Shown here piece by piece: positions 1 through 34,895 of a stretch of DNA of 34,895 nucleotides. Position 1 is the first letter of the stretch. Every line of letters begins with the position of its first letter. Under the pieces are notes generated by a model. It was given only the letters and a program-made list of their open reading frames with translations. It did not search any database and was not told the DNA's origin. The stretch covers positions 1 to 34,895 of IMG/VR virus record IMGVR_UViG_3300034524_000046; one strand, 5' to 3'. Made by a program: the position numbers and the translations under genes. This DNA is from a virus.

Positions 1-401
1 AGTTTCTTGTCACCATCAAGCACACTATCTCTTTCAATGATATCAAGCAACGCAAGAACGATTAGCTCTTTTTTGTCTTCATCTAGTAAAGGAATTACAT
101 CCTCTCTAAACCTCTGCACTACTTCATCTTTATCAGCTCTTTGGGAAGCATTTATTACATTGCTGATGCTTTCACCATTGTTCTTTATGGCAGCACTTCC
201 ACTATCACTGATATTACCGTTCGAAAGATTCCCCGTACAGCTGAAGAGTCGTGATACTGCTGATGCATTATTTCGGTGTATGTATTGGCAAGACGGATCT
301 ACAGTCTGTGTCATCGTCCCCAAAAGCACATAACCAAAAACACTTTCTATTTTGCACAATCGAAGAACCTGTGCAAATGTCCCAAAACACAGTCTTGTCA
401 T
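1..401 (-). CDS. Unrecognised minus-strand protein, 3' part beyond the window edge
   Basis: Reading the minus strand from an ATG at 401-399 gives 133 codons with no stop before the window edge. The protein begins MTRLCFGTFAQVLRLCK and its last visible part contains LLDEDKKELIVLALLDIIER, an acidic, helix-rich pattern typical of real protein. An AAAGGAG ribosome-binding site lies at 415-409, ten bases before the ATG, and a good promoter lies further upstream (603-574). I do not recognise the family. It is transcribed away from the phage early genes, so it could be a lysogeny or host-interaction gene at the prophage left end, or a flanking host gene. No catalytic motif or membrane segment is visible in the part present. 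The reality of the gene is well supported; its function is unknown. Confidence 0.75.
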   Translation of the reverse strand, partial: MTRLCFGTFAQVLRLCKIESVFGYVLLGTMTQTVDPSCQYIHRNNASAVSRLFSCTGNLSNGNISDSGSAAIKNNGESISNVINASQRADKDEVVQRFREDVIPLLDEDKKELIVLALLDIIERDSVLDGDKK

Positions 402-494
402 AATTTTTCTCCTTTGCAACTCATAAGCAAGTGAATGCGACTCACTGCAAATGAGAAGTATACTCCGCTCAATTTCGACGCATATACCTTTGGA

Positions 495-537
495 AATAAG
501 CTGATGCCAGTAGTTTTGGTATCAGCTTATTTTTTTT
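495..537 (+). terminator. Intrinsic terminator or leader attenuator
   Basis: A 14-bp stem (495-508 with 518-531, one G-T wobble) encloses a 9-base loop and runs into eight or nine T residues on the plus strand. It would end rightward transcripts before the early operon, or attenuate a leader starting left of 495. On the minus strand the hairpin lies inside the long leader of the leftward gene but lacks a good T-run. The remaining spacer from 402 to 620 shows only this hairpin and the leftward promoter. Confidence 0.65.
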
Positions 538-573
538 GAAATACAAATCATTCCTACAAATTCCTATTAATTC

Positions 574-603
574 ATCTTAGCATATAGGCTTTTCAGCTGT
601 CAA
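574..603 (-). promoter_or_regulatory. Sigma-A type promoter for the leftward gene
   Basis: On the minus strand TTGACA (603-598, a perfect -35) is followed after 18 bases by TAAGAT (579-574, one mismatch to the -10 consensus). It would start transcription near 567 and give a leader of about 165 bases before the ATG at 401. It overlaps the region just upstream of the rightward early operon, so the two directions may interfere or share an operator. I found no equally good rightward promoter here. Confidence 0.6.
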
Positions 604-620
604 TTTAAGGAGGTAATCAA

Positions 621-1169
621 ATGTCAATTAATGAAAAACAAGGTCAACCAAAGAACAAGGACTTTTACGACGGAGCATGGCACCTAACCATCGAAGGTCA
701 AGTAGTTGAAGTCACAGAGGAGGTCTACCGCGCCTACATGCAGCCGCTTTGGGCCGAGCGAAAGCGTAAAGAGCGTGAGGCACGCTGCATCATCAGTGAT
801 GGTAAAGGTGGCACAAAGAGATGTACTCGAAGCTGCCGGGAGTGTGATCTAGAACGTGCAAAAAAAGGTCTATCGCCAATCGAGCGTAACGGAAGCGTTC
901 TTTCACTGGACAAGCGACAAGCCGATGGCGTTGACTTTCCTGATTCAGTCAATGTTTATGAACTTGTGGAGGACAAGATGCGTCTCGAGGAACTCCTAGA
1001 TGCTCTAGAAGAGCTTTCCCCTGAAAATCGGCGTATCGCTGAGCTCATTAGCATAGGAAAAACAGAACGTGAAATTGCCGAGTGTATCGGTCGTTCCCAA
1101 AAGACTGTTAATAACCGAAAACCCAGGATCTTCGCCCAGCTAAGAGAAGCCCTCAAAGATTGGATGTAG
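621..1169 (+). CDS. Sigma-70 region 4-like regulator
   Basis: This 182-residue protein starts at an ATG placed seven bases after AAGGAGG. The C-terminal third (about residues 130-180) reads as a helix-turn-helix of the sigma region 4/LuxR type: LSPENRRIAELI, then TEREIAECIGRSQKTVNNRK, then a basic helix. The middle holds a cysteine-rich stretch (CIISDGKGG, CTRSCRECD) that could bind a metal. There is no region 2, so it is not a complete sigma factor. Such proteins are common at the head of early operons of Bacillota phages and conjugative elements, where they probably act as DNA-binding regulators. It is the first gene of the rightward operon and is followed by two copies of the repeated RNA element. 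Confidence 0.75.
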   Translation: MSINEKQGQPKNKDFYDGAWHLTIEGQVVEVTEEVYRAYMQPLWAERKRKEREARCIISDGKGGTKRCTRSCRECDLERAKKGLSPIERNGSVLSLDKRQADGVDFPDSVNVYELVEDKMRLEELLDALEELSPENRRIAELISIGKTEREIAECIGRSQKTVNNRKPRIFAQLREALKDWM

Positions 1170-1172
1170 TTC

Positions 1173-1215
1173 ATTACTCAAAGCGCCCTCTGGTGTCCTG
1201 TGGATATCAGAGGGC
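1173..1215 (+). promoter_or_regulatory. Repeated RNA element, copy A
   Basis: TACTCA at 1175-1180 leads into a perfect 8-bp stem, GCCCTCTG (1185-1192) with CAGAGGGC (1208-1215), and a loop containing GTCCTGTGG. It lies just after the stop of the sigma-like gene and 25 bases before copy B. It has no T-run directly after the stem, so it does not look like a simple terminator. It is the only copy not followed at once by a ribosome-binding site. Confidence 0.65.
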
Positions 1216-1240
1216 AAAGTCATAACAATTTTTTAAAGCT

Positions 1241-1309
1241 ATTACTCAAACCCTTCACTACTGTCCTGTGAGGGGTGAGGGGAACAAAATAAGCCCTCAG
1301 AAACGGAGG
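1241..1309 (+). promoter_or_regulatory. Repeated RNA element, copy B, with ribosome-binding-site hairpin
   Basis: TACTCA (1243-1248) is followed by an 8-bp stem, CCCTTCAC (1251-1258) with GTGAGGGG (1275-1282, one G-T wobble), around a loop with GTCCTGTG. The stem sequence differs from copy A but still pairs. A second short stem, CCTC (1295-1298) with GAGG (1306-1309), covers the GGAGG ribosome-binding site of the next gene (ATG at 1317). This fits a translational switch. DUF2800-linked and DUF2815-linked structured RNA motifs have been described in Bacillota phages; whether this is one of them needs a covariance-model search. Confidence 0.65.
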
Positions 1310-1316
1310 TTGAAAA

Positions 1317-1511
1317 ATGCAAAGTCAATCTAATCACACTGACACAGTGGGACGTGATCCTGAAAAGGATGAAGAACTGGCCGATGTGCTCTCGGCCATC
1401 AGCGTTGTGTCAAAGCGCCTTGCAATGAAGCTCACAATGCTATCGCTGCAAGAGAAAGAAAAAGGAGGAAAATCAGATGGGCAAAATGAGCGAACTCTCT
1501 CTACTCATTAA
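1317..1511 (+). CDS. Small phage protein of unknown function
   Basis: The gene codes for 64 residues from an ATG seven bases after GGAGG. The core KDEELADVLSAISVVSKRLA is predicted helical, and the rest is polar. It overlaps the start of the next gene by 35 bases (1477-1511), which suggests translational coupling. Similar short proteins often precede DUF2800 genes in Bacillota phages, but I know no function. Its ribosome-binding site lies in the second stem of RNA element copy B, so translation may be controlled there. Confidence 0.65.
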   Translation: MQSQSNHTDTVGRDPEKDEELADVLSAISVVSKRLAMKLTMLSLQEKEKGGKSDGQNERTLSTH

Positions 1512-1776
1512 AGAACTGAACCAATGTGGCCAGACGCTGATAAGCATATCCCGGTCTCTTAGCAGCGTACTTAGCTCAAACAGTGATCCAGCACCAGAAG
1601 AAAAAGCCATCACTCTTGAAGAAGTTAGAGCGGTTCTAGCAGAAAAAAGTCGGGATGGCCATACAGCAGAAATCCGGGAGCTGCTTCAAAAGTATGGCGC
1701 TGAAAAGCTCTCAGAGATCAAGCCCTCAGATTATCAAGCGCTCCTAGCGGAAGTTGAGTTACTTGGAAATGGGTAA
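1477..1776 (+). CDS. Small helical phage protein before the DUF2800 gene
   Basis: The 99-residue product starts at an ATG six to seven bases after AAAGGAGG, inside the end of the preceding gene. The N-terminal half is a helical, serine-rich segment (LLIKELNQCGQTLISISRSL). The C-terminal half has a repeated helical pattern (ITLEEVRAVLAEKSRDGHTA, then RELLQKYGAEKLSEIKPSDY). Homologues are often mislabelled as ribosomal RNA biogenesis protein rrp5; nothing here supports that role. It overlaps the next gene by eight bases. The short coiled or helical modules suggest a protein-interaction part of the replication operon, but this is inference. Confidence 0.65.
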   Translation: MGKMSELSLLIKELNQCGQTLISISRSLSSVLSSNSDPAPEEKAITLEEVRAVLAEKSRDGHTAEIRELLQKYGAEKLSEIKPSDYQALLAEVELLGNG

Positions 1777-2890
1777 GCATGCACTTCTTTCTGCCTCTTC
1801 TTCTCATAGGTGGTTAAACTGTCCCCCTTCAGTCAGGCTAAGTGAGTCCTATGAGGACAAAGGAAGTAGCTACGCAGCCGAGGGTACTGATGCTCACACC
1901 CTTTGTGAGCACAAGCTAAAAACAGTCCTTGGCGTCCCTTCTAAAAATCCGACTGAGAATCTCACTTACTACAATGAAGAAATGGAAGAATGCGCAAATG
2001 GCTATGCAGCCTTCATCCTTGAGCTGGTAGAAGCCGCGAAAGAAAAATGTGCGGACCCGCTTGTTCTTATCGAGCAAAGACTTGATTTCTCTAAGTATGT
2101 TGAAGGCGGCTTCGGGACTGGAGACTGCTTGATCATAGCCGATTCTGAAATCCACGTATGCGACTACAAGCATGGACAGGGAATCTTGGTGGACGCTGAA
2201 AACAACCCCCAGATGATGCTCTACGCACTGGGTGCCCTAGGAATTTTCGATGGCATCTACGACATCGACACGGTTTCCATGACAATCTATCAGCCTCGTC
2301 GAAACAACATATCCACCCACACGGTATCCAAAGAGTCTTTATACCAGTGGGCAAAGGAAGTGCTCAAACCAACTGCAGAGCTTGCCTTTGCTGGCGAGGG
2401 AAACTTTAAAAGTGGTGAGTGGTGCGGATTTTGTAAAGCGAAGCACCAGTGCCGCACTAGGGCTGAGCACAACATGGAGCTGGCAAAGCACGACTTCAAG
2501 ATGCCCCCACTACTTGATGATTACGAGGTGGAAGACATCCTAAGTAAAATCGACGATCTTATCTCCTGGGCCTCTGACATCAAAGAGTATGCCCTTCAAG
2601 CAGCCGTCAGCGGAAAACAGTGGAGTGGCTGGAAGGTTGTCGAAGGAAGGTCTAACAGAAAATACTCCGATCAAACCGCAGTTGCTAAAGCCGTCAGTGC
2701 AGCAGGCTATGACCCCTATCAGAAAAAGCTTCTCGGTATTACAGCCATGTCTTCTCTTCTTGGAAAAAAGCACTTCGAAGAAATTCTTGGTAGCTACATT
2801 GAAAAACCGCCTGGAAAACCAACACTGGTTCGAGAGAGTGACAAACGTCCGCCAATCAATACGGCACAAAACGATTTTAGTGAAATTTAA
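1769..2890 (+). CDS. DUF2800 protein, Cas4/RecB-like nuclease fold
   Basis: I place the start at ATG 1769 because the family begins with a short stretch before HALLSASSSHRWLNCPPS; a TTG at 1754 is also open. The product is 373 residues. The likely nuclease core runs GTGDCLIIAD, then CDYKHG (about residues 131-136, the D-x-K part of a PD-(D/E)XK site), then NPQMMLYALGAL with the helical Q of RecB-type nucleases. A cysteine cluster follows at about 218-228 (WCGFCKAKHQC), as in Cas4 and AddB proteins that hold an iron-sulfur cluster. It sits directly before the ssDNA-binding gene, so a role in phage DNA end processing or recombination is likely. The family is clear; the activity is inferred. Confidence 0.85.
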   Translation: MGKHALLSASSSHRWLNCPPSVRLSESYEDKGSSYAAEGTDAHTLCEHKLKTVLGVPSKNPTENLTYYNEEMEECANGYAAFILELVEAAKEKCADPLVLIEQRLDFSKYVEGGFGTGDCLIIADSEIHVCDYKHGQGILVDAENNPQMMLYALGALGIFDGIYDIDTVSMTIYQPRRNNISTHTVSKESLYQWAKEVLKPTAELAFAGEGNFKSGEWCGFCKAKHQCRTRAEHNMELAKHDFKMPPLLDDYEVEDILSKIDDLISWASDIKEYALQAAVSGKQWSGWKVVEGRSNRKYSDQTAVAKAVSAAGYDPYQKKLLGITAMSSLLGKKHFEEILGSYIEKPPGKPTLVRESDKRPPINTAQNDFSEI

Positions 2891-2903
2891 GGAGGAAAAT
2901 TCT

Positions 2904-3473
2904 ATGTCTAAGAATGTAAACAGCAACCCCATGAAAGTCATCACTGGTCCCGAGACACGCTGGTCATACGCCAACGTCTGGGAAGCAAAATCCATCAACG
3001 GTGGTACTCCCAAGTTCTCGGTATCCCTCATCATTCCTAAGTCAGATACAGCTACTGTTGCAAAAATCAAAGCCGCCATTGAATCCGCTTACCATGAAGG
3101 TGAAGCCAAGCTCAAAGGAAATGGTAAGTCCGTCCCACCTCTTACCAGCATCAAGACACCACTGAGAGATGGCGATGCCGAACGTCCTGACGATCCAGCA
3201 TACGCCAATGCTTACTTTGTCAATGCCAATTCTGCTACTGCCCCCGGCATCGTCGATGCTGACAGAAATGTCATCCTTACTCGTTCTGAAGTCTACAGTG
3301 GCGTTTATGGAAGAGCCAGCATCAACTTCTACGCCTTCAACAGCAATGGTAACCGAGGAATCGCCTGTGGTCTGAACAACCTTCAGAAGATCCGTGATGG
3401 TGAACCTCTAGGTGGAAAATCAAGGGCTGAAGATGACTTTGCCACTGAACTTGACGAGGATTTCCTATCCTAA
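2904..3473 (+). CDS. Enc34-type single-stranded DNA-binding protein (former DUF2815)
   Basis: The reading frame is open from 2589, but ATG 2904, six bases after TAAGGAGGAAAA, is the natural start and leaves 189 residues. The sequence starts with a beta-strand-rich OB-fold-like region (VITGPETRWSYANVWEAK, then KFSVSLIIPK) and ends with an acidic tail (DDFATELDEDFLS), as in many ssDNA-binding proteins that recruit partners by the tail. The motif RDGDAERPDDPAYANAYFVN is typical of the family. It is placed between the DUF2800 nuclease and the DNA polymerase, so it should coat ssDNA during phage replication. It is followed by a hairpin at 3487-3519 that may lower read-through into the polymerase gene. 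Confidence 0.88.
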   Translation: MSKNVNSNPMKVITGPETRWSYANVWEAKSINGGTPKFSVSLIIPKSDTATVAKIKAAIESAYHEGEAKLKGNGKSVPPLTSIKTPLRDGDAERPDDPAYANAYFVNANSATAPGIVDADRNVILTRSEVYSGVYGRASINFYAFNSNGNRGIACGLNNLQKIRDGEPLGGKSRAEDDFATELDEDFLS

Positions 3474-3486
3474 ATATCACTCATGT

Positions 3487-3519
3487 GAGGGTGGCAGAAA
3501 AGACTGTCATCCTCTTTTT
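3487..3519 (+). terminator. Intrinsic terminator or attenuator before the polymerase gene
   Basis: An 11-bp stem, GAGGGTGGCAG (3487-3497) with CTGTCATCCTC (3504-3514), two wobbles, loop AAAAGA, is followed by five T residues. It lies in the 69 bases between the ssDNA-binding gene and the polymerase. The preceding ATCACTCA resembles the TACTCA lead-in of the repeated RNA element, but the GTCCTGTG loop is missing. It probably makes polymerase expression lower than that of the binding protein. Confidence 0.6.
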
Positions 3520-3542
3520 CTTTAATGAAAGGAGTTTTTCGA

Positions 3543-5495
3543 TTGAATCCGAAAATCAAGTCTCTCTCGCTGGATCTTGAAACCTACTCATCAGTAGATC
3601 TAGGAAAGTCAGGAGTCTATAAATATGTCGAATCACCGGACTTTGAGATCTTACTCTTTGGATACTCAGTTGATGGAGGTGATGCTAAGGTCGTCGATCT
3701 AGCACGCGGCGAGGTGGTCCCAGAAGAAATTTCAAGCGCCCTCACAGATCCCACAATCGTAAAGTGGGCCTTCAATGCTCAGTTCGAACGCATCTGTCTA
3801 TCAAGGTGGCTAGGACTAGCCAGTGGAGACTATCTCGAGCCAGGATCTTGGCGGTGCACAATGGTTTGGTCGGCATACCTGGGCCTTCCCCTTTCCCTAG
3901 AAACGACTGGCAATGTTCTTGGCCTTGAAAAACAAAAACTCTCTGAAGGCAAAGACTTGATCCGCTATTTTTGCAGACCCTGTAAAGCTACCGCTACAAA
4001 TAATCATCGTACACGTAATCTACCTCATCATGCACCTGATAGATGGACCGACTTTAAAACCTACAACCTTCGCGATGTGGAGTCCGAAATAGAAATCAAA
4101 AACCGACTATCAAACTTTCCTGTCCCTGATGATGTGTGGAGAGAATACCACCTTGACCAGGAAATCAACGACCGCGGCGTTTTTTTAGATATGCCATTTG
4201 TAGGTCAAGCCATCCAGATAGATACCCGCTCCCGCGCAGATTTGATACAAAAAATGAAATTTCTCACCACACTTGATAATCCAAACTCTGTGGTTCAACT
4301 AAAAAAGTGGTTAGCCACTCAAGGGATCAAAACCGATTCTCTTGCTAAAAGTTCAGTCTCAGCACTGGTAAAGGATGCTCCCTCAAGTGTCCAAGAAGTG
4401 CTGGAGATAAGACAATCACTAGCCAAGTCCTCTGTTAAAAAATACTCTGCCATGGAAAACGCAGTATGTGCCGATGGCCGCGCCCGCGGAATGCTCCAGT
4501 TCTACGGAGCCAACCGAACGGGTCGCTGGGCTGGAAGAATTATACAGCTTCAGAACTTACCTCAAAATCATCTTCCTGATTTAAAGGAGGCACGGGATCT
4601 GGTTCGCTGTGGAGATTATGAGGCACTGGAACTTCTCTACGACTCAGTAGCCGGCGTTCTTTCAGAACTCATCCGCACGGCTTTCATTCCTTCATTTGGT
4701 CGCAAGTTCATCGTTGCTGATTATTCTGCAGTTGAAGCCAGAGTGATTGCTTGGATTGCCGGAGAAAAATGGCGTGAGCAGGTTTTCGAGTCCGGCGGTG
4801 ATATTTACTGCGCCTCTGCTTCACAGATGTTTAATGTTCCTGTTGAAAAACATGGCGTCAACGGTCACCTCAGGCAAAAAGGGAAAATCGCAGAACTCGC
4901 GCTCGGTTTTGGTGGCTCAGTCGGTGCCCTTAAAGCCATGGGTGCTCTGGATATGGGCCTGAATGAGGATGAACTCCGCCCACTCGTTACAGCTTGGCGA
5001 ACTACCAATCCAAACATCGTCAGACTTTGGTGGGCCGTTGATAGGGCTGCCATGAAAGCCGTAAGGGAGCGTACCTCCACCGAAACACATGGCATCCGCT
5101 TCTCCTATCAAAGTGGAATGCTCTTCATCACCCTTCCCTCTGGAAGGAGTCTCTCTTATGTGAAACCGCGCATTGGCACCAATAAGTTTGGTTCAGATTG
5201 CATCACTTACGAAGGCATTGGAAGCACAAAGAAATGGGAGCGGATCGATAGCTACGGTCCAAAATTCGTAGAAAATATTGTGCAAGCTATCAGCCGCGAT
5301 CTTCTGTGTTACTCCATGAACGCGCTCAAAGATTACGACATCGTCATTCATGTGCATGATGAAATTGTCATCGAAGCTGACATGGAAACGCCAATTGAAA
5401 CTATCTGTAACCAAATGAGCCAAACGCCTCCCTGGGCTGAGGGCCTTTTGATGCGAGCCGATGGTTACTCATGTGACTTTTATCAAAAAGATTGA
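3543..5495 (+). CDS. Phage DNA polymerase, family A, with 3'-5' exonuclease domain
   Basis: I choose TTG 3543 (eight bases after AAAGGAG), not ATG 3525, which overlaps the ribosome-binding site; this gives 650 residues starting MNPKIKSLSLDLETYSS. Exonuclease motifs are visible: DLETYS (Exo I), NAQFERI (Exo II) and YNLRDVESE (Exo III). The polymerase domain has motif A VADYSAVEARVIAWIAGE near residue 390, motif B RQKGKIAELALGFGG near 443, and motif C VIHVHDEIVIE near 602. All the metal-binding aspartates and the motif B lysine are present, so it should be active. No 5'-3' exonuclease domain is present, as usual for phage enzymes of this type. It should be the replicative polymerase of the phage, working with the primase/VirE helicase. 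Confidence 0.93.
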   Translation: MNPKIKSLSLDLETYSSVDLGKSGVYKYVESPDFEILLFGYSVDGGDAKVVDLARGEVVPEEISSALTDPTIVKWAFNAQFERICLSRWLGLASGDYLEPGSWRCTMVWSAYLGLPLSLETTGNVLGLEKQKLSEGKDLIRYFCRPCKATATNNHRTRNLPHHAPDRWTDFKTYNLRDVESEIEIKNRLSNFPVPDDVWREYHLDQEINDRGVFLDMPFVGQAIQIDTRSRADLIQKMKFLTTLDNPNSVVQLKKWLATQGIKTDSLAKSSVSALVKDAPSSVQEVLEIRQSLAKSSVKKYSAMENAVCADGRARGMLQFYGANRTGRWAGRIIQLQNLPQNHLPDLKEARDLVRCGDYEALELLYDSVAGVLSELIRTAFIPSFGRKFIVADYSAVEARVIAWIAGEKWREQVFESGGDIYCASASQMFNVPVEKHGVNGHLRQKGKIAELALGFGGSVGALKAMGALDMGLNEDELRPLVTAWRTTNPNIVRLWWAVDRAAMKAVRERTSTETHGIRFSYQSGMLFITLPSGRSLSYVKPRIGTNKFGSDCITYEGIGSTKKWERIDSYGPKFVENIVQAISRDLLCYSMNALKDYDIVIHVHDEIVIEADMETPIETICNQMSQTPPWAEGLLMRADGYSCDFYQKD

Positions 5496-5502
5496 TCCTT
5501 TT

Positions 5503-5570
5503 CCTACTCATAGTGGCGTTTTCTGTCCTGTGGGTAATAGAGGGCACTGATGCCTTCAAAAAAAAGGAGG
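5503..5570 (+). promoter_or_regulatory. Repeated RNA element, copy C, with ribosome-binding-site hairpin
   Basis: TACTCA (5505-5510) precedes a 7-bp stem, GTTTTCT (5518-5524) with AGAGGGC (5539-5545, three G-T wobbles), around a GTCCTGTGG loop. Compared with copy A only one side of the stem has changed and pairing is kept by wobbles. CCTTC (5553-5557) can pair with the GGAGG ribosome-binding site (5566-5570) of the zinc-ribbon gene that starts at 5578. The element follows the polymerase stop by about eight bases. Confidence 0.6.
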
Positions 5571-5577
5571 TGGAAAT

Positions 5578-5778
5578 ATGTTCTATGTAAAGAAAACTGT
5601 AAATGACACATTGGAGATCAAGTTGGAACTTCACGACGACAATGTATTCACCATCTGCCCAGATTGCGGTGTAGAAATCTCGGAGCTCTTTAGTGATGGG
5701 AAAAGTACTCTTTATGGAACTGCTCTTTTTTGTCCAAAGTGCAGCACAGCAATATTTAATAATGAAAAGCGAGGCTGA
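5578..5778 (+). CDS. Small zinc-ribbon protein
   Basis: The product is 66 residues from an ATG seven bases after AAAGGAGG. Two CxxC knuckles, CPDCG near residue 27 and CPKC near residue 52, indicate a zinc ribbon, which in small phage proteins usually serves DNA, RNA or protein binding. The rest has beta-strand character (LEIKLELHDDNVFTI). It is directly behind RNA element copy C, whose second stem covers its ribosome-binding site. No more specific function can be given. Confidence 0.75.
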   Translation: MFYVKKTVNDTLEIKLELHDDNVFTICPDCGVEISELFSDGKSTLYGTALFCPKCSTAIFNNEKRG

Positions 5779-5782
5779 TGAA

Positions 5783-6208
5783 ATGGGAATTGATAAGTTT
5801 AACGCTGAAGGTTACTACGACCCCACTGCTTATGACGCCTTAACCAAACTAGAACAAAGGGAGAAGTCTGCAAGGGTGTTTCGTCCACTTGTCTATATCT
5901 GTTCACCCTACTCTGGTGATGTTGAAAGAAACACGGCTTCCGCCAGACGCTATAGCAGGTTTGCAGTTGTGATGGGATGCATCCCCATCGCCCCACATCT
6001 TCTCTTCACACAGTTTCTTGATGACAACGATCCTGACGAAAGGGAACTTGGTCTTTTCTTTGGTAACGTACTCATGTCTAAGTGCTTCGAAGTCTGGGTG
6101 TTTGGTCAGTATATTTCTCCTGGCATGAGATCGGAGATCAACTGGGCAAAAAAGAAAAATTACCACATCAGGTACTTTGACAGTCAGTGTAAGGAGGTAG
6201 CGCGATGA
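5783..6208 (+). CDS. DUF4406 protein, nucleoside deoxyribosyltransferase-like
   Basis: The frame is open from 5693 inside the previous gene, but ATG 5783, eight bases after GAGG, gives the family-like product of 141 residues. The core begins VYICSPYSGD and goes on to RYSRFAVVMGCIPIAPHLLF, then LMSKCFEVWVFGQYISPGMR and SEINWAKKKN. This is the DUF4406 pattern, related to nucleoside 2-deoxyribosyltransferases, with the glycine/serine-rich nucleotide loop at the start and the acidic residue in the final helix. In phages it may change nucleotide pools or bind nucleotide signals; the activity is untested. It overlaps the antirepressor gene by four bases (ATGA-type junction). Confidence 0.85.
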   Translation: MGIDKFNAEGYYDPTAYDALTKLEQREKSARVFRPLVYICSPYSGDVERNTASARRYSRFAVVMGCIPIAPHLLFTQFLDDNDPDERELGLFFGNVLMSKCFEVWVFGQYISPGMRSEINWAKKKNYHIRYFDSQCKEVAR

Positions 6209-6837
6209 ATCAACTGATCCCTGTGAACTATGACAGCGAAACCCCAACCGTCAGCGGTCGAGCTTTACATGAAGCTCTAAAAGTTGCAACCCCCTACAAA
6301 GACTGGTTTCCTCGCATGTGTGAGTATGGCTTTTCAGAGGGTAAAGACTTTCGCTCAAATTTGCGCAAAAGTACTGGGGGGCGTCCCAGTACAGACCACG
6401 CAGTCTCCATCTCCATGGCAAAGGAGCTCTGTATGCTTCAGCGTACAGAGATGGGCAAATGGTTCCGACAATACTTCATTTCTATTGAAGAGGCTTGGAA
6501 CTCTCCTGAAAGAATAATGGAGCGGGCACTTCAAATAGCTCACCAACGTGCCATAGAAGCTGAAGCAAGAATCCTTTCCTTGGCTGAAGAAAATGACACC
6601 CTTGAAATCGCCTTAAATCAATCTCTTAAGTATTACACCGTGGCAAAATACAACAAGACTTTCAAAATGGGCTGGACTCTTTCCCAGTGCCAGACTATTG
6701 GTAAACGCCTTTCTGCCTACTGCCGCTCTAAGGCAATAGCAATAAGAAAATGCGAAACAAACGATGAAAGATTCGGGGCCGTGAACAGTTATCCTATGAC
6801 GGCTTGGGAAGATTTCTTTGAGGAGAATCCTCTATGA
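6205..6837 (+). CDS. Phage antirepressor, AntA/AntB family
   Basis: The 210-residue product starts at ATG 6205 behind AAGGAGG and overlaps the preceding stop. The N-terminal half is an AntA/AntB-type domain (VSGRALHEALKVATPYKDWF, then GFSEGKDFRSN, then HAVSISMAKELCMLQRTEMG and WFRQYFI). A helical linker rich in E and A follows (about 95-140). The C-terminal part (KTFKMGWTLSQCQTIGKRLS, then ETNDERFGAVNSYPMTAWE) is a second conserved module found in phage antirepressors. Such proteins bind phage repressors to favour lytic growth. It overlaps the next gene by four bases. No repressor gene lies in this window. Confidence 0.9.
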   Translation: MNQLIPVNYDSETPTVSGRALHEALKVATPYKDWFPRMCEYGFSEGKDFRSNLRKSTGGRPSTDHAVSISMAKELCMLQRTEMGKWFRQYFISIEEAWNSPERIMERALQIAHQRAIEAEARILSLAEENDTLEIALNQSLKYYTVAKYNKTFKMGWTLSQCQTIGKRLSAYCRSKAIAIRKCETNDERFGAVNSYPMTAWEDFFEENPL

Positions 6838-7427
6838 AAATAAAGGCAGTAGAAACTGAGTACAATGGCTATCTCTTCCGGTCAAGACTTGAAGCCCGCT
6901 GGGCGGTGTTCTTTGATGCCTGTGGCATCGATTATGAATACGAACCCGAAGGCTATGATCTTGGAAATGGTTTGATGTACCTCCCCGATTTCCTGCTTCA
7001 TGGAGTTGATGGACGAGTAGACGGAAACCTCTTCGTTGAAGTAAAGGGTCAGATGACGGATTTAGACGCAGTGAAAATCAACCGCTTCTACGAACTGGGA
7101 CAAGACAATCATGATGCTTCTGGGGAGTCCATGACAGCCATTCTGGTCGTTGGGAGCATTCCACGGGGCGCAGGTATTAGTGAGATACTCTGGCATATTA
7201 AAAATGAAGCTTATTTCGACAATCGCAACTGGCCCAACAAGTTCAACTTCGAAACCATCGATGGCGATTACTTCGCTGCCTATCCCGGGATCAACCATCA
7301 GGGTAGATTTGAGCTATTCGGTGATGACAGCAGCTATCTTTGTGACATGGACTTAAAAGCCACCGAAAGGGCCTACCGCACCGCTAGACAAGCAAGATTT
7401 GAACATGGGGTGAAAGGAGGTTATTAA
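6834..7427 (+). CDS. Putative PD-(D/E)XK-type nuclease
   Basis: The 197-residue protein starts MKIKAVETEYNGYLFRSRLE, overlapping the antirepressor gene by four bases. The order of motifs fits a restriction-type nuclease fold: RSRLEARWAVFFD (helix with the early acidic residue), EYEPEGYDL, YLPDFLL (the PD aspartate near residue 51) and FVEVKGQ (the E-x-K near residue 68). Proteins of this form occur next to primase/helicase genes in many Bacillota phages. It may trim or resolve phage DNA, but no substrate can be inferred. The last part (residues 110-197) has no motif I recognise. Confidence 0.75.
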   Translation: MKIKAVETEYNGYLFRSRLEARWAVFFDACGIDYEYEPEGYDLGNGLMYLPDFLLHGVDGRVDGNLFVEVKGQMTDLDAVKINRFYELGQDNHDASGESMTAILVVGSIPRGAGISEILWHIKNEAYFDNRNWPNKFNFETIDGDYFAAYPGINHQGRFELFGDDSSYLCDMDLKATERAYRTARQARFEHGVKGGY

Positions 7428-7428
7428 G

Positions 7429-9777
7429 TTGAGAAAGCTAGCCATCGCCTACGGAAATAGCCGCCAGGCTAAGAAATGGATCAATAAGACAATCTCCTTT
7501 GAAGATCTGAAGGAAAGGCTCAAAGTTCCTATAAGGACGACAGAATCAGCTGAAGAGTATGCCAAACTCAGCAAGGCTGAGAAGGATAACGCGAAAGACC
7601 ATGGTGGCTTCGTTGCAGGTGCATTAAAGGGTGGCCGAAGGAAAATAGATACCGTTGAGCTGCGGTCAATGATTGCCCTAGACGGAGACAAGATTGATAA
7701 CGACTTTCTAGAAGAATATGAAAAACTCGCGCCCTATACCTCTGTTCTCTATACCACCCATTCCAGTACGGAAAAAAATCCAAGGGCTCGACTCATCTTC
7801 CCACTCACAAGGGATGTGACCCCAGAGGAGTTTGTGGCGGTGTCGCGACTCCTTGCACAAAAACTCGGCATCGACAACTTCGATGAATGTTCTTACCTAC
7901 CCAATCAGCTCATGTACTGGCCCAGCACACCATCGAATGGCCACTTCCTCTTTAAAGAAGTGAATACGTCTTGGCTTAACCCAGATGATATTCTAACTGC
8001 TCATCCTGAATGGGTTGACCCGACAAGGCTCCCTACCTCATCAAGAGAGAGTAAAGCCAACACTACACACTTTAAGAAGGTGAAGGACCCTCTTGAAAAG
8101 AAAGACATCGTCGGACTTTTCAACAGGGTCTACTTCCCTATCACAAAAGCCCTAGACAAGTTTCTTTCTGACATTTACGAACCCACAGACAACCCGAGTA
8201 GATATCACCTCACTGAGTCAAGCAGTATGGCCGGTGTTGAAATCATCGAAGACGGCAAGTTCGTTTATAGTCACCATGCAAAGGATCCAGCATATCTCAG
8301 ACTCTGCAACGCTTTTGATATCGTTCGCATCCACAAGTATGGAAGTGATGATGACAAAAAATCCTTTAGGAACATGTGCGAATTTGCCATGACAGATGAA
8401 GATGTCAAGCAGCTAGCAACGACAGAACGCTTAGCTGAAGCAGAAATTGACTTTACAAGAGTTGATGGAGACTGGACCAGAATGCTCAGATACCAGCCTC
8501 GGAGTCAAGTGCTTGAAAATAGCGTCTATAACCTCAATCTCATTCTCAACAATGATCCAGACTTTGGGCACTTCGCCTTTAATGAGATGGCAAACCGCAT
8601 ACAGGTAAGAGGCCCCGTTCCTTGGGAAAGACCGGAGGGGAATGCGTTCTGGAGGGATGCCGATACAGCCCAGCTTAAGTCGATGATTGATATCCACTAC
8701 CTTCCCTTCTCAAGCAGAAACCACGACGTGGCATTTACCAAGGTCGCTGATGATAGGCGCTTTCACCCCGTCAGGGATTATCTGAATGCGCTGCCAGCTT
8801 GGGATGGTGTGAGGCGTGTGGAAGATCTCTTCATTAAGTATCTGCAGGCTGAAGACACAGAGTATATCCGCACAGTCACCCGCAAGACCTTTGCCGCCGC
8901 AGTCGCTCGCATTTACCTTCCGGGGATCAAATTTGACTGCGTGCCCGTGCTAGATGGCGATCAGGGCATCGGAAAAAGCACGATTGTAAAAGACCTTGTC
9001 ACGGCGGATTACTACTCAGAAACTCTCTCCCTTACTGATATGGACGATAAATCAGGCGCCGAGAAACTTCAGGGCTTCTGGGTAGTGGAAATCGGCGAAC
9101 TTGCCGGCATGAAAAAGGCGGACATTGAGAAAGTGAAAGCCTTCCTCTCGACATCAGATGATAAGTACAGACCATCCTACGGAAGAGTGGTTGAAAGCCA
9201 CCCAAGGCAGTGTATCATCATCGCCACTGTGAATGGAGAACGTGGATACCTGCGTGACATCACAGGCAATCGCCGCTTCTGGATCATAAAGGTCCATCAG
9301 AAAAAACAAAAGAAACCCTGGGTGTTTACTGAAGACTTCAGGCAGCAGTTCTGGGCCGAGGCCAAAGAAATCTGGAACTCCGGCGAAAAACTGTACCTGG
9401 AAGGAAGCGTTTTAGAGGAAGCTGAAAAAGCACAAAAGGGCGCCCTGGAGGCAGATGAGCGTGTGGGCATGGTGGAAGAATACCTGAGCACCCTTCTTCC
9501 AGATGACTGGGACAGTATGGATCTGTTCGCCCGTAGAAATTACCTAAGCGGTAGCGAGTTTGGCAGGCCCGCGCATAAAGGCACCGTGGTCAGAACCTCT
9601 GTAAGCAATGCTGAAATATGGTGTGAATGCTTCAATCGCAACCTCTCAGAACTAAAAACCACCGATAGTTACCAGATCGCAGCACTTATGGCTCAGATCC
9701 CTGGATGGGAACGCACCACCAGCATCAAGCGTCTACCGATTTATGGTAGGCAGCGGCTCTACCTTTACGGGAAATGA
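7429..9777 (+). CDS. Phage primase/helicase, VirE (VapE) family
   Basis: The 782-residue product starts at TTG 7429, six to seven bases after AAAGGAGG. Residues about 1-190 look like an archaeo-eukaryotic-type primase/polymerase domain (RSMIALDGDKI, then VLYTTHSSTEKNPRARLIFP, then FDECSYLPNQLMYWPS). The C-terminal half is the VirE ATPase: Walker A DGDQGIGKSTIVKDL near residue 508, Walker B-like VVEIGELAGM, the YRPSYGR motif, and the sensor segment IIIATVNGERGYLRDITGNR followed by RFW. This combination primes and unwinds DNA at phage origins. Together with the family A polymerase it forms the core replisome. A structured inverted repeat lies directly downstream (9785-9907). Confidence 0.92.
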   Translation: MRKLAIAYGNSRQAKKWINKTISFEDLKERLKVPIRTTESAEEYAKLSKAEKDNAKDHGGFVAGALKGGRRKIDTVELRSMIALDGDKIDNDFLEEYEKLAPYTSVLYTTHSSTEKNPRARLIFPLTRDVTPEEFVAVSRLLAQKLGIDNFDECSYLPNQLMYWPSTPSNGHFLFKEVNTSWLNPDDILTAHPEWVDPTRLPTSSRESKANTTHFKKVKDPLEKKDIVGLFNRVYFPITKALDKFLSDIYEPTDNPSRYHLTESSSMAGVEIIEDGKFVYSHHAKDPAYLRLCNAFDIVRIHKYGSDDDKKSFRNMCEFAMTDEDVKQLATTERLAEAEIDFTRVDGDWTRMLRYQPRSQVLENSVYNLNLILNNDPDFGHFAFNEMANRIQVRGPVPWERPEGNAFWRDADTAQLKSMIDIHYLPFSSRNHDVAFTKVADDRRFHPVRDYLNALPAWDGVRRVEDLFIKYLQAEDTEYIRTVTRKTFAAAVARIYLPGIKFDCVPVLDGDQGIGKSTIVKDLVTADYYSETLSLTDMDDKSGAEKLQGFWVVEIGELAGMKKADIEKVKAFLSTSDDKYRPSYGRVVESHPRQCIIIATVNGERGYLRDITGNRRFWIIKVHQKKQKKPWVFTEDFRQQFWAEAKEIWNSGEKLYLEGSVLEEAEKAQKGALEADERVGMVEEYLSTLLPDDWDSMDLFARRNYLSGSEFGRPAHKGTVVRTSVSNAEIWCECFNRNLSELKTTDSYQIAALMAQIPGWERTTSIKRLPIYGRQRLYLYGK

Positions 9778-9784
9778 CGAACAC

Positions 9785-9907
9785 GACACAACACAAGATT
9801 TTCCCTTATATTCAAATTGCTTTTTCTTAAAAGCAGATAATAGATACCTGCGAACACGCGCGTAAGTAAATATAGGGAAACGCTTGTGAATTTGTGTTTC
9901 TTGTGTC
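9785..9907 (+). repeat. Long imperfect inverted repeat between the VirE-like and VRR-NUC genes
   Basis: Nested arms pair across 123 bases: GACACAA (9785-9791) with TTGTGTC (9901-9907); CACAAG (9792-9797) with CTTGTG (9883-9888); TTTCCC (9800-9805) with GGGAAA (9875-9880); and TATATT (9807-9812) with AATATA (9869-9874). A perfect inner hairpin, TGCTTTT/AAAAGCA (9818-9835), lies within. CGAACACG occurs twice (9778-9785, 9851-9858). It ends just before the ribosome-binding site of the VRR-NUC gene. It may be a structured mRNA leader or a replication origin beside the primase gene; the sequence alone does not decide. Confidence 0.6.
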
Positions 9908-9921
9908 AGATGGGAGGAAAA

Positions 9922-10224
9922 ATGACTGAAAAATCGATTGAAATGAAACTGGTAAGAGCCATAAAAGAGCTGGGAGGACTCGCACCTAAGTTCGTAAGTC
10001 CCGGTTTTGATGGTATGCCAGATCGAATCGTACTCCTTCCCGTGGGAAGAATCGCCTTTGTTGAAGTCAAAGCACCAGGAAAGAAACCTCGACCCTTACA
10101 ACTGGCAAGGCATAAACTGCTTCATGATCTTGGGTTCAAGGTTTATGTGCTAGATAGCATAGAAGGAATAAAGACACTCTTATCCGAAATGGAGGTGATG
10201 CCAAATGAAGTTCATACCACATGA
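9922..10224 (+). CDS. VRR-NUC domain nuclease
   Basis: ATG 9922 (five bases after GGGAGG) gives a 100-residue protein, the usual length of stand-alone phage VRR-NUC proteins; an upstream ATG at 9886 lacks a ribosome-binding site. The nuclease motifs are E at the N-terminal helix (EKSIEMKLVRAIKELGG), GMPDRIVLLP (the PD aspartate near residue 35) and AFVEVKAPGKKPRPLQ (E-x-K near residue 50), then the helix ARHKLLHDLGFKVYVLD. VRR-NUC nucleases cut branched or Holliday-type DNA. In Bacillota phages the gene is normally followed by an SNF2 helicase, as here, with a 20-base overlap. Confidence 0.92.
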   Translation: MTEKSIEMKLVRAIKELGGLAPKFVSPGFDGMPDRIVLLPVGRIAFVEVKAPGKKPRPLQLARHKLLHDLGFKVYVLDSIEGIKTLLSEMEVMPNEVHTT

Positions 10225-11577
10225 TTATCAGCAGTACGCGAGTGACTATATTGAGAACCATCCAGTTGCTGCTATATTTCTTGATATGGGCTTGGGTCCG
10301 GAAAGACTGTGTTGACCCTCACCTCCATAAACAGCTTACTCTTTGACAGCTTCAAGGTTCATAAGGTTTTGGTGGTTGCCCCTCTTCGCGTGGCTAGAGA
10401 TACGTGGCCCCAAGAACTCGAGAAATGGTCACATCTTAGTCACCTGATCTGGTCAGTGGCTGTAGGAACTGTAGCCGAAAGAAAGGCCGCACTTATGAAA
10501 AAAGCGGATATCTACATCATCAACAGAGAAAACATCCAGTGGCTTGTGGAAGACAGCGGCATCCCTTTTAACTATGACATGGTGGTCATCGACGAGCTTT
10601 CCTCTTTCAAAAACCACAAAGCTAAGAGATTCAAAGCCCTGATGAAAGTGCGTCCTAAGATCAAGCGGATGGTGGGTTTAACCGGTACGCCAACAGGAAA
10701 CGGACTCATGGACTTGTGGGCTGAGTTCAGACTTCTCGATATGGGTAAGCGACTGGGTAGGTTCATCGGTAAGTATCGAGAAGACTACTTTACCCCAGAT
10801 AAGCGAAATGGCCAGATCATTTATAGCTATAAGCCTCTCCCCTTTGCAGAAGATGCCATCTACCGACAGATTTCAGACATCACCATATCCATGAAGTCCA
10901 CTGACCATTTGAAGATGCCAAAGCTCATGAGTTTAGAGTACCCAGTGAAGCTCTCTGGACCAGAGCGAAAACGCTACGACGAGCTCAAGCGTGACCTGAT
11001 CCTTCAGCTTCCTAGTGGAGATATCACCGCAGCAAATGCTGCTTCTCTTTCAGGTAAACTCTCTCAAATGGCAAACGGTGCTGTCTACTCTGATTCCAGA
11101 GAAACTCTCAAGGTCCACGACAGAAAGCTGGATGCACTAGAAGATCTCATCGAATCAGCCAATGGAAAGCCCGTTCTCGTGGCCTACTGGTTTAGGCATG
11201 ACCTTGAGCGCATCACTGAAAGACTACAGCAAATCAAGATCAAGTTCTCACGTCTTAACTCATCTGAAAGCATTAGAAGCTGGAACAGTGGTGAGTTACC
11301 GGTAGCTCTAATACACCCGGCTAGCGCAGGACATGGTCTGAATCTTCAACAAGGTGGCTCCACTCTCGTTTGGTTTGGTCTAACCTGGTCTCTTGAGCTC
11401 TACCAGCAAACCATCGCCCGCCTCTGGCGACAGGGACAAACTCAAGAAACGGTTGTTGTTCAGCACATTATTACTAGGGGCACCATTGATGAAGATGTGA
11501 TGAGAGCACTTTCAAGAAAAGAAACATCACAGGCATCGTTGATTGATGCTGTGAAAGCGAAACTGGAGGTGGACTGA
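10205..11577 (+). pseudogene. SNF2-family DNA helicase, frameshifted in the Walker A motif
   Basis: The N-terminus starts at ATG 10205 (MKFIPHDYQQYASDYIENHP, then AAIFLDMGLG) and then meets a stop at 10313-10315. The rest is open in another frame from AAG ACT GTG TTG at 10303 onward to 11577. Members of the family read DMGLGKT at this point; here extra bases (TCCGG or similar, about 10297-10301) lie between MGLG and KT. The downstream part keeps motif II VVIDELSSF, motif III LTGTPTGN, and motifs V/VI (PASAGHGLNLQQGG, then QQTIARLWRQGQ). As written, the ATP-binding loop is split from the rest and the product is probably not functional. A sequencing error or a natural -1 slip are the alternatives; a -1 shift would give GLGPGKT. 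Confidence 0.8.
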
Positions 11578-11801
11578 TGATTGATCCCTACGAAAAGCTT
11601 GCCAGTGCCATCGTTCTACAAGCCGTCAAGGACTACAGGGACGCGCTAAGAAAACTCAAGAAACGACCTGACTATGTGCCTGCGGAAAAAACGATAAAAG
11701 AAGTGGAAAGGTTTTTCCACTCTGATTGGTATAAAGAGCTTACCTCTGTTGATGGCGATTACCTTCTTAGAAAAATACGATTGGAGGCAAGTGAATCATG
11801 A
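11577..11801 (+). CDS. Small phage protein of unknown function
   Basis: The 74-residue product starts at ATG 11577, which shares a base with the helicase stop (TGATGA), after GGAGGTG. It is helical and basic in the middle (LQAVKDYRDALRKLKK) and has a conserved-looking core (EKTIKEVERFFHSDWYKELT). Proteins of this form commonly sit between the SNF2 helicase and the DUF1492-type regulator in Bacillota phages. No function is known to me. It overlaps the next gene by four bases. Confidence 0.75.
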   Translation: MIDPYEKLASAIVLQAVKDYRDALRKLKKRPDYVPAEKTIKEVERFFHSDWYKELTSVDGDYLLRKIRLEASES

Positions 11802-12223
11802 AAGTAAAAGAATACCTACACCAAGCGTATCGACTTGACAAGAGAATCCAATCGGATATTGAGGAGATGGAAAGTCTAAAAGAAATGGCTACGAGCGTAT
11901 CATCTCCAAGGTGGGATGAAAAGGTCCAGACTTCAAGAAATTCTGAGGGTAGTTTCGTCAGGTGTTTAGAACGAATCATGGACCTGGAAAGAAGAATTAA
12001 TGCTGAGGTTGACAACCTTATAGCCCTAAAAGAACAGATTAGATGTGTCATCAATGAAGTTTCGAACACAGATGAGCGCATGGTTCTACGCTATCGCTAC
12101 GTGCACAACTTCACCTGGGAGCAAATCGGCGATGAACTCAATGCTGACAGAACAACGGTCTACAGGTGGCATAATCAAGCTATTAACCATGTAACTCTTC
12201 CCAAGGACCCCATCAAAGTATAG
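11798..12223 (+). CDS. DUF1492/ArpU-like sigma-region-4 regulator
   Basis: The product is 141 residues. Residues 1-85 form a long helical segment (YRLDKRIQSDIEEMESLKEM, then RIMDLERRINAEVDNLIALK), and residues about 85-130 are a sigma region 4-like helix-turn-helix (ERMVLRYRYVHNFTWEQIGD, then LNADRTTVYRWHNQAI). This is the layout of DUF1492 proteins and of ArpU-type late-gene regulators. It is the last gene of the early module, and directly behind it lies a region with spaced TTGCAACA repeats and a promoter-like sequence. It is therefore the best candidate activator of the late operon. That role is inferred from position and family. Confidence 0.85.
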   Translation: MKVKEYLHQAYRLDKRIQSDIEEMESLKEMATSVSSPRWDEKVQTSRNSEGSFVRCLERIMDLERRINAEVDNLIALKEQIRCVINEVSNTDERMVLRYRYVHNFTWEQIGDELNADRTTVYRWHNQAINHVTLPKDPIKV

Positions 12224-12233
12224 TTCGCACATC

Positions 12234-12285
12234 TTGCAACACTTTGCAACAAGATACCACTATTGTATTTATGCTATTGTATAGT
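12234..12285 (+). promoter_or_regulatory. Probable late-operon control region with helically phased repeats
   Basis: TTGCAACA occurs at 12234-12241 and again at 12244-12251, exactly ten bases apart, which would place both on one face of the helix. TATTGTAT occurs at 12261-12268 and 12275-12282. TATAGT (12280-12285) could serve as a -10. No good -35 is present at the normal spacing, as expected for an activator-dependent promoter. The upstream gene codes for a sigma-like regulator and the downstream genes are packaging genes. The rest of the 12224-12365 spacer holds the hairpin at 12309-12338 and the HNH ribosome-binding site. Confidence 0.45.
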
Positions 12286-12308
12286 CAGGAGAATAGAATG
12301 AATCACAA

Positions 12309-12338
12309 GCCTTCTTGGGACCACCCCACGAGGGCTTT
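12309..12338 (+). terminator. Hairpin with T-run in the late leader
   Basis: GCCTTC and TTGGG (12309-12319) pair imperfectly with CCC and CGAGGGC (12323-12335) around a short loop, followed by TTTTCTT. It would stop transcripts from the early module before the HNH gene. It lies downstream of the probable late promoter, so late transcription would have to read through it, unless the true start is further right. Confidence 0.45.
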
Positions 12339-12365
12339 TCTTATGCGAAAAAAGGAGGTGAACCC

Positions 12366-12734
12366 ATGCCATATAAACCCAGACGCCCTTGTTCGTACCC
12401 AGGCTGCGGTCAGTTTGCAGAACGTGGACAGTACTGCGCCGAGCACAAGAAGGTGGTAACAAGACGCTACAACCAGTACCAACGTGATCCTGATTCCAAC
12501 AAGCGCTACGGCAGGTCCTGGAAACGCATCAGAGACCGGTACATCAAAGCACATCCTCTTTGCGAAGAGTGTGAGAGAAGCGGTAGGATAAGGCCCGCAG
12601 AAGAAGTCCACCACATCCTCCCTCTTTCAAAAGGTGGCGGAAATGAGACGAGTAACCTGATGGCCCTTTGTAAGTCATGTCACTCTAGGATCACTGCTGA
12701 GAGTGGTGAGCGGTGGGGGAGGCAAAATCCCTAA
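12366..12734 (+). CDS. HNH endonuclease of the packaging module
   Basis: ATG 12366, six bases after AAAAGGAGGTG, gives 122 residues starting MPYKPRRPCSYPGCGQF; the frame is open further upstream without a good ribosome-binding site. The HNH core is complete: CEECERSGRIRPAEEVHHIL (metal-site cysteines and catalytic HH), GGGNETSNLMALCKSCHSRI (the N and final H plus the second CxxC). Such genes lie directly before the small terminase in HK97-type cos phages, where the protein works with the terminase to cut cohesive ends. The start of the late operon and the next-door small terminase fit that role. A cos site was not identified. Confidence 0.92.
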   Translation: MPYKPRRPCSYPGCGQFAERGQYCAEHKKVVTRRYNQYQRDPDSNKRYGRSWKRIRDRYIKAHPLCEECERSGRIRPAEEVHHILPLSKGGGNETSNLMALCKSCHSRITAESGERWGRQNP

Positions 12735-12829
12735 ATTGGGAATAGATGGACAGCGGGCTGGGGCTTCGTGTAAAAAAACGCAGAATCAAACAAGGGAATA
12801 GCCCCCTCGTTCTAAAGGAGGTGTGTTCA

Positions 12830-13381
12830 TTGGCTAAAGACGGTACAAACAGAGGTGGCGCTCGAATTGGCTCAGGGGCGAAAAAGAAGGCCCTCTCTGA
12901 GAAAATCGCTGAAGGTAACCCCGGCGGCAGGAAGCTCACTGTTATGGAATTTTCAAATACTGCAGACCTTGAGGGACAAGAAATGCCAAAGCCAAACAAG
13001 ATGCTTGAAGCCATTCAAAAGGACGGTAAAGCCCTCGTTGCAGGCGAAATCTACAAGACGACATGGCAGTGGCTTGATAAGCGCGGCTGCTCAAGCCTCG
13101 TATCTCCCCAGCTCTTAGAGCGGTATGCCATGAGTGTTGCCCGCTGGATTCAGTGTGAAGAAGCCATCACAGAGTATGGATTCTTAGCTAAACACCCCAC
13201 CACAGGCAACGCCATACAAAGTCCCTATGTTTCCATAGGTCAAAACTACATGAACCAGACCAATCGTCTGTGGCTTGAGATTTTTCAAATCGTCAAGGAA
13301 AACTCCACCGCCGACTACAAAGATTCAAACCCTCAAGATGATGTGATGGAACGACTACTCTTAGCCCGTCGTGGCAAATAG
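12830..13381 (+). CDS. terS: Phage terminase small subunit, P27 family
   Basis: TTG 12830, eight bases after AAAGGAGGTG, gives 183 residues starting MAKDGTNRGGARIGSGAKKK; the frame is open from 12746 but the earlier ATG has no ribosome-binding site. The glycine- and basic-rich N-terminus, the NPGGRKL stretch, a helical middle (QLLERYAMSVARWIQCEEAI) and the closing NPQDDVMERLLLARRGK are typical of P27-type small terminases. The protein recognises phage DNA for packaging with the large subunit at 17477. Unusually, six other genes (4.1 kb) separate it from the large subunit. Confidence 0.88.
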   Translation: MAKDGTNRGGARIGSGAKKKALSEKIAEGNPGGRKLTVMEFSNTADLEGQEMPKPNKMLEAIQKDGKALVAGEIYKTTWQWLDKRGCSSLVSPQLLERYAMSVARWIQCEEAITEYGFLAKHPTTGNAIQSPYVSIGQNYMNQTNRLWLEIFQIVKENSTADYKDSNPQDDVMERLLLARRGK

Positions 13382-13402
13382 AACCCGATTGGAGAAATCA
13401 AG

Positions 13403-14569
13403 ATGGATAGAACCTACAAAACCGCTGAGAGTGTCTGCAAGGGGCACCCAGACAAGCTGTGCGATCTCATTGCTGATAGCATCCTTGATGCATGCTTGAT
13501 TGCAGACAGAGCTTCTCGCGTGGCCTGTGAAGTAATGGCCACTAAAGGAAAAATCATCGTGGCGGGCGAAATCACCTGCAGCGAAAAGATCGATGTCCGT
13601 AAGATCGTCAAAAGTACACTTATCGATGTTGGCTACGATCCGAAAAAGTACAGAATATCTGTGTTTATCCACCGCCAAAGTGTAGACATCTGTGCCGGTG
13701 TGGATACTGCGCTCGAAACAAGAAATGGTGTCATCGACCCCTATGGTTCTGTTGGCGCCGGTGATCAAGGGACTGTTTATGGATATGCCACGGACGAAAC
13801 CTCCGAGATGCTTCCCCTCCCCCTTCTACTATCACACCGAATCGTCAAACGAATAGATGAATGCAGACAAGGTAAACTTATCAAAGGGATCATGCCTGAT
13901 GGAAAAGCACAGGTGACCATTGAGTATCAGGGTGACAAGCCGGTTCGTGTGAAGACGGTTGTCATATCTGTGCAGCACGATAAAGACAAAACCCAGGAGC
14001 AACTCATATCGGATATCAGGAACAATGTCATCTGGCAGTGCTTCGAGAAGTTCCCCATCGATGAAGACACAGAAATCTTGATCAACCCTTCTGGTCGATT
14101 TGTTGAAGGAGGGCCAGCAGCTGACACAGGTCTGACTGGAAGAAAAATCATGGTGGATACTTACGGTGGTCTGGCCTCTCATGGAGGCGGAGCGCTCTGT
14201 GGCAAGGACCCCACCAAGGTCGATAGAAGCGGTGCCTATATGGCCAGATACATTGCAAAGAACATTGTATGGAGCGGCTTAGCTAGAAAATGCGAGGTCG
14301 CTCTTTCTTATGCCATAGGAAAAGCAAACCCCGTAGCCGTTCATGCCACAAGCTTTGGCACTGGGAAAATCAATGATGAGGATCTAAGCAAACTGGTATG
14401 CGAGGTGTTTAATCTGCGTCCAGCTGCCATCATTGAAAAACTCCGTCTCAGAAATGCCCACTATCGACAGACGGCTACTTACGGCCATTTCAACTCCATC
14501 CTTTTTCCTTGGGAGGATGTAGACTTTAAACTGGATTTGAAAAAGGTGGTGGAGAAGTATGAAGATTGA
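13403..14569 (+). CDS. metK: S-adenosylmethionine synthetase, phage-encoded
   Basis: The 388-residue product has the normal length and order of MetK: N-terminal ATP/methionine site with GHPDK (residues 14-18), the flexible loop GAGDQG (118-123), and GGGALCGKDPTKVDRS (261-276), where cellular enzymes have GGGAFSGKDP. The first motif reads VCKGHPDK, not VSEGHPDK. The enzyme makes S-adenosylmethionine from methionine and ATP. It lies between the small terminase and a DNA methyltransferase gene, overlapping the latter by 11 bases, so it probably supplies the methyl donor for modification of phage DNA. The ribosome-binding site (TTGGAG) is weaker than its neighbours'. The key residues I can see are present, so it is probably active. 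Confidence 0.93.
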   Translation: MDRTYKTAESVCKGHPDKLCDLIADSILDACLIADRASRVACEVMATKGKIIVAGEITCSEKIDVRKIVKSTLIDVGYDPKKYRISVFIHRQSVDICAGVDTALETRNGVIDPYGSVGAGDQGTVYGYATDETSEMLPLPLLLSHRIVKRIDECRQGKLIKGIMPDGKAQVTIEYQGDKPVRVKTVVISVQHDKDKTQEQLISDIRNNVIWQCFEKFPIDEDTEILINPSGRFVEGGPAADTGLTGRKIMVDTYGGLASHGGGALCGKDPTKVDRSGAYMARYIAKNIVWSGLARKCEVALSYAIGKANPVAVHATSFGTGKINDEDLSKLVCEVFNLRPAAIIEKLRLRNAHYRQTATYGHFNSILFPWEDVDFKLDLKKVVEKYED

Positions 14570-15791
14570 AAAACTAAAAACCACACTTCTACTCCCTGCA
14601 GACTACAACCCACGTAAAGACTTAAGACCTGGTGATGCTGAGTATGATAAGCTCAAGCGCTCCATTGAAGAGTTCGGATATGTCGAGCCAGTGATCTGGA
14701 ACAGGACCACAGGAAGAGTGGTAGGTGGCCACCAGAGGCTTAAAATACTCCTTGATCTGGGAATGACTGAAGTTGAGTGTGTGGTCATCGAAATGGATGA
14801 AGAAAAAGAAAAGGCCCTCAACATTGCCCTTAACAAAATTAGTGGCGACTGGGACAAGGATAAACTGGCGCTACTCATCGCTGACCTTCAGGGAGCAGAT
14901 TTTGATGTATCCCTCACAGGTTTTGATCCTGCTGAGCTGGATGACCTTTTTAAGGACTCCCTGAAAGAAGGTATCCAAGATGATGAGTTTGATGTGGATG
15001 GTGAGCTAGAAAAACCTGCCACAACTAAGCTTGGAGACATCTGGGAACTAGGACCCCATCGACTTATCTGTGGGGACTCCACCAAGGAAGAAACCTTCAC
15101 GCTACTCATGGATGGAAAGCAGGCAAATCTTGTGGTGACAGATCCCCCTTACAATGTAAACTATGAAGGCTCAGCTGGAAAAATCAAGAACGACAACATG
15201 GGTGACTCTGCCTTTTACGAGTTTCTCTTTGCTGCCTTTAGCCATACAGAAACCGTCATGAGCCAGGATGCTTCCATCTATGTCTTTCACGCAGATACGG
15301 AGGGGCTTAACTTTAGAAAAGCATTCTCTGATGCTGGCTTCTATCTTTCTGGGACCTGTATCTGGAAAAAGCAATCCCTGGTTCTCGGTAGATCACCCTA
15401 CCAGTGGCAACACGAACCGGTACTCTTTGGCTGGAAGAAAAAAGGAAAGCACAAATGGTATGCCAACAGAAAGCAAACGACTATCTGGGAGTTCGAAAAA
15501 CCAAAGAAGAATGGATCCCATCCAACGATGAAACCCGTGGCCCTAGTGGCTCATCCTATCCTCAATTCAAGTCTAACGAACTGCATTGTGCTCGATCCCT
15601 TTGGTGGATCAGGTAGTACGCTCATTGCCTGTGATCAAACTGATCGCATTTGCTACACCGCTGAGCTTGATGAGAAGTTTTGCGATGTCATCGTTGAGAG
15701 ATACATCTCTGCAGCACAGACATCAGATGAAGTCTATCTCATTCGTGACGGAAAAAAGTACCGCCATAAAGACCTCCCTGAAGAAAAATAA
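14559..15791 (+). CDS. ParB-like/DNA methyltransferase fusion (beta-class N6/N4)
   Basis: This 410-residue protein starts inside the end of metK (ATG 14559 after GGTGGAG). Residues 1-110 form a ParB-like nuclease domain (ADYNPRKDL, then VVGGHQRLKILLDLGMTEVE). From about residue 155 it is a methyltransferase: LGPHRLICGDS, motif IV TDPPYNV near 194-200, and motif I near 345 (VLDPFGGSGSTLIA). Motif IV before motif I makes it beta class, and DPPY fits adenine-N6 or cytosine-N4 methylation. Such fusions are common in Bacillota phages as orphan methyltransferases, and no restriction partner is encoded here. It may protect phage DNA or mark it for packaging. Confidence 0.92.
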   Translation: MKIEKLKTTLLLPADYNPRKDLRPGDAEYDKLKRSIEEFGYVEPVIWNRTTGRVVGGHQRLKILLDLGMTEVECVVIEMDEEKEKALNIALNKISGDWDKDKLALLIADLQGADFDVSLTGFDPAELDDLFKDSLKEGIQDDEFDVDGELEKPATTKLGDIWELGPHRLICGDSTKEETFTLLMDGKQANLVVTDPPYNVNYEGSAGKIKNDNMGDSAFYEFLFAAFSHTETVMSQDASIYVFHADTEGLNFRKAFSDAGFYLSGTCIWKKQSLVLGRSPYQWQHEPVLFGWKKKGKHKWYANRKQTTIWEFEKPKKNGSHPTMKPVALVAHPILNSSLTNCIVLDPFGGSGSTLIACDQTDRICYTAELDEKFCDVIVERYISAAQTSDEVYLIRDGKKYRHKDLPEEK

Positions 15792-15872
15792 GGCTCATTT
15801 TCAAAGAATGAGTTGCTATTTACACCACTTTGAGTGATGTATGTAGTAACCCAAGAAAAGGAGGTTTTTATC

Positions 15873-16541
15873 GTGACAATCAACTACGATGTACAGGGAA
15901 AAGAACGAAAAATGCTGGTGCAGCACATCAGCGAGCAGAGAGGGACTCCACCCAAATATCTAGGGGTGCCTTCATGCGCTTACCAAGTTGGCCCCATAAA
16001 CGTGAGCAAAAATGGCGAGCTCACCTTCAGTGATGAAATGACTGAAGAAGAGATTGAGGCGCTGACCCACTCTCTTTCTGAAGCGGGCTTTGTAAATGGG
16101 TCCACCGAAGACAAGGCGAGTAAAGTTGACCTTGTTGTTCAGCTACCAAGGGACTCTTTCTCAGACCTCGCGCTTGAGAACTTAAAAAAGCTCATCGAGT
16201 CAAAAGAATCCCTCATCAAAAAGGCCCTCAGTGTAAACACGCTGTCGATTGAACTAGAAGACGATAGAATCAGCTTCCCCTGGTTTGATGGAGTGGATGG
16301 CCATGAAGAAATCGAAGCCTACTCTCATTTCATTATCAAACTCTCCGAGATGGCACAGAACCAAAAAAGAATCACCGCCAAAGAAAAAGAGGTCGAAAAC
16401 GAAAAGTATGCATTCCGGTGCTTTCTCCTCCGGCTGGGATTCATTGGTGCTGAGTACAAGACCGATAGGAAGATCCTCCTTAAAAACTTATCAGGCAGCA
16501 GCGCTTTCAAAAAGGGGGCACCTCATGAAGATGATTACTAA
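15873..16541 (+). CDS. Phage protein of unknown function
   Basis: GTG 15873, seven bases after AAAAGGAGG, gives 222 residues; an open frame upstream to 15834 has no such site. The N-terminal part (INYDVQGKERKMLVQHISEQ, then GVPSCAYQVGPINVSKNGEL) is beta-rich and looks like a small domain often annotated only as virulence-related protein in Bacillota phages. The middle and C-terminal parts are helical and charged (ENLKKLIESKESLIKKALSV, and a KRITAKEKEVENEK stretch). I cannot assign a function. It overlaps the next gene by 17 bases. The 81-base spacer before it holds a small hairpin (CTCATT 15794-15799 with AATGAG 15807-15812). Confidence 0.7.
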   Translation: MTINYDVQGKERKMLVQHISEQRGTPPKYLGVPSCAYQVGPINVSKNGELTFSDEMTEEEIEALTHSLSEAGFVNGSTEDKASKVDLVVQLPRDSFSDLALENLKKLIESKESLIKKALSVNTLSIELEDDRISFPWFDGVDGHEEIEAYSHFIIKLSEMAQNQKRITAKEKEVENEKYAFRCFLLRLGFIGAEYKTDRKILLKNLSGSSAFKKGAPHEDDY

Positions 16542-16749
16542 GGAAGACATTGATCTCCTCTGCAAACAGTACCCCCCAGGAGCCCGCGTAAGGCTACTTC
16601 AGATGGATGACCTACAGGCGCCCCCAGTCGGCACTGAGGGCACTGTGTGGGGCATCGACTCCACTGGTTCCATCATGGTTCAGTGGGATAACGGAAGCTG
16701 CCTAAGCGTGCTATACGGTGTCGACTTGTGCAAAGTGATCAAGAAGTAA
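16525..16749 (+). CDS. DUF4314 protein
   Basis: The frame is open from 16285, but ATG 16525 behind AAAGGGGG gives 74 residues of the usual DUF4314 length. The pattern KEDIDLLCKQYPPGARVRLL, then MDDLQAPPVGTEGTVWGID, then QWDNGSCLSVLYGVD resembles a small SH3-like barrel, the DUF4314 signature. Its role in phages is unknown. It overlaps the end of the preceding gene. Confidence 0.8.
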   Translation: MKMITKEDIDLLCKQYPPGARVRLLQMDDLQAPPVGTEGTVWGIDSTGSIMVQWDNGSCLSVLYGVDLCKVIKK

Positions 16750-16775
16750 AAGCGGTCGAAATGGAGGTGCCGATC

Positions 16776-17147
16776 ATGAAAGAAATCAAGGTCTTCGAAG
16801 AGGTAAAGAGGGGCAAGAAATTTCCCAAGACTGGCATTAACAAAACCCTGTTCTGGGGTTATGAAAGGAGCAAGAACCTTGGGAATGAGACGATCAACTT
16901 CTATGAGCTTGTATGGGACAATGACGTCGACCCCATCATTGAAATCTGTCGCGCGAGTGGTTTTGAGTATATCACCATCTCAAGCCCCTTCTCCGGGCTG
17001 ATCGCCACTCTAGCAGAGTTTGAAAAACGGGGTTGTCGTGTGGGTGGACTAACAACGGTGAAAGCTTGGAAAACAGAAACCGGACAGGAAGAAGATGAGT
17101 ATATTCCTGCCATTATCGTGCACATTTCCAAAGAGCCTTCTGAGTAA
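16776..17147 (+). CDS. Conserved phage protein of unknown function
   Basis: ATG 16776, seven to eight bases after GGAGGTG, gives 123 residues; an earlier ATG at 16728 has no ribosome-binding site. The sequence has a regular alpha/beta look: INKTLFWGYERSKNLGNETI, then VDPIIEICRASGFEYITISS, then SGLIATLAEFEKRGCRVGGL. I have seen this pattern in many Bacillota phages between a methyltransferase and the large terminase, but no function is known. The C-terminal 20 residues are acidic and probably flexible. Confidence 0.7.
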   Translation: MKEIKVFEEVKRGKKFPKTGINKTLFWGYERSKNLGNETINFYELVWDNDVDPIIEICRASGFEYITISSPFSGLIATLAEFEKRGCRVGGLTTVKAWKTETGQEEDEYIPAIIVHISKEPSE

Positions 17148-17176
17148 GAAACACTGCGAGTGAGGAGGTGCTCACC

Positions 17177-17389
17177 TTGAGAAAAGAAGCCTTTGAAATC
17201 ATGCTCCAGGGCCTGATAGATACAGCAGTTGAAAAGATGTGTGTCCTAGGAAAGAAAGAAGCTAAAGGGGATGTGTTAAGGATCCTCAGGATGATACGAG
17301 ACCTCGAGACCTTTTGGAACTCAGATTGTGAACTTTCAGAGATAGATTTTAGCCTAAAGGCCCGCGCGACGTTGTCAAAACACCGCTAA
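17177..17389 (+). CDS. Small helical phage protein
   Basis: I choose TTG 17177, seven bases after GAGGAGGTG; GTG 17168 overlaps that site. The 70-residue product starts MRKEAFEIMLQGLIDTAVEK and is helical throughout, with a basic middle (KKEAKGDVLRILRMIRDLE). No function is recognised. It is the last gene before two hairpins and the large terminase. Confidence 0.6.
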   Translation: MRKEAFEIMLQGLIDTAVEKMCVLGKKEAKGDVLRILRMIRDLETFWNSDCELSEIDFSLKARATLSKHR

Positions 17390-17397
17390 TCTTTATA

Positions 17398-17457
17398 AAG
17401 GAATGGAGCCGACTGGCTCTTTTCCTTCTAGTAATGGACCTTAACCAGGTCCTTTTT
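17398..17457 (+). terminator. Two tandem hairpins before the large terminase
   Basis: The first stem pairs AAGGAA and GGAGCC (17398-17410) with GGCTCT and TTCCTT (17415-17426), one bulged T and one wobble, loop GACT. The second is a perfect GGACCT/AGGTCC stem (17436-17452) followed by TTTTT and TATATA. The second has terminator form. Together they would lower transcription from the small-gene cassette into the terminase gene, or mark an mRNA processing point. Confidence 0.55.
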
Positions 17458-17476
17458 ATATACGCTTTGGTAGGAG

Positions 17477-19087
17477 GTGCGAACGATTCGAAAACTAAAA
17501 AAGTATAAACCAACGGAGTTTATGGCTGATGACTCTACTTACAACAAAGAGATGGCCGACTATGCAGTTGGCTTTATCGAATGCCTCTCTCACACCAAAG
17601 GAACATGGGCGGGAAAACCCTTTGAGCTCATTGACTGGCAGGAACAAATCATACGCGACCTATTCGGAACGCTCAAACCAAACGGCTATCGACAGTTCAA
17701 CACAGCTTATGTTGAGATTCCAAAGAAGATGGGAAAAAGTGAACTTGCTGCAGCTGTTGCCCTGCTTCTCACCTGTGGGGATAACGAAGAGCGTGCTGAG
17801 GTCTATGGCTGTGCAGCAGACCGCAACCAAGCCTCCATCGTTTTTAACGTAGCCGCTGACATGGTGCGCAGGTGCCCCGCCCTATCCAAGCGGGTGAAGA
17901 TTCTCGACTCACAAAAAAGACTCATCTACCAACCGACTGGAAGCATCTATCAGGTGCTCTCTGCCGATGTTGGGAACAAACACGGTTTTAACACCCATGG
18001 CGTTGTGTTCGATGAGCTTCATACCCAGCCCAATCGAAAGCTCTATGATGTGATGACCAAAGGCAGTGGTGATGCCAGGATGCAGCCTCTTTACTTTCTG
18101 ATCACCACCGCTGGGGACAATCAAAACAGCATCTGCTGGGAGGTTCATCAAAAGGCTCTCGATATTATGAATGGTAGAAAAACCGACCCCACCTTCTATC
18201 CCGTTATTTATGGTGCTGACATGGAAGATGACTGGTCAGATCCAAAGGTATGGAAAAAAGCAAATCCATCACTTGGCATCACCGTCACCATGGACAAGGT
18301 AAAAGCAGCTTATGAATCTGCAAAACAAAACCCCGCTGAAGAAAATAGTTTCAGGCAGCTTAGACTTAATCAGTGGGTGAAGCAGGCCATCCGCTGGATG
18401 CCTATGGATAAATGGGATGCCTGTGCTTTTCCAGTCAACTCAGAAGCCCTTGAGGGCCGCGTCTGCTATGGTGGTCTGGATCTTTCTTCTTCCACAGACA
18501 TCACGGCCTTTGTACTTGTCTTTCCCCCACAGGATGAAGATGACAAATATGTGATCCTGCCATACTTCTGGATCCCTGAGGATAGCATTGATCTCAGGGT
18601 TAGACGCGATCACGTGAACTATGATGCCTGGGAAAAACAAGGGTTCCTTTTAACAACCGAAGGCAATGTGGTCCACTACGGATTTATTGAGGCGTTCATT
18701 GAAGAGCTCGGAATGAAATATAACATCCGAGAGATCGCCTTTGACCGCTGGGGAGCCGTACAGATGACACAGAACCTAGAAAATCTAGGCTTTACCGTTG
18801 TTCCTTTTGGACAGGGGTTCAAAGATATGTCTCCTCCAACAAAGGAGCTCATGAAGCTGACGCTGGAAGAAAAAATTGCTCACGGTGGTCATCCTGTTCT
18901 TCGCTGGATGATGGACAATATTTTTATCAGGACGGATCCTGCCGGTAACATTAAAGCAGACAAAGAAAAATCCACAGAGAAAATTGATGGGGCAGTCGCC
19001 ACAATCATGGCACTTGACCGAGCAATCCGCTGTGGTGTAGATACTGGTCATTCTGTTTATGACGATCGTGGGTTACTCGTGTTCTAA
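17477..19087 (+). CDS. terL: Phage terminase large subunit
   Basis: The product is up to 536 residues. The start is unclear: GTG 17477 is part of the AGGAGGTG site itself, and the codon at proper distance is ATT (17486), followed by RKLKKYKPTEFMADD; ATG 17522 is also possible. The ATPase part has Walker A IPKKMGKSELAAAVALL near residue 80 and Walker B VVFDELHT near residue 175. The nuclease part shows GGLDLSSSTD near 336, the IAFDRWGAVQM strand and the closing KIDGAVATIMALDRAI. This is the HK97-type motor that cuts and pumps DNA into the prohead through the portal encoded next. Confidence 0.93.
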   Translation: MRTIRKLKKYKPTEFMADDSTYNKEMADYAVGFIECLSHTKGTWAGKPFELIDWQEQIIRDLFGTLKPNGYRQFNTAYVEIPKKMGKSELAAAVALLLTCGDNEERAEVYGCAADRNQASIVFNVAADMVRRCPALSKRVKILDSQKRLIYQPTGSIYQVLSADVGNKHGFNTHGVVFDELHTQPNRKLYDVMTKGSGDARMQPLYFLITTAGDNQNSICWEVHQKALDIMNGRKTDPTFYPVIYGADMEDDWSDPKVWKKANPSLGITVTMDKVKAAYESAKQNPAEENSFRQLRLNQWVKQAIRWMPMDKWDACAFPVNSEALEGRVCYGGLDLSSSTDITAFVLVFPPQDEDDKYVILPYFWIPEDSIDLRVRRDHVNYDAWEKQGFLLTTEGNVVHYGFIEAFIEELGMKYNIREIAFDRWGAVQMTQNLENLGFTVVPFGQGFKDMSPPTKELMKLTLEEKIAHGGHPVLRWMMDNIFIRTDPAGNIKADKEKSTEKIDGAVATIMALDRAIRCGVDTGHSVYDDRGLLVF

Positions 19088-19105
19088 GAAAGGAGGTGTG
19101 TGACC

Positions 19106-20362
19106 ATGGGGATACTGAAAGGAATATTTAAGGCCCGAGGTAAACCAAGGAACGCACTTGGAGGCAGCCCCTACAGCTTCTTTTTTGGAAGCACCAGTGC
19201 GGGAAAACCTGTGAATGAGCAGACCGCCATGCAAATGACCGCCGTGTATAGCTGTGTGAGAATTCTATCTGAAACCCTGGCAGGTCTTCCGCTTCACGTA
19301 TACAAATACAACGATTCCGGTGGTAAAGAAAAGAACCTCAAACATCCACTTTATAAACTGCTCCACGATGAACCAAACCCTGAGATGACTTCTTTTGCGT
19401 TTAGAGAGACGCTGATGAGTCATCTTTTATTATGGGGAAATGCCTATGCTCAGGTGATTCGAAATGCACGCGGCGAGGTAGTTTCTCTCTATCCACTGAT
19501 GCCCAACAAAATGACGGTCGATCGCGATTCAAGTGGTCGGCTTTTCTATTTGTATCAGCGTGGCAGTGAAGATGCTCCTTCACTTGGTAGAGAGAATATG
19601 GTCTATCTTTCACCTTCAGATGTCCTCCACATCCCAGGACTTGGCTTTGATGGGCTGGTGGGCTACTCACCCATTGCTATGGCAAAAAATGCTGTGGGCC
19701 TTGCCATTGCCACTGAAGAATATGGAGCTAAGTTCTTCGCTAATGGCGCTTCACCTGGTGGTGTCCTAGAACACCCCGGTACCATCAAGGATCCTCAGAA
19801 GATTAAAGAGTCATGGAACGCAGCCTATCAAGGAAGCGGCAATGCCCACAGGGTAGCTGTCCTTGAGGAAGGCATGAAGTACCAGCCGATTGGCATCTCT
19901 CCTGAACAGGCGCAGTTTCTTGAAACCAGAAAGTTTCAGATCAATGAGATTGCACGCATCTTTCGAGTACCCCCTCACATGCTTGCTGATCTTGAGAAGT
20001 CGTCCTTTAGTAACATCGAGCAGCAGTCACTAGAGTTTGTAAAATACACTCTTGATCCATGGGTGGTCCGCTGGGAACAGTCCATGTGCAGGGCCCTTCT
20101 CATGGAAAGTGAAAAACCAAATGTCTTTATCAAGTTCAATGTAGATGGCCTTCTGCGTGGTGACTATGTCAGCCGCATGAGTGGTTATGCCACGGCCCGT
20201 CAAAACGGCTGGATGAGTGCCAATGATATCAGAGAGCTTGAGAATCTCGATAGAATCCCAGAGTCCCTAGGCGGCGACCTGTATCTCATTAACGGCGCGA
20301 TGACTAAATTACAAGATGCTGGCGCATTCGCAAATATCAAAGAAACGGAGGAACCTAAATGA
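19106..20362 (+). CDS. Phage portal protein, HK97 type
   Basis: ATG 19106 lies eight bases after AAGGAGGTG; GTG 19100 is too close to that site. The product is 418 residues. Family hallmarks include AMQMTAVYSCVRILSETLAG, then HPLYKLLHDEPNPEMTS and RETLMSHLLLWGNAYAQVIR, then the core EYGAKFFANGASPGGVLEHP and RVPPHMLADLEKSSFSNIEQ. The protein forms the ring through which DNA enters the head. It overlaps the ClpP-like protease gene by four bases (ATGA). Confidence 0.93.
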   Translation: MGILKGIFKARGKPRNALGGSPYSFFFGSTSAGKPVNEQTAMQMTAVYSCVRILSETLAGLPLHVYKYNDSGGKEKNLKHPLYKLLHDEPNPEMTSFAFRETLMSHLLLWGNAYAQVIRNARGEVVSLYPLMPNKMTVDRDSSGRLFYLYQRGSEDAPSLGRENMVYLSPSDVLHIPGLGFDGLVGYSPIAMAKNAVGLAIATEEYGAKFFANGASPGGVLEHPGTIKDPQKIKESWNAAYQGSGNAHRVAVLEEGMKYQPIGISPEQAQFLETRKFQINEIARIFRVPPHMLADLEKSSFSNIEQQSLEFVKYTLDPWVVRWEQSMCRALLMESEKPNVFIKFNVDGLLRGDYVSRMSGYATARQNGWMSANDIRELENLDRIPESLGGDLYLINGAMTKLQDAGAFANIKETEEPK

Positions 20363-21057
20363 AAAAGTTTTGGAACTGGGCGCGTGATGAAGATACAGGC
20401 GTCCGGACACTCTACCTAGACGGCGTCATAGCCGAAGACTCATGGTTTGATGATGATGTCACCCCGAAGGCGTTCAAAGCAGAGCTTACCGCCGGTGAGG
20501 GTGACATTGTGATTTGGCTCAACTCTCCAGGAGGTGACTGCATTGCAGCCAGCCAGATCTACGCCATGCTCATGGATTACAAGGGATCTGTGACCGTGAA
20601 AATCGATGGAGTTGCCGCCTCTGCCGCCTCTGTCATCGCCATGGCGGGGACAACGGTGCTCATGGCACCAACAGCCCTCATGATGGTCCACAACCCCCTC
20701 ACAGTGGCCATTGGCGACAGTGAAGAAATGAAAAAAGCCATCGCCATGCTATCTGAAGTGAAAGAGAGCATCATCAATGCCTATGAAATCAAGACAGGCC
20801 AGTCTAGAACCAAGCTCTCTCATCTGATGGATGCAGAAACCTGGCTCAATGCGAAAAAGGCCATCGAACTTGGTTTTGCTGATGACATCTTAGAGGATGA
20901 GAAAAAGAGAAATCAGACGGAAGACGTCACCTACGCCTTTAGTCGCAGAGCTGTTACCAACTCCCTGCTTGACAAGGTAAAACCTAGGCTTGCAAAAGAA
21001 AATACCGGCACCCCAGTAGAGTCGCTAGAAAAGCGGCTTTCTTTGATTCACCACTAA
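20359..21057 (+). CDS. ClpP-like prohead protease
   Basis: The 232-residue product starts at ATG 20359, overlapping the portal stop. The ClpP fold is clear: VIWLNSPGGDCIAASQIYAM (oxyanion region), GVAASAASVIAMAG with catalytic Ser near residue 88, and MMVHNPL with catalytic His at 111. The third member is probably an Asp near 160. It should cut the N-terminal scaffold region of the capsid protein during head maturation. The tail after residue 185 is variable, as in relatives. Confidence 0.92.
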   Translation: MKKFWNWARDEDTGVRTLYLDGVIAEDSWFDDDVTPKAFKAELTAGEGDIVIWLNSPGGDCIAASQIYAMLMDYKGSVTVKIDGVAASAASVIAMAGTTVLMAPTALMMVHNPLTVAIGDSEEMKKAIAMLSEVKESIINAYEIKTGQSRTKLSHLMDAETWLNAKKAIELGFADDILEDEKKRNQTEDVTYAFSRRAVTNSLLDKVKPRLAKENTGTPVESLEKRLSLIHH

Positions 21058-21076
21058 CCTTAAGGAGGAAAACACA

Positions 21077-22285
21077 ATGAACAAAATTCTTGAACTGCGT
21101 GAAAAAAGAGCGAAGTCCTGGGAAGCTGCTAAGGCTTTTCTCGATACCAAACGTGGAAACGACGGCATTGTATCTGCTGAAGACACTGCAACCTATGAAA
21201 AGATGGAGGCCGATGTTGTTGCCCTAGGTAAAGAAATCGACCGACTTGAAAAACAAGAGGCCCTTGATCGTGAGCTGTCAAAGCCCTTGAACACCCCTCT
21301 AACGGAAAAACCAAGCTCCCAGGGCGCGGGTTCTCGGGGAGGAAGAGCTTCTTCTGAGTATCAAAGGGCCTTCTGGAACGCCATGCGCACCCGTTCTGGT
21401 GAAGGGCTTGACCCTGTCATCAAGAACGCACTGCAGATTGGAACAGACACTGAAGGCGGCTATCTTGTACCCGATGAGTTTGAGCGCACTTTGATCGAGG
21501 CCCTTGATGAAGAAAACATCTTCAGAAAACTGGCAAATGTCATCACCACCTCTTCAGGTGATCGAAAGATCCCCGTGGTGGCCTCAAAGGGTACTGCTTC
21601 CTGGATTGATGAAGAAGGTGCGATTACTGAAAGTGATGACGCCTTCGGACAAGTCTCCATCGGCGCTTACAAACTAGGGACCATGATCAAGGTTTCAGAG
21701 GAACTACTCAATGACAATGTCTTCAATCTTGAAAGTTACATTGCCAGAGAGTTTGCAAGACGCATCGGTAGCAAGGAAGAAGATGCTTTCTTTACTGGAG
21801 ACGGTTCTGGTAAGCCTACGGGTATCCTTGCTGCTACAGGTGGCGCACAAGTCGGTGTGACCGCTTCAAGTGCTACTGCCATTAACATCGATGAAATCCT
21901 CGACCTCTTCTACTCTCTTAAGTCGCCTTACAGAAACAAGGCCGTGTTCGTGATGAACGATGCCACCATCAAGGCCATTAGAAAACTCAAAGACGGTCAG
22001 GGGCAGTATATCTGGCAGCCTTCACTTCAGGCTGGAACACCTGATACCATTCTCAACAGACCTGTCTATACTTCCTCCTACGTTCCTACCATCGCTGCAT
22101 CTGCAAAGTCCATCATCTTCGGTGACTTTGGTTACTACTGGGTGGCAGATCGTCAAGGTCGCGTGTTCAAAAGACTGAACGAACTCTACGCTGCCACCGG
22201 CCAGGTAGGTTTTGTGGCCACGCAGCGGGTGGATGGCAAACTGATTCTTCCTGAAGCCATTAAAGTGCTTCAGCAAAAATCCTAA
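21077..22285 (+). CDS. Major capsid protein, HK97 fold
   Basis: The 402-residue product starts at ATG 21077, seven bases after AAGGAGG. Residues 1-80 are a helical, charged delta (scaffold) domain (ILELREKRAKSWEAAKAFLD, then KMEADVVALGKEIDRLEKQE), followed by a flexible stretch rich in G, S and P where the protease probably cuts. The HK97 core begins near 115 (GTDTEGGYLVPDEFERTLIE) and includes ITTSSGDRKIPVVASKGTAS and FGDFGYYWVADRQGRVFKRL. It builds the icosahedral shell together with the head fibre encoded next. Confidence 0.94.
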   Translation: MNKILELREKRAKSWEAAKAFLDTKRGNDGIVSAEDTATYEKMEADVVALGKEIDRLEKQEALDRELSKPLNTPLTEKPSSQGAGSRGGRASSEYQRAFWNAMRTRSGEGLDPVIKNALQIGTDTEGGYLVPDEFERTLIEALDEENIFRKLANVITTSSGDRKIPVVASKGTASWIDEEGAITESDDAFGQVSIGAYKLGTMIKVSEELLNDNVFNLESYIAREFARRIGSKEEDAFFTGDGSGKPTGILAATGGAQVGVTASSATAINIDEILDLFYSLKSPYRNKAVFVMNDATIKAIRKLKDGQGQYIWQPSLQAGTPDTILNRPVYTSSYVPTIAASAKSIIFGDFGYYWVADRQGRVFKRLNELYAATGQVGFVATQRVDGKLILPEAIKVLQQKS

Positions 22286-22297
22286 TGGAGGTGTCCT

Positions 22298-22510
22298 ATG
22301 AGTTATAACGCAAAGAACTATACCGAACAGGGCGGTGAAAAAACCGTCATTGGTGGAACACTTGAAATCAAGGATGGGGCGGTCGTTACTGGCCTCCCTG
22401 TTCTTGACAACCAAGCTGCAAGCACTGCAGCTACAGTAGCGGATCTTGTGACGGATTTTAATGCCCTACTTACCAAACTTAAGGCCGCAGGGCTCATGAC
22501 CTCAGACTAA
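22298..22510 (+). CDS. Head fibre-like protein
   Basis: The 70-residue product starts at ATG 22298 behind GGAGGTG. The sequence TVIGGTLEIKDGAVVTGLPV and the helical end DLVTDFNALLTKLKAAGLM match the small head fibre family (phi29 gp8.5-like, Phage_fiber_2 type), often found directly after HK97-type capsid genes. It probably decorates the capsid surface. This is a family-level call based on these patterns. Confidence 0.8.
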   Translation: MSYNAKNYTEQGGEKTVIGGTLEIKDGAVVTGLPVLDNQAASTAATVADLVTDFNALLTKLKAAGLMTSD

Positions 22511-22528
22511 TGAAGGGAGGGTGGCGGT

Positions 22529-22837
22529 ATGACACTGCTTGAAAAAGTAAAAGCGAACCTGATTCTTGATCACTCATCTGATGATGAACTCCTTGAGATG
22601 TACATCACCGCCGCCACGCGGTATGCAGAAAGCTATCAGCACCTTCCTCAAAACTACTACGTGGAAGCGATTATGCCAGCCACCACAGAACAAGCCATCA
22701 TCATGCTGTCGTCCCACTTTTACGAATCCAGGGACGGCAGCACAGGTGGTTTCTTTTCAGATAACATCCAGGCTGGACAGCAGGTTTGGAACACGGTTAA
22801 TCTCTTGCTACGACTTGATCGAGACTGGAAGGTGTAG
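22529..22837 (+). CDS. Head-tail connector, gp6-like
   Basis: The 102-residue product starts at ATG 22529 behind GGGAGGGTGG. It begins MTLLEKVKANLILDHSSDDE and goes on LLEMYITAATRYAESYQHLP, then EQAIIMLSSHFYESRDGSTG. This is the HK97 gp6-type adaptor, a ring of helical proteins that joins the portal to the tail. The order capsid, head fibre, connector, head closure is normal. Confidence 0.9.
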   Translation: MTLLEKVKANLILDHSSDDELLEMYITAATRYAESYQHLPQNYYVEAIMPATTEQAIIMLSSHFYESRDGSTGGFFSDNIQAGQQVWNTVNLLLRLDRDWKV

Positions 22838-22839
22838 GG

Positions 22840-23172
22840 ATGAGCTTTGGGAAAATGAATGAACTCATCGATATTGTAGAGAGCGTCACAAGTAAAGATG
22901 CTGAAGGGTTCAACACTGAATCTGATCACATTTTAGCTTCAGTCAGGGCTTACAGGGAAGGTCGTCATGGTAGCAAAATGTGGGCAAACAGAGCCTCCTT
23001 TTCTGAGGCCACTGACCTTTTTCGCTTTCGCCATATTCCGGGTCTTGTTGTTACAACATCCATGGTGCTCATTCACGGCGATAAACGATTTGAGATAACA
23101 TCGGTTGAAGATGTCAAAGGCCGCGGAATGTATATTGAAGTGCTGGCAAAGGAGGTGGTCCCCAGTGGCTAA
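22840..23172 (+). CDS. Head-tail adaptor / head closure protein
   Basis: The 110-residue product starts at ATG 22840, two bases after the connector stop. It begins MSFGKMNELIDIVESVTSKD and shows SVRAYREGRHGSKMWANRAS, then FRFRHIPGLVVTTSMVLIHG, and DKRFEITSVEDVKGRGMYIE. This is the SPP1 gp16-like/Phage_H_T_join pattern. It closes the portal pore after packaging. It overlaps the next gene by eight bases. Confidence 0.9.
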   Translation: MSFGKMNELIDIVESVTSKDAEGFNTESDHILASVRAYREGRHGSKMWANRASFSEATDLFRFRHIPGLVVTTSMVLIHGDKRFEITSVEDVKGRGMYIEVLAKEVVPSG

Positions 23173-23596
23173 AGCTACCATGCGCATGCCCGATGATTTT
23201 CAGAAGAAACTCTCAAAACTTGGCGAAAAGACAGATGAAATTGTCTCAAAAGTTCTAGAATCAGGTGGTGAGGTAGTCCTCGATAAAGTAAAGAAGAATC
23301 TAAAAGGCGTAATCGGTAGTGGGACAAAGGAAGAAAGTAGATCCACGGGTGAACTGATTTCTTCCCTCGGGCTTTCCCCTACAAAACTAGATAGAAACGG
23401 CAATTACAACGTCAAGATTGGTTTTAGCGAACCACGAAGTGATGGTGATTCGAATGCCAAGATCGCAAACATCCTTGAGTACGGAAAGTCCGGTCAGCCG
23501 CCAAAGCCTTTCTTAAAACCTGCAAAGTCCGCCTCCAGGAAAGCTTGTATTGATGCTATGAGAATGGAGTTTGAAAAGGAGGTTGAAAAGCTATGA
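23165..23596 (+). CDS. HK97 gp10-like tail-joining protein
   Basis: GTG 23165, seven bases after AAAGGAGGTG, gives 143 residues; the frame upstream to 23105 overlaps the previous gene without support. The pattern ARMP-like start (MAKATMRMPDDFQKKL), GGEVVLDKVKKNLKGVIG, then NYNVKIGFSE and ANILEYGKSGQPPKPFLKPA is the HK97 gp10 family. It takes part in joining head and tail. It overlaps the next gene by four bases. Confidence 0.9.
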   Translation: MAKATMRMPDDFQKKLSKLGEKTDEIVSKVLESGGEVVLDKVKKNLKGVIGSGTKEESRSTGELISSLGLSPTKLDRNGNYNVKIGFSEPRSDGDSNAKIANILEYGKSGQPPKPFLKPAKSASRKACIDAMRMEFEKEVEKL

Positions 23597-23937
23597 ACTT
23601 GCTTGTGGATTTAAACTCTACTCTGGCTCCATTTGATATTCCCGTGGAGACTGGTGTGTTCTCTGATGTGCCTCCTGAAGAATATCTGGTGATCACTCCC
23701 ATGTCTGATAGGCTTGATCTTTTTGCAGATGACCAAGGTTACATGATCGTCTCAGAGGCGAGGCTTTCCCTTTTCACAAAGAAAAACTACATGAAGCGGA
23801 TCAAAGAGCTGACAAAGGCCCTGCAATGCGCAGGGATCACCATCACAGATAGACAGTACGTTGGTTACGAACACGATACGAAATTTCATCATTACGCCAT
23901 TGACGTAATGAAGGGATATGAAACGGAGGAAGAGTAG
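23593..23937 (+). CDS. Tail terminator-like protein
   Basis: The 114-residue product starts at ATG 23593, overlapping the gp10-like stop. It begins MNLLVDLNSTLAPFDIPVET and has YLVITPMSDRLDLFADDQGY, then ARLSLFTKKNYMKRIKELTK. Position between the gp10-like gene and the major tail protein and the alpha/beta pattern fit the tail-terminator (tail completion) fold that caps the finished tail tube. The call rests more on position and pattern than on a single motif. Confidence 0.75.
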   Translation: MNLLVDLNSTLAPFDIPVETGVFSDVPPEEYLVITPMSDRLDLFADDQGYMIVSEARLSLFTKKNYMKRIKELTKALQCAGITITDRQYVGYEHDTKFHHYAIDVMKGYETEEE

Positions 23938-24819
23938 ATGGCAACAATTGGACTTGATTCCCTATACTATGCCAAGATCACAGAAGATCAAAATGGCATC
24001 GAAACCTATGGTACCCCAAAGGTACTTGCAAAAGCCATGACTGCAGACCTGAGCATTGAGCTCATTGAAGCGATACTCTATGCAGACGACGGTGCATCAG
24101 AAGTCATCAAAGAGTTTAAGAGCGGTGCCCTCAGTCTAGGCATCGATGATATTGGTTCACTTGTGGCCCAAGACCTAACGGGTTGTAAGATTGACAGCAA
24201 CAATGTAGTGGTTTCAAGAAGTGAAGATGGCGGTAGTCCGGTGGCCATTGGGTTTCGCGCCAAAAAGGCGAGTGGAAAATATCGTTATTTTTGGCTTTAC
24301 AGGGTCATCTTTAGCGTCCCTGCCACAAGCCTTGCCACCAAGGGCGATTCTATTACCTTCAGCAGTCCCACCATAGAAGGAACGGTGTTTAGACGAAACA
24401 AACTCGATGGTGAAAACAAGCACCCCTGGAAGGCAGAAGTCACTGAAGGCGATAGCGGCGTAGCTGCGTCAACGATTACGAGCTGGTTTACTTCTGTGTA
24501 TGAACCTGACTTTACGCCTGTCACTCCAACGATCACCATCACGACCCAGCCTGCTGTCCTCACTGAAGCCACCTCCGGTAGCATCACAGGAAGCCTTTCT
24601 GTTGTGGCAGAATCCAACACCAGTGATCCCGTCACCTACCAGTGGTATGAAAACACCACTAGCAGCACAACCGGTGGCACACCCATTAATGGAGAAACAT
24701 CTGCGAGCTTTGACCTTCCTACAGATCTCTTAGCCGACACCTATTACTACTACTGTGTCCTCAGCCTGGTTGGAGCCAGCGATGTAACAACCACCGTGGC
24801 CACAGTAACAGTATCCTAA
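23938..24819 (+). CDS. Major tail tube protein with Ig-like C-terminal domain
   Basis: The 293-residue product starts at ATG 23938 directly after the stop of the previous gene. Residues 1-185 form the tube domain (MATIGLDSLYYAKITEDQNG, then YFWLYRVIFSVPATSLATKG and a middle with KHPWKAEVTEGDSGVA). Residues about 200-293 are an immunoglobulin-like, threonine-rich domain (TITITTQPAVLTEATSGSIT, then VTYQWYENTTSST). Such domains on tail tubes are thought to help weak binding to surfaces. A small linker (PDFTPVTP) joins the two parts. Confidence 0.9.
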   Translation: MATIGLDSLYYAKITEDQNGIETYGTPKVLAKAMTADLSIELIEAILYADDGASEVIKEFKSGALSLGIDDIGSLVAQDLTGCKIDSNNVVVSRSEDGGSPVAIGFRAKKASGKYRYFWLYRVIFSVPATSLATKGDSITFSSPTIEGTVFRRNKLDGENKHPWKAEVTEGDSGVAASTITSWFTSVYEPDFTPVTPTITITTQPAVLTEATSGSITGSLSVVAESNTSDPVTYQWYENTTSSTTGGTPINGETSASFDLPTDLLADTYYYYCVLSLVGASDVTTTVATVTVS

Positions 24820-24835
24820 TGAGAGGTAGATAATC

Positions 24836-25246
24836 ATGGTAGATGGAAAGCTAATCCTCGACGAAGCCTCCGATGAGAGAAGCGCCACCATTGACATTGG
24901 TGGCACTGAGTTTAAGATGATCCTGACCACCAAAGCGACAAAGGCGATTGCAGGTCGTTATGGTGGTCTTGAGAATCTGGGCGAAAAGCTGATGCATACT
25001 GAGAACTTTGAAATGGCCCTCGAAGAGGTGGTCTGGCTTATTACGCTGCTGGCCAACCAGTCCATTTTGATTCATAACATTAAAAATAAGGACGATAAAA
25101 AAGAGCTCCTCACAGAAGATGAGGTGGAACTACTCACCACTCCCTTCGACCTGGCGAGTTACAAAAATGCCATCATGACCAGTATGATGATGGGCACCAG
25201 AAGGAATGTGGAGAGTGAAGACTCAAAAAACGAAGTAGTCGGGTAA
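24836..25246 (+). CDS. Tail assembly chaperone, short form (gpG-like)
   Basis: The 136-residue product starts at ATG 24836 behind GAGAGGTAG. It contains IDIGGTEFKMILTTKATKAI, then KLMHTENFEMALEEVVWLIT and TPFDLASYKNAIMTSMMMGT. Its place between the major tail protein and the tape measure, and the frameshift signal near its end (25225-25271), mark it as the gpG-like chaperone. It should bind the tape-measure protein during tail assembly. Most ribosomes stop at TAA 25244-25246, which is inside the frameshift stem. Confidence 0.85.
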   Translation: MVDGKLILDEASDERSATIDIGGTEFKMILTTKATKAIAGRYGGLENLGEKLMHTENFEMALEEVVWLITLLANQSILIHNIKNKDDKKELLTEDEVELLTTPFDLASYKNAIMTSMMMGTRRNVESEDSKNEVVG

Positions 25247-25434
25247 GCGATCAGGAACTCTTTACCCGACTGATTTATTTTGGCACGGTACACCTGAGAC
25301 GATCTGAAAGCGAAGTATGGCTGATGCCTATCGGGTATTTGATGGATCTTTGGGAGTGCCATAAGCAGTTCATAGGCATTACAAGACCAGTCCAGCAACG
25401 GTCCATTGATGATTTGATCCCTCTTGGTCTTTGA
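24836..25434 (+). CDS. Tail assembly chaperone, frameshifted long form (gpGT-like)
   Basis: Translation runs in frame from 24836 to the slip codon AAC ending at 25231, then continues in the -1 frame from CGA at 25231 to TGA at 25432-25434. This adds 67 residues (about 199 in total). The added part reads SDQELFTRLIYFGTVHLRRS and then WLMPIGYLMDLWECHKQF, which is a typical gpT-like C-terminus in Bacillota siphophages. It has no start codon or ribosome-binding site of its own, so it is made only as a fusion. By analogy with lambda, it should recruit the tape measure with the tail tube protein. Confidence 0.85.
25225..25271 (+). other. Programmed -1 ribosomal frameshift signal
   Basis: A canonical slippery heptamer A AAA AAC (25225-25231) lies in the right phase of the 24836 frame. 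After a 5-base spacer comes a perfect 10-bp stem, AGTCGGGTAA (25237-25246) with TTACCCGACT (25262-25271), and a 15-base loop. The zero-frame stop codon is inside the stem. Heptamer, spacer length and stem together fit a classic bacterial -1 site. Confidence 0.88.
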
Positions 25435-25444
25435 AAATTTCCTA

Positions 25445-25473
25445 TTGATAGGGGTGCGATTTAGCCTTAGAAT
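25445..25473 (+). promoter_or_regulatory. Sigma-A type promoter of the inserted gene
   Basis: TTGATA (25445-25450) and TAGAAT (25468-25473) are separated by exactly 17 bases; each differs from consensus at one position. It lies 50 bases before the ribosome-binding site of the 25523 gene, within an otherwise closely packed structural operon. It would allow expression in the lysogen. The rest of the 25435-25522 spacer is A+T-rich with no other signal. Confidence 0.6.
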
Positions 25474-25522
25474 ATTCTTATGATGATTAATTTATGCCTA
25501 TAGTCAATAAGGGTGAGGTGCT

Positions 25523-26080
25523 ATGAAAAAGAAATCAAAGACCATCGATCTAGAAAGGAAGAATTTCAACCTAGCCTGTGCTGAGTATATTAGAAACTTT
25601 GGAGCCGATGAGCTTTTCTCTACAAAACACGTAACGGTTGTTTTTGATCGCAAAGAAGCGAGTCTAATCAAAGAGTTTCTAACAGAACAGAGAGATTCTC
25701 TTTATCATTCGCCTTCTACTGAGAGGGATCCATTCCAAGAAAGGCAAGATCAGATAGATATGGATAACTGCACTCTCATGATCATGCAGCTGAGAAGAGA
25801 ACTCGAAGCATCTAACGAGAATGAATCCATGGCTTTCAAAATCAACTATGTTCACTTTCACACTTTTGCATTCTTACTCGAGACATACCTTGGCCGACTG
25901 CTAAACAGCGATTTTTCGTGGAATGCCGATTTTGAAAGTGAATGTGATAAAGAACGACTGTCATTTAAGAGAAAGTTGTATGAGATATACGAGAAGCTAA
26001 AAAATGAAGTGCTCATTGTCACAAAAACGTTATTTGATGATGAGTTCGATGATGTCCATGACCCTCATCTGACCTTGTAA
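25523..26080 (+). CDS. Unrecognised gene inserted in the tail operon (moron candidate)
   Basis: The 185-residue product starts at ATG 25523 behind GGGTGAGGTG. I recognise no family. It begins MKKKSKTIDLERKNFNLACA and has FGADELFSTKHVTVVFDRKE, an acidic, helical middle, YVHFHTFAFLLETYLGRLL (possibly amphipathic) and a very acidic C-terminus (DDEFDDVHDPHLTL). No signal peptide or clear membrane segment is seen. It sits between the tail chaperone and tape-measure genes, where these phages usually have nothing else, and it has its own promoter (25445) and terminator (26110). It looks more A+T-rich than its neighbours. This is the form of a moron; host benefit, superinfection exclusion or anti-phage defence are possible but unsupported. 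Confidence 0.75.
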   Translation: MKKKSKTIDLERKNFNLACAEYIRNFGADELFSTKHVTVVFDRKEASLIKEFLTEQRDSLYHSPSTERDPFQERQDQIDMDNCTLMIMQLRRELEASNENESMAFKINYVHFHTFAFLLETYLGRLLNSDFSWNADFESECDKERLSFKRKLYEIYEKLKNEVLIVTKTLFDDEFDDVHDPHLTL

Positions 26081-26109
26081 ATGAGTAAAGATGCCAGAGA
26101 GCTTTTTCA

Positions 26110-26136
26110 AGACACTTCAAAGGAGGTGTCTTTTTT
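26110..26136 (+). terminator. Intrinsic terminator after the inserted gene
   Basis: AGACACTTC (26110-26118) pairs with GAGGTGTCT (26123-26131, one wobble) around AAAG, followed by six T residues. It would end transcripts of the 25523 gene. Late transcripts must read through it to reach the tape-measure gene. Confidence 0.7.
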
Positions 26137-26161
26137 CATGCCCTGAGAGGAGGTGCACGCT

Positions 26162-28435
26162 ATGTCAGACTTTGGCCTGAAAATCGGCCTTGAGGGCGAA
26201 AAGGAGTTCAAAAATAGTCTGCGTGAGATCAATAGAGATTTCAAAGTTCTGGGTTCTGAGATGAAGCTTGTCACTTCCCAGTTTGATAAACAGGATAAGT
26301 CCCTGCAGGCGGTGACTGCTCGAAATGAAGTCCTAAATAAGGAGATCGATGCGCAGAAAAGTAAGATCAGCACCCTAGAGTCTGCCCTTAAGAATGCCGC
26401 TGAATCCTTTGGTGAAAATGATAAGCGCACAAAAGCCTGGCAGATTCAACTGAACAACGCAAACGCAGATCTCAACAAGATGGAGCGAGAGCTTGATGAA
26501 AACAAGAAGGCTATTGATGAATCCAGTGATGGATTTGAGTGTGCAGGTAAAAAAGCCGGCAAATTTGGAGATGAAATCAAAGACTCAGCTAAAGTAGCGG
26601 ATGATGCTGGTGGAAAGTTTGAAAAACTAGGATCTGTCATGAAAGGAGTAGCCGCAGGTATTGGAGTGGCCATGGCAGCCATTGGCTCAGCCGCGGTCGG
26701 TGCGGGAAAGAAGCTTTATGATATGGCAAGTGATGCAGCTGCTGCCGGAGATGAAGTGGATAAAGCCAGTCAAAGGCTAGGGTTATCGAGAGAAGGCTAC
26801 CAAGAGTGGGAGTATGTTCTTTCGCAAAACGGTGCTAGCATCTCATCTTTAGAAACTGGGATGAAAAAGCTCAATAGCACGGTGGATGATGCTATTAATG
26901 GAAGTGCTTCTGCTACTGATAAGTTCAAGAGACTGGGCATTTCCATGGAGGACCTTGAGGGGAAATCCCGAGAAGAAGTCTTTGAGATGACTGTGAAGGG
27001 ACTACAGGGCATTGCTGATGAAGGTGAAAAAGCCGCCATTGCTAATGACCTTCTCGGCACGTCTTCCGTTGAACTTGGAGCGCTTTTGAATCAAACTGCA
27101 GAGAGCACGGATACCCTAAAGAATAAGGCCAGTGAACTGGGTCTTGTGATGAGTGATGAATCCATAGACGCAGCTGTGAACTACACCGATGCCATGGATA
27201 ATCTCACTAGGTCTTTTGCTGGTGTGAAAAACAACATCACCTCTCAGCTTCTTCCCGGATTCACCATGGTCCTTGAGGGGCTGACTGGACTGATCACCGG
27301 TCAAGAAGGAGCGGCAGAAGAGTTAAAAGAAGGGGCCAGACAAACGGTAGATCAGATTGCAGTTATCCTACCGCAGATTTTGGATGTGGTGACCGGCCTG
27401 ATAGCAGCTATAGCCGAAGTGGCACCTGACCTTGTCCTCGCCCTTGTGAGTGGTATTTTAGATAACCTACCCACGCTCATTGAAGCGGCTACGAGTATCA
27501 TCATGACCATTGTGGGTGGACTCATCGAAGCCCTACCTCAGATTACAGAAGGAGCCCTTCAGCTGGTGCTTACTTTGGTAGACGGGATCATCGCCAATCT
27601 TCCATCACTTGTAGAAGCAGCCCTCGTGATGATCGTGACCCTTGCTACGGGTCTTGGTGAAGCGCTACCTGAGCTAATCCCTTCCATTGTAGAAGCCGTG
27701 ATTCTCATTGCCGAGACGCTGATCAACAATTTAGACTTGGTCCTTGATGCAGCCTTTCAGATCATCAGTGGACTGGCCGAGGGTCTTATTAATGCTCTAC
27801 CAAAGTTAATCGATGCCCTCCCAAAGATCATCGACAGTATCATCACCTTTATCACGAATAGTCTCCCTAAGATAATCGAGATGGGCGTGCAGCTGACAAT
27901 TCAGCTGGCGGCAGGACTGATCAGGGCCATCCCTCAGCTTGTCAGTCAGCTTCCACAAATCATCTCTGCTATTGTGACAGGACTTGGGAGGGCTATTCCC
28001 TCCATGAATGATGTGGGAAGAAATATCGCTCGTGGACTGTGGGACGGGATCTCATCCATGATCGGCTGGCTCAAAGGAAAAGTAGATAGCATGGTCGGTG
28101 GCATCGTTAAAGGAGTCAAAGGTGTTCTTGGCATCCGCTCACCTTCTAAGGTGTTCGCCGGGATTGGCGCCAACATGAGTGAGGGTATCGGGGAAGGTTT
28201 TACGGAGGCCATGAGTGGTGTAGAAAAGGACATTCAAGGCGCTATTCCAACGGACTTTGACCTCGATCTAAACTCTAAGGTCAGTGGGAGTTTCGGCGGC
28301 TCTGAAGGCGCTGTCTTTGATGTAACCATTCCCCTTACCATCGATGGAAATATTCTGACTCGTGTGATAGCGCAGCTGCAGTGGAACCAAAATACTGTCA
28401 CCGTTAGGAATCTTGGCGTGGCAGGAAGTTCATAG
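26162..28435 (+). CDS. Phage tail tape measure protein
   Basis: ATG 26162, seven bases after GAGAGGAGGTG, gives 757 residues; GTG 26153 lies in that site. Residues 1-140 are coiled coil (LEGEKEFKNSLREINRDFKV, then NKEIDAQKSKISTLESALKN). Residues about 160-190 form a hydrophobic A/G-rich segment. Residues about 400-640 are repeats with the theme LP-x-LI-x-x-A (for example DNLPTLIEAATSIIMTIVGG and ALPQITEGALQLVLTLVDGI). The C-terminal region has the RSPSKVFAGIGANMSEGIGE motif. By the rule of about 1.5 angstrom per residue, the tail would be near 110 nm. It shows a siphovirus with a mid-length flexible tail. Confidence 0.93.
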   Translation: MSDFGLKIGLEGEKEFKNSLREINRDFKVLGSEMKLVTSQFDKQDKSLQAVTARNEVLNKEIDAQKSKISTLESALKNAAESFGENDKRTKAWQIQLNNANADLNKMERELDENKKAIDESSDGFECAGKKAGKFGDEIKDSAKVADDAGGKFEKLGSVMKGVAAGIGVAMAAIGSAAVGAGKKLYDMASDAAAAGDEVDKASQRLGLSREGYQEWEYVLSQNGASISSLETGMKKLNSTVDDAINGSASATDKFKRLGISMEDLEGKSREEVFEMTVKGLQGIADEGEKAAIANDLLGTSSVELGALLNQTAESTDTLKNKASELGLVMSDESIDAAVNYTDAMDNLTRSFAGVKNNITSQLLPGFTMVLEGLTGLITGQEGAAEELKEGARQTVDQIAVILPQILDVVTGLIAAIAEVAPDLVLALVSGILDNLPTLIEAATSIIMTIVGGLIEALPQITEGALQLVLTLVDGIIANLPSLVEAALVMIVTLATGLGEALPELIPSIVEAVILIAETLINNLDLVLDAAFQIISGLAEGLINALPKLIDALPKIIDSIITFITNSLPKIIEMGVQLTIQLAAGLIRAIPQLVSQLPQIISAIVTGLGRAIPSMNDVGRNIARGLWDGISSMIGWLKGKVDSMVGGIVKGVKGVLGIRSPSKVFAGIGANMSEGIGEGFTEAMSGVEKDIQGAIPTDFDLDLNSKVSGSFGGSEGAVFDVTIPLTIDGNILTRVIAQLQWNQNTVTVRNLGVAGSS

Positions 28436-28450
28436 AAAGGAGGTCATCCC

Positions 28451-29590
28451 TTGATTGAAATATACTCCGGGGCAAATTTGATTCAATCTATTCAGAAGGT
28501 CATCAGCTCAAACTTAAGAGAAACCCTAGATGGTGAGTTCACCTTGTCTTTTAGTGTGATGGCAAGGTCAGCACTGGCACTAAAAACAAGGCAAGTAGCA
28601 AAACTGGATAATCAGTACTTTGAGATTGTACAGATCAGCAAATCAGTTCAAGGAAGCCTCCCTACTTGCTCTGTCCTCTGCGAACACGTCTCCTATCTTC
28701 TCAACCACGAAATGTATAACATCAGTGCCTTTGATTTTACTGGCGATCCAAGCACGGGGCTCTCTCAGCTTCTCTCAGGCACCCCCTTCTCCTCTGGGGT
28801 GGTGGATTTTACAGAAAGTATCACCATGAAAATCAATCAGAAGGTCTCAAGGCGCGCTGCCCTCATGCAGTACATCGCTATCCTTGGTGGGGAGATTGAG
28901 TATGATGGCTACAACATCAATATCAGAACACATAGAGGAAGTACCGACTATCTCCCTGTCATGGGTTCAAAGAATGTCACAAGTGTGGCTGTCTCCCACG
29001 ATTCTAGGGAGAATGCTTCCTCCTATGATATTTCCTTTTTCAAACTGATGGCTCTCACAGTGGGCGATAATGTACAGATTGTATTTAATCCCTTGGGGAT
29101 CAATGTGAAGACGAGAATCATCTCCCTAGAATACAACCCGTTTTACCGGTACAACATCCGGGTGGAAGTAGGTCGGTATAGGCCCAGCATCTCGGACACC
29201 TTTTACCGCATCGAGAACTCTCTAAATAGCGTAGGCAGCTCAGTGCACGATATCCAAAACCAGGTGAATGACCTGGGAGTATCCTATACAATCGTTTCTG
29301 ATCTAGTGGTGAATGAATCCACTATCGATGTGACTTACACCGTAGAAAAAGGCGATACCCATCAGTACCATGCCCAGTACCAGTACACAACCGACAGCGG
29401 TGGAAGGATCACGAGCATCACCCTCGACAACATTTTCTCAGAACTTCTACTTAAGGAAGTGGCCACCTTAACGGTGGATATGATGAGTTTTTATATCGAG
29501 TATGCAGACGGAACAACAGCGACTTATAACTATACTGTGGATAGCGGTGGTCGAATCACCAGTGTGACGAAAAGCTTAGAGGAGGATTGA
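28451..29590 (+). CDS. Tail-associated structural protein (prophage tail/Tal-like)
   Basis: TTG 28451, seven bases after AAAGGAGG, gives 379 residues. The front (IEIYSGANLIQSIQKVISSN, then GEFTLSFSVMARSALALKTR and YFEIVQISKSVQGSLPTCSV) and the core (KINQKVSRRAALMQYIAILG, then GEIEYDGYNINIRTHRGS) follow the prophage-tail family, which sits at the tail tip. The C-terminal part has two copies of YxYTxDSGGRITS (near residues 315 and 362), an internal repeat. No peptidase active site could be found, so it is probably a structural baseplate hub. No separate distal tail gene lies before it. Confidence 0.82.
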   Translation: MIEIYSGANLIQSIQKVISSNLRETLDGEFTLSFSVMARSALALKTRQVAKLDNQYFEIVQISKSVQGSLPTCSVLCEHVSYLLNHEMYNISAFDFTGDPSTGLSQLLSGTPFSSGVVDFTESITMKINQKVSRRAALMQYIAILGGEIEYDGYNINIRTHRGSTDYLPVMGSKNVTSVAVSHDSRENASSYDISFFKLMALTVGDNVQIVFNPLGINVKTRIISLEYNPFYRYNIRVEVGRYRPSISDTFYRIENSLNSVGSSVHDIQNQVNDLGVSYTIVSDLVVNESTIDVTYTVEKGDTHQYHAQYQYTTDSGGRITSITLDNIFSELLLKEVATLTVDMMSFYIEYADGTTATYNYTVDSGGRITSVTKSLEED

Positions 29591-29594
29591 ATCC

Positions 29595-30668
29595 ATGAGC
29601 TATGATCATATCTTTAATAACACCTTGGCCATCTGGACAGCTTTTGGAGGACGTGGAGAGGTTCTTTTCACCATACCTACTCTCAGCTGGTCGAAGAAAT
29701 ACTATAACGACTTTGGCTACACCCAGTACGGCAGTGAAAAGCAGATCAATGTCTATGATAATGGAAATGCCCAGATTGCCGTGTACTTTGCAAAGACTCC
29801 CTATATGTCCTACTGGAACAAGACCACCAAGCAGTGGACCGTTGTCAGCGTTCCCTGGTGGAGCTATGGCCAGCCAGAGATTCTCTATTCTGCAAATGGC
29901 GTGTTCCTTGCCAAAATAGTGGGTCTTGCCAATGTCATCGCGTCTTTTGATGGCATCACTTGGTACAATGCAGGCTACTGTCCAGGGGCCTTTAACGCTA
30001 TGACCTGCGGTGCTTATGATGTGGGAAGAAACTCTGGAATCGTCAGTTGGTGGTACTACAAGTCGCCGGTCTTCTATAGCTTCGACTCCCTCCAGGAGAG
30101 AACTGCTTGGACACTCGTTGGATCCGACGGAACCTCAGTACCCATCTTTAAATATCTGACCACCCACAAGGGCAGTTTTGTCGGTGTGGTTGGCGGGGAC
30201 AAGTCCATCGCAAGATGTAGTTCAGGTACTCCAGGACTCTGGAGCACAACGATCCCTGAAGATGTGAATGACACCCGGTATATGTATATCCGTTCTGTGA
30301 ATGACGTGCTTTTTGTGATGAAGTTCACCTATACCAATGTTGGAGGCGATTATACCTACTACGTGAAGCTCTGCGTACTGAGTGATGATGCCACCCAGAT
30401 CACCGAGACAAACCTCTCCTGGGTAGGAGACCTTGCCAATAACAACATCCCAAATCCAAGGAACATCATCTGGATGGAAGACTGGGGGAGGTTCGCACTT
30501 CTCAAAGAAAGTCAGCTCTGCGTTTCTACTGATGGGCTCTACTGGGAAGGGGTACATCAACCGGCATTCACAACAAGCCAGTATGACTCTTTTGACGGGG
30601 CGATCTACATTCCTGGTGATGGTTTCTATGCCAAGGCAAGCGGTTATGTCTACTTTGCACCGTACTAA
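29595..30668 (+). CDS. Probable receptor-binding or tail-tip protein with Asp-box-like repeats
   Basis: The 357-residue product starts at ATG 29595, four bases after the previous stop. It is rich in W, Y, S and G with alternating strands. Asp-box-like motifs recur: SFDGITWYNAGY near residue 117, and STDGLYWEGVHQ near 319, and weaker ones between. These suggest a beta-propeller of the kind used by sialidase-like or receptor-binding proteins. It is the last structural gene before lysis, where the host-range protein usually lies. The fold and role are inferred from repeats and position. Confidence 0.7.
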   Translation: MSYDHIFNNTLAIWTAFGGRGEVLFTIPTLSWSKKYYNDFGYTQYGSEKQINVYDNGNAQIAVYFAKTPYMSYWNKTTKQWTVVSVPWWSYGQPEILYSANGVFLAKIVGLANVIASFDGITWYNAGYCPGAFNAMTCGAYDVGRNSGIVSWWYYKSPVFYSFDSLQERTAWTLVGSDGTSVPIFKYLTTHKGSFVGVVGGDKSIARCSSGTPGLWSTTIPEDVNDTRYMYIRSVNDVLFVMKFTYTNVGGDYTYYVKLCVLSDDATQITETNLSWVGDLANNNIPNPRNIIWMEDWGRFALLKESQLCVSTDGLYWEGVHQPAFTTSQYDSFDGAIYIPGDGFYAKASGYVYFAPY

Positions 30669-30684
30669 CCTTTTATCTGATCAT

Positions 30685-30708
30685 GACGCCTTAACTCAGG
30701 CGTCTTTT
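30685..30708 (+). terminator. Intrinsic terminator after the structural operon
   Basis: GACGCCT (30685-30691) pairs perfectly with AGGCGTC (30698-30704), loop TAACTC, followed by TTTT and ATAT. It separates the structural genes from the holin gene. Confidence 0.7.
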
Positions 30709-30742
30709 ATATGCGAAACTTCATAGAAAGCGAGGAGATGAC

Positions 30743-31159
30743 ATGAAGGATATTTGGAACATCATTCAAATGGCCTTTGCTGCCATTGGCGGCTGGCTTG
30801 GCTGGTTTCTTGGAGGCTACGATGGATTTTTATACGCCCTGATCGCCTTTGTGGTGATTGACTATATCCTTGGAGTGATGTGTGCAGTATTAGAAAAGCA
30901 TCTATCCAGCGATGTAGGCGCTCAGGGCATTTTTAAGAAAGTCGTCATTTTTTCACTGGTTGGCATTGCCCACATCATTGATCAGAACATCATCGGAGAT
31001 GGTGGTGCCATCAGAACAGCAGTGATTTTCTTTTATCTATCCAATGAAGGGATCAGCATCATTGAAAATGCCACAAGGATCGGGCTTCCCATACCCGATA
31101 AGCTAAGAGACATTCTCGAGCAGCTTAAAGACGGTGGAGATAAAGATGGTACCCGATAA
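30743..31159 (+). CDS. Phage holin, 4_1 family
   Basis: The 138-residue product starts at ATG 30743 after GAGGAG. It is hydrophobic with membrane segments near residues 10-50 (IIQMAFAAIGGWLGWFLGGY, then FLYALIAFVVIDYILGVMCA) and near 66-100 (FKKVVIFSLVGIAHIIDQNI, then TAVIFFYLSNEGISIIENAT). The DYILGV and SNEGISIIENA motifs are typical of the 4_1-type (toxin-secretion/lysis) holins. It should form the pore that frees the amidase encoded next. Confidence 0.93.
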   Translation: MKDIWNIIQMAFAAIGGWLGWFLGGYDGFLYALIAFVVIDYILGVMCAVLEKHLSSDVGAQGIFKKVVIFSLVGIAHIIDQNIIGDGGAIRTAVIFFYLSNEGISIIENATRIGLPIPDKLRDILEQLKDGGDKDGTR

Positions 31160-31188
31160 TACTTTTCACAGTCTAGGAGGAAAAAGCA

Positions 31189-31884
31189 ATGGACCTTAGA
31201 AAACTGATCCTAACAGAAAATGAATGCTTTTTAGCGGGAAAGAAAATCAAACCAAGAGGCATCATGATCCACAGCACTGGGGCCAACAATCCATACCTTC
31301 GAAGGTACGTTGGGCCGAATGATGGCCTCCTTGGAGAAAACCAGTACGGAAATCACTGGAACCAGCGTAGGCCCAGTGGTAGACAGGTTTGTGTCCATGC
31401 CTTTATAGGAAGGCTAAGGAGTGGTGACGTTGCAACTTATCAAACCCTACCCTGGGACCACAGAGGTTGGCATGCAGGTGGCAAGGCCAATAACACTCAC
31501 ATTGGCGTTGAAATCTGTGAAGATGGTCTATCTGATCCGACCTATTTTCTCGAGGTCTATAAAGAAGCCACGGAACTTTGCGCTCACCTTTGCAAGACTT
31601 ATCAGCTGACTGAAAAAGACATCATCGGTCACTTCGAAGGTAGCCAGAAGAAGATTGCCAGTAACCATGCTGACCCTCTGCACTGGTTTTCTAGGCACGG
31701 TAAGAGTATGGATACTTTCAGGGCCGACGTGAGAAAACTACTGGCGCCACCTACCCCCTCACCTCCGCCCAAAAAGCTCTACAGGGTTCAAGTGGGTGCC
31801 TACAGCATGAAATCAAATGCGGACGCTATGCTTGCCAAGGTAAAAGCTGCAGGCTTTACTGATGCTTTTATCAAAATCGAATAA
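31189..31884 (+). CDS. Endolysin: N-acetylmuramoyl-L-alanine amidase with SPOR-like end
   Basis: The 231-residue product starts at ATG 31189, seven bases after AGGAGG. The Amidase_2 domain has zinc-ligand His in GIMIHSTGA (residue 28) and in NHADPLHWF (near 160), with HRGWHAGGKANNTHIGVEIC between them. After a proline-rich linker (PPTPSPPP) the last 37 residues (LYRVQVGAYSMKSNADAMLA and on) are a SPOR-like peptidoglycan-binding domain. It cuts the bond between muramic acid and the stem peptide to lyse the host. No signal peptide is seen, in keeping with release by the holin. Confidence 0.93.
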   Translation: MDLRKLILTENECFLAGKKIKPRGIMIHSTGANNPYLRRYVGPNDGLLGENQYGNHWNQRRPSGRQVCVHAFIGRLRSGDVATYQTLPWDHRGWHAGGKANNTHIGVEICEDGLSDPTYFLEVYKEATELCAHLCKTYQLTEKDIIGHFEGSQKKIASNHADPLHWFSRHGKSMDTFRADVRKLLAPPTPSPPPKKLYRVQVGAYSMKSNADAMLAKVKAAGFTDAFIKIE

Positions 31885-31893
31885 GTATGACTT

Positions 31894-31932
31894 TGCCACC
31901 TGGTGCTTAATTGCACTCGGTGGCATTTTTTT
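31894..31932 (+). terminator. Intrinsic terminator after the lysis genes
   Basis: TGCCACC (31894-31900) pairs with GGTGGCA (31919-31925), with an inner GTGC/GCAC stem (31903-31916), followed by seven T residues. It is the strongest terminator in the window and ends the late operon, ahead of the integration module. Confidence 0.85.
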
Positions 31933-31939
31933 ATTTTTA

Positions 31940-32004
31940 GGTACTCAAAATCCCTCTTTCGGTCCTGTGGATGGTGAGAGGGATTTCTGCCCTCCGATTG
32001 GAGG
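31940..32004 (+). promoter_or_regulatory. Repeated RNA element, copy D, with ribosome-binding-site hairpin
   Basis: TACTCA (31942-31947) leads to a perfect 8-bp stem, ATCCCTCT (31950-31957) with AGAGGGAT (31977-31984), and a loop with GTCCTGTGG. A second perfect stem, CCTCC (31991-31995) with GGAGG (32000-32004), loop GATT, covers the ribosome-binding site of the 32012 gene. It starts a few bases after the late terminator, so it belongs to the leader of the integration module. No clear promoter is seen between the two. Confidence 0.7.
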
Positions 32005-32011
32005 TAAACGA

Positions 32012-32236
32012 ATGAAAGTCACTGATACAATTCCAGAAATCACAATTAAGAAAAAACCTATTTCACAGGATCAACTTCAGAGAGAGTTTGATTACATTAG
32101 AGCACAAATGGTCCTTGAAAACTTGTTTCAAAAAGGACTCATTTCTGAACTTGAGTTTAACAAAATTACGAAGCTGAATCGTCAATCTTTCACTCCAGCT
32201 TTAGCACAGATTATGCCTGAAAGTCGTTGCTATTAA
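32012..32236 (+). CDS. SHOCT-like small protein before the recombinases
   Basis: ATG 32012, seven bases after GGAGG, gives 74 residues; a frame open upstream to 31862 crosses the terminator and element D. The middle (REFDYIRAQMVLENLFQKGL and ISELEFNKITKLN) fits a SHOCT-type helical pair. Small proteins of this sort commonly precede serine recombinase genes in Bacillota mobile elements. A role as recombination directionality factor is possible but not shown. Confidence 0.7.
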   Translation: MKVTDTIPEITIKKKPISQDQLQREFDYIRAQMVLENLFQKGLISELEFNKITKLNRQSFTPALAQIMPESRCY

Positions 32237-32279
32237 AGCGTTTCAGAGGTAATATGTGACACTACAAGGAGGTGGAAAA

Positions 32280-33842
32280 TTGAAAAAGGTAACGAAAATC
32301 AATCAAAATTCAAGTGATTACCAAAAGCATTCAAAACTTCGTGTGGCAGCTTATTGCAGAGTTTCAACAGACTCCGATGACCAGATGCTAAGCCTAGAAA
32401 CACAAGTTAAACATTACGAATCTTACATTAAAGCAAATCCCGATTGGGAGTTTGCTGGTCTATACTACGACGAAGGCATCACTGGGACCAAAAAAGAAAA
32501 ACGACCTGAACTGCTTCGGATGATTTCCGACTGCGAGGATAAGAAAATTGATTTTATCGTAACCAAGTCCATCAGCCGATTTGCCCGAAACACCACGGAC
32601 TGCTTGGAACTGGTGCGAAAGCTAATTGACCTTCGCATCTTCATTTATTTTGAAAAAGAAAACATCAACACAGGCTCCATGGAAAGCGAACTCATGCTGT
32701 CGATCCTAAGTGGACTGGCCGAAAGTGAGTCTATCTCCATTTCAGAGAATAACAAATGGTCTGTACAACGACGATTCCAAAATGGAACCTATAAAATCTC
32801 TTCTCCTCCCTATGGCTACTACAGTGTCGATGGGAAGCTGATTATCAACGAGGAACAGGCTGAAATTGTCCGCTTTATCTTTGCTGAAATTTTATCTGGA
32901 AAAGGCACACAGAAAATTGCTGATGACTTGAACCGGCGCGGGGTTCCAACTCAAAAAGGTGGCAAATGGAGATCGACTACCATACGTGGAATGGCCACCA
33001 ATGAAAAGTACACTGGTGATGCTATCTTTCAAAAGACCTACACTGACAGTTCCTTCAATAGACACACCAACAATGGGGAGAAAGATCAGTACCTTATCAA
33101 AGGGCATCATGAAGCCATCATTAGCCACGATAAGTTTGAGGCCGCACAGGCCATTATCGAACAACGTGGACGGGAAAAAGGTATAAAGAAAAATACCTCT
33201 AAATACCTTAGCCGCTACCCCTTTTCAGGAAAAATCATCTGTAGTGAGTGTGGTGGAAAATTAAAACGAAGGGTCATGAGCTCAGGAAAGCACAAAATCA
33301 CATGGTCCTGCTCCACTCATATTTCAGACATAGATAGATGCTCAATGAAATCTACTCCTGAAACTCAAATCGAGCATGCCTTTGTCACGATGATCAACAA
33401 GCTCATCTTTGGTCATAAGTTTGTTTTGAAGCCACTACTGGATAGTCTTACCGGAATGAACTCTGAAGATAGCCTCTCAAAGATTCAAGAGATCGATAAG
33501 AAAATAGAAGAAAACGGTGAACAGCAAAATGTGCTTAGTGGGCTTAGAGCCAAAGGTTATCTTGATCCAGCAGTTTATAAGAAAGGAAACAATGAGCTTT
33601 TAAATGAACTGGAACGCCTGAAGCAGCAAAAAGAATCTTTTATGAGGTTGCTGAGTAGTGATGTCGAGACTCAAAAAGTTGTCAATGAACTCTTGCGATT
33701 TACGAGCAAATCTCCCATGCTCTTAGAGTTTAACAGTGATATTTTTGACAGATTTGTGGATCACATCACTGTGTACTCAAGGGAAGAGATAGGATTTAAC
33801 TTGAAATGCGGAATTACACTGAAAGAAAGGCTGGTGAATTGA
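32280..33842 (+). CDS. Large serine recombinase
   Basis: TTG 32280, seven bases after AAGGAGGTGG, gives 520 residues; GTG 32256 lacks a site. The catalytic domain has [15 protein letters not shown] (nucleophile Ser in RVS, near residue 27), YYDEGITGTKKEKRPEL and [20 protein letters not shown]. Then come a recombinase DNA-binding domain (GTQKIADDLNRRGVPTQKGG), a zinc ribbon (CSECGGKLKRR with a later C and C) and a C-terminal coiled coil (ELLNELERLKQQKESFMRLL). The usual GVP/GEGK-like parts are present and it should be active as integrase. It is followed directly by two more recombinase genes. Confidence 0.93.
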   Translation: MKKVTKINQNSSDYQKHSKLRVAAYCRVSTDSDDQMLSLETQVKHYESYIKANPDWEFAGLYYDEGITGTKKEKRPELLRMISDCEDKKIDFIVTKSISRFARNTTDCLELVRKLIDLRIFIYFEKENINTGSMESELMLSILSGLAESESISISENNKWSVQRRFQNGTYKISSPPYGYYSVDGKLIINEEQAEIVRFIFAEILSGKGTQKIADDLNRRGVPTQKGGKWRSTTIRGMATNEKYTGDAIFQKTYTDSSFNRHTNNGEKDQYLIKGHHEAIISHDKFEAAQAIIEQRGREKGIKKNTSKYLSRYPFSGKIICSECGGKLKRRVMSSGKHKITWSCSTHISDIDRCSMKSTPETQIEHAFVTMINKLIFGHKFVLKPLLDSLTGMNSEDSLSKIQEIDKKIEENGEQQNVLSGLRAKGYLDPAVYKKGNNELLNELERLKQQKESFMRLLSSDVETQKVVNELLRFTSKSPMLLEFNSDIFDRFVDHITVYSREEIGFNLKCGITLKERLVN

Positions 33843-34268
33843 ATGGGTCACACTCCCTATGGTTACAGAATTGAAAATGGTAAAGCTATTGTCGATGATG
33901 AAAAGGCTAAACAAATAAGATTGTTGTTCAAAGCTTATCTATCCGGTGACTCACTAGCAACTGCAGCTAAAAAAGCAGGCATTAAAGCCTTCCATGCTGG
34001 AATTGGTAACATACTGAAAAATAAAAGATATGTAGGGGATGACTTCTACCCTGCAATCATTGATAAGAGTGCCTTTGAAGCCGCTGAGAAGGAACGTATG
34101 AATCGGGCAGAAAAGCTTGGTCGCATATGGGAGAAGAAAGAACCAAAAGAATCTGCTCCTCCCACCGTCTTCTCCATTACAGCTGAAAATGAACAGTTTG
34201 ATGATCCTTTTAAGCAGGCAGAATACGCCTATAGTTTGATAGAAATGGAGGTGAAGGATATTGAATAA
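33843..34268 (+). CDS. Recombinase DNA-binding-domain protein without catalytic domain
   Basis: The 141-residue product starts at ATG 33843 directly after the stop of the first recombinase. It begins [20 protein letters not shown] and aligns with the recombinase domain after the catalytic part (PPYGYYSVDGKLIINEEQAE in the upstream gene), then [20 protein letters not shown]. No YCRVSTD-type segment, zinc ribbon or coiled coil is present. It is therefore not a recombinase by itself. It may be a fragment of a former full gene, or an accessory DNA-binding protein kept on purpose, as the start, stop and close packing suggest. It overlaps the next gene by eight bases. Confidence 0.8.
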
Positions 34269-34895
34269 AAACATCACAGTAATTCCTGCGAGAAAACATT
34301 CCAGAAAGAACAAAGATGAAGAAAAGCCCAAGCTACGGGTAGCCGCCTACTGTAGAGTATCCACCGATAGCGATGAGCAGGCTTCAAGTTATGAAGCTCA
34401 AATTGAACACTACACAGCGTTCATCAACGGTCATCCAGACTGGCAGCTTGCAGGGATTTTTGCGGATGATGGAATCTCCGGAACAAACACCAAGAAACGT
34501 GAAGAGTTTAATCGCCTGATCGACGAATGCATAGCTGGGAATATTGACATGGTGATCACTAAATCCATAAGCCGATTTGCTAGAAACACTCTGGATTGCC
34601 TGAAGTACATCAGACAGCTTAAGGATAAGAATATCGCGGTGTTTTTCGAGAAGGAAAATATCAATTCCATGGATTCTAAAGGCGAGGTCATGCTCACCAT
34701 CATGGCTTCCCTTGCACAGCAGGAAAGTCAATCATTAAGTCAGAACGTAAAGCTTGGACTTCAATACCGGTATCAACAAGGCGAAATCCAAGTGAACTGC
34801 AAATGGTTTCTAGGCTACACAAAAGATGAGAATAAGAAACTGGTTGTTGTTCCAGAAGAGGCTGAGATTGTAAAACGCATTTATAGAGAGTACCT
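34261..34895 (+). CDS. Second serine recombinase, 3' end beyond the window
   Basis: TTG 34261, behind GGAGGTG (eight to nine bases), opens a frame that runs to the window edge without a stop (211 codons). It has a complete catalytic domain: [20 protein letters not shown] (Ser in RVS near residue 34), [17 protein letters not shown], then [20 protein letters not shown] and a closing [16 protein letters not shown]. The start of the recombinase domain follows. It resembles the 32280 gene closely in the catalytic part but is a separate gene. With the two genes before it, it forms a three-gene recombinase cassette. Confidence 0.9.

Follow-up and report, generated by a model that had tools for sequence, protein, structure and literature searches.

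The window analysed in this study is a 34.9-kb phage contig from IMG/VR and carries four copies, designated A to D, of a two-box repeat. The following features are located at and around these copies (+, plus strand):

621-1169, +: sigma-like regulator gene (182 aa), directly upstream of copies A and B
1175-1180 and 1194-1202, +: boxes of copy A, TACTCA and TGTCCTGTG (pattern and profile)
1185-1198 and 1202-1215, +: arms of the copy A hairpin with a UGU loop, at the 3' end of the sigma-like gene (fold z -6.3, covariation)
1243-1248 and 1262-1270, +: candidate promoter of copy B, -35-like TACTCA and -10-like TGTCCTGTG (pattern and profile), preceding the DUF2800/ssDNA-binding/DNA polymerase operon
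1276-1281 and 1294-1299, within 1276-1309, +: leader hairpin of copy B, UGAGGG/CCCUCA
1305-1309, +: Shine-Dalgarno (SD) site GGAGG of copy B; CCCTC:SD pairing competes with the leader hairpin
1317-1511, +: first gene after copy B (64 aa)
1477-1776, +: next open reading frame (ORF) after the 64-aa gene
1754-2890, +: DUF2800 gene
2589-3473, +: Enc34-type ssDNA-binding protein
3525-5495, +: DNA polymerase A
5505-5510 and 5524-5532, +: candidate promoter of copy C, TACTCA and TGTCCTGTG, after the DNA polymerase gene
5540-5546 and 5551-5557, within 5540-5570, +: leader hairpin of copy C (predicted fold)
5566-5570, +: SD of copy C; the downstream gene starts at 5578
31894-31938, +: intrinsic terminator of the lysis operon, a 13-bp stem (31894-31906/31913-31925) followed by a T-run
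31942-31947 and 31961-31969, +: candidate promoter of copy D, TACTCA and GGTCCTGTG
31990-32004, +: CCCTCC...GGAGG leader hairpin of copy D over the SD at 32000-32004 (predicted fold)
From 32012: 74-aa SHOCT_2 gene, preceded by copy D and followed by the serine recombinase gene at 32256-33842

The DUF2800 ORF overlaps the listed Enc34-type ORF, the true start of which is probably later, and the DUF2800 protein (1754-3473 region) also matches a PDDEXK_1 nuclease. A second short recombinase-like ORF (33843-34268; PF07508 fragment, phrog_7701) is located 3' of the serine recombinase gene.

Four matches to TACTCA-N14-GTCCTGTG are present in the window (at 1175, 1243, 5505 and 31942 for A, B, C and D, respectively), all on the plus strand, and 100 shuffles of the window contain none, which bears out the original prediction that four sites share both motifs. 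The gap between the motifs is exactly 14 nt in all four copies. When N10 to N24 were allowed in a scan of viral contigs, apparent true copies, i.e. two-box matches followed by a leader and an SD, were found only at N14. With a profile from related contigs, 100 distinct copies were gathered, confirming the existence of further copies in relatives, which had been named as a check. Element positions 1-6 (TACTCA) and 20-28 (TGTCCTGTG) are near-invariant in these 100 copies, an invariance that is inflated in absolute terms because the contigs were collected by the exact pattern. The 13 bases separating TACTCA from TGTCCTGTG are variable, and a purine-rich, GGTGAGAGGG-like stretch directly follows TGTCCTGTG. 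Copies with one or two mismatches were few in the same contigs and mostly of type A. The number of matches to GTCCTGTG alone, with one mismatch allowed, was at chance level, and the loop octamer by itself is therefore uninformative; a scan for a GTCCAAG variant yielded no match having a leader and an SD. Since most N14 matches in genome contigs are random, judging from the expected 14-mer count, only those with phage context were used. One to four sites were found in each of ten bacterial genomes and none with the reversed-pattern control. Bacterial carriers include Alkalibacterium thalassium DSM 19181 (L198 with A, B and C, and D likewise present in the genome) and Syntrophomonas wolfei subsp. 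methylbutyratica JCM 14075 (L149). A literature search found no paper describing these boxes.

The model of the regulator encoded at 621-1169 predicts an N-terminal part formed by a β-hairpin, one long helix and a Cys4 motif, and a C-terminal sigma region-4 helix-turn-helix (HTH), in which SQKTVNNRK is the recognition helix. The protein gave a sub-threshold match to Sigma70_r4_2 in Pfam, matches to phrog_13787 and phrog_351 ('RNA polymerase sigma factor') and a weak one to TIGR02937. In a structure search, residues 101-182 of the model resembled sigma region 4 (Z about 10), and the matches include sigmaE region 4 on -35 DNA (rmsd 1.6 over 67 residues). For sigma region 2, no family match was obtained in the sequence and nothing recognisable was seen in the model of the N-terminal half; the structure search, which barely covered this half, returned no match spanning it. 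In viral and bacterial genomes, each close homologue of the regulator gene is followed by an element at a distance of 10-90 nt; in all 16 close viral relatives (L101 among them), this distance is 10-80 nt. No element was found with the L354 protein, which is 38% identical and encoded in a different gene neighbourhood, and no relatives of the L355 protein beyond itself were found.

Divergent homologues of the regulator, encoded in other phages and in genomes of Clostridia and Bacilli, are likewise followed by a two-box element with the same spacing and different boxes, often directly behind a terminator. The gap n in TCAA-n-TCC has a sharp maximum at 14-15, where 17 of 28 non-window lineages fall, as against about 0.25 per gap in shuffles. 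The boxes are TACTCAAA...TGTCCAAGG in L355, T[TA]CTTAAA...TGTCCT in L527 and L566, CGCTCAAA...TCTCCAG in L533, L544 and L563, and CGTCAAAA...CTCCAGTG in L520, L523 and L530. Up to four tandem TACTCAAA...TGTCCTAAGG elements with a 48-nt period are present in L525, L526, L555, L560 and L562; these tandem elements lie at about 2006-2180 on the sense strand, 3' of the sigma-like gene and ahead of the gene that follows it. Another divergent branch of the regulator (L539, L540, L541, L543 and L546) has GTTCAG...TTTCCTTTGGG boxes and seems to belong to an integrative element and not to a phage.

Across 30 lineages, identity of the recognition helix correlated with identity of the -35 octamer (r 0.63) and identity of the N-terminal module with that of the -10 box (r 0.68). 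The cross-correlations (helix with -10, N-terminal module with -35) were 0.25 and 0.26, and between the protein modules themselves there was almost no correlation (0.12). Partial Mantel tests gave p < 2e-4 for helix/-35 and for N-terminal module/-10, with permutations that remove phylogeny only in part; the N-terminal module also correlated with the spacer (r 0.37), so that its correlation with the -10 box partly reflects common ancestry. A set of 23 lineages was analysed as well. Divergent boxes were placed by eye on the downstream TCC, the -35 octamer was taken at a fixed offset and not by similarity, and L567 (no good -35/-10 pair after the gene) and L531 (unresolved by eye) were excluded. 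In L538 and L571, the N-terminal identity is 10% and the helix identity 62%, and the -35 box CGTCCAAC is identical.

The regulators of the sister phages NatCom_11393 (PV036425) and NatCom_21982 (PV036431) are identical in 126 of the first 132 residues, and their recognition helices read ISRNTYTYRRDKL and YNNQSAVNYRKQK, respectively. Each genome harbors three elements sited as B, C and D, i.e. after the regulator gene, after the DNA polymerase gene and before the recombinase gene. The -35 boxes are CGGCCAAA, CGGCCAAG and CGGCCAAA (CGGCCAA[AG] in all three) in NatCom_11393 and TGTTCAAA in all three elements of NatCom_21982, and the -10 box CCTCCAGTGGG is identical in all six elements. The flanks of the polymerase site are nearly identical in the pair, and the -35 change therefore stands out. 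The pair is the best control for ancestry and the cleanest evidence, yet a single event.

A terminator was found directly upstream of 11 of 14 type D copies, compared to 50 of 3000 random positions (1.7%). Among the divergent relatives, a terminator separates the sigma-like gene from the element in L355, L478, L512-L517, L520-L523, L527, L530, L533 and L566. In the window, copy D starts a few bases past the lysis-operon terminator (31894-31938), and a search around it (31600-32200) revealed no sigma-70-type promoter. With the terminator abutting copy D and no such promoter seen, some part of the element must start transcription there.

Based on the boxes, their rigid spacing, the location behind terminators and the way in which each box co-varies with one module of the protein, the four sites are probably promoters read by the phage sigma-like protein encoded at 621-1169 (probability about 0.85). 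This value applies to the sites being promoters and to this protein recognising them; within it, sigma factor and activator split about 2 to 1. Sequence comparison strongly implies that the C-terminal HTH reads TACTCA. The N-terminal module would read the downstream box, and the protein would act as a sigma factor and not activate transcription together with a sigma factor of the host. In such a mechanism, the sigma-region-4 HTH would bind the -35-like box TACTCA(AA), and the N-terminal module would be coupled, at fixed spacing, to the -10-like box TGTCCTGTG. RNA polymerase might then initiate within about 10 nt 3' of TGTCCTGTG, and three operons would be transcribed, namely recombination/replication from B, the following early block from C and integration/excision from D, giving transcripts with a conserved 5' hairpin GAGGG:CCCTC that would exclude an SD-masking hairpin. 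The earlier idea of one trans-acting factor serving several operons of both the early and the integration modules very probably holds; the kind of target proposed, an RNA loop, is disfavoured, as the evidence indicates promoter DNA and the stem is not general.

At somewhat less than even odds, the family might consist of minimal two-module sigma factors of about 135-185 aa that lack a canonical region 2 and whose modules evolve independently. The N-terminal β-hairpin/helix, sometimes with a zinc knuckle, would in that case recognise the -10 box and the region-4 HTH the -35 box, and the independence of the modules would let phages switch specificity at all their promoters together.

A less probable account, which likewise treats the sites as DNA promoters recognised by the 621-1169 protein, makes this protein an activator: as in RinA/Ltr, a region-4-like domain would bind TACTCA and recruit polymerase with the host sigma factor, and the downstream box would be a second contact or a poor host -10. 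The absence of a recognisable sigma region 2 in both sequence and model fits this account. Against it, no sigma-A -10 was found near copy D, and variation in the downstream box follows the N-terminal module of this protein, as expected of a two-box reader. Furthermore, the sites of Ltr consist of imperfect repeats next to a sigma-A promoter (PMC13123087), not of two different boxes at fixed spacing.

Transcripts from the candidate promoters would carry a helix absent from the list of the original prediction, in which GAGGG 3' of the downstream box pairs with CCCTC 5' of the SD. In 45 diverse copies, the energy of the copies' own pairing was -10.4 kcal/mol versus -8.7 ± 0.29 kcal/mol after swapping (0 of 20000 permutations), and compensatory changes include GAAGGC/GCCTTC and GGAAGC/GCTTCC. 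This helix and the CCCTC:GGAGG hairpin over the SD are mutually exclusive. As for the second stem formerly proposed at the GGAGG site, SD-complementary segments are present in B, C and D.

Accessibility of the SD was predicted by folding a short RNA, beginning after the downstream box, and a long read-through RNA. From long to short RNA, the group means changed from 0.24 to 0.67 (B), from 0.31 to 0.65 (unclassified) and from 0.17 to 0.52 (L478 group), and the values for the window copies were 0.36/0.37 (B) and 0.46/0.46 (C), with D closed in both. An added layer of read-through silencing as in T4 gene e is rather doubtful. Transcripts started upstream would fold the spacer onto GAGGG and free CCCTC to mask the SD, and in promoter-born transcripts, which are devoid of the spacer, the SD would stay open. 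The group means and the precedent of T4 gene e (PMC3014915) are in line with this; the window's own copies, with no difference between long and short RNA, and spacer shuffles, which alter SD accessibility little, are not. Since the window copies are flat and shuffling the spacer has little specific effect, the T4 gene e precedent indicates only a possible extra layer. A dedicated read-through-silencing stem was considered and is unsupported by spacer shuffles or window copies.

The stem of 7-8 bp with preserved pairing that was originally described pairs the variable spacer with bases 3' of GTCCTGTG. Duplex energies of own and swapped arms were compared in non-redundant relatives, where a real stem should pair better within a copy. 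Own pairing was better in type A (p < 2e-4), with compensatory changes on both arms that keep the pairing, but the stem was unsupported in B (p = 0.20), C (0.36), D (0.06) and unclassified copies (0.92). Covariation of the stem, suggested earlier as a check, is accordingly significant in type A only, the pooled value for 41 diverse copies being p = 0.15. In the window, copy A folds into a 14-bp hairpin (UGU triloop, z -6.3) that contains GUCC and GGAU, so that GTCCTGTG is paired there and not the loop it was taken for, and the predicted fold of copy C differs from the described stem. A general RNA stem from the spacer to the bases after the box was rejected for B, C and D by the swap and pooled tests. 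In L481, L482 and L486, the type A hairpin is kept and TACTCA and GTCCTGTG are lost or not intact. With hairpins devoid of boxes in these relatives and boxes devoid of a conserved stem in B and C, hairpin and boxes are therefore separate things; copy A joins an additional pair of boxes to an independent hairpin in which the sigma-like mRNA ends.

Two further pairings were observed. The boxes of copy C in L198, L343, L344 and L346 form a TACTCACAGG...CCTGTGAGTA quasi-palindrome, limited to one sub-lineage and probably due to drift. In both NatCom copy C elements (L573:20863 and L575:10415), the spacer ATGGG..TTCACC can pair with the leader GGTGAAGCCCAT, forming a long inverted repeat around the -10 box.

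An RNA element as originally suggested, with a GTCCTGTG loop recognised by a protein or a small RNA for translational control, is very improbable. The covarying type A hairpin, the supported leader helix and the SD-complementary segments are compatible with it; opposed to it are the lack of support for the stem in B, C and D, the pairing of GTCCTGTG in A, the rigid box spacing, the position of the elements next to terminators with no other promoter seen, the co-variation of the boxes with a DNA-binding helix and the separability of hairpin and boxes (L481, L482, L486). An operator of a phage repressor is the least probable reading, as short repeated sites ahead of several operons would suit it, but the boxes are dissimilar and in a single orientation, and the sites lie directly behind terminators, with no other promoter seen beside copy D.

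A search of the whole window against Rfam gave no match at the gathering threshold, and permissive thresholds gave nothing credible at the copies; RF02960 was not among the low-score listings. The suggested DUF2800-linked RNA motif (RF02960) at copies A and B was therefore not recovered. RF02960 was detected in two relatives, upstream of the divergent sigma-like gene (L568:1180-1336 and L571:1262-1419), and since it is located there and not at the two-box site, it is a separate element. Its position directly 5' of this gene suggests that the orphan RNA may regulate the regulator.

With the promoter reading, an apparent RNA motif is recast as a phage regulon with a named candidate regulator. 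The NatCom pair represents a natural experiment in regulator-promoter co-evolution, in which the helix and three -35 boxes changed and the -10 box was kept. If the reading is true, it would name the switch for the replication and excision operons of many Clostridia and some Bacilli prophages, the regulation of which is unannotated. Should the protein function as a sigma factor despite lacking a normal region 2, it would inform the minimal needs for transcription start and provide a source of orthogonal promoter/regulator pairs.

Among known systems, RF02960 shares the same gene neighbourhood in some relatives, but is a 158-nt RNA, absent from the window and with no sequence or structure match to the two-box sites. 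T4 gp55 and the SPO1 middle and late sigma factors are comparable as phage proteins with sigma features and a set of phage promoters in which non-host boxes have a fixed spacing. Unlike these, the protein described here is much smaller and has no recognisable region 2, the sites belong to replication and integration modules of temperate phages, and the boxes diversify with separate protein modules. Staphylococcal RinA/Ltr (PMC13123087) is similar in that a small phage regulator is encoded directly 5' of the promoter it controls; it acts on late genes through repeats beside a sigma-A promoter, in contrast to the two dissimilar boxes at early and integration operons found here. The leaders of T4 gene e and I-TevI (PMC3014915) likewise have a promoter inside a segment able to mask the ribosome-binding site in longer transcripts, whereas read-through silencing is a prediction here and fails for the window copies. 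The closest experimental precedent is the int gene of S. aureus prophages, where a conserved short untranslated region is a promoter of the host sigma-H without sigma-A or sigma-B boxes (PMC2869324), i.e. a conserved pre-integrase leader serves as an alternative-sigma promoter. The factor is a host sigma factor in that case, whereas here it is very probably encoded by the phage and the boxes are common to several operons.
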